Origin: an uncultured Formosa sp.
GTDB taxonomy: Bacteria; Bacteroidota; Bacteroidia; Flavobacteriales; Flavobacteriaceae
Length of the DNA stretch: 64,000 bases
Reading direction: 5' to 3'
Assembly (NCBI RefSeq): GCF_947500765.1
Contig: NZ_CANMTH010000005.1
Location: 186,001 to 250,000, forward strand
Below, one piece after another: positions 1-64,000 of this stretch (position 1 is the stretch's first letter; every line of letters starts with the position of its first letter). The position numbers and the translations under genes are program-made. The notes beneath the pieces were generated by a model. The model was not told the origin of the DNA and searched no databases. It saw nothing but the letters and a program-made list of their open reading frames with translations.

Positions 1-384
1 AAATACGGAGAAGCTTTTTGTATTGCGTATACCGATGCTAAAAATGCTAAGGTAGAAATGAATATCCTAGACAGTAGAAATGGTATAGCTAATAATCTGC
101 TAGCTAAAATAAATGGCACAGGTCACAATGTTGTGATTAAAACCGAGTCTCCAGAATTTATTCCATCTACTATGGCTATTAAATTATCTGTATGGGAAGG
201 TTATGGGAATTTCGATGAAAATGCTAGAATGCATGCTACAAATATCAAACTAGACAATCAAACTTCAACAGAAATAATCACGTTTAAAGGGACTGAAAAA
301 GTTGATATAAAAACGAAAGGCAAAGTACGTAAAGCTACAGAATCAGAAAACTTGGTAAATGATAGTAATCGTTTAAAACGATAA
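1..384 (+). CDS. C-terminal part of a probable right-handed beta-helix protein (5' truncated by window edge)
   Basis: The ORF track starts at the ATG at 58, but the same frame is open back to base 1 (KYGEAFCIAYTDAKNAKVEM...), so this is the 3' end of a longer gene cut by the window. The visible 127 residues are beta-rich. A segment (LLAKINGTGHNVVIKT) resembles LAEINGSGHHITIRN in the beta-helix protein at 22775-24787, and the following 'NIKL' coil also matches in position. I therefore infer a parallel beta-helix protein of the polysaccharide lyase or glycosidase type. It ends in a lysine-rich tail and has no SGNH domain, unlike its apparent relative. About 120 bp separate it from the next lyase gene, so co-transcription is plausible. 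The function cannot be assigned from this fragment. Confidence 0.55.
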   Translation, partial: KYGEAFCIAYTDAKNAKVEMNILDSRNGIANNLLAKINGTGHNVVIKTESPEFIPSTMAIKLSVWEGYGNFDENARMHATNIKLDNQTSTEIITFKGTEKVDIKTKGKVRKATESENLVNDSNRLKR

Positions 385-507
385 AATGAAGACACCAAAC
401 GTCATCAAAACCTAATTTATATTGCGTTCTTACTTTAATCCGTTAGAACATAAAGGTTAGAGTGAGAACATGCTGAATTATTCAACGGGATACCTAAAAT
501 TAAAATA

Positions 508-3500
508 ATGAGAATAGATTTTCACAGGATGACCATCCTAAAACATGTGCTAACCTTAGTAATGCTATGGTTTGTAGGGATTGTTCATGCACAGCAATTA
601 AATCAAATAGGAAGTTCTGATTTTTCCGATTGGAAAGGAATTTCTAAAGTGAAGAAAGAGGTTGCTACAGTGAAATCTAAAGACACCATTTCTTATACGT
701 ATTCTAATCAAAACCGAATTTATTTTCCAGGAATTAGTAGACCTTTTGAAGGTGATGCTGCAGATTGGACAAAGTACAAGGCACTGACATTCGAGGTGTA
801 TTTTAAACAGGAAACTACCGCAAAAATAAGTGCTGTTTTTAAAGTGGATTCTTTGGATTACGGCGATTTAAATCCAATAAATAAAGCAGAAATTGAGTTG
901 GTCGGGAAAGGTTGGCATACTGTTTACATGCCCTGGGAGGTTTTCGATGTTGATGCTGGGCAACGTACGGCAACACTTTTTGCAGTGAAACACCTATTAA
1001 TTTCTGTAGATTCTGAAACAAATAGCACCTATCAAATTAAAAACATTCAGTTAACTAAGGGAAAAACAACCTTTTTAGAAGCCGAAATTCAAGGGAAATC
1101 AGCTGAAGCTGGGAGTCAAGTACTCTATGAATTTCAAGTAGGTAATACCACAGATAAAGCACAAGCAGTCGAACTTCTTATAGAAACCATAGGTTGGGAG
1201 TCTATGAAAGGGTATATAGAACCTAGTCAGTTACAATTGGCTCCGGGAGAAATAAAAACCTGTACACTAACAGTAGATCTGCCTTCTCATTTACCTGAGG
1301 GCATTCGTGAAAATCAAGTTATTAAAGCCATTGCGAATGGGGAAGGAGCGTCTGTAGCAACTCTTGAATTTAAAACGGCAGTACGTATACCTTTTCCTAA
1401 TATCGTGTTTACAGCGTCTGGATGGGATCAAGTACGAGAAAAAGCAAAAAAATACGATTGGGCACAAGAAGGATTACAAGATTATATTAGAAAAGCTGAC
1501 CGTTGGAAAGTACCAGATGGCGCCGATTTTTCAAAAGAAACGGAACGTCCTTTAGGGCAATCTGTTTTTAGTACGGATGGACATGAGATTTACAATTGTG
1601 CTATTGCCTATCAGCTTACAGGAAATGAAGATTATGCTGCAAAATGTATAAAATTATTACGCCGATTAATCGATCCCAAAACAGGATACCCTGCCACTTT
1701 AGTCGGAGGAAGTAATTCTTTTGTTGGTGAAGGTAAATTTTGGCAAGCCGTAGGTAGAATGTATGATTTAATTAGAACAAGTCCGCAACTAACCGAATTA
1801 GATAAAAAAAGAACAGAAGAAACCTTCAGGCTTTTTGTGACTCAAACCTTGAAAGGAAATACCAAGGGTGCCATTAGTAACTGGAATGTTGCCGAAATTA
1901 CAGCAGCAATGTATTGTGCTTTGAATCTACAGGATTGGCATCTTATAGACCAGTTATTAAATGGACCAACAGGAATTTATAAACACCTTGAACATGGTAT
2001 TATGAGTGACGGTTGGTGGTACGAATGTGCTGTGGGATATAATACTTGGGTGGCTACAGAGTTTTCTGAAATTGCCCTTGCCTTAGAACCTTGGGGTATT
2101 AATTTTAAGGATCGCACATTTCCTATAGGAACAACCAAGCACTTCTCATTATTATCAAGTAGAAGACAAGGCGGGATTATGGGTATGGAATTCGAAAAAT
2201 GGGGAAAGATTGAGCGCAATAATGTAGGAATAAAAGACATGTGGGATGCTTCTATTCCATTTATGGATTTCCGGGGTGTACTTTTGGCAGTAAATGACGC
2301 CGTTGAAGATAAACTTTCAGGGAAATCTTACGAGTTAGCGTATTATTTATACAGAGATCCAGAATATGCCGCAATTATTAATCGCGATAACAAGCGAGAC
2401 TTATTGTACGGTGTGCCTGATCTTCCGGAAGTGACTTCAGAGCAAATGAGTGTATCGGCTTATGCCGATAATATGGGAATTGTGCAATTGCGATCTCAAA
2501 CAGAAGATAGACCACAAAACGAACAAATTCAGGCGGCTTTACATTATGGCTCTCATGGTGGATATCATGGACATTTCGATCGTACAAACTTGGTGCATAT
2601 GAGCCGTTACGGACGTAGTTTTTATGGAACTTTAATGTTTTGGTATGGTTACGGTAGTTATTTATATAAGTTTTGGAAACAAACATCTGTGAATAAAAAT
2701 ATGGTTGTAGTCGATCAGAAAATGCAACAACCGGTAGAAAACTCTAGACTCTTATTTCATTCTGGAGAAATGATGCAAGCGACTGCTATAGAAACCAATT
2801 CTAAATGGAGTCATCCGCCATATGGCGGGATACCAAATTCGAAGCAAACTTTTGCAGAAAAAATGTGGGAAGAAGGACGTACAATAGCATTACCTAAAAC
2901 ACAACCTGAATTTGGAGAAGTTACAGAATACACCGAGCCTGTTTTACAACGTAGGGCTATGATTGTATTAGACGATTATATTGTAATGGCAGATTACTTA
3001 AAAGGTAAACAAGAACACGAATTCGATTGGATGTTCCAAGCGAAAGGCTTCAAGGGAATAACGGCAGATAAAGCTGAGTTTTCTCACCATACCAATCAAA
3101 TGAATTCTAATCCAATTGGAAGTGCTCAATTTATTACCGACTGTAATTGGTATGATGTTGAAGGCACCTCTAGAACTCAATTCGAAATGTGTTGGGGAGA
3201 AGGTTGCGATAACGAAGGTGTGCGTTTGCCAAATAGTGTAGACGGTCCATTAAAAATAGATGTGTTTAATGCTTGGCCAAAACAATCTCAAGTGATGATT
3301 GGTACATCTACAGAAAGTTTTTACGTCAACAAAAAATTATGGTACACAGCACGCGCCGACAATCAAGAAATTTTGAATGATAGTACAGGCGCTTGGATTT
3401 TAGGCAGTAAGTCTATAAAATTAGAAATAACAGGAAAAAAGAAGCTAGAACTGACAACAAAAACACCTGGTAAGATTAGAAACAATACTATTTTTTGGGG

Positions 3501-4035
3501 AGATGCAAAAGTTGTTCTTAAGGATGGTTCAGAAGTATATCTGTCTGATTTACCTGTGAAATATGAGAATGTTTTAATGCCAGATCAAAAAGGTAAAGAT
3601 TATTATGGTGGACCGATTAAAATTGGAGGAGAGCCTGTGGCACAGGCAACACCTGGAATGCCAATAAATAATAAAGAATTGGCAAAAATTACTATCGATT
3701 TAAGTGGTCTAGACGTGGAAAGGTTTGAAGCTAAAATAGGAGGTGATTTTCCATTGGGAGATGAAACGTCACGTTTAAAATCTATGGCGGTAAGAACTAA
3801 AGGAAAATCGGCAAGATACCTTGCTGTAATAGAACCTTACGAAAATCAATCTGTTATAAAATCGGTAGAAGCTAAAAATGAAAATGAACTCACTGTAACA
3901 CTAACCGATGGACGTGTGCAGCAAGTTACACTTGAGGCTATGGAGTACGATAATGGAAAAATTCAAGTTACGGTAAAAGAGTTTAAAAATGGAAGTTTGA
4001 TTAGAAGTGAAACAACACTGCATGATAAAAAATAG
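508..4035 (+). CDS. Large multidomain heparinase II/III-fold polysaccharide lyase
   Basis: The 1175-residue protein is probably periplasmic or surface exposed. It starts with a Sec signal peptide ending in VHA-QQ; a second Met at residue 8 is an alternative start. Residues about 30-190 look like a CBM-type beta-sandwich, 190-290 an Ig-like domain, 300-650 an alpha/alpha toroid, and 680-900 a heparinase II/III beta-sandwich with the His-rich stretch HYGSHGGYHGHFDRTNLVHM. It is clearly paralogous to the 832-residue protein at 20215, which has GTHGGWHGHLDRTG at the same place and a matching C-terminal domain (KNENELTVTL against KNENELTVYL). Enzymes with this fold cleave uronate-containing chains by beta-elimination; the exact substrate is unknown. 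It precedes GH43 and GH39 genes on the same strand. No type IX secretion tail is visible. Confidence 0.85.
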   Translation: MRIDFHRMTILKHVLTLVMLWFVGIVHAQQLNQIGSSDFSDWKGISKVKKEVATVKSKDTISYTYSNQNRIYFPGISRPFEGDAADWTKYKALTFEVYFKQETTAKISAVFKVDSLDYGDLNPINKAEIELVGKGWHTVYMPWEVFDVDAGQRTATLFAVKHLLISVDSETNSTYQIKNIQLTKGKTTFLEAEIQGKSAEAGSQVLYEFQVGNTTDKAQAVELLIETIGWESMKGYIEPSQLQLAPGEIKTCTLTVDLPSHLPEGIRENQVIKAIANGEGASVATLEFKTAVRIPFPNIVFTASGWDQVREKAKKYDWAQEGLQDYIRKADRWKVPDGADFSKETERPLGQSVFSTDGHEIYNCAIAYQLTGNEDYAAKCIKLLRRLIDPKTGYPATLVGGSNSFVGEGKFWQAVGRMYDLIRTSPQLTELDKKRTEETFRLFVTQTLKGNTKGAISNWNVAEITAAMYCALNLQDWHLIDQLLNGPTGIYKHLEHGIMSDGWWYECAVGYNTWVATEFSEIALALEPWGINFKDRTFPIGTTKHFSLLSSRRQGGIMGMEFEKWGKIERNNVGIKDMWDASIPFMDFRGVLLAVNDAVEDKLSGKSYELAYYLYRDPEYAAIINRDNKRDLLYGVPDLPEVTSEQMSVSAYADNMGIVQLRSQTEDRPQNEQIQAALHYGSHGGYHGHFDRTNLVHMSRYGRSFYGTLMFWYGYGSYLYKFWKQTSVNKNMVVVDQKMQQPVENSRLLFHSGEMMQATAIETNSKWSHPPYGGIPNSKQTFAEKMWEEGRTIALPKTQPEFGEVTEYTEPVLQRRAMIVLDDYIVMADYLKGKQEHEFDWMFQAKGFKGITADKAEFSHHTNQMNSNPIGSAQFITDCNWYDVEGTSRTQFEMCWGEGCDNEGVRLPNSVDGPLKIDVFNAWPKQSQVMIGTSTESFYVNKKLWYTARADNQEILNDSTGAWILGSKSIKLEITGKKKLELTTKTPGKIRNNTIFWGDAKVVLKDGSEVYLSDLPVKYENVLMPDQKGKDYYGGPIKIGGEPVAQATPGMPINNKELAKITIDLSGLDVERFEAKIGGDFPLGDETSRLKSMAVRTKGKSARYLAVIEPYENQSVIKSVEAKNENELTVTLTDGRVQQVTLEAMEYDNGKIQVTVKEFKNGSLIRSETTLHDKK

Positions 4036-4055
4036 TGTACATGTTTAGAATCTGT

Positions 4056-4126
4056 ATAATCATAGTTCTAATAGGGCTTAAAAATTTTAAAAGGGTTTTA
4101 AGTTAGGGTAAATGGATTATAATTTA
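4056..4126. promoter_or_regulatory. Two candidate regulator boxes upstream of the GH43-GH39 pair
   Basis: The stretch holds ATAATCATAGTTC (4056-4068; reverse complement GAACTATGATTAT) and TGGATTATAATTTA (4113-4126). Both resemble the box TGAACTATAATTTA found before other transcription units in the window. The second copy lies about 111 bp before the GH43 start, close to the 115 bp seen before the GH88 at 14943. The regulator is inferred to be the HTCS; this is not shown. Confidence 0.35.
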
Positions 4127-4223
4127 TAATAAAAAACCACTCAAACATTTATACTTGTAACATGTTTTACTTTCTGTAAAATATAAATGGTATCTCGTTT
4201 TTTGAATTTTAAATATAAAAAGC

Positions 4224-5582
4224 ATGAAAATAAAATTAGTAACAATAATCTGTGTAATGATTACAAGTTTAGGGTTTTCTCAAAATCCTGTTTTTACCAG
4301 TGTTTTTACTGCCGATCCATCTCCTCATGTATGGCCGGATGATCCCAATACACTTTGGGTATATACAAGTCATGACGAGCCTGGTTCTAATAACCATTAT
4401 GGTATGACGGGGTATCATGCTTTTTCTTCGACAGACATGGTAAATTGGACAGACCATGGGCGTATTTTACATTTAGAAAATGTAGCTTGGGCAGAGAGTC
4501 ATGCTTGGGCCATGGATGCAGCTTATTATAGAGGTCAATACTATTTAGTGTATTGCATGAAAGAAGCTGGAATTGGACTTTTTAGAACAGGCGTAGCACG
4601 TAGTGATACTCCAGAAGGACCATTTACCGACCTAGGGTATATTAAAGGAGTAGAATTTGGTCAAGATCCAGCTATTTTTATAGATGATGATGGTACACCA
4701 TATTTATATTGGGGACATGATAGAAAATGTTATGCAGCCGAGTTAAATGAAGACTTAATGTCTATTAAGCCAGAAACCTATATAGACTTAACACCTCAAT
4801 TAACCTATGTTTTTGAAGGGCCTTGGGTACATAAAAAAGATGGAAAATATTATCTGACTTATCCCGGTTTAACACCTAGACGTTGGCCAGAAAAAATGTT
4901 TTATGCTATAGCAGATAAACCATTAGGACCATATGAGTTTAAAGGTGTTTTTATAGATGATTTTGAAGGACAGAGCGGAACTAATCATGGAGGAACTGTA
5001 ACTTATAAAGGAAAAGATATGATGTTTTATCACAGTGCGTGGTTGTCTGGTGGTTTAAGTGAAACACGTTCGGTAATGGCCGATTATTTAAAATATGATA
5101 AAAAAGGAAATATCATTCCAATAGTGCCTTCAAAAAAAGGTTTAGGTAATGCAAAACGAACTAAAACAACCCTTAAGTTAGAAGCAGAAAATGGCTTTGC
5201 TGCTGGAGGAGAATTATATAATGTAATTGTAGATACTTGGATTAAGGGATATAGTGGTAAAGGTTATGTTACGAATTTTGACAATCCTTACGATCACGTT
5301 TCTATGTTAGCTCAGGTGGCAAAACCAGCAAAATATCGTTTTAAAGTTAGATATGCTTCACCAGACGGAGAATCCAATCACGATATTCTAATTAATAGCC
5401 ATAAATACAGTGAATTTAAGTTTCCGCAATCGGATACGTTCCGTGAAATAGACTTTGGTATTGTAGACTTAAAGGCCGGAGATAATTTAATACGTGTTTT
5501 TAGAAAAGATTGGAAACCATCAAAAGGTGAATTAGCAATCGATTATATAAAACTTGAACAAATTTTTGAAGATGAAAATTAA
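4224..5582 (+). CDS. GH43 glycoside hydrolase with C-terminal CBM6-like domain
   Basis: This is a secreted five-bladed beta-propeller glycosidase, 452 aa, with a signal peptide ending LGFSQ. The three GH43 catalytic acids are visible: Asp31 in ADPSPHV (general base), Asp148 in QDPAIF (pKa modulator) and Glu198 in FEGPW (acid). Residues about 315-450 (KLEAENG...IDYIKLEQ) form a CBM6/35-like carbohydrate-binding beta-sandwich. GH43 enzymes mostly remove xylose or arabinose from side chains or oligosaccharides; next to a GH39, beta-xylosidase activity is the most natural guess. It sits 188 bp after the lyase gene, behind two candidate operator boxes, and 30 bp before GH39, so the two hydrolases are probably co-transcribed. 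Confidence 0.9.
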   Translation: MKIKLVTIICVMITSLGFSQNPVFTSVFTADPSPHVWPDDPNTLWVYTSHDEPGSNNHYGMTGYHAFSSTDMVNWTDHGRILHLENVAWAESHAWAMDAAYYRGQYYLVYCMKEAGIGLFRTGVARSDTPEGPFTDLGYIKGVEFGQDPAIFIDDDGTPYLYWGHDRKCYAAELNEDLMSIKPETYIDLTPQLTYVFEGPWVHKKDGKYYLTYPGLTPRRWPEKMFYAIADKPLGPYEFKGVFIDDFEGQSGTNHGGTVTYKGKDMMFYHSAWLSGGLSETRSVMADYLKYDKKGNIIPIVPSKKGLGNAKRTKTTLKLEAENGFAAGGELYNVIVDTWIKGYSGKGYVTNFDNPYDHVSMLAQVAKPAKYRFKVRYASPDGESNHDILINSHKYSEFKFPQSDTFREIDFGIVDLKAGDNLIRVFRKDWKPSKGELAIDYIKLEQIFEDEN

Positions 5583-5612
5583 ATTTTTATACGACTAAAT
5601 AAAAATAATGAT

Positions 5613-7250
5613 ATGAAAAAAACAATACTGACAGGGCTATTAGCCTTAATTATACAACTTGGTTATTCTCAAGAAAAGGTTCTTGTTAAAGCAACAGCTC
5701 AAGGCGAAAAATTTGAGCATTTTTGGAGTAAAAGTGTTGGTGCTGGTCGTGCTAACGAAGGCTTACGTGCCGGATGGTTAGAACAACTAGAAATGGTACA
5801 AGAAGATTGTGGATTTGAATATGTGCGTTTTCATGGCATATTCCATGACGATATGTTTCCGGTATTTGAAAAAGATGGAAAAATTACATACAACTGGCAA
5901 TATATAGATGATTTATTTGACAGAATGTTAGATCTTAATGTAAAACCTTTTGTAGAATTAGCATTTTTTCCTTCTGCATTAGCAGCAGAAAATAGTAAAA
6001 CACAATTTTGGTGGAAAGCTAATATTACACCAGACGAATCTAAATTTGGAGAATGGCATAACTTGGTTAAAGCATTTACTCAGCATTGTGTAGATCGTTA
6101 TGGTATTGATGAAGTATTAACATGGTATTTTGAAGTTTGGAACGAACCAAATTTACACTATGGCTTTTTCGATGGTACAAAATCTCAGTATTTCGAATTG
6201 TATAAACAATCTGTAACAGCTGTAAGATCTGTAGATAATCGTTTTAAAGTTGGTGGACCCTCAAGTAGTAATTTTGTGGCAGACGGACGTTACGATGGAG
6301 AAGTTGAAAGTAGAAGTGGAGATCTTATAACATTTACAGCCGATAATATTAACGATTTAGAATGGAAAGGCGCATGGATAGAAGATTTCTTAGCGTATTG
6401 TAAAAAAGAAAAACTACCAGTAGATTTTGTGTCTACTCATCCATACCCTACAGACTATCCGTTTAACCCAACTACAGGAGCAGGAAAAGATTTTTCTCGT
6501 TTTGTAAATTCTACCAAAACAGACATGGAGTGGTTAAATAAAGTAATTAAGAAAAGTGCTTATCCAAATGCCGAAATTCATTTAACAGAGTGGAATACAA
6601 GTCCGAATAGTAGAGATGCTATGCACGACTTTTTACCACCTGCAGCGTATATTGCTAAAGTGAATTTAGATTGTATTGGACTAGCGAATTCTTTAGCATT
6701 TTGGACATTTACCGATATTTTTGAAGAAAAAGGAGGTGCAGAAAGTATCTTTCATGGTGGTTTCGGAATGATAAATTATCAAGGATTAGTAAAGCCATCT
6801 TACCATGCATACCGTATGTTACATCAATTAGGAGATGAAAAGCTTTTTAAAAATGATTACTTATTTGTCAGTAAAAAATCTACAGATGGTAAAGTTGTGG
6901 CGTTGGCTTATAATTATCCAGAAGATCACTACAAAGCGGTGCCGTCAAGTATTAAAAAAATCGAGAAATATGAAAATGGAAAACCACGCCAATTAGATTT
7001 TAGTATTTCAGATTTAAAACCTGGTACAATGTTTAAAATAGAGGTCTTAGATTCAAACAGTGGAAATATTTATAAATATTGGGAATCTATGGGGAAACCA
7101 GAACCACCAACTCGCGAGCAAATTAAAGTAATGAAGCAATATGCCGAAAATTTAAATACTGAATTAATTACTGCAAATACCAAAGGTGAAGTTAAAATTA
7201 AACGAGAATTAAGTCCTTGGAGTTTAGTTCTTATTGAACAAGTAAATTAA
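5613..7250 (+). CDS. GH39 glycoside hydrolase, probable beta-xylosidase
   Basis: The 545 aa protein has a signal peptide (MKKTILTGLLALIIQLGYSQ) and a TIM-barrel of clan GH-A. Glu178 in EVWNEPNL fits the acid/base and Glu326 in IHLTEWNTSP the nucleophile, both typical of GH39. A C-terminal beta-sandwich follows from about residue 420. Known GH39 members are beta-xylosidases, alpha-L-iduronidases and a few others. With GH43 and GH30 in the same locus, release of xylose from algal oligosaccharides is the leading inference, but iduronidase activity is also conceivable given the heparinase-type lyases. It is the last gene before a strong terminator and converges on nrdD. Confidence 0.9.
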   Translation: MKKTILTGLLALIIQLGYSQEKVLVKATAQGEKFEHFWSKSVGAGRANEGLRAGWLEQLEMVQEDCGFEYVRFHGIFHDDMFPVFEKDGKITYNWQYIDDLFDRMLDLNVKPFVELAFFPSALAAENSKTQFWWKANITPDESKFGEWHNLVKAFTQHCVDRYGIDEVLTWYFEVWNEPNLHYGFFDGTKSQYFELYKQSVTAVRSVDNRFKVGGPSSSNFVADGRYDGEVESRSGDLITFTADNINDLEWKGAWIEDFLAYCKKEKLPVDFVSTHPYPTDYPFNPTTGAGKDFSRFVNSTKTDMEWLNKVIKKSAYPNAEIHLTEWNTSPNSRDAMHDFLPPAAYIAKVNLDCIGLANSLAFWTFTDIFEEKGGAESIFHGGFGMINYQGLVKPSYHAYRMLHQLGDEKLFKNDYLFVSKKSTDGKVVALAYNYPEDHYKAVPSSIKKIEKYENGKPRQLDFSISDLKPGTMFKIEVLDSNSGNIYKYWESMGKPEPPTREQIKVMKQYAENLNTELITANTKGEVKIKRELSPWSLVLIEQVN

Positions 7251-7365
7251 TTGACACATCAGACTAAATTTACAGTAGTTTAAATTCTGGAATCTATTTG
7301 TCAGATTAGAAAAAAATAATACTGTAGTTTTTAAAAAATTATCAAGAATTATATTTTGCTATCAA

Positions 7366-7396
7366 AATAAGGCTGTCTTTTTAGACAGCCTTATTA
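7366..7396. terminator. Bidirectional rho-independent terminator between GH39 and nrdD
   Basis: A perfect 12-bp inverted repeat AATAAGGCTGTC / GACAGCCTTATT encloses a 6-nt loop. It lies between the converging GH39 (+) and nrdD (-) genes, with T- and A-rich flanks, so it can serve both strands. Confidence 0.8.
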
Positions 7397-7472
7397 GTTT
7401 ATAATATGTGGCGATACTATAAAGGCTCCTGTTTTATTTAATTTTAAAACGTTAATTATAAAAATACTTCTG

Positions 7473-9248
7473 TTAGTCTAAATGATAGAACCGTAATTCG
7501 GCTTCCTTTTGTCTCGCAGAGCTAAAGTTAGAAACACGTTTTAAATACCCAATAACTCGTGTACCATAATCGACGTCTGTAGAACCACAATTACTGCATT
7601 TTTGAAGCGTTTTTTTATCGATATTATTGCAACTATTACAAATGGTAATTTTTATATTAAAGCAAAAATAATTACATCCAGCCATTGCTGTGGCGTTAAT
7701 TAACTTTAAAAATCCATCTTTATTAGGTGCTTCTTCTAAATTTAAATGTAATGCAGAACCTCCATCTAAATATTTAATAATATCATCTCCATGCAATATA
7801 ATTTTATCTAGTGTATTTATCGAAGTATCTTCAACAGCATAGAAATAGGAATTATAACATTCTCGCGGGGAGAATAATCCCTCATCTTTATCCCATTTTG
7901 CATTTTTAACGCCTAAATTTTCGGCAGGGACAAACTCGGTATTAAACATATAACCAAACTCTTTTTTAGCGTCTTTATTAGCATCATAAATAATCTTAAG
8001 ATGTTTAGATACAAACGCTTTATAGGTATCGTTATTCTTTGCATTTATGCCAAGACTTTCTGCAGCTTCAACCATTCCATTAATTCCAATGGTTAAAAAT
8101 TGTTTTTCTAAAGCAATAAAACCCGAATTATAAGCAGGTAACATACCTGCACTTTTATATTCTTCAATTAAACTTCTATAGGCTACTTGATATTTTTGAA
8201 TTTTATGAATTACCGTTTTAAGATTGTATCCTTTTTGTACTAAGCGATTCATGTTTAAAGTAATTACATTAATAGATCCTGTAGATACGCCTCCTGCACC
8301 AAGGGAATAGCTAAAGGTATTATCACTAATTTCGTTTCTTAAACGACAACAAGATGCTAAGCTATCTGCACTTTCTGATTGATAGATAAAAAATGAGTTT
8401 CCTTGACTTAATTCGGAAGCACACATTTCAGCAAAATTATGGTCTACGGGTTTACCATTTTTTACCAACATTGCTGCTGTAACTACAGGGAATGTTAATA
8501 CTGCTTTTTCTCGTTCGGCATTAAACCACGTCATGAAAAATTGTTGTAATTTATTTAAGCTCTCGAGTTCTGGTTTACTCATATCTGGAAACACAAATTC
8601 GCCAAACAGACTTTCAAAATATTTTTCATCATATAAAGAGATGTTCCAAAAAACGGACTGATATCCTCTTGCTGCAGCTGGCTGATTTATAGCATATACA
8701 ACATGTTGCAAATGATTTTCAATCGTCTTATTATTAGTATTTAAATAATCGTTTCCAAAATCTTTACGCGCAAAATAATCAAAATACAATAAAAATTCTA
8801 CAGTTGCTAAAGCTCCTGCAAACTGCGAACTCACAGCAAAAACAAGATTAACAAATTCGCCACAAAAACTCTCCAAATGCTGTGGTGCTTTGCTTTCTCC
8901 TCCTAATTTTGTTAATCCATCAAATAAAAATGGGTACATGCTAATAGAGGCACAATAAGGTTTTAAAGACGTTTCGTCATGAATGTATATTTCATGAGAT
9001 TCTATTTGACGTACATATTCGTTAGCTAAATCATCACCAAATAATTCTGCTATTTTATTTTTAACCAACTGCCTGTTTACCTGAATATTAATGTCTTTAT
9101 TCAATTCAGCCTCCATCGTCGCTATATTTTTTGAAGACACATTAGCATTGGCATCCATTTTAGAGCCATCGGCTGCATTTGAAGCACTAATATAATTACT
9201 AATGAAATTGATTTTTTTATTTACCTGTTCTTGGGTTAATCTAATCAT
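7473..9248 (-). CDS. nrdD: Anaerobic (class III) ribonucleoside-triphosphate reductase, catalytic subunit
   Basis: NrdD reduces ribonucleotides to deoxyribonucleotides with a glycyl radical and works only without oxygen. The 591 aa protein carries the C-terminal zinc ribbon (CNSC...CSNC, about residues 540-557) and the glycyl-radical motif RVIGYL, with Gly567 as the probable radical site. It is shorter than the roughly 700 aa E. coli enzyme and lacks a recognisable N-terminal ATP-cone, so allosteric control by ATP/dATP at that site is probably absent. The stop codon lies next to the shared terminator, and nrdG lies 3 bp upstream on the same strand. The operon is headed by a cobalamin riboswitch. 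It is a housekeeping-type insertion in a carbohydrate locus. Confidence 0.95.
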   Translation of the reverse strand: MIRLTQEQVNKKINFISNYISASNAADGSKMDANANVSSKNIATMEAELNKDINIQVNRQLVKNKIAELFGDDLANEYVRQIESHEIYIHDETSLKPYCASISMYPFLFDGLTKLGGESKAPQHLESFCGEFVNLVFAVSSQFAGALATVEFLLYFDYFARKDFGNDYLNTNNKTIENHLQHVVYAINQPAAARGYQSVFWNISLYDEKYFESLFGEFVFPDMSKPELESLNKLQQFFMTWFNAEREKAVLTFPVVTAAMLVKNGKPVDHNFAEMCASELSQGNSFFIYQSESADSLASCCRLRNEISDNTFSYSLGAGGVSTGSINVITLNMNRLVQKGYNLKTVIHKIQKYQVAYRSLIEEYKSAGMLPAYNSGFIALEKQFLTIGINGMVEAAESLGINAKNNDTYKAFVSKHLKIIYDANKDAKKEFGYMFNTEFVPAENLGVKNAKWDKDEGLFSPRECYNSYFYAVEDTSINTLDKIILHGDDIIKYLDGGSALHLNLEEAPNKDGFLKLINATAMAGCNYFCFNIKITICNSCNNIDKKTLQKCSNCGSTDVDYGTRVIGYLKRVSNFSSARQKEAELRFYHLD

Positions 9249-9251
9249 AGC

Positions 9252-9704
9252 TTAATGGTTTTTGAAAAATAAATGATTTAATAACTTATTTGATTGTACG
9301 TGTATGAATTTTTGATTGGTAGATGCAATGTCTAATCCGCCTAGTTCTGAAATCCATCTACCGGTTTTAACCCAAGTAAGATGGTTTAATATCTTTTTAT
9401 TAATATGTTGTTCGCCACTATAAAGACATGTTTTATAACCCTCAGTTTTAGCTAAACACAAGTAATTAATAAGTTCTGTTTCGTGCCATTCTCCGCCCAT
9501 AAACAAGATACAGCTAGCAAAGCCTTTATATTTTTTTAAGAGACCTTTGAAAAATTCTGAAGTTAGTTTTTTTCCATGCTTTTCTTTCCATAGCATAGGA
9601 GAGTGACAGCCCTTACAATGTAGTTTACAGCCACAAATACTTAAACAAATACTAATTTCTCCAGGAACTTCCTGAAGTACAACTTGAATGTTTGTGTAAT
9701 ACAT
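9252..9704 (-). CDS. nrdG: Anaerobic ribonucleoside-triphosphate reductase activating protein (radical SAM)
   Basis: NrdG generates the glycyl radical on NrdD using a 4Fe-4S cluster and S-adenosylmethionine. The 150 aa protein shows the radical-SAM cluster motif C-x3-C-x2-C (Cys26, Cys30, Cys33 in CKLHCKGC), and its small size fits the family. It overlaps nothing and is 3 bp from nrdD, giving a tight nrdG-nrdD operon on the minus strand. About 138 bp separate its start from the end of the upstream cobalamin riboswitch, which probably represses both genes when B12 is plentiful. Confidence 0.93.
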   Translation of the reverse strand: MYYTNIQVVLQEVPGEISICLSICGCKLHCKGCHSPMLWKEKHGKKLTSEFFKGLLKKYKGFASCILFMGGEWHETELINYLCLAKTEGYKTCLYSGEQHINKKILNHLTWVKTGRWISELGGLDIASTNQKFIHVQSNKLLNHLFFKNH

Positions 9705-9842
9705 TCTCTCTTAAATTTATTCAATAAAACGACTGTTTACAGACCATTTTATCGATTGGTTAATCGTCAAAAAGCTAAGAGTATCTATAAAAAAGAATAT
9801 TCTATGCCAGTTACCTTTTTCCCGAAAGTTAGACATGGTTTT

Positions 9843-10024
9843 GAATCTGGCAGGTCTTCTGACTTACTCCTGTTTTACGTCTTCCCATTTCGGTTTATTA
9901 GAAACAGTGACTAAAAGAATGTAAAACATTTTAGAGAGTTTACAGCTGCGGGAACAGTTCAGGTTTTTAACCTGATTCCCTTTTTAATCCTTGAATACTA
10001 GTACGGTATCCTAGAACCAAATTC
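9843..10024 (-). promoter_or_regulatory. Cobalamin (B12) riboswitch upstream of nrdG-nrdD
   Basis: Read on the minus strand, the leader contains the class hallmarks in order: GGGAATCAGGT, then the B12 box CTGTTCCCGCAGCTGTAA, then GTCACTG, GGGAAG, and AGTCAGAAGACCTGCC. Its ends pair as a P1 stem, GAATTTGG (10024-10017) with CCAGATTC (9850-9843), allowing one G-U pair. Cobalamin riboswitches usually switch genes off when adenosyl- or related cobalamins bind. They are known to control B12-independent isoenzymes such as metE and some ribonucleotide reductases. Here the target is the B12-independent class III reductase. The mechanism (terminator or ribosome-site blocking) is not clear; I saw no strong terminator between the switch and nrdG. 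Confidence 0.93.
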
Positions 10025-10402
10025 TAAGTTAAAAGTAATTAAGAAATCTATATGTAAATTATATATGTAGTTATTTTATTAAGATAGTTGTTAACAAGAA
10101 GTGAAATTTAAATATCGTTTTTCTAAATTAATTAATTTTTTTGTAAAAAAGTATTCTTATAAATACACACTTTATATCAGAGATTTCTTATTATAATAGA
10201 TTAGATAAAGAGATGATAGAGATAACGTATTATCAATTAATTTTTTAATCTTAAAAAAAGTAACCAACTACACTTATAAACATAAGTCCCAGTTATTTTA
10301 TATAGTTTAATTTACCATTAAATATAATTAAGTTTGTGTAGCTCCAGAAGCCCTTTCTGTATAAGATATAAGATGTATGATTTTAAAATTTAAAAAGTAG
10401 TA
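10025..10402 (+). other. AT-rich intergenic region ahead of the HTCS gene
   Basis: About 380 bp between the divergent nrd leader and the HTCS gene. TAAGTTTG at 10329-10336 fits the Bacteroidota -7 element TAnnTTTG and could be the HTCS promoter. A weak copy of the regulator box on the reverse strand (AAACTATATAAAAT, near 10300) might indicate self-regulation. The minus-strand promoter for the nrd riboswitch must also lie here, but I cannot place it. No gene is visible. Confidence 0.35.
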
Positions 10403-13400
10403 ATGAATTTAAAATGGTATACGCTTAGTGTTTGTTTTATGCTTGTTTTTTCAGTATCAGCTCAATACAATACATTAAAATTCGAAAATATAAATGCTGT
10501 CGATGGCTTATCTAGTGGTACCTGTTTAGATATCTATCAAGATACGGATGGGTATTTATGGTTCGGAACTATCGATGGGTTAAATAAGTTTAATGGTTAC
10601 GATATTGAAGTGTTTAGACCAGACGAAACAGATTCTACTACAATTAGTAATATCAGAATAAATGCTATTACAGGCGATAAGGACGGAAATTTATGGATTG
10701 GAACCAATAATGGGTTAAATTTTCTGAACAAAAAAACGAATCGATTTTCTCGTGTTCCTATTTTTAAACCAAACACTATTAACACTATCAACGGAACTGT
10801 TGTTAATACATTATTGTACGATGCATTTGAGCATGAGTTATGGGTGGGGACCAATTCTGGTGCTGTAAAAATTGAGTTTGATGATGCTCAAGATCTGTCG
10901 TCTCCATTTAACACATCACGCTATAAAAATGAAATTAATGATGAAAATTCATTAGATAATAATAGTGTAAATGTTATCGTTCAAGATAAACAGCATAACA
11001 TTTGGATGGGGACTAACGGGCCTTATCTTAATAAATACAATGTGCATACAGATAATTTTGAACGGGTTTTAATAGAGCATAAAAGAGCTTACGAATTAAA
11101 TCATATTTCCAAAAGTGTGTATATCGATAATCAAGGCGATTTCTGGATCGGAAACGACTTGGCTAATTTAGTACACTGGCAGCGAGAAACGAATCAATTT
11201 AATCAGGTTGCGGTTTTAGATCAACACATACCAATAAATGATATTTATAAAGATCACGAGGGGTTAATCTGGGTCTCTACAGATGGTCACGGTTTGTATT
11301 TGTTTGATGATCATTTTAAAACATTAAAGCAACACATTGTACATAATCCATCCGATTTATTTTCATTACCCAATAATCAGCCGACTAAGATATTTCAAGA
11401 TAAAAACGATATATTTTGGATTGGTAGTTATAATAAAGGCGTTAGTAAATTACAGCTCTCAAAAAATGCATTTGGTCACTACTATTATCAGCCTAATAAT
11501 CCTGAGGGGTTAAACGGAGAAATTGTGCAATCTGTTTTAGAGGATTCGGAACAGCGTATTTGGCTTGGGGTGTATAATCAGGGATTGAATTTGTTTAATG
11601 AAGCAGAGCAGACCTTTACACATTATAGTCATAAACCAGAAGACCATAATTCGCTTAGTTCTAATAAAATTCTATACACTTTTGAAACTACCGATGGGTA
11701 TATTTGGATTTGCACTTTCGATGGCGGTATAAATCGGTTCAATCCAAATACCGGTAAATTTAAGCCGTTTTTACATCATGAATTAGATAGCACTACACTA
11801 GCGCAAAATGCGGTTTGGACTGGGGTAGAAGATTCGGAACACAGAATTTGGTTAGGCTTAAAATCGGAAGGTTTAAATCTTTATAATCCAAACACAGAGC
11901 GTTTTCATCAGTTTAAAAATCAGTTTAATGTAGACACTGGTTTAGCAAGTAATTTTATAGTGTCCTTGTTTGTCGATTCTAAAAACCGATTGATTATAGG
12001 GACCACGCAAGGTTTAAATGTCTTAGACTTAAATACTTTAGAGGCTTTTATTCCAGAGTACATTAAGGTGTTAGATGTTATTGATAAGACAATACAAGGG
12101 ATTCGTATAAACGATATTATTGAAGATGGCTCTGGGCATATTTGGTTGGCTGCCGATAATGGGCTACATAAGTTAGATGCACAATGTCAACTTTTACAAT
12201 CGTATACAACTAAAGACGGGTTACCAAATAATTTAATCGTGGGCTTAGCCATAGACGATGCTAAAAATATATGGTTAAGTACTAAAAGTGGTATGTCTGT
12301 TTTTAATCCAGAGACGCATCATTTTAAAAATTTTAATATTATAGATGGTTTACAAGGTTTAGAATACCAAAGTAAGTCTATAGAAAAAACAAAAGATGGT
12401 CGCATACTCGCAGGAGGTTTAAACGGATTTAATATTTTTGATCCAGAATTAATGCTTACAGATTCTATACCATTACTCACCCCCATAATATCTAATTTGC
12501 GTTTGAATAATAGAACGGTTAGTGTGGGAGATACTATAAATGGTCGCATATTATTAGATCAGAACATTTCGGAAACAGACCAAATCAACTTGAAATATAA
12601 CGAAAATAACATTTCCTTCGATTTTGTAGCCTTATTTCTAGACAACCCAAATCAAGTGCAATACACCTATCAACTCGAAGGTGTGGATGATGATTTTGTT
12701 AAAGCGGGATCTAATAGGCAAGTTAATTATTCGAATTTACAGGCAGGCAATTATGTGTTTAAAGTAAAAGCGTCTTTAGACGGTTCTTGGGACACACAAG
12801 AGGCAAGTGTTTTAAACCTAAAAGTGTATCCGCCATTTTGGAAAACGTGGTACGCGTATTTGGCTTATATGGTTATTATTGCATTATTAATTTGGACCTT
12901 TCTAAAGTTGTATACTCGAAATGTAGAAGATGCACAGAAACACAAATTAGATTTAATGAAACTGGAATTTTTTGTGAATGTCTCTCATGAATTTAGAACG
13001 CCTTTAACTTTAATATTAAATCCGTTAGATAAAATTTTAAATCATTTTAAGGAGACCGAAGTAATTGAATCCTCTGCGCTTACTGCTCAAAGAAGTGCCA
13101 GACGCTTGTTGCATTTAATCAATCAATTATTAGATTATAGAAAAATGGATGCAGGAATGGCGCCCTTGCAATTAGAGCGTGGCGATATCGTCACGTTTAC
13201 CGAAACTATCTTTTCATTATTTAAAGGGCTTGCAGAAACCAAACACATTAATTATGTTTTTCAATCGAACACCAAAACTATTTCTGGGGTTTACGATTTT
13301 GATAAAGTTGAAAAAATAATTACCAACCTCATCTCGAATGCCATAAAATACACCGATTATGGTGGTGAGATTACGGTAACAGTTACTGCTATGTCGGTAG

Positions 13401-14572
13401 ATCAAGGACAGACTAAACCTTTAAAATTAAATAAAAAATCACTGACAGATTATGTCGAAATTAGTATAAAAGACACTGGACGTGGGATGAAGAAGAAGCA
13501 ACTAGAACATGTGTTTTCTAGGTTTTATAATTTAGATGAAACCAAATCAGGAACCGGTATCGGACTTCATTTTACTAAAGGCTTAGTCCATATGCATCAA
13601 GGTGAAATTCTAGTACATAGCGCGCCTAAAAAAGGAAGTGAGTTTATCGTTAGACTTCCAATTAAAACTCAAGGAAAACTGGCAAATGTGGCGCATGAGA
13701 AAAATGAGTTTTTAATAAATTCGATGAAAGCCGTAGAGTATGACCTATTGGTTTCTAATTCCGAAAGAGCTACAGAACATACAGCACCCGATAGTACGCA
13801 AACAAAAACACACACGGTTTTAATTGTAGAAGATAATAGAGAATTAAGATTGCATTTAAAAGACGACTTAGAAGATTACTATAATGTACTTACTGCAGAA
13901 GATGGGAAAAAAGGATTAAAGAAAGCCTTAAAGCGGTATCCCGATCTTATTATTAGCGATGTTATGATGCCTAAGATGGATGGTTTTGACATGTGTAAAG
14001 CATTAAAATCGGATTTAGAAACGAGCCATATCCCAATTATTTTATTAACAGCACGTACAGGAGATCAGGATCAAATTTCTGGTTTCGATCATGGTGCAAA
14101 TGCCTATGTTCCTAAACCTTTTAAAATTGAAGTCCTTCGTGCGCGTATTAAGAATTTATTAGAAGCTAAAGCTAGGTTACGTGAAAAATTTTCAACGTTG
14201 GGTACATTACTTCCGTCTAGTGAACTTACTACAAACTCTATAGATGAGGCTTTTTTAGAAAAAGTTACTAAAGTGGTCTTAAATAATATTAGCGATCAGG
14301 ATTTTAAAATAGATGATGTTTTAGAGGATATGGGAATTGGAAGATCACAATTTTTTAGAAAAATTCAATCTATAACAGGACAAAATCCGAGTAGTTTTAT
14401 CCGCACGATTCGATTAAAATATGCGTCCGAATTATTGCAAAATAGCTCGTATTCTATAAAAGAAATTACGCATATGTCAGGGTTTAATTCTTCAACATAT
14501 TTTGGAAAAACGTTTAAAGATTTATTTAATCTTACCCCAACAGAATATATTAATCAAAATAGAAAGGTGTAA
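10403..14572 (+). CDS. Hybrid two-component system (HTCS) sensor-regulator of the PUL
   Basis: This one-protein signalling system (1389 aa) senses an oligosaccharide in the periplasm and activates PUL genes. Visible in order: signal peptide; two-component propeller repeats (many 'WIGT.NGL' and 'IWLG' units, residues about 25-690); Y_Y_Y domain (about 730-800); a membrane helix (about 810-832, WYAYLAYMVIIALLIW); histidine kinase with His862 in SHEFRTPL; ATPase domain with ISNAIKY and DTGRGM; receiver domain with phospho-acceptor Asp1186 in IISDVMMPK; and a C-terminal AraC-type double helix-turn-helix (about 1285-1389). All parts look intact. It is transcribed alone toward the GH88 operon and is the obvious candidate to bind the repeated TGAACTATAATTTA-like boxes; that link is inference. 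Confidence 0.95.
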   Translation: MNLKWYTLSVCFMLVFSVSAQYNTLKFENINAVDGLSSGTCLDIYQDTDGYLWFGTIDGLNKFNGYDIEVFRPDETDSTTISNIRINAITGDKDGNLWIGTNNGLNFLNKKTNRFSRVPIFKPNTINTINGTVVNTLLYDAFEHELWVGTNSGAVKIEFDDAQDLSSPFNTSRYKNEINDENSLDNNSVNVIVQDKQHNIWMGTNGPYLNKYNVHTDNFERVLIEHKRAYELNHISKSVYIDNQGDFWIGNDLANLVHWQRETNQFNQVAVLDQHIPINDIYKDHEGLIWVSTDGHGLYLFDDHFKTLKQHIVHNPSDLFSLPNNQPTKIFQDKNDIFWIGSYNKGVSKLQLSKNAFGHYYYQPNNPEGLNGEIVQSVLEDSEQRIWLGVYNQGLNLFNEAEQTFTHYSHKPEDHNSLSSNKILYTFETTDGYIWICTFDGGINRFNPNTGKFKPFLHHELDSTTLAQNAVWTGVEDSEHRIWLGLKSEGLNLYNPNTERFHQFKNQFNVDTGLASNFIVSLFVDSKNRLIIGTTQGLNVLDLNTLEAFIPEYIKVLDVIDKTIQGIRINDIIEDGSGHIWLAADNGLHKLDAQCQLLQSYTTKDGLPNNLIVGLAIDDAKNIWLSTKSGMSVFNPETHHFKNFNIIDGLQGLEYQSKSIEKTKDGRILAGGLNGFNIFDPELMLTDSIPLLTPIISNLRLNNRTVSVGDTINGRILLDQNISETDQINLKYNENNISFDFVALFLDNPNQVQYTYQLEGVDDDFVKAGSNRQVNYSNLQAGNYVFKVKASLDGSWDTQEASVLNLKVYPPFWKTWYAYLAYMVIIALLIWTFLKLYTRNVEDAQKHKLDLMKLEFFVNVSHEFRTPLTLILNPLDKILNHFKETEVIESSALTAQRSARRLLHLINQLLDYRKMDAGMAPLQLERGDIVTFTETIFSLFKGLAETKHINYVFQSNTKTISGVYDFDKVEKIITNLISNAIKYTDYGGEITVTVTAMSVDQGQTKPLKLNKKSLTDYVEISIKDTGRGMKKKQLEHVFSRFYNLDETKSGTGIGLHFTKGLVHMHQGEILVHSAPKKGSEFIVRLPIKTQGKLANVAHEKNEFLINSMKAVEYDLLVSNSERATEHTAPDSTQTKTHTVLIVEDNRELRLHLKDDLEDYYNVLTAEDGKKGLKKALKRYPDLIISDVMMPKMDGFDMCKALKSDLETSHIPIILLTARTGDQDQISGFDHGANAYVPKPFKIEVLRARIKNLLEAKARLREKFSTLGTLLPSSELTTNSIDEAFLEKVTKVVLNNISDQDFKIDDVLEDMGIGRSQFFRKIQSITGQNPSSFIRTIRLKYASELLQNSSYSIKEITHMSGFNSSTYFGKTFKDLFNLTPTEYINQNRKV

Positions 14573-14627
14573 ACTTCTTTAAAATTTTTTAACGTATAAC
14601 ATAAAAAAGATCAATTCTTTTTAAACA

Positions 14628-14668
14628 GAGACCGTCGTATAAACATATGACGGTTTCTTATTTTTTAG
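14628..14668 (+). terminator. Rho-independent terminator after HTCS
   Basis: The inverted repeat GAGACCGTC / GACGGTTTC is followed by the T-rich stretch TTATTTTTTAG, just after the HTCS stop codon. Confidence 0.7.
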
Positions 14669-14827
14669 TCAAATTTCCCGCTTTTTAAAGATGTTTTTAA
14701 GACCATATTTTATTGTGTATTACATAAAAATGATAAATGATTAACGATTCAATTTTTAGACGAATTATGATTCAATATTTTTAAAACTATTGTTTTTCAG
14801 GCTGTTTTGATGGTTGTTTTTAAAAAA

Positions 14828-14842
14828 TGGACTATAATTTTG
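14828..14842 (+). promoter_or_regulatory. Candidate regulator box or -7 element upstream of GH88
   Basis: TGGACTATAATTTTG matches the recurring TGAACTATAATTTA box and lies 115 bp before the GH88 start. It also contains TAATTTTG, a fit to the Bacteroidota -7 consensus TAnnTTTG, so it could be the promoter itself rather than an operator. Confidence 0.4.
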
Positions 14843-14942
14843 AGATATTGAGTAATAGTTTTGAGGTATTCTTTATTTGAAAAGTTATTTTTAATGGTGT
14901 GAAAATACCGTTCAAAATAAACTCAAATTCAAAATATAAAAC

Positions 14943-16166
14943 ATGAATATTTTTAAGAAAATTATTACTGTATCATGTGTTGCTTTCATGTTATCCAGTT
15001 GTGGTAATTCAAAAAAAGAATCGACAACCTCGGAGGTCGATCCGGTTTTACAAGCAAACACCGAAAAGATTAGTCAAACTATTAATACTATAAAAGTAAG
15101 AGACAGTTTTCCAAGAACAATTCTTAAAGAAGATACGCAATGGGAATTGGTTGGTGTGCGCGATTGGTGTAGTGGATTTTGGCCTGGCATTTTATGGTAT
15201 GCTTACGAATTTTCGGGAGATGAAAATATTAAACAAGCAGCAGTAGAGTTTACAGATCCAATTAAAACTGTAGCCTATTCAAAGGCGCTAGATCATGATA
15301 TCGGATTTCAAGTATATTGTAGTTTTGGAAATGGCTATCGCTTAACCGGAAACGAAGCTTATAAAAAAGTCATGCTTGCCGCGGCCGATACTTTAGCAAC
15401 GTTATACAATCCTAAAGTAGGAACTATACATTCATGGCCAATGAAACCAGAATATCCTCACAATACGATTATAGATAATATGATGAATTTAGAGCTGTTG
15501 TTCTGGGCTGCTAAAAATGGAGGAGATAAGAGACTTTATGATATTGCTGAAAGGCATGCAGAAGTTACAATGAAATATTTAGTTAGACCTGATTATTCTA
15601 CGTATCACTTAGGATCCTTTGATGATGAAACAGGAGAGTTTCTAAGAGGTGTTGCCCATCAAGGCTATGCCGATGATTCTATGTGGGCACGCGGTCAGAC
15701 TTGGGGAATTTATGGTTTTGCTTTTTCGTATCGAGAAACGGGACGTAAAGATTTTTTAGAAACGTCTATCAAATTAGCCAATAAATATTTAGAACGCTTG
15801 CCAGAAGATGGAGTCCCGTTTTGGGATTTCGACGATCCAAAAATACCAAATGCGCCTAAAGATGCTTCAGCTGCAGCAGTAGCAGCTTGCGGAATGTTAG
15901 AATTATCAACTTTAGTTGAAGATAAGCAATTACAAAAAAAATATTTTAATGAAGCTAAACGCTTTATTACCACGTTATCTTCAGATGCTTATTTAAGTAA
16001 TGCTACAAATGAAGCATTATTACTGCATTCTACAGGGCATCATCCACGTAACTCAGAAGTTGACGCTTCTATCATTTATGCCGATTATTATTATATGGAA
16101 GCCTTGTTACGATTAAAAAAATTGAATGAGATCAGAAAGCCTGAAGGTTTAAATCCTAAAAATTAA
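14943..16166 (+). CDS. GH88 unsaturated glucuronyl hydrolase, lipoprotein (copy 1)
   Basis: This enzyme would remove the 4,5-unsaturated uronic acid that lyases leave at the non-reducing end. The 407 aa protein has a lipobox (MLSSC), so it is membrane anchored, probably facing the periplasm. Two conserved acids of GH88 are visible: Asp119 in HDIGF and Asp178 in IIDNMMN, equivalent to the catalytic pair of the Bacillus unsaturated glucuronyl hydrolase. The motif WARGQTWGIYG is also typical. GH88 fits better than GH105. A close paralogue lies at 29856. It starts a likely operon with the nucleoside-hydrolase-like gene only 4 bp downstream. The presence of two GH88 genes supports a uronate-containing lyase product as the substrate. 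Confidence 0.93.
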   Translation: MNIFKKIITVSCVAFMLSSCGNSKKESTTSEVDPVLQANTEKISQTINTIKVRDSFPRTILKEDTQWELVGVRDWCSGFWPGILWYAYEFSGDENIKQAAVEFTDPIKTVAYSKALDHDIGFQVYCSFGNGYRLTGNEAYKKVMLAAADTLATLYNPKVGTIHSWPMKPEYPHNTIIDNMMNLELLFWAAKNGGDKRLYDIAERHAEVTMKYLVRPDYSTYHLGSFDDETGEFLRGVAHQGYADDSMWARGQTWGIYGFAFSYRETGRKDFLETSIKLANKYLERLPEDGVPFWDFDDPKIPNAPKDASAAAVAACGMLELSTLVEDKQLQKKYFNEAKRFITTLSSDAYLSNATNEALLLHSTGHHPRNSEVDASIIYADYYYMEALLRLKKLNEIRKPEGLNPKN

Positions 16167-16170
16167 ATAT

Positions 16171-17040
16171 ATGCAATATTTTAAAATCATTTTTTTCACA
16201 TGCATGTTACTATGCATACCGCAATTTTTTCACGGACAAACCATACCTTATAGTATCGGTAGAATTGTAGTAAGTTCAGATGGGAATGAACATGATCACG
16301 ACGATTGGGCAGCAACACCATTTACGCTCGCCTTGTTGGCAGCTCATAATTTGCAGGATAAATTAACCGTATATACCTTTAGTGATCACATTTGGGGCAG
16401 TAATCATAATAAAAGTGAAGGCAAAGCGCAAATGCGTATAAGTGCTTTAGAAGGCAAAGAAATTTATAATTTTAAGAATTCTAATTTTATTGAAGCTGTA
16501 GAAGATTCTACAAAAGCGATAAAAGCAATTATTAAGGAAATTAATAAATCTTCAAAAAAAAATCCGCTAACTATTATAGCAGCAGGACCTATGCATGTGG
16601 TTGGTAGTGCTATTGAAAAGGCACATGTTTCTAAATTAAAATTCGTTCGTATTATTTCACATTCAAACTGGAATGATAATCATGCAGATAAACCATATGA
16701 TTGGGAACAGCATTCGGGATGGACATGGAAAGAAATACAAGATAAATTCGAGTCTAAAGGATTGATCATTGATAGAATTGCTAATCAAAATGGAGGAGAT
16801 GATTATAATGGCATGAAAGCACCCAAAGCATTATTCGATTGGATTAAAACATCTCCAATCCGTAATCATTCAGAAGAAATGCAAAAACAATTAGATTGGT
16901 TGTATTCTAGACAACTAACCTGTGTTAAAAAAGGAGATTTTGATCCTTCAGACGCAGGGATGATAATCTATTTACTAACAGGAAAACAAAAAACAAATCC
17001 TTCAGATGCTAAAGCTATTATTGAGGGAGGTGTTAAATAA
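16171..17040 (+). CDS. Secreted nucleoside-hydrolase-like protein
   Basis: A 289 aa protein with a signal peptide ending FFHGQ. The N-terminal acidic motif (DGNEHDHDDWAAT) and the strand TIIAAGPMHVVGSAI resemble the inosine-uridine nucleoside hydrolase fold, in which N-terminal aspartates hold Ca2+. The sequence is not a canonical DTDxGxDDA, so nucleoside hydrolysis is uncertain. Being tightly linked (4 bp) to a GH88 and followed by a symporter and oxidoreductase, it may act on a glycosidic bond in the PUL pathway rather than on nucleosides. That role is inference. Confidence 0.6.
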   Translation: MQYFKIIFFTCMLLCIPQFFHGQTIPYSIGRIVVSSDGNEHDHDDWAATPFTLALLAAHNLQDKLTVYTFSDHIWGSNHNKSEGKAQMRISALEGKEIYNFKNSNFIEAVEDSTKAIKAIIKEINKSSKKNPLTIIAAGPMHVVGSAIEKAHVSKLKFVRIISHSNWNDNHADKPYDWEQHSGWTWKEIQDKFESKGLIIDRIANQNGGDDYNGMKAPKALFDWIKTSPIRNHSEEMQKQLDWLYSRQLTCVKKGDFDPSDAGMIIYLLTGKQKTNPSDAKAIIEGGVK

Positions 17041-17190
17041 TTCGGGTAATTATTTTTAGTAATAATACATTTTAATCAGACAGTAAAAGCTTAAATAACA
17101 AGTGGTTTTAGATGTAGGTAATTTGTCTGCAAAGGGAAAGTTATGCTTAAAAAAAAGTTGACTTGTTTTAAATTTGATGCGCTTAGATTT

Positions 17191-18762
17191 ATGAAAAAAA
17201 ATATAATAATAATAATAATAATAATTGCAGCTTTATTTTGTTGTTCGGTACTTTTTGCTCAAAATATGAATGAAGTAGCCTCTAGTCATTTTTCAACTTT
17301 AAATTGGGTAATCTTAATCGTTTTCCTTTTAGGAACCACCTTAATTGGCGAACTCGTTAAAAATAAAGACAAAGGTTTAGATGCTTTTTTTAAAGGTGGA
17401 AACAACCTGCCTTGGTGGGCTGTTTCTTTATCGTTAATAGCAACAAAAACAAGTGTAGCTACATTTATAGCAGTACCCGCATTTATATTTTCTATGAATG
17501 GAAATTTAACCTATTTACAAATGACAATTGGTTTTGCTTTAGGGAATGTGCTATTTGTTTTTGTTTTACTAAAAGAATATTACGAAGAAGGCATTTTTAG
17601 TCCGTATGATTTTATTCAGAATAGATTAGGTATTAGAGTGAGTCAGTTATCTCGTGCCTTTTTTATGATTGGAGCAACTATGAGTCAAGGCGTACGATTA
17701 TTAGGAACCGCTCTGGTATTAAGTGTTATTACCGGACAAGACACGGTAGTTTGCATTGTTATTATTGCTGTTTTTGCAGTGGTATGGTCTTATATTGGAG
17801 GAATTACCACTGTAGTTTGGACCGACGCTATTCAATTTGTCATTTTTATTTTAGGTGCCTTTTTTGCTTTGTTTTATGCCATTGGAGATATACCAGGAGG
17901 TTTTGGCGAAATGATGAATATTGCAGATGAAAAAGCAAAACTAGTGCTTTTTGATTTGTCTTTAGACCCTCATAAAACGTATACCTTATGGGTTGGTGTT
18001 TTGGGGTGTACCTTTTTCGAATTTGGATCTAATGCTATAGATCAAGTCGTGACTCAACGTGCTTTATGTTGTAAAAATTTAAAAGAAGCAAGAAAAGCGG
18101 TTGCTTTTTCAGTAGTAGGAGTAGCGACCACTTGGATTATGGCTTTTGTAGGTATTGGTTTGGTAGCATATTACAATATTAATCCATTATCAGAACTAGT
18201 CAATAATTCCATTAGTTCAGAGCCTGATAGAATTTTTCCGTATTACGTTGTTAATGAGTTACCAAATGGTATCTCTGGATTAATTATAGCAGCCATGTTT
18301 GCCGCAGGTATTTCTACTTTAGATTCAGCATTAACAGCCTTATCACAAACAAGTGTTATGGGCGTAGGAACTTTAGTATTTCCTAAATTAAAAACCATGG
18401 CCGAAAACAAAGTGGTAAAAATCTCTAAAATAGCTATAGTTGTTTGGGGCGTTACTTTAGCAGTTTTGGCATATGGATTTAGCTTTTTTCAAGATGGGGG
18501 CTTATTAGCTTTAGGGTTTAAAGTTCCCGGCTATGCATACGGTGCTTTAATAGGAATTGCTTTTTTAGCCTTGATGAGAAAAGGAAATTTTACAGGAATA
18601 GTGTCAGGTGCTATTATTGCTGTTTTCACTATTGCGTGGATGCATTACGAAGGCATCAGTTTCTTTTGGTGGTTCCCTGTAGGAGCCTTAATTGTAATTA
18701 TTGTAGCACTAATACATTCAAAAATAATAACCAATACAGGAAATCAAACATCTGTTGTTTAA
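17191..18762 (+). CDS. Sodium:solute symporter (SSS family)
   Basis: An inner-membrane transporter of the SSS/SLC5 family (523 aa from the chosen start), with about 13 hydrophobic segments and family features such as the N-terminal FKGGNNLPWWAV stretch and AAMFAAGISTLDSALTA late in the protein. It would import a monosaccharide or uronate released by the locus. The ORF track starts at 17143, but ATG 17191 gives a clean signal-like N-terminus (MKKNIIIIIIIIAALFCC) and removes a charged 16-residue leader, so I prefer it. The hydrophobic start is encoded by a run of seven ATA codons. It is followed 38 bp later by the FAD oxidoreductase gene. Confidence 0.9.
   Translation: MKKNIIIIIIIIAALFCCSVLFAQNMNEVASSHFSTLNWVILIVFLLGTTLIGELVKNKDKGLDAFFKGGNNLPWWAVSLSLIATKTSVATFIAVPAFIFSMNGNLTYLQMTIGFALGNVLFVFVLLKEYYEEGIFSPYDFIQNRLGIRVSQLSRAFFMIGATMSQGVRLLGTALVLSVITGQDTVVCIVIIAVFAVVWSYIGGITTVVWTDAIQFVIFILGAFFALFYAIGDIPGGFGEMMNIADEKAKLVLFDLSLDPHKTYTLWVGVLGCTFFEFGSNAIDQVVTQRALCCKNLKEARKAVAFSVVGVATTWIMAFVGIGLVAYYNINPLSELVNNSISSEPDRIFPYYVVNELPNGISGLIIAAMFAAGISTLDSALTALSQTSVMGVGTLVFPKLKTMAENKVVKISKIAIVVWGVTLAVLAYGFSFFQDGGLLALGFKVPGYAYGALIGIAFLALMRKGNFTGIVSGAIIAVFTIAWMHYEGISFFWWFPVGALIVIIVALIHSKIITNTGNQTSVV
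17203..17223 (+). repeat. (ATA)7 trinucleotide repeat in the symporter start
   Basis: Seven consecutive ATA codons plus an ATT encode eight isoleucines in the first hydrophobic segment. Slippage would keep the frame but change the segment length. Confidence 0.9.
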
Positions 18763-18800
18763 ATATAAAATCAACATTAATAATTAAAAGAATAATTAAA

Positions 18801-20186
18801 ATGAAAACATTTAAAACCACATTAATAGAAGGATTTGATGTCATTGTTGTAGGAGGTGGTGTTTCAGGTAGTCATGCAGCAATTGCATCAGCCAAAACAG
18901 GAGCCAAAACATTATTAATAGAACAATTTGGTTTTTTAGGCGGATCGTTAACTGCGATGGGAGTTGGTCCGATGATGACTTTTCATAATAAAGCAGGAAG
19001 ACAATTAGTGTTCGGTTCTCCAAATGAAATGGTGAATCGTTTAATAGAAAAAGGGGCTAGTCCAGGACATATATTAGACAGTACAGGATATTGTTCTACC
19101 GTAACGCCTTTTGATGCTGAAATGTTAAAGGTAACTTTAGAAGATATGGTGCGAGAAGCTGGTGCAGAAATATTATACCATACGCGTCTGATTGATATTT
19201 CGCAAGAAGGTAGAGAAATCAAATCTGTATTTATTCATAATAAAGGAGGCATTCAAGAAATTCCTGCTAAGATATTCGTAGATGCTAGTGGAGATAGTGA
19301 AATCGTTAAACTCTCTGGCGTACCGTTTACAGAAGGGCGTCCGGAAGATAATAAATCGCAACCCATGACAACCAATATTAAAGTGGGTAATGTAAATACT
19401 GAAAAACTTAGGGAATACATGATTAATAATTGGGATCAGTTTGATGCTGAAGAACGTTCTGCCAATAAAGCCGAAATTCTTAAGAAAACCAAACGTATTT
19501 CTACATGGGGCTTTTACGATTTATGGAATGCAGCCAAAGCTAAAGGCGAGGTTACCGTGCCTAGAGATAATGTGTTGTTTTTTGAAACCAATACTGAAGG
19601 CGAATTTATTTTTAATACCTCTCGTGTGCTTGGTTTTGACCCTTTAAATCCATTCGACTTAAGTAAAGCGGAAACTATGGGACGTAAACAATGTGTCGAA
19701 ATTTTTAACTTTCTTAGAAACTACGCACCAGGTTTTGAAAATGCCACTTTTGTGAGTACAGCACCACATATTGGGATTAGAGAATCTCGCCATCCGCATG
19801 CTAAATATGTGCTTTGTGCAGAAGATTTGGTAAATGAAGTAAAATTTAAAGAACCTATTGCTGTTGGTGGTTATCCGTTAGATATTCATTCTCCTGATGG
19901 TGGAAATACAGATACGGTTCACCTAAAAGATGAAGGCGCGTATTACATTCCTAAAGATTCATTATTAACAAATGAAGTTGATAATTTGGTGCTTTCTGGG
20001 CGTGCTATTGGTGCCGATCATCATGCCAGTGCTGGATTACGAGTTACACCTATTGCCATGGCCATTGGTCAAGGTGCAGGAACTATTGCGGGCTTATCTG
20101 TAATGGAACATGTATTGCCTAACGATTTAGAGTATGCTAAATTAAAACAAGAGCTTGAAGACCATGGGGCTTATTTGGGAAACTAA
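18801..20186 (+). CDS. FAD-dependent oxidoreductase
   Basis: A 461 aa flavoprotein with an N-terminal dinucleotide-binding motif (VIVVGGGVSGSHAAI), an acidic strand end (LLIEQ) and the C-terminal FAD-contact region LRVTPIAMAIGQGAGT, as in the FAD_oxidored (PF12831-type) family. No signal peptide is present from the chosen start, so it is probably cytoplasmic. The ORF track begins at 18636 inside the symporter gene; the ATG at 18801 lies 38 bp after that gene's stop and starts directly before the domain. The family is common in Bacteroidota carbohydrate loci but its substrates are poorly known. An oxidation or dehydrogenation of an imported sugar acid is a reasonable guess. Confidence 0.85.
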   Translation: MKTFKTTLIEGFDVIVVGGGVSGSHAAIASAKTGAKTLLIEQFGFLGGSLTAMGVGPMMTFHNKAGRQLVFGSPNEMVNRLIEKGASPGHILDSTGYCSTVTPFDAEMLKVTLEDMVREAGAEILYHTRLIDISQEGREIKSVFIHNKGGIQEIPAKIFVDASGDSEIVKLSGVPFTEGRPEDNKSQPMTTNIKVGNVNTEKLREYMINNWDQFDAEERSANKAEILKKTKRISTWGFYDLWNAAKAKGEVTVPRDNVLFFETNTEGEFIFNTSRVLGFDPLNPFDLSKAETMGRKQCVEIFNFLRNYAPGFENATFVSTAPHIGIRESRHPHAKYVLCAEDLVNEVKFKEPIAVGGYPLDIHSPDGGNTDTVHLKDEGAYYIPKDSLLTNEVDNLVLSGRAIGADHHASAGLRVTPIAMAIGQGAGTIAGLSVMEHVLPNDLEYAKLKQELEDHGAYLGN

Positions 20187-20214
20187 AACATATTAATACA
20201 AAAAAAATTAATTC

Positions 20215-22713
20215 ATGAAAACCAAAAACTTAATTGTTCTCGTTGGTATTCTTTTTAGCATCACTGTTGTGGCTAGAGAATCGGATCACAACATAATTTT
20301 AAGTAGTACGCACCAATCCAAAGTGGCTAAAGTAAATGAAACCATTACTTACTCATTTGAAATTAATAATGTTACTGATACGGAACACGTGTATCATGTT
20401 CAAATTAGAAATCCAAGAACATTAGCTTGTCAGGTTACTTTAAAAGATACCTTAGTTACAGTTAAGGGAAATCAAGTGTATCACGGTGCATTTTTAGTTC
20501 AAGTCAGTGATAGAATTCCTGTTGGCGGACAAGAATCAAGTTTTTTAGATATAAAAAATGAAGGGAATACACGTATTGAAACTTTAGAATTTATTACGGT
20601 ACGGTATAAACCACATCCATTCATTTTTGTAACGGATGCCGTGTTAGCAGAAGCTAAAGACAAGGTGAAGCATGTCGATTGGGCGAAACAAAATTTAGAC
20701 GCACTAATAGATTTTGCAAATCAATACGAAGTACCAGAACGAAAAATTGTAGACCTAGCTAGAAATACGCGCAGATGGAAAAGTCTTTCTTATCATGCTT
20801 CCGATTCCGAGAAGGCTTTTCAAGTACTCTTAGCGTATAAATTTACTGGGCATCAGGAGTATTTAAATAAAGTACTTCGGTTAGTTAAAGAGGTCACAGA
20901 TCCGGAACACGGGTATTTATCTATTGGTGCAGCAACAACGGGCGTTCAGGTGCATGAAGGGAATTTCTTTATGTACTTAGCAGCCATATGTGATGTGTTA
21001 TATGGTGAAGATGTTTTGACTAAACAAGAGCGTGAGAATATTGAAAATACGATGCGTTTGTATTTAGAGCAAGATCGTGAGCATATGAGTCCTATAGGTA
21101 TTATGAACCATCAAGCCAGTGCCAATGTTGGAGCTGTAATCACGGCGCTTTTTCTTCAAGATATGACCGCAGTGAATCATTTTGTAGAAAGTGATGGCGG
21201 TCTTATAGATCAAATGACCAAAGGAATAATGGCCGATGGTTGGTGGTTTGAAGGGACTCCGGGGTATTGCTATTTGGTAACCGAAAGGTTTAGTCTTACC
21301 GCTCAAGCTTTTGAAAATTACGGATGGAATTTATACGACAGACGTTTTCCTATGCGATTTAAAAGTAAAGATTTTGAAAATGTAAAAGCAGGTTATACGG
21401 GAATGAAATTTGATATTTGGGGACCTACAGGTAGCAGTACCAGAGGCCTTAAAGAAATGGTGAACGCTTATATTCCTATGATGGATGAAGACGCTAATTT
21501 AATTCCTAATAACGACGGAACGGTTTCAAAACCTCATGAGTTTTATGAATTGGCTTATAGACATTTTGGGCAAGAAAATTTGGCTTGGGTAATCAGTAAA
21601 TCTGAAAGAGATAGTTGGGAATCGTTGTTGTATGGTGTTGCAGAACTTCCTAAAGTAGAAGATCCTAGATCAGAATCAGAATATGTGTCTAATGTTGGCT
21701 TGGTAGCCTTGCGTTCTCAACCAAAAAATAAAACCCCAGAAGACCAAATTCAAGCCTATTTCAAATTTGGAACGCATGGCGGTTGGCATGGACATTTAGA
21801 TAGAACCGGAATGATTGCTTTAAACCGTTACGGACATAAGTATTTTGGAACCGAAATGGTGTGGTTTGGTTATGGCGATCCTGGATATAAGGAGAGTGTG
21901 CAAGCTTCGGCAACTCACAATATGGTTGTGGTTGATGGATTGCAGCAAGAAGCTGTACCATCAGAACAACTATTGTTTTATAAGGGCGATATCATGCAAG
22001 CGACTGTGGTACAAACAAAAGCCCGATGGAGACGGATTCCCATTTTTAATAAGGACCTGTTTCCTCCATGGAATGATTTCGATTTTGAACCTGATTTTGA
22101 ACCCGTACTACAACGTAGACTTTCTATTGTAACAGATGATTATGTTGTTATAGCGGACTATATGCAAGCCCCTCAAAAACATACTTACGATTGGATGTTA
22201 CATCCTGTTGGATTTCAATCTATTGATGGCACAAAAGCCAAAGGAGGCATAAAGCCAACATTAAGTGACGATTCAAATTCTCAATACAAATACTTTACCA
22301 ACGCACAATGGTATCAGTCAAAAGATGGGACTGAAGTCCAATTTCAAGAGCATGATATGAAGTTGGATGTCCATACCCTTTGGCCAAAAAAAGCGGATGT
22401 TGTAGTGGCAAGTTATCCAAATGGAGGTAAGCAACGCGACATCAGAAATAATCCAGATCGAGCAACTTATGGCGTTCGGGTATCTGGTAAAGAAGCTCAG
22501 TTTTTAACGGTTTTAGAACCGTATAAAAATGCATCTGCAATTTCTAAGATCACATCGAAAAATGAAAACGAACTCACCGTGTATCTTAAAGACGGAAAGA
22601 AACAAGTTATTCGTATAGCCCATATTAAAGATGCAAATATAAAGGTCACTATTAAAGCGTATGTGAATGAGGTGTTAGTTGCAACAAATCAAGCTCTAGC
22701 TACTGATAATTAA
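20215..22713 (+). CDS. Heparinase II/III-fold polysaccharide lyase
   Basis: An 832 aa secreted protein (signal MKTKNLIVLVGILFSITVVA). It has an Ig-like N-terminal domain (about 25-130), an alpha/alpha toroid (about 140-470) and a beta-sandwich starting near residue 510 with FGTHGGWHGHLDRTG, the His-rich region that lines the active site in heparinase II-type lyases. It is a shorter paralogue of the 508-4035 protein, lacking its extra N-terminal domain. It lies 28 bp after the FAD oxidoreductase gene and 61 bp before the beta-helix esterase, so it is probably in the same operon. The cleaved uronate linkage cannot be deduced. Confidence 0.87.
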   Translation: MKTKNLIVLVGILFSITVVARESDHNIILSSTHQSKVAKVNETITYSFEINNVTDTEHVYHVQIRNPRTLACQVTLKDTLVTVKGNQVYHGAFLVQVSDRIPVGGQESSFLDIKNEGNTRIETLEFITVRYKPHPFIFVTDAVLAEAKDKVKHVDWAKQNLDALIDFANQYEVPERKIVDLARNTRRWKSLSYHASDSEKAFQVLLAYKFTGHQEYLNKVLRLVKEVTDPEHGYLSIGAATTGVQVHEGNFFMYLAAICDVLYGEDVLTKQERENIENTMRLYLEQDREHMSPIGIMNHQASANVGAVITALFLQDMTAVNHFVESDGGLIDQMTKGIMADGWWFEGTPGYCYLVTERFSLTAQAFENYGWNLYDRRFPMRFKSKDFENVKAGYTGMKFDIWGPTGSSTRGLKEMVNAYIPMMDEDANLIPNNDGTVSKPHEFYELAYRHFGQENLAWVISKSERDSWESLLYGVAELPKVEDPRSESEYVSNVGLVALRSQPKNKTPEDQIQAYFKFGTHGGWHGHLDRTGMIALNRYGHKYFGTEMVWFGYGDPGYKESVQASATHNMVVVDGLQQEAVPSEQLLFYKGDIMQATVVQTKARWRRIPIFNKDLFPPWNDFDFEPDFEPVLQRRLSIVTDDYVVIADYMQAPQKHTYDWMLHPVGFQSIDGTKAKGGIKPTLSDDSNSQYKYFTNAQWYQSKDGTEVQFQEHDMKLDVHTLWPKKADVVVASYPNGGKQRDIRNNPDRATYGVRVSGKEAQFLTVLEPYKNASAISKITSKNENELTVYLKDGKKQVIRIAHIKDANIKVTIKAYVNEVLVATNQALATDN

Positions 22714-22774
22714 ATTTTTTAAAAAGGCACTTACTTTAAAACTTACCCATCATTAACTAAAGATAAATAATAAC

Positions 22775-24787
22775 ATGAAAAAAATAATTAGCCTTGTGTT
22801 TATGATCATGGCGGTTTTTATAGCGCATGCAAAACCTGTTTCAAAGGACACTATATTTATAAATTCAGTAGAAAAGTTAGCGAAATATGCTGCTAAGAGC
22901 AATGTAGTAGTTAAAATGAAACCTGGAGAATATGCTATAAATTCTATTAAAATAGGAGGTTTAAGCGTGTTTAAATATGTTGAAAATAATAAGCATAAGG
23001 GCGATTTCCGTATTGGTTCTCTCATTCATTTTTCAGGAAATAACAGTCAGTATTTTTTAACCGGAGTGACTCTTAATATTGATGGTAAATTGCATGATAA
23101 TTACCCTAAAAGTGAGTTTAGCGAGTTTTTAGTGAGCGGAAACAATAATTATATAGAAGGCCTAAAAGGAAAAGATATTGGAAATCATGTCCCTGCAAAA
23201 CGTGTACAAATGTTACGCGTTATGGGGGATGATAATATCATTAAAAATGCCGATTTATTTGTGCATGGATCCTACCCGTATGGGTATGGTCATTTGTTAG
23301 GAAAAGGAGGGAATGCTTTGGTGAAAACTCAAAAACATTCGGTGTTACTAGTAGAAGGCACAAATACGCAATTATTGGGGTGTAAAGTGGTGTCTCATGC
23401 CTTTGGTCATGGTATATTTATGCAAGGCGCGGTAAATACGTTACTACAAGATTGCTATGTAGAAGGTAAAAAGCGGTCTACTAACGAGATACTTGCAGAA
23501 ACTTCTGGTCCTGCATTTAGCGTGGGCTTTAAAAGTGATTATCCGCCAGGAGTCATTCTGCCTAACGAAATAAAATCATTATCTGAAGACGGTATTAGAG
23601 CCTATCCTTCTGGAGGTTTAAGCGGCAGACGAACTCAAGGTGTAACGGTTATTAATTGTACCGTTAAAAACATGCGCTCCGGTTTCGATTTAAGTGCCAA
23701 CTTACCACCGACTAAAATTGTAGGATCAACCGCTATTGGGTGTCAGGAAAAGGGATTTTCTGTAGGAGATCACGGCGTTATTGAACACTCTAAAGGCGAT
23801 GCTTTATATGGTCCGCTAATTACTTTTGTGGGTAATAACATAAAAAACTGTACCATTGATTTAGAGTTAACCGATGCTGTAAGTGAGTACAACGTATCGC
23901 GCTTAGCGGAAATTAATGGATCTGGCCATCATATTACCATTCGTAATTATCAAAATAAAAAACGTAGTGTTGAAACTCCTATCGTTTTTGGAGAATCGTT
24001 TTGGGATGATGTGCACCGTTATAGAAACCCAGATAAACCTAGTGGAACTTATGCTGGCGCTAAAAATATTCAGTTATTTAATTACACAGGAATGCCCGTG
24101 AAGTTGAACGATTTATCTGTGAATTGTACCGTAACGAATTCAGAACAAAAGAACAAAGTTGTGAATGCCGGTATTGGCGGAAATTCGACAACTGATTTGT
24201 TAAGACGTGTAGACAAAGATGTCCTAGCAAAGCATCCAGATGTAGTGATTATGATGGTTGGAACCAACGATATGCTGAATTCTAATAAGATGATAGATTA
24301 TGAAACCTACACAGCTAACTTAGAAACTTTGATTAAAAAGATTAAATCCAACGGATCGGAATTGATTTTAATGAGTCCTATTCCAGTAGATAGTGTTTAT
24401 CTTTTCACTAGACATGATCGTGCGGTATTTAAAGAAACTCCAAATGAGAAAATAGATAAAGTAGGCGGAATTGTTAAAGCATTAGCTACAGAAAATAAAA
24501 TCCATTTTTATAATTTGAATGCTGAATTTAAAGCTCTGAATTTACCACAGCACAATCAGGATGTATTCATAAAAAATGAAAAGAACAGCGAAAAAAAAGA
24601 TGGTGTACACCCAACGGCATTAGGATATCGATTTATTGCACAAAACGTATATCAGTTTCTAAAAGCAAATCATCTATTAAAACCAGATCAAAACATTATG
24701 TGTTTTGGAGATTCTATCACGAGAGGTGATGGAGGTGGTGCAAATTATCCAACATATTTAAATGAGCTGTTAGTACAAAACAATTAA
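22775..24787 (+). CDS. Right-handed beta-helix protein fused to an apparently circularly permuted SGNH/GDSL hydrolase
   Basis: A 670 aa secreted protein (signal ending FIAHA). Residues about 25-445 form a parallel beta-helix with repeated VxNCxVxN-type coils, as in pectate-lyase-like lyases. The last 210 residues carry every SGNH block, but in an unusual order: block II NAGIGGNST (about 464), block III MVGTND (about 493), block V DGVHP (Asp609, His612), and only then block I CFGDSITRG with Ser647, 24 residues from the end. In ordinary SGNH enzymes GDS comes first. The gene is intact, so the domain looks circularly permuted. It would act as an acetyl or other ester remover on a bound polysaccharide; the beta-helix may bind or cleave it. 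Confidence 0.82.
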   Translation: MKKIISLVFMIMAVFIAHAKPVSKDTIFINSVEKLAKYAAKSNVVVKMKPGEYAINSIKIGGLSVFKYVENNKHKGDFRIGSLIHFSGNNSQYFLTGVTLNIDGKLHDNYPKSEFSEFLVSGNNNYIEGLKGKDIGNHVPAKRVQMLRVMGDDNIIKNADLFVHGSYPYGYGHLLGKGGNALVKTQKHSVLLVEGTNTQLLGCKVVSHAFGHGIFMQGAVNTLLQDCYVEGKKRSTNEILAETSGPAFSVGFKSDYPPGVILPNEIKSLSEDGIRAYPSGGLSGRRTQGVTVINCTVKNMRSGFDLSANLPPTKIVGSTAIGCQEKGFSVGDHGVIEHSKGDALYGPLITFVGNNIKNCTIDLELTDAVSEYNVSRLAEINGSGHHITIRNYQNKKRSVETPIVFGESFWDDVHRYRNPDKPSGTYAGAKNIQLFNYTGMPVKLNDLSVNCTVTNSEQKNKVVNAGIGGNSTTDLLRRVDKDVLAKHPDVVIMMVGTNDMLNSNKMIDYETYTANLETLIKKIKSNGSELILMSPIPVDSVYLFTRHDRAVFKETPNEKIDKVGGIVKALATENKIHFYNLNAEFKALNLPQHNQDVFIKNEKNSEKKDGVHPTALGYRFIAQNVYQFLKANHLLKPDQNIMCFGDSITRGDGGGANYPTYLNELLVQNN

Positions 24788-24841
24788 TTCAATATAACTA
24801 TTAAATATAAGTAGAATGTAAACAATTGTTGTAAATGAAGC

Positions 24842-24871
24842 ATAACTTATATAGAATGCATCATAAGTTAT
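24842..24871. promoter_or_regulatory. Inverted repeat upstream of the sulfatase operon
   Basis: ATAACTTAT (24842-24850) and ATAAGTTAT (24863-24871) form a perfect 9-bp inverted repeat with a 12-nt spacer, 78 bp before the sulfatase start. It has no T-run, so an operator is more likely than a terminator. Confidence 0.35.
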
Positions 24872-24948
24872 ATATATGGTTTGAATTAAATAATACTTTA
24901 GTAGGCATAAGAGATTTTAACCTTCGGTATTAAAATAATAATATTCTA

Positions 24949-26799
24949 ATGAAAAATAATTTCAAACCAACAACTTATTCTTTTCTAATTTTATGTTGCT
25001 TAATAGCACTGTCTTCTTGTTCTTCTAAAGAGAAAAAAGTTGAAGTTGTTAAAGAAGAAAAACCAAACGTAATTTTAATTTTGGTAGACGATCAAGGATA
25101 CGGCGATATCGCTTCCTTGGGAAATCCGTATATAAAAACACCACATATTGATGCTTTGCACGATTCGAGTGCACGATTTACAGATTATCATGTTAACCCA
25201 ACTTGTGCGCCAACACGTGCGGCCTTATTAACAGGACACAATGCTAACAGAGCAGGAGTTTGGCATACGGTAAATGGCCGTTCTATACTTTTAGAGCATG
25301 AAACTACGGCAGCAGAAATTATGAAAGACAATGGTTATGCTACTGGAATTTTTGGAAAATGGCACTTAGGAGATAATTATCCATCTAGACCTCAAGATAA
25401 AGGTTTTGAAGAAGTACTAGTTCTTGGAGGTGGCGGTATAGAGCAAACTATGGATTATTGGGATAACGATTATTTTAATGATACATATCACCATAACGGG
25501 AAATTAGAAAAATTTGAAGGGTTCTGTACAGATATTTGGTTTAATGAAGCTATGAAATTTATGGCCGATAATAAAGCTAAAAACAAACCTTTCTTTTGTT
25601 ATTTGCCAACTAATGCGGCACATACACCGTATTTTGTAGATGATAAATATTCAGATCCTTATAAAGATAATGAGAATATCCCAAGTGCAGCTTTTTATGG
25701 ATTGATTGCTAATGTAGATGAAAATATAGGGAAGCTTACAGAGTATTTAAATACAAGCGGATTAATCGATAATACTATTTTAATTTTTATGACCGATAAC
25801 GGAACATCTGCAGGAGCTCAAATTCCTAAAACAGACGACCGATTAGATGGTTTTGTTTCCAAAGGGTTTAATGCAGGCATGCGTGGTATTAAGGCCAGTA
25901 AATATGAAGGTGGTCACCGTGTTCCTTTATTTATCCATTGGAAAGATGGAGGGATAACAGTAGGTAAAGATATCGATGCGTTAACTGCTCATTACGATGT
26001 ATTACCAACCTTAATAGATTTATGTGATTTAGATGTAAAACAAGATATTAAATTCGATGGACAAAGTTTAAAGCCTTTATTAAACGGAGACGATTCTAAT
26101 TTTAAAGATCGTATTGTAATTACAAATTCACAACGTATAGATGTGCCAGAACCTTGGAGAAGAACATCGCTTATGCAAGGAAAATGGCGTGTTATAGATG
26201 GTACAGAGTTATACGACTTAAAAACCGACCCAGAACAACGTAACAATATTGCAGATCAGCATCCAGAAAAAATGGCTGAGTTTAGAGCCGCTTATGATGC
26301 CTGGTGGGCAGATTTATTACCGGGATATAGCATTTTGCCACGTATTTATGTAGGAGACAAAGCAGAGAATCCTACAACATTATATTGTCACGATTGGCAT
26401 ACAGAAAAAGCAGCAAGTCCTTGGCATCAAAGACATATTAGACAAGGCTTTATGGATAACGGTTATTGGTTATTAAAAGTTGCAGAAGCCGGAACGTATA
26501 CCTTAAAATTACGTCGTTGGCCTTCAGAGACAAATTTAGCACTAGGTGCCGAAGCAGCCATTCGTCCAGAACTTGCAGGTACAAGTGTAAGTGCTTCTAA
26601 AAAAGGAAAAGCATTACATATAAAAAATGCACGAATTAAAATTCAAGATAAAGAAGCAGAGAAGGTTGTTGATGCAACTCAGGAATATGTCGAATTTACA
26701 GTCGATTTAAAAGCCGGAGATACACAACTTCAAACCTGGTTTACATTAGATAATAAAGAAGAATTAGGTGCATATTATGTCACTGTAGAAAAAATATAA
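24949..26799 (+). CDS. S1-family sulfatase, lipoprotein
   Basis: A 616 aa arylsulfatase-type enzyme with a lipobox (ALSSC). The formylglycine site is Cys86 in CAPTRAALLTG, and the metal-binding start ILVDDQGYGD and the MTDNG motif are present. It would remove a sulfate ester from the algal polysaccharide in the periplasm after Cys is converted by the formylglycine-generating enzyme, which is not encoded in this window. The C-terminal 130 residues (from CHDWHTEK) form an extra beta-rich domain also seen in some PUL sulfatases. It is followed 5 bp later by a second sulfatase. The sulfated position and sugar cannot be inferred. Confidence 0.93.
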   Translation: MKNNFKPTTYSFLILCCLIALSSCSSKEKKVEVVKEEKPNVILILVDDQGYGDIASLGNPYIKTPHIDALHDSSARFTDYHVNPTCAPTRAALLTGHNANRAGVWHTVNGRSILLEHETTAAEIMKDNGYATGIFGKWHLGDNYPSRPQDKGFEEVLVLGGGGIEQTMDYWDNDYFNDTYHHNGKLEKFEGFCTDIWFNEAMKFMADNKAKNKPFFCYLPTNAAHTPYFVDDKYSDPYKDNENIPSAAFYGLIANVDENIGKLTEYLNTSGLIDNTILIFMTDNGTSAGAQIPKTDDRLDGFVSKGFNAGMRGIKASKYEGGHRVPLFIHWKDGGITVGKDIDALTAHYDVLPTLIDLCDLDVKQDIKFDGQSLKPLLNGDDSNFKDRIVITNSQRIDVPEPWRRTSLMQGKWRVIDGTELYDLKTDPEQRNNIADQHPEKMAEFRAAYDAWWADLLPGYSILPRIYVGDKAENPTTLYCHDWHTEKAASPWHQRHIRQGFMDNGYWLLKVAEAGTYTLKLRRWPSETNLALGAEAAIRPELAGTSVSASKKGKALHIKNARIKIQDKEAEKVVDATQEYVEFTVDLKAGDTQLQTWFTLDNKEELGAYYVTVEKI

Positions 26800-26804
26800 T
26801 AATT

Positions 26805-28370
26805 ATGGTTACTAGTAAAACTCTACAATTGTTAGTTTTAGCACTTGTGTTTTCTAATCTTATGGTAGGTCAGGCAAAGCATTCTGATGTAACAAAACCG
26901 AATATTGTAATCATTTACACAGACGATCAAGGCTATGGCGATGTTGGCGCTTTAAATCCGGAGGCTAAGTTTAAGACGCCTAATATGGATAAAATTGCTA
27001 ATGAAGGTATTATTTTTACCGATGGACATAGTAGTGATGCGGTTTGTACACCTTCACGTTATAGTTTACTTACAGGTCGTTATAGCTGGAGAACTAGCTT
27101 GAAAAAAAATGTATTACGAGCTGATGGCCCCTGCTTAATTGAAAAAGATAGAATGACAATTGGTTCTTTACTTCAAGCACAAGGCTATCAAACAGCGATG
27201 GTTGGAAAATGGCATTTACAAATGGAGTTTGAAGGCGAACGTGGAAAAAATAGAGATTGGTCTAAACCTTTTAAAGAAGGACCTATAGAGCATGGTTTCG
27301 ATTATTTCTTCGGAATACCAGCGTCTATGAATTACGGTATTTTAACATATTTAGAAAATGACCGTGTGTTAGAACCGCCAACACTGTGGACTAAAAAGAA
27401 AATGGATGTTACTCCGCGTACGTATAGAATGACGCCACCATATCAAGATGAAAAACAAAAAGGATTTGTTGAGGTAGCACCTTCATTTAACGACGAATTG
27501 GTATTAGAAACCATAACAAATAAAGCTGTAGAATATATTAATACAGCATCTAAAAAAGAAAAACCTTTCTTTTTATATTTTCCTCTAACAAGTCCGCATT
27601 TACCACATGCAACACACCCAGATTTTCAAGGTAAAAGTAATTGTGGTAATTATGGCGATTTTATGCAAGAAACCGATTATCGAGTTGGACAAGTGTTAGA
27701 TGCACTAAAAGCAAATGGAGTAGAAGAAAATACCTTGGTTATTTTTTCATCAGATAATGGGGCCGAATCTAATTATATCTATCAACGAGATACCTATAAT
27801 CATTATAGTAATTTGATTTTTAAAGGCGGTAAGCGCGATATTTATGAAGGAGGACATCGAGTACCGTTTTTAATGAGATGGCCAAATATAATTAAAGCGG
27901 GAGGTGTAGTAAAGACGCCTGTTAGTCAGACCGATTATTTAGCAACTATAGCTGATATCGTAGGTGCATCATTTCCTGATTCGGCTGGAGAAGATAGTTT
28001 CAGTTTGTATAATTATATGAAAAATCCAACGTCTAAATTGGATACAGATCGTCCAGTCATTCAGCATTCATTTACAGGGCATTTTGCTATTAGACAAGGT
28101 CAGTGGAAATTAAATATGCTTCGTGGTTCTGGTGGATCTTTAGAACCAGTACTTATAGAACCGAAAGCTGGTGAAGCTATTTACGAATTATACGATATGG
28201 TAAATGATCCTGGTGAAACTAAAAATCTATATTTCCAACATCCAGAGATTGTAAAAACAATGACTAAAACAATTAGTGAAATTATTAATACAGGAAGATC
28301 TACTAAAGGTAAACCGCAACCCTTTATAAAAGATAATTGGGAACAAGTAACTTGGATGAGTTTAAAGTAA
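26805..28370 (+). CDS. S1-family sulfatase, secreted
   Basis: A 521 aa sulfatase with a signal peptide (ending MVGQA). The formylglycine site is Cys81 in CTPSRYSLLTG; IIYTDDQGYGD gives the metal ligands and SSDNGAE a further conserved motif. It is only distantly similar to its neighbour at 24949, which suggests a different sulfate position. It starts 5 bp after that gene and is followed 31 bp later by a DUF1080 gene, so the three are probably one transcript. Confidence 0.93.
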   Translation: MVTSKTLQLLVLALVFSNLMVGQAKHSDVTKPNIVIIYTDDQGYGDVGALNPEAKFKTPNMDKIANEGIIFTDGHSSDAVCTPSRYSLLTGRYSWRTSLKKNVLRADGPCLIEKDRMTIGSLLQAQGYQTAMVGKWHLQMEFEGERGKNRDWSKPFKEGPIEHGFDYFFGIPASMNYGILTYLENDRVLEPPTLWTKKKMDVTPRTYRMTPPYQDEKQKGFVEVAPSFNDELVLETITNKAVEYINTASKKEKPFFLYFPLTSPHLPHATHPDFQGKSNCGNYGDFMQETDYRVGQVLDALKANGVEENTLVIFSSDNGAESNYIYQRDTYNHYSNLIFKGGKRDIYEGGHRVPFLMRWPNIIKAGGVVKTPVSQTDYLATIADIVGASFPDSAGEDSFSLYNYMKNPTSKLDTDRPVIQHSFTGHFAIRQGQWKLNMLRGSGGSLEPVLIEPKAGEAIYELYDMVNDPGETKNLYFQHPEIVKTMTKTISEIINTGRSTKGKPQPFIKDNWEQVTWMSLK

Positions 28371-28401
28371 TATAGAACACATTCGTAAATAAAATATAAA
28401 G

Positions 28402-29226
28402 ATGAAAGTATGTGTATGGTTATGTTCTTTTTTATGTCTGGCATTTAGTCTAGATGGTATAGCACAATCTGAAGATGGATTCGTAGATCTTTTTAATGGA
28501 AAAAATTTTGATGGTTGGTATTTAAAGATAAGAAGTGGAGATGCAGAAATGGCTAAAAAAATATTTGCTATAGAAGATGATATGATTCATGTTTTTAATG
28601 CTGATTTTCCGAACCAGTATAAACTAAATACAGGCGAGAACGATACACACGGTTTAATATATTCTAAAAAGGCCTACAGTAAATATATTTTAAAGTTTGA
28701 ATATAAGTGGGGAAATCGTATTGCTAATAATTTTAATAAATGGCAGTATGATGCAGGTGTCTATTACCATGTTGTTAACGACGCTGTTTGGCCTGTGGGA
28801 ATAGAATATCAGATTAGATACGACCATATTACAAATACAAATCATACCGGAGATTTAATTCGACCTAAAGGGGCCGAATATGATTGGTATAGTAACCAAA
28901 CTGGTAATACTTATTTACATCCAAATAATGGTGGGAAGCTAGAAGATAAAAAAAATTGGATGCATTTGGCAAGTCATACAACCAATTTTAATGGCATAAA
29001 TAACGAATGGAACCATTGCGAGATTATAGTCATGGGAAGTGAATATGCCATTCATAAATTAAATGGAGAGGTGGTAAATATGGCCTTCAATTTAAAACCC
29101 AGTGAAGGTATATTCGGATTTCAATCTGAAACTGCAGAAATCTATTATAGAAATATAAAAATTAAAGAATTTGATGCCATTATTCCTGCCGAAATATTCT
29201 TGAATTCAAAAAATAAGGGGAAGTAA
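28402..29226 (+). CDS. DUF1080 (3-keto-disaccharide hydrolase-like) family protein
   Basis: A 274 aa secreted protein (signal ending DGIAQ). The N-terminal FVDLFNGKNFDGWYLK motif and the late GIFGFQSETAEIYYRNIKIKEF are the hallmarks of the DUF1080 family, a concanavalin-like beta-jellyroll. Some members bind or cleave glycans, including 3-keto-glycosides; the substrate here is unknown. It ends the sulfatase operon. Confidence 0.85.
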   Translation: MKVCVWLCSFLCLAFSLDGIAQSEDGFVDLFNGKNFDGWYLKIRSGDAEMAKKIFAIEDDMIHVFNADFPNQYKLNTGENDTHGLIYSKKAYSKYILKFEYKWGNRIANNFNKWQYDAGVYYHVVNDAVWPVGIEYQIRYDHITNTNHTGDLIRPKGAEYDWYSNQTGNTYLHPNNGGKLEDKKNWMHLASHTTNFNGINNEWNHCEIIVMGSEYAIHKLNGEVVNMAFNLKPSEGIFGFQSETAEIYYRNIKIKEFDAIIPAEIFLNSKNKGK

Positions 29227-29855
29227 ATTTAGTCTACATAAAAAGCATAATAGCTTCTAATTCTCTAAAAATTTAATCTAGTTATAAAATAATTAATAAC
29301 TGGGTCAATTTATACCATAGTCTCTTCCTTTTAATACATTTTCTGTTTGTCACCTTCATAATGTATCAATATTTCAATAGTTGTGGTGTAGAAAGATCCT
29401 TGTCTCAATAAATTTAGAAATTTGAGTTGATATAAAAACAAATTTTTAAAAGGAGCTCTAATATACAAGTCTTAAAAAAGAATATGGTTTATGTATTACG
29501 GTGTTTATTTATTTTAAGACCTAAAAAGAGGGGGTGTTTATATATATTATAACATACTCTAAATTTAAAATAAAGGCATTTAAAATAAATATAAATGGAT
29601 AGTGCTTCTAAATCGTGCAGATTAAAACTGGTGACTTAGTATGATTTAAAAAAAACAATTAAAATTTTAGTCGAATTGTTAATGAGCCCACTAAAACAGG
29701 CTTTTTTTTGAGAAAATGGGTTTAAATTTATTAAGATTGACTCATATTTTATACCAAAAAAAAGAAGAGCGCTCTATTATTGTAATGTCATTTAAACAGA
29801 AATGATTTTAAACCCATTTTAAGATTTAATTATAAAATTAATACGATTTAAATAT
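29227..29855 (+). other. Long intergenic region before the second GH88
   Basis: About 630 bp with no credible gene. Contents: a weak terminator-like hairpin GAGCC...GGCTTTTTTTT (29684-29709), a perfect palindrome AGAGCGCTCT (29766-29775), and TTGACTCATATTTTA near 29738, a weak relative of the regulator box at about 118 bp before the next start. The rest is AT-rich and unremarkable. Confidence 0.45.
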
Positions 29856-31073
29856 ATGAATTTACTAAAAGGAACTTTCGTAGCTTGTCTTTGTGCTGCC
29901 ACGTTAATTGGATGCGATTCAAAAAAGAAAGATGTAACCGTTTCTTCGGTTGATAAAACTGTAGAAATAGTCAATACAGATCGAATACTTGATTTAAGTG
30001 TCGGTAAAGTTAAAACAACATTAGCTTCTTTAACAGTGGCCGATAGTTTTCCAAGAAATATAAGTAAAGGTAAGAAAGATTGGAATCTTGTAGGTGTAAC
30101 AGATTGGTGTTCTGGTTTTTGGCCAGGTGTGCTTTGGTATGCTTATGAGTATTCAAAAGATCCAGTGATTAAAGCTGGAGCAGAAAAATTTACAGCACCC
30201 TTAAAAGAAATTGCTTATACACCTGCAGATAATCATGATATTGGTTTTATGGTATATTGTAGTTATGGAAATGGATACAGATTAACTGGTAATGAAGAAT
30301 ATAAAACAGTAATGCTTGCCGCTGCAGATACATTAGCTACATTATATAATCCTAAAGTTGGAACTATTCTATCTTGGCCTGTAATGGTGCCTAAGCTTGG
30401 TTACAATACGATTATTGATAATATGATGAATTTAGAACTTTTATTTTGGGCTGCTAAAAACGGAGGAGATAAAAGTTTATATGATATCGCAGATAGTCAT
30501 GCCGAAAAATCTATGAAGTATTTGGTACGTCCAGATTATTCAATTTATCACGTTGCGCTTTTCGATGAAGCTACAGGAAAATTTAGAAAAGGGATTACAC
30601 ACCAAGGTTATGCAGACGAGTCTATGTGGGCAAGAGGACAAGGTTGGGGAATTTACGGTTTCGCCATGTCTTACAGAGAAACAGGAAAAGAAGAATATTT
30701 AGAAACGTCTATGAAATTAGCCGATCACTTCTTAGAACGTTTACCAGAAGATGGAATACCATACTGGGATTTCGACGATCCAAAAATACCAGATGCACCT
30801 AAAGACGCTTCAGCAGCATCTTTAATAGCTTGTGGAATGCTAGAATTAGCCGGACAAGTAAAAGATGAGGCGCTAAAAGAAAAATATACAAATGCAGCTA
30901 AAGCATTGATGGAAAAATTAGAATCTGACACGTATTTTAGCGGAGATACTAACGAAGCATTGTTATTGCATTCTACTGGTCATCTTCCTAATAATTCAGA
31001 AATAGATGTACCTATAATTTACGCAGATTATTATTTTATGGAAGCTCTATTAAGATTAGAGAAGCTTAAATAG
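29856..31073 (+). CDS. GH88 unsaturated glucuronyl hydrolase, lipoprotein (copy 2)
   Basis: A 405 aa lipoprotein (lipobox TLIGC), closely related over its whole length to the GH88 at 14943. It keeps both key acids: Asp128 in HDIGF and Asp188 in IIDNMMN. It has the same predicted role of removing the unsaturated uronate left by the lyases. The lower conservation is in the N-terminal 60 residues and the surface loop around the SWPV segment, which may alter preference for sulfation or linkage. It is transcribed alone, flanked by long intergenic regions, and ends with a strong terminator. Confidence 0.93.
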   Translation: MNLLKGTFVACLCAATLIGCDSKKKDVTVSSVDKTVEIVNTDRILDLSVGKVKTTLASLTVADSFPRNISKGKKDWNLVGVTDWCSGFWPGVLWYAYEYSKDPVIKAGAEKFTAPLKEIAYTPADNHDIGFMVYCSYGNGYRLTGNEEYKTVMLAAADTLATLYNPKVGTILSWPVMVPKLGYNTIIDNMMNLELLFWAAKNGGDKSLYDIADSHAEKSMKYLVRPDYSIYHVALFDEATGKFRKGITHQGYADESMWARGQGWGIYGFAMSYRETGKEEYLETSMKLADHFLERLPEDGIPYWDFDDPKIPDAPKDASAASLIACGMLELAGQVKDEALKEKYTNAAKALMEKLESDTYFSGDTNEALLLHSTGHLPNNSEIDVPIIYADYYFMEALLRLEKLK

Positions 31074-31158
31074 AATATTACACAATATTAATTTAGTTTG
31101 TTTTTTTTTTTTTGCAAATCAGGAGATGATTTAGAGATTATATCCCTTATTTGATTTT

Positions 31159-31194
31159 AACCCTTTTAGAAGTCGTTCTAAAAGGGTTTTTTAT
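31159..31194 (+). terminator. Rho-independent terminator after GH88 copy 2
   Basis: A perfect 13-bp stem AACCCTTTTAGAA / TTCTAAAAGGGTT with a GTCG loop, followed by a T-rich tail. Confidence 0.9.
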
Positions 31195-32179
31195 TTTATC
31201 TGAGTTCATATATCAAGAAGCTTTTAATAATGTGTTATTCCATGTCTTAAATAGGGAGGTAATACTTTATTCTAATTAGTGAATTGCTAAAATAAAAGAC
31301 TCTTATGTTAACAAAACATTAAGGAATAAGCTTATGTTCTAGCTGTTTAACGTATTTAAAAATAAATACAATAAAGTGAGCTGTAAAGCCTAGTCATAAA
31401 CATGAAGTGGGGCTTAGAGATGTTAAAATTATGGTTGAAATACAATTAAAGTTTAAAGAAGTGCTTTTAAGTATAAAATTCTTAGTATAAAAGATGTTTA
31501 TTGAGTAAATGAAAATATTAAATGTCTATTTGTGAGAATAGATTAAATATACACACGTTTGTATCTTGTTTTTTCTATTTTTAGTCAAATAAAACGGAGT
31601 TGTATTTGTGTATTGATTTTCAGTGTTTTATTTTATTTGTTGGAGTTTTTAATAAAAAAGCAGATAAGTTTTTTTAACATTTAAGACGACATGTAACATT
31701 TTACAAAAGGATAAAACAACGATAAATTTGTATTGCCTAATTATCAAATTTCCCTATCCTTAAAAAGGATTAAAATATTAATTGTATGTTAAATTTGAGA
31801 ATTGCATAAAAACATGTTGCATAAAAACAGGTGAGGTATAGTAATTAATGCCCAAACCACTGTTTATAAGGAAAGTTAGCTAAAAATGGGTGATAAGTTA
31901 GATAGATAGAATCATGATTTAGATGATAAATAAGGCATTATTTATAAAATTGTTAACAGAAACACCAAATGAAATGTTAACGTTTTAATTCTGGTATTCA
32001 ACAAACATTATTAACATAAAACAATCTATTATGACAAAAAAAAAATTACTTAAGCATCATCCTAAACCAAATGATGTTTATCTGAAAAAAGGCAAAATTT
32101 AATTCATGTGGAGTGTGTTAAACTTTGATAAAAACTTAACAAACAAGTAAAATAGTATAGTATAACTAAAAAGTAATTT
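31195..32179 (+). other. Long leader region before susC
   Basis: About 1 kb with no credible protein gene. TAAATTTG at 31723-31730 fits the -7 element of Bacteroidota promoters, which would give a leader of roughly 440 nt. TTTAAGACG (near 31680) recurs before the genes at 38039 and 61033. Long leaders ahead of susC are common and often carry regulatory RNA; I cannot identify one here. Confidence 0.4.
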
Positions 32180-35100
32180 ATGTATAAGAATTATAATTTT
32201 AAAAAGTCTTCAATAAAGCCAGCCTTGTTTATGGCCTTATTGCTAAGCTTATCTTATGGTAGTGTATTTGCTGCAAACGATACGGATAAATTAGTTGATG
32301 AAGCAAGTGTAAGCGAACAAAACCTAACTATTACTGGAAATGTAACTTCTGTAGACGATGGCATGCCATTAGCAGGAGTGAATGTAATTTTAAAAGGTGT
32401 ACAAGGTGTAGGAACCGTAACAGATTTTGATGGTAATTATTCTTTAGATGTACCATCTTCTACTTCTGTTCTTATGTTTAGTTCTATTGGGTATGTATCT
32501 CAAGAAGTTTCTGTAGCTGGTAATACAAAATTAAACATTCAATTAGAAACTAACATTAGTGAATTAGACGAAGTTATTGTTGTAGGGTTTGGTACTCAGA
32601 AAAAAGCAACACTTACAGGATCTGTAGCACAAGTAAAAGGAGACGATGTTGTAAAAGGTAAAGGTACGTCTAGTGCGGTATTAGCTTTACAAGGTGAGGT
32701 TCCTGGTTTAGTTGTTACACGTACATCTTCGCGTCCAGGTGTAGAGGGAACGTCTATTAATATTCGTGGAGATATTTCTGTAAATAGTATCAGTCCGCTT
32801 ATCTTATTAGATGGTGTTGAAATTTCTCAAAGTGATTTATCAGCAATTAACGCTAACGATATTGAAACCTATTCTGTGTTAAAAGATGCTTCTGCTGCAA
32901 TTTTTGGTACTAAAGCTGCTGGAGGTGTTATTTTGGTAACTACTAAAAAAGGTAAAGAAGGGAAAATGCAAATTAGCTATAAAGGAGAAACGCAATTAAA
33001 CTTTGCAAAAGACTTCCCTGTTGCTAATATGAAAGAGTGGGCAGATGCTTGGTTAGTAGCAGGTAGAAATGATGCTGTAAACTTTGTAGATGGAGACGGA
33101 AATCAACAAACAGCAGCAACAAGCTTTAGATTCTTTACAGAGGACGAGTTTATGATGATATCTAATGGAACTATGCCAATGGCTCCAAACTCTTATTTTT
33201 GGTTAGGTAAAGATCACTATTTTTCTGATACAAGCCAGTTTGATGCAGTATATGGAACAACTATTACAGAAAGACATGATTTTTCACTTTCTGGAGGTAA
33301 TGAGAATGCAACGTATAGATCATCTTTTGGGTATGCAAACGAGCGCTCTCCTATTTCATTCGTTTACGACGGACAAAAACGTTACAACTTCCGTACAAAT
33401 GTGTCGTACAAGGTTAATGATTTAGTAAAAACAGATTTTAATATTTCATACAATAGTGATATTATTGATACTCCAACTCAAGGTGTAGGGTATGGTATTC
33501 AAGACATGAATATTTTCCCATTGTATAATCCAGCTGGACAGTTTTACGATAATTTTGGGTCAAACAACCCTCTTGCATTTTTAAAAGAAGGTGGTCGTGT
33601 TAAAGATCGTACTAATATATTTCGTTTAGGTGGTAAAATTACATTAGACTTAGACAAGTATATTGAAGGATTAAACTTCTCTTACTTTGGAAACATATCA
33701 ATAACAGAAAATAGAAAAAATAAAACATGGAAACCAGTAACAATGTATGATTGGGAAGGTAATGTAACAGGTACACCAACAACTTTAGTTAACTCTAAAT
33801 TAGAAGTAACAGAAGCAGATTATGTATTCCAAAATCATATTTTTCAATTAAATTACAACCGTTCATTCGGAAACCATAATCTAGGAGTTATGGCTGGGTA
33901 TACTGCAGAATTAACCGAAACAGAGAAATACTTTATGTCTCGTTCTAATTTAGTAGATGCATCTTTAAACGATTTAAATGCTTTTGATGTAACTACACAA
34001 ACAAATAGTGGAGGAAGTAATAATGTTGCTTTAGTATCTTATTTAGGAAAAATTAATTACGATTACAATGGTATTTATTTATTAGAAGTATTAGGGCGTC
34101 GTGATGGGTCTTCTCGTTTACACCCAGATTATAGATGGAAAAATTTCTTTGGCGCATCTACAGGTATAGTGCTTTCTGAGATGTCTTTTATGGATGATAG
34201 CGTTATTAATCTGTTAAAATTACGTGCTTCTTATGGAGAAACAGGTTCTGTAACAGGTATAACCGCATACGATTATTACTCTAGTATTGGTAATGGTACC
34301 GTATTATTTGGTAGTACGCCGCAATTGGCAGCAACATCTTATATTAATGGATTATCTTCTTTAGATCGTACTTGGGAGCGTGTGTCTACAAGTAACATTG
34401 CAGTGGATTTTGGATTATTAAATAATAGATTAACCGGTACTGCTGAATATTATATTCGTAAAAACGACGGTATGTTAGTTAACGTTACCTATCCAAATGT
34501 ATTAGGTGTTACGGCTCCAAAAACAAATAGTGGTGATTTCGAAACTAAAGGTTACGAATTGTCATTAAACTGGAGAGATCGCATTGGAGACGATTTTACT
34601 TATCGCGTAGGTCTTGCATTCTGGGATAACGAAAGTGAAGTTAAACGTATGGAAGGTAAAAATTCTATTAGTATAGGCTCAAATAGTATTATTGAAGGAA
34701 AACCTTTAAATGCTATTTATGCTTATAAAACAGATGGTTTATTAAAAACAGAAGACCAAGTATTAAATTATTATAATCAAGTTGGATTTGAAGACCCTTC
34801 AACTCAAGAAATGAAGGATGGTACGAAGTTACCAAATTATAGAAGTGCAGATCGTTTAGTTCCTGGAACAGTTAATCGTGTAGATGTGAGTGGAGATGGT
34901 ATTATTGATCAAGATGATTTAGTATATGTAGGAGATGCTAATCCACATAAAAGTTTTGGTATTAACTTAGGATTTACTTATAAAAATTTCGATTTCAGTG
35001 CATTTTTTCAAGGAGTTGGAGAAGTAAATATTGTTAGAACAGGTTCACTATCTTATCCATTTCAACAATGGTGGACAAACCAAAACCCTACCTTTACAAA

Positions 35101-35437
35101 CAAGACTTGGACACCAGAGAATTCAAATTCAAATACTCCAGCAGCATTTGTAAATACTTCTAGAAAAGTATGGAATTATGATGATCTAAATGATATAAAC
35201 GTTATTAAAGGAGCATATTTAAGAGCTAAAGCAATATCTGTTGGGTACGGATTACCACAGGATGTTTTAGATAAAATGGGAATGGATAAAGTAAGATTAT
35301 CTTTAACAGGAAACGATTTGTTTACAATTTCAAATATTAGAGATGGATTAGATCCTGAATTCGGTGAAGGAACAAGACAAGGTAGTATGATTCCTTTTAC
35401 ATCTGCATTGATCTTTGGAGTTGAACTTGCATTTTAA
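32180..35437 (+). CDS. susC: SusC-like TonB-dependent outer-membrane oligosaccharide transporter
   Basis: The 1085 aa protein imports oligosaccharides through the outer membrane, powered by TonB. Visible parts are a signal peptide (ending SVFAA), a carboxypeptidase-regulatory-like domain (about 50-125, ITGNVTSVDDGMPLAGVNV), the TonB box region with EVIVVGFGTQKK (about 137), a plug domain with the VxxLQGEVPGLVV motif, and a 22-strand barrel ending in a C-terminal Phe (FGVELAF). There is no STN domain, so sigma/anti-sigma control is not indicated, in line with the HTCS. It pairs with the susD 23 bp downstream. The gene name denotes the family only. Confidence 0.97.
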   Translation: MYKNYNFKKSSIKPALFMALLLSLSYGSVFAANDTDKLVDEASVSEQNLTITGNVTSVDDGMPLAGVNVILKGVQGVGTVTDFDGNYSLDVPSSTSVLMFSSIGYVSQEVSVAGNTKLNIQLETNISELDEVIVVGFGTQKKATLTGSVAQVKGDDVVKGKGTSSAVLALQGEVPGLVVTRTSSRPGVEGTSINIRGDISVNSISPLILLDGVEISQSDLSAINANDIETYSVLKDASAAIFGTKAAGGVILVTTKKGKEGKMQISYKGETQLNFAKDFPVANMKEWADAWLVAGRNDAVNFVDGDGNQQTAATSFRFFTEDEFMMISNGTMPMAPNSYFWLGKDHYFSDTSQFDAVYGTTITERHDFSLSGGNENATYRSSFGYANERSPISFVYDGQKRYNFRTNVSYKVNDLVKTDFNISYNSDIIDTPTQGVGYGIQDMNIFPLYNPAGQFYDNFGSNNPLAFLKEGGRVKDRTNIFRLGGKITLDLDKYIEGLNFSYFGNISITENRKNKTWKPVTMYDWEGNVTGTPTTLVNSKLEVTEADYVFQNHIFQLNYNRSFGNHNLGVMAGYTAELTETEKYFMSRSNLVDASLNDLNAFDVTTQTNSGGSNNVALVSYLGKINYDYNGIYLLEVLGRRDGSSRLHPDYRWKNFFGASTGIVLSEMSFMDDSVINLLKLRASYGETGSVTGITAYDYYSSIGNGTVLFGSTPQLAATSYINGLSSLDRTWERVSTSNIAVDFGLLNNRLTGTAEYYIRKNDGMLVNVTYPNVLGVTAPKTNSGDFETKGYELSLNWRDRIGDDFTYRVGLAFWDNESEVKRMEGKNSISIGSNSIIEGKPLNAIYAYKTDGLLKTEDQVLNYYNQVGFEDPSTQEMKDGTKLPNYRSADRLVPGTVNRVDVSGDGIIDQDDLVYVGDANPHKSFGINLGFTYKNFDFSAFFQGVGEVNIVRTGSLSYPFQQWWTNQNPTFTNKTWTPENSNSNTPAAFVNTSRKVWNYDDLNDINVIKGAYLRAKAISVGYGLPQDVLDKMGMDKVRLSLTGNDLFTISNIRDGLDPEFGEGTRQGSMIPFTSALIFGVELAF

Positions 35438-35460
35438 TTAAAACTTTTAATTTAAAGAAT

Positions 35461-37353
35461 ATGAAAAATATACATTATAATATAAAAAGAATAGGGTTAG
35501 CAACCGTAGTCTCAGTATTCATGTTTACTGGATGCTCAGATTATTTAGATCAAGAACCACTAGATTCTGTTACAGAAGCAGTGTATTTTAAAACTGCAGA
35601 ACAGTTTGAAACAGCTGCAAATTATTTTTACCGTGCATCTTTAGGATATGATGCAGGAGATGAATCTTCAGATTTATCAGGAAACCTAGATATTTCTCCG
35701 TCTTACGGACAAGGTCAATCCATTATACCTACATCAGATGCTGTTTGGTCAGGTAATTATGGCCAATTAAGAGAACCAAATCAACTCATCGAAAAAGCAG
35801 CAGAATACGATGGAGATCAGTCAGAAATTGCAGGATCTGTTGCAACAGCTTATTTCTTTAGAGCTTGGTGTCACTTTAATTTGTTACAACGTTTTGGAGG
35901 TGTACCAATAGTTACACGTTCTCTAGATGTAGATTCTGAAGAATTATACGGGCCAAGAAACAGTCGTTACGAAGTGGTATATCAAATTCTTAGTGATTTA
36001 GACGTTGCTATTGCAGATTTACCTACAGAAAATAGCATTCCAGATTCAGAAAAAGGGAAACTTTCAACAGAAGCGGCTAGAGCATTTAAAGCACGTGTGG
36101 CGTTATATGAAGCAACTTGGGAAAAATATGTAGGTACTACTACAGATGGAGACGGTGTTAGCACAGGAGCAGGATCTAATAAACCAGCAGGATACCCAAG
36201 TGTAGACGAGTTATTTTCTGAAGCTAAAGAGCAATCTCTAGCGGTTATTAATAGTGGTGCTTATGAATTGTGGGATTATCGCGAACAATTCGGAGATAGA
36301 AATTTATATTATCTATTTAATTTAGAAGATGGAGGTTCTAACCCTGCAGGCTTATCTAAAGCAAATAATAAAGAGTATATTATTCAAACAGTTTACGATT
36401 ATACATTAAGAAGAATAAATAAAAACTTAACACACTCTAAAGCACATACACCATCTCGTAAATTAATGGATATGTACCTATGTACAGATGGTTTACCAGT
36501 ACAACACTCTTCTGTCTTTGAAGGGTATAATACTATGACTTCAGAATTCCGTAATCGTGATTATCGTTTAACAAGTTTTGTTCGTGAACCTTTAGTAGAA
36601 TACTGGGGTTGGGGAAGTAGTGTAGACGGTGGAGGAGCACAATATGGTGTAGACTTCGCAGACGCAGGTACTAATTTTGACTATAGATATGTGCCGGAAT
36701 TAACAAGCCCAGGAGCTGGACGTAATATTGGTTATATGGGTGTTAAATTCACTACAGAGTATATTTTAAGAGAAACTAAATATGAATCTTTTAATTATCC
36801 TTATTTACGTTATGCAGAGGTTCTTTTAACGTATGCAGAAGCTACAGTAGAATCAGGAGGAGGAGCTATTTCTGATGGTGATTTAGATATCTCTATCAAT
36901 AAAATTAGAGAACGTTCTAATGTTGCACCTTTAACAAATGCATTAATTGCACCATTTTCAGACTTAACTATGTTAGGAGAAATACGTAGAGAGCGTGCTA
37001 TCGAATTATTTGGTGAAAATCAACGTTTCAACGATTTAAAACGTTGGGGTATTGCAGAAGAGGAGTTAGGTCATGTTGTAGCAACAACATATGTAGAAGG
37101 TACAGAGTTTGAAACGGCTGAAAATCCTAAAAATCCAGGATCTAATATTTATATACCTAGTGCATTCTCTTACGGAACAACATCTACAGAACAATCTGTA
37201 TCTAGTTATTCAGGTATAGCAACAACTAAGCCTGGTGCATTAATATTAGATATTGCAGGGAATAGAAACTTCTCTATAAATAATTATTTAGATCCTATCG
37301 GGTCAGATCAAATCAGATTAAACCCTGAATTATTACAAAACCCAGGATGGTAA
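35461..37353 (+). CDS. susD: SusD-like glycan-binding lipoprotein
   Basis: A 630 aa surface lipoprotein (lipobox FTGC) that caps the SusC transporter and binds the glycan. The N-terminal SDYLDQEPLDSVTEA is typical, as are the TPR-like helices (AYFFRAWCHFNLLQRFGG) and the C-terminal RRERAIELFGENQRFNDLKRWG motif. It follows susC directly and ends with a strong terminator, so susCD forms its own unit. The binding preference cannot be read from sequence. Confidence 0.96.
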   Translation: MKNIHYNIKRIGLATVVSVFMFTGCSDYLDQEPLDSVTEAVYFKTAEQFETAANYFYRASLGYDAGDESSDLSGNLDISPSYGQGQSIIPTSDAVWSGNYGQLREPNQLIEKAAEYDGDQSEIAGSVATAYFFRAWCHFNLLQRFGGVPIVTRSLDVDSEELYGPRNSRYEVVYQILSDLDVAIADLPTENSIPDSEKGKLSTEAARAFKARVALYEATWEKYVGTTTDGDGVSTGAGSNKPAGYPSVDELFSEAKEQSLAVINSGAYELWDYREQFGDRNLYYLFNLEDGGSNPAGLSKANNKEYIIQTVYDYTLRRINKNLTHSKAHTPSRKLMDMYLCTDGLPVQHSSVFEGYNTMTSEFRNRDYRLTSFVREPLVEYWGWGSSVDGGGAQYGVDFADAGTNFDYRYVPELTSPGAGRNIGYMGVKFTTEYILRETKYESFNYPYLRYAEVLLTYAEATVESGGGAISDGDLDISINKIRERSNVAPLTNALIAPFSDLTMLGEIRRERAIELFGENQRFNDLKRWGIAEEELGHVVATTYVEGTEFETAENPKNPGSNIYIPSAFSYGTTSTEQSVSSYSGIATTKPGALILDIAGNRNFSINNYLDPIGSDQIRLNPELLQNPGW

Positions 37354-37393
37354 GATTTATATTATAATTCTCAAATCTATTTATATTTAACTT

Positions 37394-37431
37394 AAAAGCA
37401 GTTGCGATTTTATCGCAGCTGCTTTTTTTTT
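37394..37431 (+). terminator. Rho-independent terminator after susD
   Basis: Near-perfect hairpin AAAAGCAGTTGCGA / TCGCAGCTGCTTTT with a 5-nt loop and a following run of Ts. Confidence 0.9.
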
Positions 37432-37812
37432 ACTTTGTTTTAATGTAAGATGTGCTTTTAATTTAAAAGATGACGCAGTTTAGTACTTATCTTATTTCTC
37501 TAAAAAAGTTCCTTAAGTTTCAAAAACATAAATTAAAGGCTTGTTATGTCTTTTTTATTCAATCATTTTAACATAATTATGACTTAAAATACAACTTTAA
37601 AATGGTAGATGTTAATGAAAATATTTCAAAAATAAAAACAGTTGAAAACAAGCTTTAAGAAAAATAATTATGAGAATAAAGTGGAGGAGATAAGAAAAAA
37701 TACGAGCAAAAATAAAGTTGTTTTAAACGGTGTATTAAATTAGTTTTAAAACCATATAATTTTTTAAAAAGCCTATTAACACTAGGGAAAACAGTAAAAA
37801 TGGTTAATGTGT

Positions 37813-37835
37813 TATAGTAATTGAACTATAATTTA
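37813..37835 (+). promoter_or_regulatory. Candidate regulator box upstream of the propeller-MFS operon
   Basis: TTGAACTATAATTTA, the best match to the recurring box, within the palindrome TATAGT-AATTGA-ACTATA. It starts 218 bp before the gene, as does the copy near 60816 (217 bp). Confidence 0.45.
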
Positions 37836-37932
37836 TTCAATATTTATGGAACAATATTTAGATTGCAGTAGTTATTGTTTATTAAGTCTTAAAGAAAGTA
37901 GTTAAGTTTTTAAGACGTGTTAGAATTGGTTT

Positions 37933-37977
37933 AAAATTCATCCAAGGCGATAGAAACTTCAAATTGGATGAATTTTT
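37933..37977 (+). terminator. Terminator-like hairpin in the leader of the propeller-MFS operon
   Basis: Perfect 13-bp stem AAAATTCATCCAA / TTGGATGAATTTT with an 18-nt loop, running into TTTTTT. It lies between the candidate box and the gene, so it may be an attenuator rather than the end of susD transcription, which already has its own terminator. Confidence 0.6.
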
Positions 37978-38038
37978 TAAAAATAAAATACAACCATTTT
38001 TAGTATAAAAAGGATAAACATACTATTGAATACATAAG

Positions 38039-39142
38039 ATGAAAACAATTAGAATTTATATCCTACTCACGCTAGTATTTGTTTGCACAAGTGGTTTACA
38101 TGCGCAAAATAATATGAGCAAAAATCTTGGAGATGCACCAGTACATGGCGGTCTTGAAATGGATGGTTATTGGGTTTGGGGGAGTTCTGTAATAAAAGGC
38201 AATGATGGTATTTATAATATGTATGCCTCGCGCTGGCCAAAATATTTACCATTCCATCCAGGTTGGATGATTGCCTCAGAAATAGTACATGCTACTTCAA
38301 AAACACCTGAAGGACCTTATACATTTCAAGAGGTTGCTCTTGGAGCACGAGGCGCTCAGTTTTGGGACGGACGTTCTTGCCATAATCCTAAAATTGTAAA
38401 GTATAAAGATACTTACATTTTGTATTATATGGGATCTACGCATCCTTTTGAAGATGTTACTTTAGAAAATGTAAATCAATTCGATTTAAAAAGTAAATGG
38501 TGTATTGCTGGGCGTTGGGGAAAACGTATTGGTATGGCAACATCTAAAAGTCCAAACGGACCATGGGTACGTTTAGATACACCTATCTTAGATGTAAAAC
38601 CAAATTCATTTTATAGCTATTTAACCTCTAATCCATCACCTTTAATTAAAGAAGACGGATCTGTAGTCTTACTTTTTAAAGGGCGTGATTATAAGGCAGA
38701 TGGTATTACAAATGGAGACATGAATATTGGTGTAGCAACGGCACCGTCTTATGATGGTAAATATACCGTTATGGGAGATAAACCGTTATTTTCTGTAGAT
38801 CATTTTGGCGAAATTGAAGATCCTCATATTTGGGGTGATGCTACGGGCTTTTATATGGTAGCAAAAGACCAACGAGGTACTATAACAGGAACTGCAGGCG
38901 ATGGACTTTTAGCACATTCTAAAGATGGATTGCAGTGGGAAGTAGATAAAAATCCAAAAGCCTATACCAAAACTGTACATTGGGATAATGGCAAAACCAT
39001 AACACAAGGACAATTAGAACGTCCGTTTGTGTTAGTAGAAGATGGTAAGCCTACACATATATTTTTTGCAACTATGGATGGTCCTGGTGGATTTGGAAAT
39101 GGAACAAAAACTTGGAATATGGTTATTCCTTTTAAAAACTAA
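38039..39142 (+). CDS. Secreted five-bladed beta-propeller glycosidase (GH43/GH117-like)
   Basis: A 367 aa protein with a signal peptide (ending GLHAQ). Repeated blade signatures (YNMYASRWP, HNPKIVKYKDTYILYYMG, GMATSKSPNGPWVR, NPSPLIKEDGSVVLLFKG, EDPHIWGDATGFYMVAKD) show the propeller fold of clan GH-F and GH117-type enzymes. Possible catalytic acids are the Asp in WDGRSCHNPKI and the Glu in EIEDPHIW, but the exact family cannot be set by eye. It would act on a released oligosaccharide in the periplasm. It leads an operon with the MFS transporter (27 bp), an esterase and a sulfatase. Confidence 0.75.
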   Translation: MKTIRIYILLTLVFVCTSGLHAQNNMSKNLGDAPVHGGLEMDGYWVWGSSVIKGNDGIYNMYASRWPKYLPFHPGWMIASEIVHATSKTPEGPYTFQEVALGARGAQFWDGRSCHNPKIVKYKDTYILYYMGSTHPFEDVTLENVNQFDLKSKWCIAGRWGKRIGMATSKSPNGPWVRLDTPILDVKPNSFYSYLTSNPSPLIKEDGSVVLLFKGRDYKADGITNGDMNIGVATAPSYDGKYTVMGDKPLFSVDHFGEIEDPHIWGDATGFYMVAKDQRGTITGTAGDGLLAHSKDGLQWEVDKNPKAYTKTVHWDNGKTITQGQLERPFVLVEDGKPTHIFFATMDGPGGFGNGTKTWNMVIPFKN

Positions 39143-39169
39143 TTTAATTACAATTAATATTAAGATACA

Positions 39170-40495
39170 ATGAACAAAAAAATAATATTATGGTCTATAA
39201 CCGCAGCACTTGCCGGATTTTTATTTGGATTTGATGTGGTCGTTATTTCTGGAGCCGATAAAAAACTTCAAATGTTATGGGAATCCTCAGATTCTTTTCA
39301 TGGTTGGGTTGTAATGGGAATGGCGCTTTGGGGAACTGTAATTGGTGCTATATTTGGAGGATATCCTACAAATAAATATGGTCGTAAAAACACTTTAATT
39401 GTAATTGGAGTTTTATTTGCGTTATCTGCTATTGGTTCAGGACTGTCTAACGATCCTTACATGTTTGCATTTGCTCGTTTTATAGGAGGTATAGGTGTAG
39501 GTGCATCTACTATTGCGGCACCAGCATACATTTCAGAAATTGCTCCAGCTAAAGATAGAGGGCGTTTGGTAGCCATGTATCAATTTAATATTGTGTTTGG
39601 TATAATGGTTGCCTTTTTATCGAACTACATGTTAAGTGGTATAGGTGAAAATGCATGGAGATGGATGCTAGGGGTAGAGGCTATACCAGCCGTGTTGTAT
39701 ATTTTATTTGCATTGAAGTTGCCTAAAAGTCCAAGATGGTTAATCTCTCAATCAAGAATAGAAGAAGCTAGAAATGTTTTAAAAATTATAGATCCTAAAG
39801 CCGATGTTGATGCACAAATAAAAGAGTTTCAATCTCATTCTCATGAGTCTGATAAGTCGGAAAATATTTTCATGAAAAAATATAGATTTCCATTATTATT
39901 AGCATTTTTAATTGCCTTTTTTAATCAATTATCAGGAATTAATGCTTTCTTATATTATGCTCCACGAATTTTTGAAGAAGCAGGTTTAGGAGAAAGCACT
40001 GCTTTATTAAGTAGTGTTGGTATTGGAGTTACCAATATTATATTCACATTATTAGGTGTGTTTTTAATAGATAGATTAGGAAGAAAAACATTAATGTATA
40101 TTGGATCTTTTGGATATATAATTTCCTTAAGTTTAGTCTCTGCAGCCTTCTTTTTTGGTTGGTCAGGAATGGCCGTGCCTATCTTCTTATTCTTATTTAT
40201 TGCGGCTCATGCTGTAGGTCAAGGTTCTGTAATTTGGGTATTTATTTCTGAAATATTCCCAAATCATTTAAGAGCGTCAGGTCAATCTTTTGGAAGTTCT
40301 GTTCACTGGATTTTAGCCGCATTAATCCCGTCTTTAATTCCGTTTTTATTCAGTCATGAAATGATTGGACCAGGAGTTGTGTTCTTGTTTTTTACTGTAA
40401 TGATGGTATTCCAATTATTATTTGTAATCTTTTTAATGCCTGAAACAAAAGGAAAAACATTAGAAGAGCTAGAAGATGTTATGATTAAAAAATAA
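39170..40495 (+). CDS. MFS sugar-porter family transporter
   Basis: A 441 aa inner-membrane protein with 12 predicted helices and the sugar-porter signatures GRKNTLI after helix 2, PKSPRWL after helix 6, DRLGRKTL after helix 8 and the C-terminal PETKGKTLEELE. It would import a free monosaccharide by proton symport. It complements the SSS symporter at 17191, so the locus has two routes for monomers. It sits between the propeller glycosidase and the esterase with gaps of 27 and 21 bp. Confidence 0.93.
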   Translation: MNKKIILWSITAALAGFLFGFDVVVISGADKKLQMLWESSDSFHGWVVMGMALWGTVIGAIFGGYPTNKYGRKNTLIVIGVLFALSAIGSGLSNDPYMFAFARFIGGIGVGASTIAAPAYISEIAPAKDRGRLVAMYQFNIVFGIMVAFLSNYMLSGIGENAWRWMLGVEAIPAVLYILFALKLPKSPRWLISQSRIEEARNVLKIIDPKADVDAQIKEFQSHSHESDKSENIFMKKYRFPLLLAFLIAFFNQLSGINAFLYYAPRIFEEAGLGESTALLSSVGIGVTNIIFTLLGVFLIDRLGRKTLMYIGSFGYIISLSLVSAAFFFGWSGMAVPIFLFLFIAAHAVGQGSVIWVFISEIFPNHLRASGQSFGSSVHWILAALIPSLIPFLFSHEMIGPGVVFLFFTVMMVFQLLFVIFLMPETKGKTLEELEDVMIKK

Positions 40496-40516
40496 TTTAT
40501 TAAAAAATAATTCAAA

Positions 40517-41338
40517 ATGATTAGAAGTCTAGTCTATATCGTAATATTATTTGTATCGTGTAATGTCTTTGCATCTCGAGTAGATACGCTCTTGGTGCAT
40601 AGTAATGCCATGAATAAAGATGTTAAGAATGTTGTGATTACACCAGATAATTACTCTAAGCGTAACACGGCGTATAATGTAGTTTATTTATTACATGGTG
40701 CAGGAGGAGATTATAAAGCATGGTTAGGAAAAGCTCCAGCTATTAAGAAATATGCTGATGATTATAATGTTATTATAGTGTGTCCAGATGGTTATAAAAC
40801 CAGTTGGTATTTTGATAGTCCAGTAGATTCTACAATGAAATACGAAACCTATATTTCTAAAGAATTGGTTGCCAAAATAGATAAAACGTATAATACTTCT
40901 GCAACCAAAGATGGAAGAGCAATTTCAGGTTATAGTATGGGTGGGCATGGTGCTTTGTATTTAGCATTTAAACATCAAGATATTTGGGGAGCCGTTGCAA
41001 GTATGAGTGGAGGTGTAGATCTTCGTCCGTTTCCATTACGATGGGAAATCTCTAAACGTTTAGGGGAATATGCTGAATATGCAGGAAATTGGGAACAGAA
41101 TTCTGTAATTAACTTGGTGTATTTATTAGATGGAAAACACTTAGAAATTCTTTTTGATTGTGGTGTAGATGATTTCTTTTACGATGCAAATATCAGATTA
41201 CATGAAAAATTAGTAGAACGTAACATTCCACATGATTTTATTTCTCGTCCAGGCGGACATACAAATACATATTGGAGTAATTCAATAAAATATCACTTAC
41301 TGTTTTTTAATGATTTTTTTAATAAATCAAAAAACTAA
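40517..41338 (+). CDS. Secreted alpha/beta-hydrolase esterase (esterase D / CE1-like)
   Basis: A 273 aa protein with a signal peptide (ending NVFAS). The fold signature YLLHGAGGDYKAW and the nucleophile elbow GYSMGGHGAL (Ser140) are clear; the Asp in DCGVDDFF and the His in RPGGHTNTYW complete a likely triad. The family includes acetyl, feruloyl and S-formylglutathione esterases. The secretion signal and PUL context point to removing acyl groups from the glycan. It is followed 5 bp later by a sulfatase. Confidence 0.87.
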   Translation: MIRSLVYIVILFVSCNVFASRVDTLLVHSNAMNKDVKNVVITPDNYSKRNTAYNVVYLLHGAGGDYKAWLGKAPAIKKYADDYNVIIVCPDGYKTSWYFDSPVDSTMKYETYISKELVAKIDKTYNTSATKDGRAISGYSMGGHGALYLAFKHQDIWGAVASMSGGVDLRPFPLRWEISKRLGEYAEYAGNWEQNSVINLVYLLDGKHLEILFDCGVDDFFYDANIRLHEKLVERNIPHDFISRPGGHTNTYWSNSIKYHLLFFNDFFNKSKN

Positions 41339-41343
41339 TTAAC

Positions 41344-42828
41344 ATGAATTGTAGATTAATAACATATGTACTTATTTCTATATTAACCTTTTCTTGTAAA
41401 GAAGAACCAAAACAAAAAGAGGTGGTTACAGTAATTGAAGCAAAACCAACGCAACCTAATATAGTAGTGTTGTTATGCGACGATTTAGGTTATGGTGATT
41501 TGTCTACTTTTGGTCATCCTATAATTGAAACTAAGAATTTAGATAAGTTAGCCGATACAGGTATTAAAATGACTGATTTTTATTCTACAGCACCAGTATG
41601 TTCATCTTCTCGAGCGGGTTTACTTACTGGTAGAAGTCCTAATCGAGCAGGTGTATATGATTTTATTCCTGGCTATAAAAAAAGTGAAGATAATAGAGAT
41701 TTAGTTCATCTTCAGGCAGACGAGGTAACTATTCCAGCAGTTTTAAAATCTGTAGGATACGAAACGTGTTTGGTTGGTAAATGGCATTGTTCGTCTCAAT
41801 TTAATTCTAAAGCACAGCCACAACCTAACGATTTTGGTTTCGACTATTGGTTTGCAACACATAACAATGCATCTCCAAGTCATAAAAACCCAAATAATTT
41901 TGTCAGAAATGGAAAAAAAGCGGGGGAAATTAAAGGTTATAGTAGTCAAATAATTGTTGATGAAGCCATATCATGGTTAGATACAAAATCTAATGATGCA
42001 CCGTTTTTTCTTGAAGTTGCATTTCATGAACCGCATGAACCTATTGCTTCACCAGAAGATTTAGTTCAAAAATATTTACCTCTAGCAAAGAATAGAGAAG
42101 AAGCCGAGTTTTTTGCAAACGTAGAAAATGTAGATCTTGCTGTGGGTAGATTATTAGAGTATTTCAAGGCTCATAACATCACGAATACACTTATTGTTTT
42201 TAGTTCAGACAACGGACCAGAAACACTGAATAGATATCCAAAAGCTAAACATTCTTATGGAAGTCCAGGCCCCTTAAAAGGGATGAAATTATGGACTAAT
42301 GAAGCAGGATTTAGAGTGCCTGGGATTGTAAATTGGATTGGTAAACAAACCTTTACAGGAGAAACGCAAGCTGTAGTATCTGCATTAGATTTATTACCAA
42401 CGTTTGCAGAATTAGCTGGTGCAGAATTACCTGATAGAATCTTAGATGGAGAATCGTTTACTTCACTATTGCAAACAGGAAATTTTCAACGCAAAAAACC
42501 ATTAACATGGGCATTTTACGACGCGATTAACGCACGTCGTGTTGCCATGCGAAAAGGCGATTGGAAAATCATGGCTCGTCTTGAGCTAGATAATAAAGAG
42601 TTACCACATATTCATAATTTATACGATGAAAATATAGATGATGTAAAACGTGCAAAACTTACAGATTTTGTATTATTTAATCTCAAAACCGATATCGCAG
42701 AATCTAATAATCTAGCCTTAGAAAATCCAGAGATTTTTAATGCTATGAAAGTAGAATTTGAATCAGAATATAAAGCATTGTTAGCCGGTAGTCATGTTTG
42801 GATACGTGAAACTCAAGATGTAAAATAG
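41344..42828 (+). CDS. S1-family sulfatase, lipoprotein, with variant CSSSR motif
   Basis: A 494 aa lipoprotein (lipobox FSC). The conserved start VVLLCDDLGYGD, SSDNGPET and the WHCSSQF stretch show a sulfatase. The formylglycine site reads CSSSRAGLLTG (Cys86), with Ser where most sulfatases have Pro or Ala in C-x-P/A-x-R. Whether the maturation enzyme accepts it is not known. It has no close copy in the window, so it may handle a distinct sulfate position. It ends the propeller-MFS-esterase operon and is followed within 8 bp by a decayed heparinase fragment. Confidence 0.9.
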   Translation: MNCRLITYVLISILTFSCKEEPKQKEVVTVIEAKPTQPNIVVLLCDDLGYGDLSTFGHPIIETKNLDKLADTGIKMTDFYSTAPVCSSSRAGLLTGRSPNRAGVYDFIPGYKKSEDNRDLVHLQADEVTIPAVLKSVGYETCLVGKWHCSSQFNSKAQPQPNDFGFDYWFATHNNASPSHKNPNNFVRNGKKAGEIKGYSSQIIVDEAISWLDTKSNDAPFFLEVAFHEPHEPIASPEDLVQKYLPLAKNREEAEFFANVENVDLAVGRLLEYFKAHNITNTLIVFSSDNGPETLNRYPKAKHSYGSPGPLKGMKLWTNEAGFRVPGIVNWIGKQTFTGETQAVVSALDLLPTFAELAGAELPDRILDGESFTSLLQTGNFQRKKPLTWAFYDAINARRVAMRKGDWKIMARLELDNKELPHIHNLYDENIDDVKRAKLTDFVLFNLKTDIAESNNLALENPEIFNAMKVEFESEYKALLAGSHVWIRETQDVK

Positions 42829-42835
42829 TATATAT

Positions 42836-42982
42836 ATAAAGTATTCATTTGTTTTTGTTTTTTTAATCAAGGTCGCTCATGCGCAGTTTCTAATCCCTAC
42901 CAGAATTGAACGTGAGCATCCGAGATTAATTTTAAAAGAAAAAAAACTAAATACAGTTTTCTCTAATAGTATGAAAGAGTAA
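42836..42982 (+). pseudogene. 5' remnant of a heparinase II/III-type lyase gene
   Basis: The gap after the sulfatase contains an open frame beginning with ATA in place of ATG, reading IKYSFVFVFLIKVAHAQFLIP..., then REHPRLILKEKKLNTVFSNSMKE and a stop. It has a complete signal peptide (VAHAQ) and then HPRLILKEKKLN, which aligns with the start of the intact lyases at 46214 (HPRLFVEHQDRD) and 48887 (HPRIYTSNVSKT). About 49 codons survive; the toroid and catalytic domains are missing. This is best explained as a lyase gene lost by deletion. A functional short peptide is unlikely without a start codon. Confidence 0.65.
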
Positions 42983-43019
42983 AAAATAAAAATGCAATAA
43001 TATTTAAAAGGATAAAGTA

Positions 43020-44462
43020 ATGAGTAAACGTATTAATAATTTAAACTTTAGTTTAAGAGATAGAAAGACGTGTTTTATGGTTATGCTTTTAGTATTTAAT
43101 GCCTTGTTATTAAGCGCGCAGCAACCAACAGAAGTATACTATTTAAAATTATCGGGAGATATTAAAGAGGGTAAAATTGATGTTAAAAAATATAATGAAT
43201 CACAAAAGAAAGCAACGAATAAAAGAATAAACCCCATTAAATTATACCCGAATGTAGAATTTCAAACATTCGAAGGTTTTGGAGGTGCGTTTAATGAAAT
43301 TGGAGGTGAAGCTTTAATGGTTTTACCTAAAGATAAGCAAACAGAGGTGGCTAAAAATTTATTTGGTTTAAATTCTGGAGCACAATTAACGTTTTGTAGA
43401 ACAGCAGTAGGTGCAAGCGATTTTGGAATTGATGCCTACAGTTATGCAGAAAAAGCAAACGATTATAATATGACAGCTTTCTCTATTAAAAGAGAAGAAA
43501 CGTCTGTAATTCCTTTTATTCAGCATGCTTTCTCACAGAATCCAAATCTTAAACTTTTTGCTTCACCTTGGAGTCCACCAGCATGGATGAAATATTCCGG
43601 ACTTATGGATCGAGGAGAAGATTTTCCTGAAAAAAACAAATTAAAAGACGATCCTGAAATTTATAAAGCCTATGCTTTATACTTTTCAAAATATATTAAA
43701 GCGTATGAAGATAAAGGAATTAACATTGATCGTTTAATTGTTCAAAACGAAACAGATGCCAATACACGGTATCCGTCTAATGATATGTCTGTAACACAGA
43801 TGAGTCATTTTGTAAAATCGTATTTACGTCCTCAATTTAAAGCAGATAAGATTGATACAGAAATTTGGGCAGGAACTTTTAGGGTTCATGGCCGTATTGA
43901 TGCTTTAGAGTTAGCCGGAAATGTAGAAAACTCAGCTTTATTTGATGGTATTGGAATTCAATACACATCTTCAAAATATATTCAAGATATGAATGTATTA
44001 TATCCTAACGGACACACGATGCATACCGAAGGAAATTGTTTTAATGGAAAAAACACTTGGGATCAAGCGTCGTCACGTTTAAAAGAAGTGGCACAATATT
44101 TTAATTATGGTATTCCTAATTATTGCTATTGGAACATGATCTTAAATGAAACTACAAAAAGCGGTTGGGATTGGGCACAAAACTCATTAATTAATATTGA
44201 TCGTAATACTAAAGAAGTAACGTACAATCCAGATTATGGTGTGTTCGCCTTTATGAGTCAGTATTTAGTGCCTGGATCAAAACGTATAGCTAATTATTCT
44301 AAAGACGAATTAATTTCTGTAAAACGTGATAATAAAATTTACGTGTTACTTCAAAATAATAACGCTTTACCAAATTCTTACGAATGTCAGATAGAAAACG
44401 GAGAGAAGCAAATTGTAACCTTACCAGCTAAATCGTTAGCCGTAATTGTGATAAATATTTAA
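43020..44462 (+). CDS. GH30 glycoside hydrolase
   Basis: A 480 aa secreted clan GH-A enzyme. The N-terminal VEFQTFEGFGGAFNE is the classic GH30 start. Glu244 in IVQNETD fits the acid/base and Glu337 in MHTEGNC the nucleophile; SPWSPPAWMK is another family mark. The C-terminal beta-sandwich ends LPAKSLAVIVI. GH30 enzymes act on beta-linked xylose, glucose, glucuronoxylan, galactose or fucose depending on the subfamily. The signal peptide has a long positive leader (MSKRINNLNFSLRDRKTC); a later Met at residue 20 could be the real start. It is 24 bp before the next sulfatase. Confidence 0.92.
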   Translation: MSKRINNLNFSLRDRKTCFMVMLLVFNALLLSAQQPTEVYYLKLSGDIKEGKIDVKKYNESQKKATNKRINPIKLYPNVEFQTFEGFGGAFNEIGGEALMVLPKDKQTEVAKNLFGLNSGAQLTFCRTAVGASDFGIDAYSYAEKANDYNMTAFSIKREETSVIPFIQHAFSQNPNLKLFASPWSPPAWMKYSGLMDRGEDFPEKNKLKDDPEIYKAYALYFSKYIKAYEDKGINIDRLIVQNETDANTRYPSNDMSVTQMSHFVKSYLRPQFKADKIDTEIWAGTFRVHGRIDALELAGNVENSALFDGIGIQYTSSKYIQDMNVLYPNGHTMHTEGNCFNGKNTWDQASSRLKEVAQYFNYGIPNYCYWNMILNETTKSGWDWAQNSLINIDRNTKEVTYNPDYGVFAFMSQYLVPGSKRIANYSKDELISVKRDNKIYVLLQNNNALPNSYECQIENGEKQIVTLPAKSLAVIVINI

Positions 44463-44486
44463 AATTAAATATAAACATAGAGATTC

Positions 44487-46169
44487 ATGATACATAAAAA
44501 ATTAAGTCTTATAAAATGCCTTACATTCTTATGCTTAGTAGGTATGGTGTCTTGTAAAACAGAAACTAAAGAAGCAGAGGTTAAAGCCGTAAAAAAAGAA
44601 TTACCAACTAAGCGGCCAAACATTATTTTTATGATGTCCGACGATCATGCCTATCAAGCAATTAGTGCTTATAGTGACCGTTTAATACAAACACCTAATA
44701 TAGATCGAATTGCGGACGAAGGTATTTTATTTACCAATGCAAGTGTTACAAATTCTATTTGTGCTCCATCAAGAGCTACAATTTTAACAGGAAAACATTG
44801 TCATATACACGGAAAAGTAGATAATCTATTTCCGTTTGATGAATCTCAAGTCACTTTTCCTCAATTATTACAAAAAGCAGGATACCAAACGGCTATGTTT
44901 GGAAAATTACATTTTGGAAATAATCCGAAAGGTATAGATGAATTTAAAATTCTTCCAGGGCAAGGACAATATTATAATCCAGATTTTAATACTAACGATG
45001 GGCAGATTACTGTAGAAGGCTATGTTACCGATATTATTATGGATATGACCTTAGATTGGTTAGAACATAGAAGAGACGAAACCAAACCTTTTATGTTATT
45101 TTCTATGCAAAAAGCACCACATAGAGAATGGTTGCCAGCACCACGTCATTTTAAAGAATATACTAAAAAAACATTTAAAGAACCTGAAACGTTGTTTGAT
45201 GATTATGAAGGACGAGGTACCGCTGCGAAAACAGCAGAAATGAATCTTTTAAAGCATATGAACTGGGCAGGAGATTCTAAATTGTATCCAGAAATGATGG
45301 AAGAATTAGGCATTAAAGATATGTCTGGTTGGGATTTGGAAGCTTTTGAGCGAGAAGTTGGACGTATGAATCCAGAACAACGTGCTGTTTGGGATTCTGT
45401 ATACAGACCAATGATGGAAGACTTTAAAACAAAGTATCCAACCATGAATGAAACCGAATTAATGAAATGGCGTTACCAACGTTACATGCAAGATTATTTA
45501 GGATGTATTGCTTCTGTAGATGAAAATGTAGGACGATTATTAGATTATTTAGATGAGACTGGATTAGATGAAAATACGATTATTGTGTATACTTCAGATC
45601 AAGGATTTTATTTAGGAGAACATGGTTGGTTTGATAAACGTTTTGTATACAACGAGTCGTTTAAAACACCCTTATTAATTCGTTGGCCAAACGTTATTAA
45701 ACCAGGAACTACAAACACAGAAATGGTTCAAAATTTAGATTTTGCTCAGACCATTTTAGAAGCAGCTCATATAGAAGCTCCTTCAGATATGCAAGGAGAA
45801 AGTTTAATTCCGTTATTATTAGGTAACGATGAAGAGTGGACAAGAGATGCAGTATATTACCATTATTATGAATATCCAGGTATTCATATGGTAAAAAGAC
45901 ATTACGCTATTATTACTCAGGAATATAAGCTTATCCATTTTTATTACGACGTAGACGAATGGGAACTTTACGATCGTAAAAAGGATATTAATGAAATGCA
46001 TAATGTTATTGATGATCCAGCATATGCCGATGTGGTTGTAAAACTAAAAAAACAACTTGTAGATATGCGTAAGCAATATGGAGACAGCTCGCAGTTAGAT
46101 CAAGAAATAATAAGAAAATATTTAGAAGCAAAAGACAATCCCGATATAGAAACGGTTCCACTTCATTAG
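44487..46169 (+). CDS. S1-family sulfatase, lipoprotein
   Basis: A 560 aa lipoprotein (lipobox GMVSC). The formylglycine site is Cys92 in CAPSRATILTG, and IFMMSDDHAYQA and YTSDQGFYLGEHGWFDKRF are typical of the sulfatases related to N-acetylglucosamine-6-sulfatase and similar exo-enzymes. An insert of about 70 residues (from FKEPETLFDDYEGRG to YPTMNETELMKWRYQ) sits before the ASVDENVG helix and is usual in that subgroup. It lies between GH30 and a heparinase-fold lyase, so probably in a common transcript. Confidence 0.93.
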   Translation: MIHKKLSLIKCLTFLCLVGMVSCKTETKEAEVKAVKKELPTKRPNIIFMMSDDHAYQAISAYSDRLIQTPNIDRIADEGILFTNASVTNSICAPSRATILTGKHCHIHGKVDNLFPFDESQVTFPQLLQKAGYQTAMFGKLHFGNNPKGIDEFKILPGQGQYYNPDFNTNDGQITVEGYVTDIIMDMTLDWLEHRRDETKPFMLFSMQKAPHREWLPAPRHFKEYTKKTFKEPETLFDDYEGRGTAAKTAEMNLLKHMNWAGDSKLYPEMMEELGIKDMSGWDLEAFEREVGRMNPEQRAVWDSVYRPMMEDFKTKYPTMNETELMKWRYQRYMQDYLGCIASVDENVGRLLDYLDETGLDENTIIVYTSDQGFYLGEHGWFDKRFVYNESFKTPLLIRWPNVIKPGTTNTEMVQNLDFAQTILEAAHIEAPSDMQGESLIPLLLGNDEEWTRDAVYYHYYEYPGIHMVKRHYAIITQEYKLIHFYYDVDEWELYDRKKDINEMHNVIDDPAYADVVVKLKKQLVDMRKQYGDSSQLDQEIIRKYLEAKDNPDIETVPLH

Positions 46170-46213
46170 ACAGAAACAAAATCTGTATTACAATTATATA
46201 ATAGCGAATAATC

Positions 46214-48886
46214 ATGCGATTTAAAAACATTCTCAGTTTAGTTATCATTTTCCTTTTTATAGGAATACATAGTCATGCTCAACACACGTCCAATCATCCA
46301 CGTTTATTTGTGGAACATCAGGATAGAGATGCCTTAATAAAAAAGATTGAGACAGAAGATTGGGCCAAAGCATCTTTTAAGGCGTTAACCTCAGAAATAG
46401 ATCCTTATGTAAACCGTCATGTTACAGATCCAGAATGGATTGTGTCACGATTAGCGATGTATTGGAAAGATGGCGAACACTTTACGCAATGTTATATCAA
46501 AGATCAAAATTGGGATTATGGAGAAGGCAATGCACCTGTGCCAACCGTACGGTTACCAGGTATGCGTACTTGGAATGATTATGTAAATGTACCTTTAGAA
46601 GATCGTATTCCGTATAATACTACGGGAGATTTATTAGGAATTAGTCGCTCTAATGCCGATAAAACACCTGTTTTAATTCCGTATAAAGAAACCGGACATA
46701 TGATTCGTGCTAACAATGCTGAAATTTTAAAATTAGCAGAACAAGCCGCTTTTGTGTATTACATTACTCAAGATGAAAAATATGCAAAATTCTCATCAGA
46801 TATCTTATGGCCATGGTTATTAGGAACGTATTATATGCAACCACCTTTAGATCCAGAAGAGTCTACAGGCGGACCAGGAGGTTATGAGCCAGGCGGAATT
46901 ATGGGCTATTATGATTATGAAGTGATTCATGACGATAGACAAACTCCTACAGCTATAGCTTACGATTTTTTGTATGATTATTTGAATGCACATCCGCATG
47001 AACATTTAAAAACCATGAATAAAACTACATCAGAAGTTGCAGGAGTAGTCTTTAAACGTTTTATAGAAATTGGATTGATTAGAGGTGGAAAATTGGGAAA
47101 TTGGAATGTAAATCGCTATAAGAATATCTTAAATAGTATGCTTGTTTTAGAATCTAACGATTTTTATAAAGATGGAAAAGGACGTGAATATTACATCCCA
47201 TTTTATACCGAAAAATCGGGAGAACATTATGCAGGCTTACCAGAAATATTAGCATACTATAATAAAACCACAGGATTGTGGCCAGAATCTCCAGGTTATG
47301 CTTCAGGAATGATTCCTACAGTATTAGAAATGGGTGTGAAATTATACAAATCTGGAGTAAATACTTTAGCCGGAAATCCAATAATTAGTAAGGCTGCATT
47401 AGCAAATTTAGGATGGTTAGATGCTCGTGGAAACTTAGTTGTTTTTGGAGATATGCGTGGTGGTCCTGCAAATATTTCATCTTTCGAATCGCTTTTAACA
47501 TATTCTACTTGGGAAGGCGATACAGAAACATCTAAAAAAATGGCCACTGTAATTCGTAAAAACATAGCCTCTGGACAATATGATAGAAGTAAATCAGATT
47601 GGAAAGGTATTGTTTTTAATCAGCCATTACCAGATTCAGGAAGCGAATTACCATTTTATAAAGCAGCATATTCTCCATTTCATAAACATATAATTATGAG
47701 AAATGGAAATGACGAGAATAATGGGATGATGTTTACGCTTTACGGCGGAAAACATAAATCTCATTTAACAGCTAATGGTTTGGCAATGCAATTTTACGGA
47801 AAAGGTTGGGCTTTGGCTCCAGATGCTTCTGCATACGAATCGTATTGGTCTAAAGATGCTTCGTATCATAGAGGGATATCTGGATCAAATACCATTCAGC
47901 CAGGATATAGTAGTGGAGATATTATTGTAAATGCTATGAATCCGTCTGTAGATACTACTGCAGGTTTTTATAATTCGACAGAGACCTCTAAACATGTGTC
48001 TTTTGCAGATGTTTCTGCAGCAGAAAAACGTCGTGTAGTTGCTATGATACGTACTTCTGAAACCACAGGATATTATGTAGATGTTTTTAGATCTAATCAA
48101 TCAGATAACGATTATATTCATCATAATCTTGGTAATACGATGGCTTTAAAAACGACTGCAAATAGTCCGTTAACATTAGAAAAAGTGAATGATTTAGGCG
48201 TAAAGTACGATAAGAATTATACGTTTTTTAAAAATCAAAGAAAAGTTAAGTATTCAGAGGATTTTAATGCCACTTGGACCACTACAGCAGTGTCTCCAGA
48301 ATTGGAAGTAAATATGTGGATGATGGGACAAGATAACCGTGAATTATATGTAGTCGATGCACCTCCAACAACACTTAGAGCAGATATTACTCCAGGTGCA
48401 GTTAATAAAAGTCCAGAAACAACACCAACTCTAATTGTACGTCAGAATGGAATTAATGGACAGGATTATCCATTTGTTTCTGTATTTGAGTCTTATGATA
48501 CAGGAAAGAAATCTATTCAAAATATTGAAAAATTAGAAACTTCAGAACATTTTGTAAGTCTGAAAGTAGCATCTAAAAATAGTACTCAATTTGTATACAA
48601 TTCAACAGATAATAAAGTGTATGCACCAGAAAAGAAAATGAAATTTCAAGGTGTATTTGCAGTTGCTTCAGAAAAAAATGGAGACTTTGAGTATTTGTAT
48701 TTAGGACAAGGAAAGTTGTTACAACACAATAAATATAGTATTGAAGCTGTAAACGATTCGGTTTCTGCAGAACTTATATTTGAAAACGGTATATATTATT
48801 ATTCTGCAGACCAGCCTGTAATAATTAAACTTAAAAAAGGTAAATCAAAAACGTATCCTGCGGGCTCTCACATTGAAATTAAGTAA
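46214..48886 (+). CDS. Heparinase II/III-fold polysaccharide lyase
   Basis: An 890 aa secreted protein (signal ending HSHAQ). It opens with HPRLFVEHQDRDALIKKI and a helical toroid (DPEWIVSRLAMYWKDG, GEGNAPVPTVRLPG), then a beta-sandwich from about residue 500 (MMFTLYGGKHKSHLTANGLAMQFYG), the position of the active-site His in this fold. A C-terminal beta domain ends the protein. It is clearly homologous to the adjacent protein at 48887 and the partial one at 63028, and only distantly to those at 508 and 20215. Substrate is unknown; a uronate-containing chain is expected. Confidence 0.85.
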   Translation: MRFKNILSLVIIFLFIGIHSHAQHTSNHPRLFVEHQDRDALIKKIETEDWAKASFKALTSEIDPYVNRHVTDPEWIVSRLAMYWKDGEHFTQCYIKDQNWDYGEGNAPVPTVRLPGMRTWNDYVNVPLEDRIPYNTTGDLLGISRSNADKTPVLIPYKETGHMIRANNAEILKLAEQAAFVYYITQDEKYAKFSSDILWPWLLGTYYMQPPLDPEESTGGPGGYEPGGIMGYYDYEVIHDDRQTPTAIAYDFLYDYLNAHPHEHLKTMNKTTSEVAGVVFKRFIEIGLIRGGKLGNWNVNRYKNILNSMLVLESNDFYKDGKGREYYIPFYTEKSGEHYAGLPEILAYYNKTTGLWPESPGYASGMIPTVLEMGVKLYKSGVNTLAGNPIISKAALANLGWLDARGNLVVFGDMRGGPANISSFESLLTYSTWEGDTETSKKMATVIRKNIASGQYDRSKSDWKGIVFNQPLPDSGSELPFYKAAYSPFHKHIIMRNGNDENNGMMFTLYGGKHKSHLTANGLAMQFYGKGWALAPDASAYESYWSKDASYHRGISGSNTIQPGYSSGDIIVNAMNPSVDTTAGFYNSTETSKHVSFADVSAAEKRRVVAMIRTSETTGYYVDVFRSNQSDNDYIHHNLGNTMALKTTANSPLTLEKVNDLGVKYDKNYTFFKNQRKVKYSEDFNATWTTTAVSPELEVNMWMMGQDNRELYVVDAPPTTLRADITPGAVNKSPETTPTLIVRQNGINGQDYPFVSVFESYDTGKKSIQNIEKLETSEHFVSLKVASKNSTQFVYNSTDNKVYAPEKKMKFQGVFAVASEKNGDFEYLYLGQGKLLQHNKYSIEAVNDSVSAELIFENGIYYYSADQPVIIKLKKGKSKTYPAGSHIEIK

Positions 48887-51697
48887 ATGAAAAATAGAAA
48901 TGTCATATTAAAACCGTTATTGTTATTGGCAATTTTGGCTATGCTTTTTTGTGCAGCAAATGTAAATGCACAAGAAATTTCGCATCCTAGAATTTATACG
49001 TCTAATGTTTCAAAAACTGAATTTTTAGAACATATTAAAAAACAAGATTGGAAGCAAAGTTTAGTCGATAAAAAAATAAAGAATCTAGAAAAATATATCG
49101 AATTATGTAAAAATGACCCAACGTGGTTGGTTTCTAGATTGCAAATGAATTGGAAAACTAAGCACAACAAAGTATATTTAAAAGGAGGAAATTTTGATTA
49201 TTCTGAAGGTTCTGCTCCTGTACCAACGGTGCGTTTTTCTGGAACGCGAGATTGGTCAACCGAGTATGTGAAACCAAGGTTTGAAGATATGGAACCGTAT
49301 TTTGATGATCCTCGTGGTTATTATTTAGAGCATAAAAAAACAGGAAAAAAAGAATGGGTGCATCCTTCTAAAATGGGACATGCTATTGAAGGTATAAACC
49401 GGAGTATTATGGATTTGGTTGCCGATGCTGCTTTTTTATATTGGATGACAGGAGACGAAAAATATGCAGAATTCGCTTTACCTGTTTACCAAACCTACAT
49501 GGAAGGGATGTATTACAGAGATAACCCTATAGATTTAACAAATTCTGGCCAGCAGCGCCTCTCTGGATTAGCAACTTTTGAAGTGATTCACGAGCAAATT
49601 CTAATTCATTTATTAACTACTTACGATTTTTTATACGATTATTTCGAAGCACATAATGTAAACTTAGATCATAATGTGGCTGTGTTTCAAAAATGGGGAG
49701 ATCAAATTATAAATAATGGTGTACCTGATAATAATTGGAATTTATTTCAAGCGCGTTTTTTAACGTATGTGGCTATGGCATTAGATTCTAATTCGGCTTA
49801 TAAAAACGGAAAAGGGCGTGAATATTATTTAGATTTAATATTTAATACGTCTACTGAACGTCAATTATCTATCAATGAATCCTTATTGGTTTACAATCAA
49901 GAAACGGGTATTTGGCCAGAGAGTGCTTCTTATTCTATTCATGTTATTTCTACTTTATTAAATATTGTAACCTTATTAGATCATTCTACAAATAATAACG
50001 AATTGGCTAATTTTCCAATTATAGAAAAAGCAGCATTATCGTCGTTTCAATATTTATTTCCTAGTGGTTATTCAATTGGTTTCGGAGATTCTAATCATAA
50101 ACCATTACCTCCAGAAAATTTTGAATTACTAATAGCGATGTACAGAAAATATAACGAATTAGACAAAGAAACTGTTATATCTGGTTTGTTAGAACAAATG
50201 ATTGCTAAAGGAGAGTACAAAAGAAAAGCCGACAATTTATTCGAATTATTTTTTTATGTAGATGATTTAAAATCTGTAAAAACAGATAAAAATGCATTAA
50301 ACCAATTAACAACGCCAACATTTTATGCCTCGAACGTAAGTTTGTTTAATCAGCGTTTGGGTATGGGTGATGATGCCATGATGGTGTCTACTTTTGGTTC
50401 TTTCGGAAACCATGCGCATGCAAATGGTGTAGCAATAGAATTATATGCCAATGGTTATGCTTTAGGGCCAGATATGGGGAAAGGTTCTAGTTATTGGCAC
50501 GAAAATCATAACGACTATTATTCTAAATTTCCAGCGCATAATACGGTAGTTGTAAATGGTGTTTCAGACTATAATGCCATGCGCAGTTATCATCCATTTA
50601 CTCTAGATCAAGCTTTTCCTAAATCAGGAATTACACCTTCATTTAAAGGGTTAACATATTCTAAAGTGTCTTTTTTTGAACCTAAAGCAAAAGCAAATCA
50701 ACAACGATTTACAGCACTTATAAAATCGAAGTCAAGTACGGGATATATTGTAGATGTATTTAGATCTAAAACACAAAAAGAAGGTAAACAACGTCATGAT
50801 TATTTTTATCATAATTTAGGACAATCGCTTCAAATTTTAGATATGAATTCTAAGGTGTTGCCTTTAAAAAGTACTGATGATTTTGGAAGTAAATATGGTG
50901 ATATAAAAGGGTATGATTATTTAACTAATAAAAAGAAAATAACAACTGCTAAAGATGTAAAAGCGCTTTATAAACTTACACCCGAAAATCAGCCAGATCA
51001 TCTCATGAAGCTTTGGGTAAAAGGAAGCGATAATCAAACTATTTATACGGCAATGGCTCCAAAATCTAATGTGATTAGTAAAGGCACAGCTCCAGAAAAT
51101 GTTTTAAACGATTCGATACACACATTAATTGTAAAACGAGAAGCTGAGGCTTGGAATAATCCGTTTGCTGTTGTTTTTAATCCCTATATAGAAGGTCAAG
51201 AGAATCCGATTATCAATGTAACCTATTCAAAAATTAAAGAGAATCCAAGTACGCAAGTTATAAACGTGTTGTTGAATGATAAGAAAACCACAGATAAAAT
51301 TGTTCTAAATACTTCGGAAAATGATATTGTCCAGCAAGATAATTTTTATCAACATGGATTATTATCTGTGTCTCGTTTAGGAGATAAAGAAACAAATCTT
51401 GAGTATTTATTTACTTCAGGAATTTATAAATACAAACAATTTGGTTGGGAAATAATTGCATCGGGTAATGCTGTAACCGTATCTATAGAACGTTTAGGCG
51501 ATACTTTTACTATTGAAAGCGACGGGCCAGTACTTATTCGTTCGCCTTTTGTAAATGGTAAAAAAGAAGCAGAATTAAGACTTTTTAAAAACAATAAATT
51601 AGTAAATAAGAGAAGTGGTCAAGTAGGACGATCTAATCCAGAACAATTAGAATTTAGATTAGAAAAAGCCTATAGCAAAGTACAAATTGTGTTTTAA
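48887..51697 (+). CDS. Heparinase II/III-fold polysaccharide lyase
   Basis: A 936 aa secreted protein (signal ending NVNAQ). Its ATG immediately follows the stop of the upstream paralogue (TAAATG), so translation is probably coupled. The layout matches that gene: HPRIYTSN start, toroid with DPTWLVSRLQMNWKTK and SAPVPTVRFSG, then a beta-sandwich with FGSFGNHAHANGVAIELYANGYALGPD carrying the His region, and HNTVVVNGVSDY after it. The N-terminal half is strikingly similar to the partial gene at 63028. Two back-to-back copies suggest division of labour between differently sulfated or linked stretches. Confidence 0.87.
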   Translation: MKNRNVILKPLLLLAILAMLFCAANVNAQEISHPRIYTSNVSKTEFLEHIKKQDWKQSLVDKKIKNLEKYIELCKNDPTWLVSRLQMNWKTKHNKVYLKGGNFDYSEGSAPVPTVRFSGTRDWSTEYVKPRFEDMEPYFDDPRGYYLEHKKTGKKEWVHPSKMGHAIEGINRSIMDLVADAAFLYWMTGDEKYAEFALPVYQTYMEGMYYRDNPIDLTNSGQQRLSGLATFEVIHEQILIHLLTTYDFLYDYFEAHNVNLDHNVAVFQKWGDQIINNGVPDNNWNLFQARFLTYVAMALDSNSAYKNGKGREYYLDLIFNTSTERQLSINESLLVYNQETGIWPESASYSIHVISTLLNIVTLLDHSTNNNELANFPIIEKAALSSFQYLFPSGYSIGFGDSNHKPLPPENFELLIAMYRKYNELDKETVISGLLEQMIAKGEYKRKADNLFELFFYVDDLKSVKTDKNALNQLTTPTFYASNVSLFNQRLGMGDDAMMVSTFGSFGNHAHANGVAIELYANGYALGPDMGKGSSYWHENHNDYYSKFPAHNTVVVNGVSDYNAMRSYHPFTLDQAFPKSGITPSFKGLTYSKVSFFEPKAKANQQRFTALIKSKSSTGYIVDVFRSKTQKEGKQRHDYFYHNLGQSLQILDMNSKVLPLKSTDDFGSKYGDIKGYDYLTNKKKITTAKDVKALYKLTPENQPDHLMKLWVKGSDNQTIYTAMAPKSNVISKGTAPENVLNDSIHTLIVKREAEAWNNPFAVVFNPYIEGQENPIINVTYSKIKENPSTQVINVLLNDKKTTDKIVLNTSENDIVQQDNFYQHGLLSVSRLGDKETNLEYLFTSGIYKYKQFGWEIIASGNAVTVSIERLGDTFTIESDGPVLIRSPFVNGKKEAELRLFKNNKLVNKRSGQVGRSNPEQLEFRLEKAYSKVQIVF

Positions 51698-51756
51698 AAT
51701 TTATAATCTATTTAAAAATTAAACCAACTATTTAGAATTATATAAACGTATTATTT

Positions 51757-54114
51757 ATGAAGTATTTTTTAATAATTTTTACTTTGTTCTTTTTTTCATG
51801 TCACACAAAAGAAAATAATATTAGTATTTTGTACGTGACTGCCCATAAAATAGAACAGCCTAATGGTAGTAAGGAACAACCATTTGCCACTTTAGAAGAT
51901 GCCGTTAAAAAAGCTTCAGAATTAAGAGAGCAGCATGCCAATTTAAAGATTGAAATACACCTACTTCCAGGGAATTATAATTTAGAGAACGCCATAAAAA
52001 TTACTCCAAAATTAAACGGAATTTCAATTAAAGGAACTGCAGCTTCAGAAGTTACAATTAAAGGATCTAAAAAGGTATCGCTTAACTGGGAAAGTTATAA
52101 TGATACTATTTTTGTAGCAGATGTTGATCCTGATTTAGATTTTGATCAGCTTATTATTAATGGCGATCCTCAAATTTTAGCGCGCTATCCTAATTATGAC
52201 GAAGCGGCTCATTATTGGAACGGATCTGCAGCTGATGCCATTTCTAAAGAACGTATAGCGACTTGGAAACATCCTAAAGGAGCTTATTTTCATGCTTTAC
52301 ATAATGGGAAATGGGGCGGATTTCATTTTGTAATCACAGGAGTAAACGAAGATGGAACAGCAATTTTAGAAGGCGGACAACAAAACAATCGTGGTTCTAA
52401 ACCTCACGAAGAGTTTAGAATGGTGGAAAACGTATTTGAAGAATTAGATAATCCAGGAGAATGGTACTTAGATTCAGAGACACATAAACTATACTATTGG
52501 CCAACCAAAAACATAAATTTAGAATCATCTACTATTGAAGTCGCAGTACTTAAAGACTTAATACAAGTTGTTGGTACTTTAGAAAATCCAGTAAAAGATG
52601 TAACTATAAGCGGTATAACTTTTAAATATACCAAGCGTACCTTTATGGAAGATTATGAACCACTTTTACGTAGTGATTGGTCTATTTATAGAGGTGGTGT
52701 ATTGTTTTTTGAAGGTACAGAAAATTGTAACATAACAGATAATGAATTTACTCATTTAGGCGGAAACGTGATTATGGTAAGTAAATATAATTCAGGCTTG
52801 CTCGTTATGGGAAATCATATTCATGAAAATGGAGCTAGTGCCGTATCTTTTGTAGGAGATCCGTCTGCGGTACGTTCGCCTTCATTTAATTATGGGCAAT
52901 TTGTAGATTTAAAAGATATGGATACCGTTGCAGGTCCTAAAAACGAATTATACCCTAGAAATTGTGTTGTCGAAGACAATTTAATATACCGTATTGGTAG
53001 AATAGAAAAACAAACTGCAGGAGTAGAAATTGCTATGGCAATGGATATTACAGTAAGTCATAATAGTATTTACGACGTCCCAAGAGCTGGTATTAATATT
53101 GGAGATGGTACATGGGGTGGTCATATTTTAGAATATAACGATGTGTTTAATACCGTTTTAGAAACCAGTGATCATGGATCGTTTAACTCTTGGGGACGCG
53201 ATCGTTTTTGGCTTCCTAAACGCCATAAAATGGATAGCATAACTATGGCCATTCCTAATATGTACACATGGGATGCTGTAAAAACAACAATTATTAGAAA
53301 TAATAGGTTTCGTTGCGATCATGGTTGGGATGTCGATCTGGACGATGGCTCATCAAACTATCATATTTATAATAATTTAATGCTTAATAACGGACTTAAA
53401 TTACGTGAAGGATTTAATCGTGTTGCAGAAAACAATATCATGGTAAATAACTCTTTGCATCCGCATGTATGGTTTGCTAATAGTGAAGATGTATTTAAGC
53501 ATAATATTATTGGAGATGCGTATCAAGATGTGGGCTTGTTAGGTTGGGGTAAAGAATTGGATTATAATTTCTTTCCTAATGAAGTCTCTATGATGAAATC
53601 TCAAATTTACGATAGAGATTTACATAGTGCTTATGGAGATCCGATGTTTAAAGATCCAAAACATTTAGATTTTAGTGTTACCGAAAATTCTCCAGCATTA
53701 AAAATAGGCTTCAAAAATTTCCCTATGGATCAGTTTGGAGTTCAAAAAGAAAGTTTTAAAAAGATAGCTAAAACACCTGAAGTTCCTATCTTGAAAGATC
53801 CGTCAGAAAAACAAAGTAGTCCTGTTGTAGCTTGGTTACGTAATCAGTTAAAATCTGTAGAGTCTCAGCAAGAACAATCGGCTTATGGGTTAAATTCTGC
53901 TGAAGGTGTTATTGTATTAAACATATGGAAACCAAGTCCTGCTGTTCAAAATAATGGCATTAAAAAAGGAGATGTTATTCTTCAAGCAGATGGGAAATTG
54001 GTAAAGAATGTTCAAGATTTCTTCAGCATAAATGTAGAAAATTCTACACATGAAATGGAGTTAGTTGTTATGAGAAACCAGTCTGAGAAGACCATTAATA
54101 TAAAAACAAAATAA
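51757..54114 (+). CDS. GH141-like beta-helix protein with C-terminal PDZ domain, lipoprotein
   Basis: A 785 aa protein with a lipobox (FFFSC). The N-terminal QPNGSKEQPFATLEDAVKKA and the long run of beta-helix coils (NCNITDNEFTHLGGN, NCVVEDNLIYRIG, TVSHNSIYDVPRAGINIGDG, SDHGSFNSWGRDRFW) resemble GH141, whose characterised member is an alpha-L-fucosidase active on rhamnogalacturonan II. Residues about 690-785 form a PDZ domain (SAEGVIVLNIWKPSPAVQNNGIKKGDVILQADGKLV). PDZ domains normally bind peptide C-termini, so its presence on a glycan enzyme is unusual. It is 21 bp before a GH29 fucosidase. The family call is by resemblance, not proven. Confidence 0.75.
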   Translation: MKYFLIIFTLFFFSCHTKENNISILYVTAHKIEQPNGSKEQPFATLEDAVKKASELREQHANLKIEIHLLPGNYNLENAIKITPKLNGISIKGTAASEVTIKGSKKVSLNWESYNDTIFVADVDPDLDFDQLIINGDPQILARYPNYDEAAHYWNGSAADAISKERIATWKHPKGAYFHALHNGKWGGFHFVITGVNEDGTAILEGGQQNNRGSKPHEEFRMVENVFEELDNPGEWYLDSETHKLYYWPTKNINLESSTIEVAVLKDLIQVVGTLENPVKDVTISGITFKYTKRTFMEDYEPLLRSDWSIYRGGVLFFEGTENCNITDNEFTHLGGNVIMVSKYNSGLLVMGNHIHENGASAVSFVGDPSAVRSPSFNYGQFVDLKDMDTVAGPKNELYPRNCVVEDNLIYRIGRIEKQTAGVEIAMAMDITVSHNSIYDVPRAGINIGDGTWGGHILEYNDVFNTVLETSDHGSFNSWGRDRFWLPKRHKMDSITMAIPNMYTWDAVKTTIIRNNRFRCDHGWDVDLDDGSSNYHIYNNLMLNNGLKLREGFNRVAENNIMVNNSLHPHVWFANSEDVFKHNIIGDAYQDVGLLGWGKELDYNFFPNEVSMMKSQIYDRDLHSAYGDPMFKDPKHLDFSVTENSPALKIGFKNFPMDQFGVQKESFKKIAKTPEVPILKDPSEKQSSPVVAWLRNQLKSVESQQEQSAYGLNSAEGVIVLNIWKPSPAVQNNGIKKGDVILQADGKLVKNVQDFFSINVENSTHEMELVVMRNQSEKTINIKTK

Positions 54115-54135
54115 ACTAAAATAAAATAAAAAATT

Positions 54136-55509
54136 ATGAAAATGAAGACGTTAAGGAACATGTGTTTACTGGTGGTAATTCTCATGTTAAATTTAGGCCC
54201 AGTAATGGCGCAAGCAAGTTCAAAGAAAAAGCTTTCAGATGACGACCGTATGGAGTGGTGGAGAGATTCTAAATTTGGAATGTTTATTCACTGGGGAGCA
54301 TATTCTATAATTGGTGGAGAACGCGGAACTAAAATTGCTGGCGGTGGTGCAGAATGGGCTATGGATAAATTAGATTATACCATTGAAGATTATGAAAAAT
54401 ATCCAGAGATGTTTAATCCTCAATTATTTGATGCAGATGCTTGGGTAACCATGGCGAAAAATGCAGGGATGAAATATATTGTATTAACATCTAAACATCA
54501 CGAAGGATTCGCTTTATGGGATTCTAAAGTGTCAGATTACGATGTTATGGATACTGCGCCTTTTAAACGTGATATTGTTAAAGAATTAGCTGATGCTTGT
54601 AAAAAACAAGGAATTAAATTTTGTCTGTATTACTCTATTGTAGATTGGCATCACCCACAAGCACAAGGTAATTTATATCCAAATTATAACATTTCGCAAC
54701 ATGACGATCCATCTGTGGTGAATCCTGAATTCCCAAAATATTATGAAAATTATATGAAACCTCAAGTTGGTGAATTATTGAAAAATTATGGAGATATTGG
54801 AGTCGTTTGGTTTGATGGCGATTGGATTTCAGATTATACTACAGAAATGGGGAAAGATCTGTATAAATATATTCGTGATATCCAACCAAACACTATTGTA
54901 AATAATAGAGTAGATAAAGGAAGAACAGGTATGGATGGAATGAATAACCATCCAGGAGAATTTGCTGGAGATTTCGGAACACCAGAACAAGAAATTCCTG
55001 ATACAGGAATCGATTCAGATTGGGAAGCTTGTATGACTATGAATGGAACTTGGGGGTACAAACCGTCTGATAATAACTGGAAAAGTAGTGAAGATTTAAT
55101 TGAAAAATTAGTTGATATTGTATCAAAAGGAGGGAACTTTCTATTAAATATCGGCCCTGATGGATTTGGTAGATTTCCTGCAGAAAGTATTCGTCGTTTA
55201 GAAGCGATGGGGCAGTGGACTAAGAAAAACGGTGAAGCGATTTATGGAGCAACAGCAAGTCCGTACGAAAAACCAAAATGGGGACGTTATACAGAAAAAG
55301 ATGGTGTGCTTTATGCCCTTGTTTTTGATTGGCCAGCAGATGGTACATTAAAATTACATAAAGATATTAAGGTGAAAAAAGCAACGGTATTAACTGCTCC
55401 GAACAAACCTTTAAAAACTATTGGAACATCTCGCGAGTTATTAATCGATGTGCCTATGTTAGCACCAGATGCTACGGTATCTGTAGTTAAAATAGAGTTG
55501 GCTAAGTAA
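54136..55509 (+). CDS. GH29 alpha-L-fucosidase
   Basis: A 457 aa secreted enzyme (signal ending PVMAQ). The catalytic barrel begins with MEWWRDSKFGMFIHWGAYS and contains SKHHEGFALWDS; Asp227 in VVWFDGDW is the nucleophile. The acid/base residue varies in this family and is not identified. The C-terminal beta-sandwich (ASPYEKPKWGRYTEKDGVLYAL...) has a close copy at the start of the SGNH protein at 56589. It would release terminal fucose, supporting a fucose-containing substrate. Its upstream partner is the GH141-like gene. Confidence 0.94.
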   Translation: MKMKTLRNMCLLVVILMLNLGPVMAQASSKKKLSDDDRMEWWRDSKFGMFIHWGAYSIIGGERGTKIAGGGAEWAMDKLDYTIEDYEKYPEMFNPQLFDADAWVTMAKNAGMKYIVLTSKHHEGFALWDSKVSDYDVMDTAPFKRDIVKELADACKKQGIKFCLYYSIVDWHHPQAQGNLYPNYNISQHDDPSVVNPEFPKYYENYMKPQVGELLKNYGDIGVVWFDGDWISDYTTEMGKDLYKYIRDIQPNTIVNNRVDKGRTGMDGMNNHPGEFAGDFGTPEQEIPDTGIDSDWEACMTMNGTWGYKPSDNNWKSSEDLIEKLVDIVSKGGNFLLNIGPDGFGRFPAESIRRLEAMGQWTKKNGEAIYGATASPYEKPKWGRYTEKDGVLYALVFDWPADGTLKLHKDIKVKKATVLTAPNKPLKTIGTSRELLIDVPMLAPDATVSVVKIELAK

Positions 55510-55540
55510 GTCAATTTTATAGCAAGAAGCGCGTTTTAGG

Positions 55541-55640
55541 TCATGGTTTATATAAATTGAACTATAATTTAAAGTACATTTCACTTAAAAAGAATAACAT
55601 TGTATGAGGCTTATAAGCGGATTGCAATGTTATTTTTTTG
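55541..55640 (+). repeat. Intergenic module copy A: regulator box plus hairpin
   Basis: TCATGGTTTATATAAATTGAACTATAATTTA followed by the hairpin AATAACATTG / CAATGTTATT and a T-run (55593-55640). It aligns over its roughly 100 bp with 60801-60901. The hairpin can terminate GH29 transcription; the box fits the recurring regulator motif. Confidence 0.65.
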
Positions 55641-55778
55641 TTTCAGCAAAAGTTGTCAGTTATTAGAAAACCTAATAAAATCAATAAATATGCAAAGATG
55701 ACGTAAAGATGTCGGGATGATGACAGAATCAAAATTAATGGGAATCTTTAGTTTTGATATTTAAATAAATTAAGGAAC

Positions 55779-56408
55779 ATGCAAGAACATAGTTTAGGTA
55801 AAAAAGTGAAAAGGCTAAGAAATTCCCAAGGAATATCTCAGGAGTTTCTAGCTGAAGAGTCAGGTTTAAGTATTCGAACTATACAAAGAATTGAAAAAGG
55901 TGAAACCTCTCCAAACGGGGATACGTGTAGAAAACTCTCGGACGCTTTAAAAGTGAGTCCAAACGATTTGATGGGATGGACACAGGTAGAAGATATTGAA
56001 TTTCTAAAAAAATTAAACCTATCTGCTTTGACATTCATTTTTTTTCCATTACTTGGAATTTTGGTTCCAGCCTTAATGTGGATTTCAAAAAAAGACAAAG
56101 TTAAAGACGTTGATAAAATTGCTAAAAAAGTTATTAACTTTGAAATTACGTGGGTAATTCTACTCTTTCTAATACCTGTTATTATAAAACCTATTTTGTT
56201 TGGATTTATTGACCTACTAATGGAAGTATTACTAAGTAGTTTTAATATGTCATATTCTAGATTAGGTTTTGATCATTGGACAGACGCAAAAATAATTTGG
56301 ATTTTAATGTACCTAGTAAATATCTATTATATTATAGTTAACACGTTTCGAATTCATGATGAAAAAAAAATAAAATATTTTCCCTCTATTAAATTTTTAA
56401 AGAATTAA
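55779..56408 (+). CDS. Membrane-anchored XRE-family transcriptional regulator
   Basis: A 209 aa protein. Residues about 5-65 are an XRE/Cro-type helix-turn-helix (LGKKVKRLRNSQGISQEFLAEESGLSIRTIQRIEKGETSP). Residues about 78-200 hold three or four hydrophobic helices, in the style of DUF4870-type C-termini. It would bind DNA while tethered to the inner membrane. It interrupts a row of carbohydrate genes, lies between two genes that share a domain, and has no visible PUL role. It may be a recent insertion or a local regulator. Confidence 0.85.
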   Translation: MQEHSLGKKVKRLRNSQGISQEFLAEESGLSIRTIQRIEKGETSPNGDTCRKLSDALKVSPNDLMGWTQVEDIEFLKKLNLSALTFIFFPLLGILVPALMWISKKDKVKDVDKIAKKVINFEITWVILLFLIPVIIKPILFGFIDLLMEVLLSSFNMSYSRLGFDHWTDAKIIWILMYLVNIYYIIVNTFRIHDEKKIKYFPSIKFLKN

Positions 56409-56588
56409 GGGAACAATTAAACAAGAGCAAAATTTACGTACAACAACGGCATAAACAATTATTGAAATTAAATAAAATACAGTACAAAAAGCTTTGACTA
56501 TGTGCTAAACGGAAAGTAAGGTGCTTATTTCTTGCCTTATTTGTCATAGCGAAGACCGAAAACAAGTATAAAATTAAAATTATATAAA

Positions 56589-57623
56589 ATGAAATTTTTT
56601 AAAAAAACTATAGTCCTTTTTATTACAGGAATAATGTGCTTAACAACAGGTTTTGCTCAGGAAAATGCGAATAAGAACACAAATTCTGATTACAATCAGT
56701 TTGGTGAAACATGGAAAAATGAAAATAAAGAGGCTATTTTTGAAGTATCTGAGAGTCCTTACGAAAAACCAAATTGGGGTCGTTATACCAAAAAAGATGA
56801 TGTTATTTATGCTATTGTTAATGAGTGGCCAAAGGATGGAAAACTTGTTATTGATAGAAATATGAAAGTAAGAACCGCTTTCTTAGATTATGGAGATAAA
56901 AAATTAAAAACAAAATTAATAGACGGAAATTTAACCATTTTCCTACCTGAAGAAAATCCTAATACTATGGCTACAGTTGTAAAAATTCAATTAACACCTA
57001 CAGAAGATTGGGCAAATTTAGAACGTTATAGCGCGGCAAATGCAGCACTAGAAGCACCTGCTAAAAATGAAAAACGAGTGGTGTTTATAGGGAATTCAAT
57101 AACCGATAATTGGACTAGAGATCATGGTGTGTTTTTTGAAGAGAATCCAACGTTTGTCAATAGAGGAATTAGTGGTCAAACCAGTGCGCAAATGTTATTA
57201 CGCTTTAGACCAGACGTGATCGAGTTGCAACCTAAAGTAGTTGTAATTTCTGCAGGAACAAACGACATTGCAGGAAATAGAGGTTATATAAGCTTAGACC
57301 GTATTGCAGGAAATATTTTTTCTATGGTAGAGTTAGCTAAGGCAAATAATATAAAAGTAATATTAGCATCGGTACTTCCTGCTAGTAGTTATTCTTGGAG
57401 TCCATCTATCGAACCAGCAGATAAGATTATTGAACTGAATACACTTTTAAAAGCGTATGCTAAAAAAAATAAGATTATTTATTTAGATTATTATACGCCA
57501 ATGGTTAATGACGATAAAGGCCTAATAAAGGAATTAGGTAGAGATACTGTTCACCCAAATGTAGAGGGCTATCTTATCATGGAACCTATGGTGAAAGCCG
57601 CAATATCTAAAGCTTTGAAATAG
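56589..57623 (+). CDS. SGNH hydrolase fused to a GH29-type C-terminal domain
   Basis: A 344 aa secreted protein (signal ending GFAQ). Residues about 45-135 (NKEAIFEVSESPYEKPNWGRYTKKDDVIYAIV...) closely match the C-terminal domain of the neighbouring fucosidase (NGEAIYGATASPYEKPKWGRYTEKDGVLYALV). Residues about 155-344 are an SGNH hydrolase in normal order: FIGNSIT (Ser170, block I with Asn for Asp), NRGISGQTS, SAGTND and DTVHP (Asp319, His322). It probably removes acetyl or other esters from the glycan. The fused domain seems to come from duplication of the fucosidase 3' end. Confidence 0.88.
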   Translation: MKFFKKTIVLFITGIMCLTTGFAQENANKNTNSDYNQFGETWKNENKEAIFEVSESPYEKPNWGRYTKKDDVIYAIVNEWPKDGKLVIDRNMKVRTAFLDYGDKKLKTKLIDGNLTIFLPEENPNTMATVVKIQLTPTEDWANLERYSAANAALEAPAKNEKRVVFIGNSITDNWTRDHGVFFEENPTFVNRGISGQTSAQMLLRFRPDVIELQPKVVVISAGTNDIAGNRGYISLDRIAGNIFSMVELAKANNIKVILASVLPASSYSWSPSIEPADKIIELNTLLKAYAKKNKIIYLDYYTPMVNDDKGLIKELGRDTVHPNVEGYLIMEPMVKAAISKALK

Positions 57624-57648
57624 TTTATTAAAGCCAAATAATATATAG

Positions 57649-57687
57649 CCTCATAATTACTTTTTTTAAGTAATTATGAGGTTTTTT
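57649..57687 (+). terminator. Rho-independent terminator after the SGNH gene
   Basis: Perfect 14-bp stem CCTCATAATTACTT / AAGTAATTATGAGG followed by TTTTTT. Confidence 0.92.
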
Positions 57688-57745
57688 CTTTTCGAGACTA
57701 TTTTTGTCTTCTTCTAAATCTTTTAAAATATCACCAACCCTAAAA

Positions 57746-57765
57746 TAGACCATAATTTATAGTTC
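57746..57765. promoter_or_regulatory. Candidate regulator box upstream of GH3
   Basis: TAGACCATAATTTATAGTTC can be read in both directions: AGACCATAATTTA forward and GAACTATAAATTATG reverse. Both resemble the recurring box. Confidence 0.35.
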
Positions 57766-57988
57766 TTGAATGATGAATTATAAACTTTTAAGTATAAAAT
57801 TGATAGTATTGTGTATATAATTCATTCTTTCATGGTTGTCTTGGAATATTTGAGTCCGGTTTCAAGGTTTAAAAAACAGAGATAATTATTAGAAAATAAA
57901 TAAAAAGTCAAATTAAAAAACATCATATCTTCCACATTTTTGGTATATCGCCGTAACTGAATAGTGATGTGAAAAAAAGTAAAATGTT

Positions 57989-60538
57989 ATGAAAAAATAC
58001 ATTCTAGCAGTCTATTGTGTTATGATCTTCTGCGCAAATTCGGCTATAGCACAAGACCGAACAGCGCTTCATAAAAGTGCGACTAAGCAAGCAAAGAATT
58101 TAGTTAAGCAGATGACTTTAGATGAAAAGATAAAGTTAATTGAAATGACTAGTTTACCTATTGAACGTTTAAATATTCCAGGGCATAATTGGTGGAATGA
58201 AGCATTGCATGGCGTAGCACGTCGTGGTGAAGCGACTCAGTTTCCCGTACCACTTTCTATGGCCTCTACTTGGAATCCGCCCTTAATTAAAGACATGACT
58301 ACCGCTATTAGTGATGAAGCTCGTGCACTTAATAATGCAGATTCTGCCGAAAATAAAGCAAAACGATATCACGGTTTAACTTTATGGAGTCCTGTAATTA
58401 ATATGGCACGCGATCCACGTTGGGGACGTACAGAAGAAACGTATGGCGAAGACCCGTTTTTAACCACGGAATTAGCGAGTTCTTTTGTCCATGGATTACA
58501 AGGAGACGATCCAAATTACTTAAAAACGGTCGCGACTATTAAACACTTTGTTGTAAATAATACAGAACATAATCGTTTGCATGTGCGTCCAGACGTATCG
58601 GAGCGTGCCTTACGTGAATATTATTTTCCAGCGTATCGCGATGTCATTGCACGAGAAGATGTAGAGTCTATAATGACATCATATAATGGATTAAACGGTA
58701 TTCCGTGTTCAGCGAATAAATGGTTGTTAACTGATGTTTTACGTGAAGAATGGGGCTTTAATGGAACTGTGGTTACTGATGTTGGTGTGCCAGGACATTT
58801 GGTTGAAAAACATAAATATGCTAAGAATGGACCAGAAGCTGCAATGATGATGATTACTGCTGGTGTAGATATGTATTCAGGATCGGATAGAGCTGCAGAA
58901 GTAAACGAAAGAGAATGGTCTAAGCAAGCAGTGGAGCAAGGTCTGATGAAAGAATCAGATTTAGATCAAGCAATTATTCGTAATCTAGCGACTCGTATTA
59001 AATTGGGGCTTTTACGTTCAGGCGAAGATAATCCGTATACTAAAATATCAACAGACGTGGTTGGTTCAGAAAATCATCTCGCGATTGCGCGTCAAATTGC
59101 ACGAGAAGGCGCTGTGTTATTGCAAAATAAAAACAATGTACTTCCAGCAACGCCAGAAAAATACAAATCTATTCTTTTTGCTGGGCCATATGTAAACGAT
59201 GCACCTTTTGGTGCCTATAGTGGAAACGCTGCAGGTATTGCTGCAACTCCTATGTTTGGTATGCAAGAAATAGCAGGAGATCAATTCGAAATTAAGAGTC
59301 AGTTAGGTGGAAAGTGGTTATTTATTCCGGAAGGAAACTTAAATGTCCCTGGAAAACCAAATACTAAAGGTGTTAAAGGTGAGTATTTTGCTGGGGTTAA
59401 ATTTGAAGGTACGCCTGTTTCTGTGAGAACAGATCGTGGTTTCGATCTCGATTTACCAAAACCTCTAGCACATATAGATCCAGAGATACCACAGCCAACG
59501 TTTTCGGCACGTTGGACGGCAGAATTAACTCCAAATCGTACTGGCCTTCATTATTTTTCAATCACGGCATTGAGCGGAGCGCGTGTTTGGATAAACGATG
59601 AAAAAATTCTTGATAATTGGCATAGTAAAGCACCAGATAACGAAGAATCTCAAGGGGTTTTTCTAGAAGAAGGAAAAGTGGTTGACTTAAAAGTAGAGTA
59701 TTATAATGGAGAAATAGAACCTGCTCGTGCGTTGTTAAAATGGGTAGAGCCACAAGAAGACGTAACGATTGAAAACCCAGAAGATAAATTACTTATTTAC
59801 GTAGGTGGGCTTACATGGAGAATGTCTAAAGAATCTCACGATCGCATGAATTCTATTTTACCAGAAGATCAGATGGAAGAAATAAAAGCATTGGCAGCTA
59901 TTTATCCTAATATGTTAGTGGTGCTTAATGGCGGAACAGTCATGCAATTGTCTGAATTAAATGACGTAGTGCCTTCCATACTTTTACAATGGTTTCCTGG
60001 GCAAGAAGGTGGTTATGCTTTAGCAGAACTTATTACTGGTAAGGTGAGTCCTTCAGGACATCTTCCGCTTACATTTTACACCGATCCAGATGAGTTACCA
60101 GACTTTGAAGATTACGAAATCAGTAAAGGAAGAACGTATATGTATATGAAAGATAATGTAACCTATCCATTTGGGTATGGGTTAAGTTATACTGCATTTA
60201 ATTATTCAGGATTGAAGGTTACACAGAATAAAAAAGAAGTGATAGCTGTTTTAGATGTGAAAAATACAGGAGTCATGAATGGCGATGATGTTATTCAATT
60301 ATATGTCACTAATTTAGATTCTAAAGTATATCAGCCTATTCGTCAGTTAAAGGCTTTTAAAAGAATTTCTGTTGCTAAAGGAGAAACGGAGCAAGTAACA
60401 TTGCGTTTTTCTATGGATGATATGCAATGGTGGGATGTAAATAAACAAAAATATGTTGTAAATCCTGGACGATACGAAATTCAGATAGGTAAGTCCTCAG
60501 CAGAAATTGTAGAGAAACAGATTATAACCGTTAAATAA
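57989..60538 (+). CDS. GH3 glycoside hydrolase with PA14 insert
   Basis: An 849 aa secreted enzyme (signal ending SAIAQ). The N-terminal barrel has KHFVVNNTEHNR and the nucleophile Asp264 in GTVVTDVGVPG. The alpha/beta-sandwich domain follows, with a PA14 domain inserted at about 455-590 (KGEYFAGVKFEGTPV...ALLKWVEP), then a fibronectin III-like tail (IQLYVTNLDSKVYQPIRQLKAFKR). PA14 inserts help substrate selection in beta-glucosidases and xylosidases of this family. A beta-xylosidase or beta-glucosidase role on oligosaccharides is expected. It has its own terminator upstream and appears to be transcribed alone. Confidence 0.93.
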   Translation: MKKYILAVYCVMIFCANSAIAQDRTALHKSATKQAKNLVKQMTLDEKIKLIEMTSLPIERLNIPGHNWWNEALHGVARRGEATQFPVPLSMASTWNPPLIKDMTTAISDEARALNNADSAENKAKRYHGLTLWSPVINMARDPRWGRTEETYGEDPFLTTELASSFVHGLQGDDPNYLKTVATIKHFVVNNTEHNRLHVRPDVSERALREYYFPAYRDVIAREDVESIMTSYNGLNGIPCSANKWLLTDVLREEWGFNGTVVTDVGVPGHLVEKHKYAKNGPEAAMMMITAGVDMYSGSDRAAEVNEREWSKQAVEQGLMKESDLDQAIIRNLATRIKLGLLRSGEDNPYTKISTDVVGSENHLAIARQIAREGAVLLQNKNNVLPATPEKYKSILFAGPYVNDAPFGAYSGNAAGIAATPMFGMQEIAGDQFEIKSQLGGKWLFIPEGNLNVPGKPNTKGVKGEYFAGVKFEGTPVSVRTDRGFDLDLPKPLAHIDPEIPQPTFSARWTAELTPNRTGLHYFSITALSGARVWINDEKILDNWHSKAPDNEESQGVFLEEGKVVDLKVEYYNGEIEPARALLKWVEPQEDVTIENPEDKLLIYVGGLTWRMSKESHDRMNSILPEDQMEEIKALAAIYPNMLVVLNGGTVMQLSELNDVVPSILLQWFPGQEGGYALAELITGKVSPSGHLPLTFYTDPDELPDFEDYEISKGRTYMYMKDNVTYPFGYGLSYTAFNYSGLKVTQNKKEVIAVLDVKNTGVMNGDDVIQLYVTNLDSKVYQPIRQLKAFKRISVAKGETEQVTLRFSMDDMQWWDVNKQKYVVNPGRYEIQIGKSSAEIVEKQIITVK

Positions 60539-60607
60539 CTAGACCCATTAGCATAAAATAAAAACAAAATAATTAAGCTATACTTCTATGGGTAATCATA
60601 ATTTTAA

Positions 60608-60766
60608 AAACTACAGTTAAAAAACTTAGAAGCTAAAGCTAACGGTATTCGATTATTTGAAAATGGAGGTTCTAGTAAAAAAATTAGTTCAAGTATGCAT
60701 TACCCCATGTTTCACCCCAATGTAAAAGGAGCTTATTATGCAGCCTATGCTAAAATAAGCAATTAA
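60608..60766 (+). pseudogene. Probable 3' fragment of a lost gene
   Basis: A 52-codon open frame with no start codon at its head reads KLQLKNLEAKANGIRLFENGG... and MHYPMFHPNVKGAYYAAYAKISN, then a stop. The composition is protein-like and it sits in coding orientation 34 bp before the box-hairpin module, the same spacing as the fucosidase gene to copy A (31 bp). I cannot name the family. A short ORF from ATG 60695 is possible but less likely. Confidence 0.35.
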
Positions 60767-60800
60767 AAAGGCTTTAAAATAATAAAAGAGCCTTAAAACA

Positions 60801-60901
60801 TCATAGTTTATACGGATTGAACTATGATTTAGAACAAATATCAATTAAAAAAAATAACATTGTATTATTCTTACGGGATGATGTACAATGTTATTTTTTT
60901 G
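60801..60901 (+). repeat. Intergenic module copy B: regulator box plus hairpin
   Basis: TCATAGTTTATACGGATTGAACTATGATTTA, in which CATAGTT and AACTATG form an inverted repeat with an 11-nt spacer, is followed by the perfect 12-bp hairpin AATAACATTGTA / TACAATGTTATT and a T-run. It aligns end to end with 55541-55640. The box starts about 217 bp before the next gene. Confidence 0.7.
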
Positions 60902-61032
60902 CTCAAAAAAGGAATAATATGTTGCTGCAGATTTATATGAATTATAAAAATAAATCAGTGTAAGTTTAGGAATTCAAGTCTCTTTAAGACGTGTTTAAAA
61001 TACATAATAAAAAACAAAAATAAGATTGTAAT

Positions 61033-62994
61033 ATGAAAATGAATACTTATAAAAGAATCGGAAAAGGTATCTTATACATGCCTTTCGTTGTTTTGATTTT
61101 AAGTTTGGTTAATTGTAAAAATGAAGTATCTAAAACTATTGAACCTTTAGATTTAAAAGCTTTTATTCAAGCAGCAAACCAGGATACGATTTATCCTTCA
61201 GTAACACAAATAGAGATGCTTAAAAAGGTGATGCCAAAAGACGCATTTCAGCCAGCACCAAAAATATCAGACCGAAAATATTGGAATGCCATTGCTGTTA
61301 CAAAATCAGGACAAGAATATTTGGAAAAAGCAAAGTCTTTATTAGATAAAGCACCAGAAGTTCCTATTTCAGACAGTATTTATCGTTTAGCAAATAAGGA
61401 AGGAAATCGTAAAATTTATAAACCAAGGTATTACAGAACCATGGATCGCTTAGAGCATTATATTCTTGCAGAATGTTTAGAAAATAAAGGTCTCTTTTTA
61501 CCTCAAATAGAAACCTATGCTAAAGCTATCTTATCTATGAAATCTTGGGTGCATCCAAATCATGACGATGGCAATAATGGAATTTTAGAAGGGAGACGTG
61601 TTTCTATAGATTTGGGAGCCCGAAAATTTGGATCGGTATTAGCTATCGCCGAATCGCTTTTACAAGATAAACTACCAGAAGATTTACGTACAGAAATTTC
61701 TAAGGAAATTCAAACACGTATCACAGATACTTATTTGAAGAGTACGAAATATTTAGATGAAAATAACACTTGGATAAAAAGTACAAGTAACTGGAATTCT
61801 GTTTGTACTAGTGGAGCCATTTTAGCAACCATAACCAATTCTCAAGATTACAATAAACGTTTAGTAGCAGTAGGATCGGCTTTAAATAGTATGCGATATT
61901 ATTTAACTGGTTTTGGAGAAGATGGGTATTGTTCTGAAGGTTTAGGATATTGGGGCTACGGATTTAGTCATTATTTATATTTAGCTCAGATTATATCAGA
62001 TTATTCAGACGGACAAATCGATATGTTTAAATTCGATAATCCTGAGAAGCTTAAAAACGTCGGAAACTTTCCAGAGAATTTTGTAATTCAAAAAGGACGA
62101 TGTGCTCCATTTGCCGATGGCGTTTCAAAAACATCAAGTAGCGGAAGCAATTTTGCGAATGTATTATCAGCGTATCATTATAATGCTATTCAGCCTACAG
62201 AAATACGTATGGAAGAAGCTGCCGAACAATTAATAGCTTGGAATCATCCCGCTTTATTTGAAGTAAGTAGCCAAGAAAAAACACCAGAATTACCTAGTCA
62301 TACGTATTTTGAAGATTTTGGTATGGTAATTTCTAGAGGGAAACAACAAACTCCTTTTTCAATCGCTTTAAAAGCAGGACATAATGCTGAAAACCATAAT
62401 CACAGCGATGTTGGTACTTATACTTTGGTTTTAGGCCAAGATGTTATGTCGGGAGATATCGGAGCACCTTCCTACACTGCTGGAGCATTTTCTCCTAAAA
62501 ACCCTGCACGTAGTTCTTGGGGACACCCACTTCCAAAACTAAATAATACTTTGCAATCTAATGGTATAGCACATAAAGGTGTGTTTACAAGTACAGATTT
62601 TAAAGCCGATAAAGATCAAGTTGTTGTAGATATTAAACCTGCTTACGATTTTCCTGTTTTAGAGCTATTAAAACGTACCATGACTAACGATAAAACGGGT
62701 TCAGGAACCATAACTATTGAAGACTATTTTGTTGCTTCAGAACCTATAACTTTTGAAACTGCAATTATGACTTTAAATAATTATAAAGTTGTAGATAAGA
62801 GTACCGTAATTTTAATGTCAAAACATCATAAAGTAAAAGCAGAAATTAAGAGTGAAGGCTTTAAATTTACCATAAAGGATGTAGAAGTACCTGTAAAGCA
62901 TTTACGAGAAGGCGGACCCGCATTTCGCATTGGAATTCAATCGGATAAAGCTGTAAATACTGGTAAAATTATTATTGTTTACACCCCACTTTAA
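61033..62994 (+). CDS. Heparinase II/III-fold polysaccharide lyase, lipoprotein
   Basis: A 653 aa lipoprotein (lipobox SLVNC). An alpha/alpha toroid (about 80-410; STSNWNSVCTSGAI, GFGEDGYCSEGLGYWGYG) is followed by the beta-sandwich with GHNAENHNHSDVGTYTLVLGQDVMSGDIG, the most canonical heparinase II/III active-site motif in this window. It differs from the other lyases here, which lack the NHNHSD form. With GH88 enzymes in the locus it could be an exo-lyase that trims oligosaccharides in the periplasm; that is inference. It is 33 bp before the final partial lyase gene. Confidence 0.92.
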   Translation: MKMNTYKRIGKGILYMPFVVLILSLVNCKNEVSKTIEPLDLKAFIQAANQDTIYPSVTQIEMLKKVMPKDAFQPAPKISDRKYWNAIAVTKSGQEYLEKAKSLLDKAPEVPISDSIYRLANKEGNRKIYKPRYYRTMDRLEHYILAECLENKGLFLPQIETYAKAILSMKSWVHPNHDDGNNGILEGRRVSIDLGARKFGSVLAIAESLLQDKLPEDLRTEISKEIQTRITDTYLKSTKYLDENNTWIKSTSNWNSVCTSGAILATITNSQDYNKRLVAVGSALNSMRYYLTGFGEDGYCSEGLGYWGYGFSHYLYLAQIISDYSDGQIDMFKFDNPEKLKNVGNFPENFVIQKGRCAPFADGVSKTSSSGSNFANVLSAYHYNAIQPTEIRMEEAAEQLIAWNHPALFEVSSQEKTPELPSHTYFEDFGMVISRGKQQTPFSIALKAGHNAENHNHSDVGTYTLVLGQDVMSGDIGAPSYTAGAFSPKNPARSSWGHPLPKLNNTLQSNGIAHKGVFTSTDFKADKDQVVVDIKPAYDFPVLELLKRTMTNDKTGSGTITIEDYFVASEPITFETAIMTLNNYKVVDKSTVILMSKHHKVKAEIKSEGFKFTIKDVEVPVKHLREGGPAFRIGIQSDKAVNTGKIIIVYTPL

Positions 62995-63027
62995 GTCAAC
63001 TTTATAAAGAAACAAACAAACAACAAC

Positions 63028-64000
63028 ATGTTTATAACCTATAATCAAATTAATTTAAAAACAATAAAAACAGGCTTAATGGCCTTGAGTTTATGTGTTT
63101 TTTCAACGGCCTTACAGGCTCAGAGTCAAGAAAAAATCCCTTTACCTAGTAACTTAGAGCAAGGTTATCCGCGTATATACATTACCCAATCAGAAAAAAA
63201 GGATTTGCAAAAAACCATTAAAAAGGAAAGTTGGGCTAAAGAGGTTTCTAATGGTTTACACAACCGCATAGATCAATATGTAGAGCGTCATAAAACTGAT
63301 CCTGAATGGATGGTGTCTCGACTTCAAATGTATTGGAAAACCAAGTCGACTAATGTATATGTAAATGGTATAAATTATTCGCATGCAGATGGTGAGGCAC
63401 CAGTTCCTACAGTTCGTTTTGTTGGTTCTCGAGATTATACAACACCTTACGGAACACCAAAATTAGAAGATGTTAAACCATATATGGACGATCCAAGAGG
63501 GTTGTGGTTGCCAAACAAGAGTAAAGAAGGTTCTCCTTTTGAATGGGCAGAAATTTCTAAAACAGGACGTGTAATTTATTCTATTAATGAACGCATTATA
63601 GAGCTTGGTCGCGATTCAGCATTTATGTATTGGATAGAAAATGATCCAGCTTATGCTAAATTTGCTTTTGATATTTTTCATACATATATGGAAGGCATGT
63701 CGTACCGTAGCGAGCCAATAGATTTATTAAACGGGCATATACAAACTTTAGTTGGATTTACAAATTTTCAAGTAATTCATGAAAATGTGTTAATCGATGT
63801 GGCGGAACTTTACGATTTTTTACATCCATATATTGAAGCAAATCATGCGCAAGACATTGCTATGTTTGATACCACCATTAAGCGTTGGATAGATCAAATT
63901 ATTAAAAACGGAGTGCCTCAAAATAATTGGAATTTACACCAAGCTAAAATTATATTAAAAGCTGCAATGGTACTTCAAGATAATAAGAATTATCAAGACG
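63028..64000 (+). CDS. N-terminal part of a heparinase II/III-fold polysaccharide lyase (cut by window end)
   Basis: This gene is missing from the ORF track because it runs off the window. From ATG 63028 the frame is open to the end (324 codons): signal peptide (STALQAQ), then YPRIYITQSEKKDL, DPEWMVSRLQMYWKTK, GEAPVPTVRFVGSRD and VPQNNWNLHQAK. It matches the N-terminal half of the 48887 protein almost block for block (GVPDNNWNLFQAR, SAPVPTVRFSG), so it is a further paralogue. The catalytic beta-sandwich lies beyond the window. Confidence 0.88.
   Translation, partial: MFITYNQINLKTIKTGLMALSLCVFSTALQAQSQEKIPLPSNLEQGYPRIYITQSEKKDLQKTIKKESWAKEVSNGLHNRIDQYVERHKTDPEWMVSRLQMYWKTKSTNVYVNGINYSHADGEAPVPTVRFVGSRDYTTPYGTPKLEDVKPYMDDPRGLWLPNKSKEGSPFEWAEISKTGRVIYSINERIIELGRDSAFMYWIENDPAYAKFAFDIFHTYMEGMSYRSEPIDLLNGHIQTLVGFTNFQVIHENVLIDVAELYDFLHPYIEANHAQDIAMFDTTIKRWIDQIIKNGVPQNNWNLHQAKIILKAAMVLQDNKNYQD

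Follow-up and report, generated by a model that had tools for sequence, protein, structure and literature searches.

A circularly permuted SGNH domain of the order G-N-H-S joined to a fucoidan-lyase-like beta-helix in an uncultured Formosa sp.

We found that the C-terminal domain of a 670-residue protein from an uncultured Formosa sp. is a true circular permutation of an SGNH hydrolase domain, and that it is joined to a beta-helix homologous to the fucoidan lyase FdlA. On balance, we favor the view that the domain represents an undescribed G-N-H-S family of SGNH hydrolases, which occurs mainly as separate secreted proteins in Bacteroidota and was fused once to a fucoidan lyase, with one chain deacetylating and lysing the same algal glycan.

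The gene lies in the window, that is, the whole stretch of 64,000 nucleotides that was analyzed; the contig has 275,733 bases, and the genome 4.36 Mb. Its features are as follows (supporting evidence in parentheses).

22775..24787, plus strand: whole gene, FdlA-like beta-helix and circularly permuted SGNH domain, 670 aa (open reading frame; eight orthologues with the same architecture)
22775..22834, plus strand: putative signal peptide, residues 1-20 (sequence reading: basic start, hydrophobic core, AHA-K)
22850..24139, plus strand: FdlA-like beta-helix domain, residues 26-455 (Pfam Beta_helix, phmmer, Foldseek, residue alignment)
24152..24784, plus strand: circularly permuted SGNH domain, residues 460-670 (Pfam, alignment, rotation, AlphaFold2, Foldseek, profile against PDB)
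24164..24190, plus strand: block II NAGIGGNST, residues 464-472, with the predicted oxyanion Gly (invariant alignment columns)
24254..24271, plus strand: block III MVGTND, residues 494-499, with the predicted oxyanion Asn498 (GTND invariant)
24599..24613, plus strand: block V DGVHP, residues 609-613, with Asp609 and His612 (D, G, and H invariant; 34-36 aa ahead of GDS in 27 proteins)
24701..24727, plus strand: block I CFGDSITRG, residues 643-651, with the predicted nucleophile Ser647, moved to the C-terminus (C, GDS, and T invariant; rotation joins the domain)

The protein is probably secreted, with a periplasmic location.

Circular permutation of the SGNH domain

The initial annotation, made from the sequence of this gene, had placed the C-terminal SGNH blocks in the order II-III-V-I, Ser647 coming shortly before the stop, and had proposed a circular permutation. 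The block order was confirmed, and the numbering of Ser647, Asp609, and His612 in the 670-aa open frame is exact; the block II Gly corresponds to residues 466/469, and the block III Asn to residue 498. The block residues of the SGNH superfamily (Ser, Gly, Asn, and Asp-x-x-His of blocks I, II, III, and V) are present. As the GDS block is not N-terminal, the domain is a permuted variant rather than a canonical member. The same block order in homologues had been set beforehand as a check, and it was present in 30 distinct homologous proteins, comprising nine fusions with the helix and 21 proteins without it. When 23 permuted homologues were aligned, the block II Gly, GTND, D..H, and GDS formed invariant columns, all in the order II-III-V-I. 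A pattern search of 27 distinct proteins gave a spacing of 34-36 aa between Asp-x-x-His and Gly-Asp-Ser. Among the nine fusion orthologues, pN/pS was 0.20-0.27 in block I and 0.22 in the remainder of the SGNH domain, indicating purifying selection on block I. This selection, together with the invariance of Gly-Asp-Ser, Asp, His, and Asn across the 23 proteins, whose identity falls to about 40%, makes it very improbable that the domain is non-catalytic and retains GDSIT at its C-terminus as a structural remnant. A chance GDS motif was ruled out by the invariance, the constant spacing, and the rotation test described below, and likewise because the block order is conserved across Bacteroidota.

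Pfam Lipase_GDSL_2 (PF13472) matched residues 459-619 above the cut-off, and the profile was covered only from about position 32-35. As the match begins past the N-terminal part of the profile, block I is absent from its usual place. A search of the permuted C-terminal region against SGNH profiles, suggested in the initial annotation, gave a complete match once the domain was rotated: the score rose from 88.8 bits (profile 35-177) to 102.3 bits (1-177, complete). For a normal-order HMM, we used 20 SGNH proteins with blocks in that order; they were themselves matches to the permuted query, a limit of the test, but block order had no role in finding them. Against this HMM, the unrotated window domain aligned as two swapped pieces (profile 38-200 and then 2-28), and the rotated domain aligned as a single piece (2-200) with a gain of 12 bits. 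Rotation joined block I in 22 of the 23 proteins tested, the exception being the divergent L029. In a comparison of the permuted-family profile with PDB entry 1yzf, a normal-order chain, block I matched chain residues 2-15 and the remainder matched residues 26-189. None of the best stretches listed in the comparison with the PDB crossed the blocks in the permuted order.

AlphaFold2 modeled the SGNH domain in its natural order (23 permuted rows) with a pLDDT of 95.6 and a pTM of 0.91, and block I was modeled as an ordered strand. Foldseek matched this model to SGNH structures at probability 1.00, and the alpha/beta/alpha SGNH fold was found; the TM score was only about 0.6 because the aligner depends on chain order. 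The acetylxylan esterases AlAXEase (7ddy) and Axe2 were the closest solved folds. These two and the Bacteroides-type acylhydrolases (such as 3p94), which are the closest solved folds or sequences, share all the catalytic blocks with the window domain; they have the order I-II-III-V, whereas the window domain has II-III-V-I and relocated termini. Confidence in the SGNH part was lower when the full-length protein was modeled, probably because only nine similar rows covered it; the separate domain model was therefore used. The rotation test, the profile-to-PDB match, the high-confidence model, and the 30 same-order homologues thus agree on circular permutation.

Circular permutations are thought to originate through tandem duplication. 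If so, an intermediate is conceivable in which the terminal GDS is the start of a cut-off second SGNH domain (through a truncated tandem, a frameshift, or an assembly artifact) and the real block I is missing. This explanation has hardly any probability here, as rotation yields exactly one complete domain, and all 30 permuted homologues lack a second SGNH domain after the GDS and end or enter other sequence soon after block I with constant spacing; their number also rejects a frameshift or assembly error. In L096 (Mariniflexile sp. AS56), 284 residues follow the serine and form a non-SGNH extension. By appearance, this extension resembles a beta-sandwich with a Por secretion (T9SS sorting) tail, and the gene lies about 17 kb from the fusion gene of the same genome.

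AlgX, AlgJ, PatB1, and WssI likewise represent a natural circular permutation of the SGNH fold, with a different cut that the initial annotation had not mentioned; all four are SGNH-like O-acetyltransferases, and AlgX/AlgJ have an altered block III Asn and block V. For permuted members, a review of SGNH families and related papers give the order H-S-G-N only (PMC9487903, PMC4148444, PMC10302187). AlgX, AlgJ, PatB1, and WssI are cut before block V and have altered blocks, whereas the window domain is cut after block I and retains the canonical hydrolase residues. The H-S-G-N order of AlgX/AlgJ and the DHHW permuted family was not found in the window domain, which has the order G-N-H-S. Judged solely from the block order, the G-N-H-S permutation would be independent of that of AlgX. 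By title or abstract, no open-licence paper reported a permuted SGNH order other than H-S-G-N, and an earlier account elsewhere is possible; permuted SGNH proteins as such are already known, and the G-N-H-S family is apparently undescribed within the open-licence literature.

The FdlA-like beta-helix and its locus

The right-handed beta-helix seen in the initial annotation, which had left its family unnamed, is present (Pfam Beta_helix) and is more specifically FdlA-like. Phmmer aligned residues 26-464 with the catalytic domain of the fucoidan lyase FdlA (E 2.3e-64), and Foldseek aligned the full-length model with FdlA structures at a target TM of about 0.85. A generic carbohydrate-binding beta-helix was dropped in favor of this homology. 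FdlA of Flavobacterium sp. SA-0082 (PDB 7xz7 to 7xzf) cuts sulfated fucoglucuronomannan by beta-elimination, and its mutants D137A, K141A, H176A, F179A, E236A, R240A, and Y242A/F are nearly inactive (PMC9410043). Six of these seven essential residues are kept in the window protein as Lys177, His212, Phe215, Glu271, Arg275, and Tyr277 (Lys141, His176, Phe179, Glu236, Arg240, and Tyr242 of FdlA, respectively).

The remaining residue, Asp137 of FdlA, is replaced by His173 here, as in the entire fusion clade and its sister. In FdlA, Asp137 keeps Arg272 away from the pocket, and this arginine is conserved as Arg301. The replacement, with the arginine retained, makes an altered pocket likely, and the helix may be less than fully active as a lyase, have another specificity, or only bind. 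One could thus suppose that the permuted SGNH domain is the sole enzyme and that the helix, its cleavage lost or changed, is a binding module for the glycan, as the inactive FdlA mutants still bind substrate (PMC9410043). We consider this rather unlikely, as six essential residues are retained, among them the Tyr and Lys proposed to be catalytic, and as the pN/pS of the helix (0.15) is lower than that of the SGNH domain, indicating stronger purifying selection.

Among open-licence papers, none was found that linked PL43 with fucoidan lyase; thus, we give no CAZy family number. The same genome contains at least three more FdlA-like helices (L002, L003, and L004), two of them in tandem; L002 and L004 are located at C5:183537-186276, immediately upstream of the window and running into it. 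The residue that corresponds to FdlA Lys141 is missing from one sub-group of FdlA-like helices.

The surrounding locus carries GH43, GH39, GH88-type, GH30, GH29, GH3, sulfatase, 3-keto-disaccharide hydrolase, and SusC/D genes, as well as heparinase-like, GH141-like, and normal-order SGNH proteins. An SSS-like transporter and an FAD oxidoreductase were assigned partly by sequence reading. In Formosa algae and Algibacter amylolyticus, much of this gene order also surrounds the fusion gene. The gene content and the lyase homology point to a fucoidan-type polysaccharide-utilization locus. Free-standing permuted relatives are also found in loci without obvious fucoidan genes (Pontibacter and Chitinophagaceae); therefore, the substrate of the esterase need not be fucoidan.

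The FAD-dependent oxidoreductase gene is located at 18636-20186 of the window. Such a gene was near the permuted SGNH gene, often adjacent, in nine of the 14 free-standing loci examined (L018, L019, L025, L078, and L081-L085) and in most fusion loci; PF12831 was found in the sole neighbor scanned, that of L082. A functional link between the two is possible. In L083, L084, and L085, the permuted SGNH gene has the gene of a predicted membrane protein on one side; the gene on the other side, which in L083 encodes a second esterase (SASA family), precedes a GMC oxidoreductase gene (scanned in L083). This context hints at sugar-oxidation pathways, not fucoidan alone.

Several other genes of the window were recorded. 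The gene at 56589-57620 encodes a normal-order SGNH esterase with an alpha-L-fucosidase C-terminal-like domain, and that at 51757-54114 encodes a GH141-like beta-helix protein. The latter carries a PDZ domain at its C-terminus, an apparently unusual feature in a glycosidase; L008 and L014 have homologues of this protein that are about 72% identical. The protein encoded at 20215-22713 (832 aa) had no Pfam, PDB, or NCBIfam match, and those at 46214-48886 (890 aa) and 61033-62994 (653 aa) had no Pfam or NCBIfam match. In the window, as in L006, L009, and L010, the gene for the 832-aa protein is immediately ahead of the fusion gene.

Distribution of the permuted proteins and origin of the fusion

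Homologues were collected by a scan of one genome per species from all phyla, and extra members came from genome searches. The scan gave eight further full-length fusions (75-86% identical) and several free-standing proteins. The latter have about 240 residues; their signal peptide leads directly into block II, and GDSIT is near the C-terminus. All the relatives returned by the scan belong to Bacteroidota; the normal-order SGNH proteins from the same searches formed a separate group with far lower scores. A close permuted relative was present in four of 396 evenly drawn Bacteroidota genomes, the window genome included. In a survey of 301 genomes from the family to which the window genome belongs, that genome and one other had the fusion, and free-standing forms occurred in five. 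The permuted family is thus uncommon yet widely scattered. Plasmid records searched with a free-standing member gave no match.

In the SGNH tree, the nine fusions formed one group (98/91), nested among free-standing forms by midpoint rooting. The near free-standing L059, L060, and L018 adjoin genes like those of the window locus (sulfatases, heparinase-like, or GH39). These sequence relationships suggest that the permutation arose first in a separate protein and that a single fusion event followed. In the helix tree, the helix-only L014 (Algibacter miyuki) was placed inside the fusion group, within which support was modest. The L014 reading frame ends at the domain junction and the same genome has a separate permuted SGNH protein (L092), which suggests that the fused SGNH domain was lost.

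L013 of Arcticibacter svalbardensis (Sphingobacteriaceae) is a fusion protein with 78% identity to that of the window, nested among Flavobacteriaceae in both trees; its placement may reflect horizontal transfer or contamination.

Proposed function

The initial annotation had suggested a two-in-one enzyme. The homology of the helix to a fucoidan lyase of known structure and the fucoidan-type locus strengthen the idea, with both activities predicted. The fusion is present in nine genomes. The protein is probably a secreted bifunctional enzyme in which a fucoidan-lyase-like helix and a permuted SGNH esterase act on sulfated fucoglucuronomannan. Like FdlA, the helix would cut by beta-elimination, in a backbone that contains uronic acid, and the SGNH domain would strip O-acyl groups, most likely acetyl, off the same glycan. 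Ser647-His612-Asp609 would form the triad, and the oxyanion hole would be made up of Asn498 and the Gly of block II. The original N- and C-termini would be bridged by a short linker and the new termini would lie after the first helix, ahead of the second strand; the block I strand with the nucleophile would be read last. Our analyses establish the permutation, the family and its conservation, the FdlA homology of the helix, and the genomic context, whereas the geometry of the pocket, the two catalytic activities, acetyl as the substrate, and the cooperation within one chain are inferred. Fucoidans are reported to be acetylated (PMC13380512), and acetyl groups on fucoglucuronomannan in particular are presumed.

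The known permuted SGNH proteins are O-acetyltransferases, and the free-standing relatives occur in varied loci; the domain could accordingly act on another ester, or be an acyl transferase like AlgX, AlgJ, and PatB1, instead of a fucoidan acetylesterase. We regard this as improbable, as the permutation differs, the closest solved relatives are acetyl-ester hydrolases, and the locus is degradative. Hydrolysis is also favored by the canonical Asn (block III) and Asp-x-x-His (block V), both altered in AlgX/AlgJ. The bifunctional enzyme that we prefer would catalyze the same reaction as the fucoidan deacetylase reportedly described by Nagao in 2017 (cited in PMC7896085), the removal of acetyl groups from fucoidan; the two are likened by reaction, not by sequence.

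Our finding indicates that the SGNH fold was naturally permuted a second time, in a different way, with the canonical hydrolase residues kept, and it bears on the evolution of such folds. It also bears on automatic annotation, because a profile match that begins only at block II leaves out the nucleophile. Fucoidan is a slowly degraded marine carbon store, and the protein is a candidate, with defined residues, for the deacetylation step of fucoidan breakdown.
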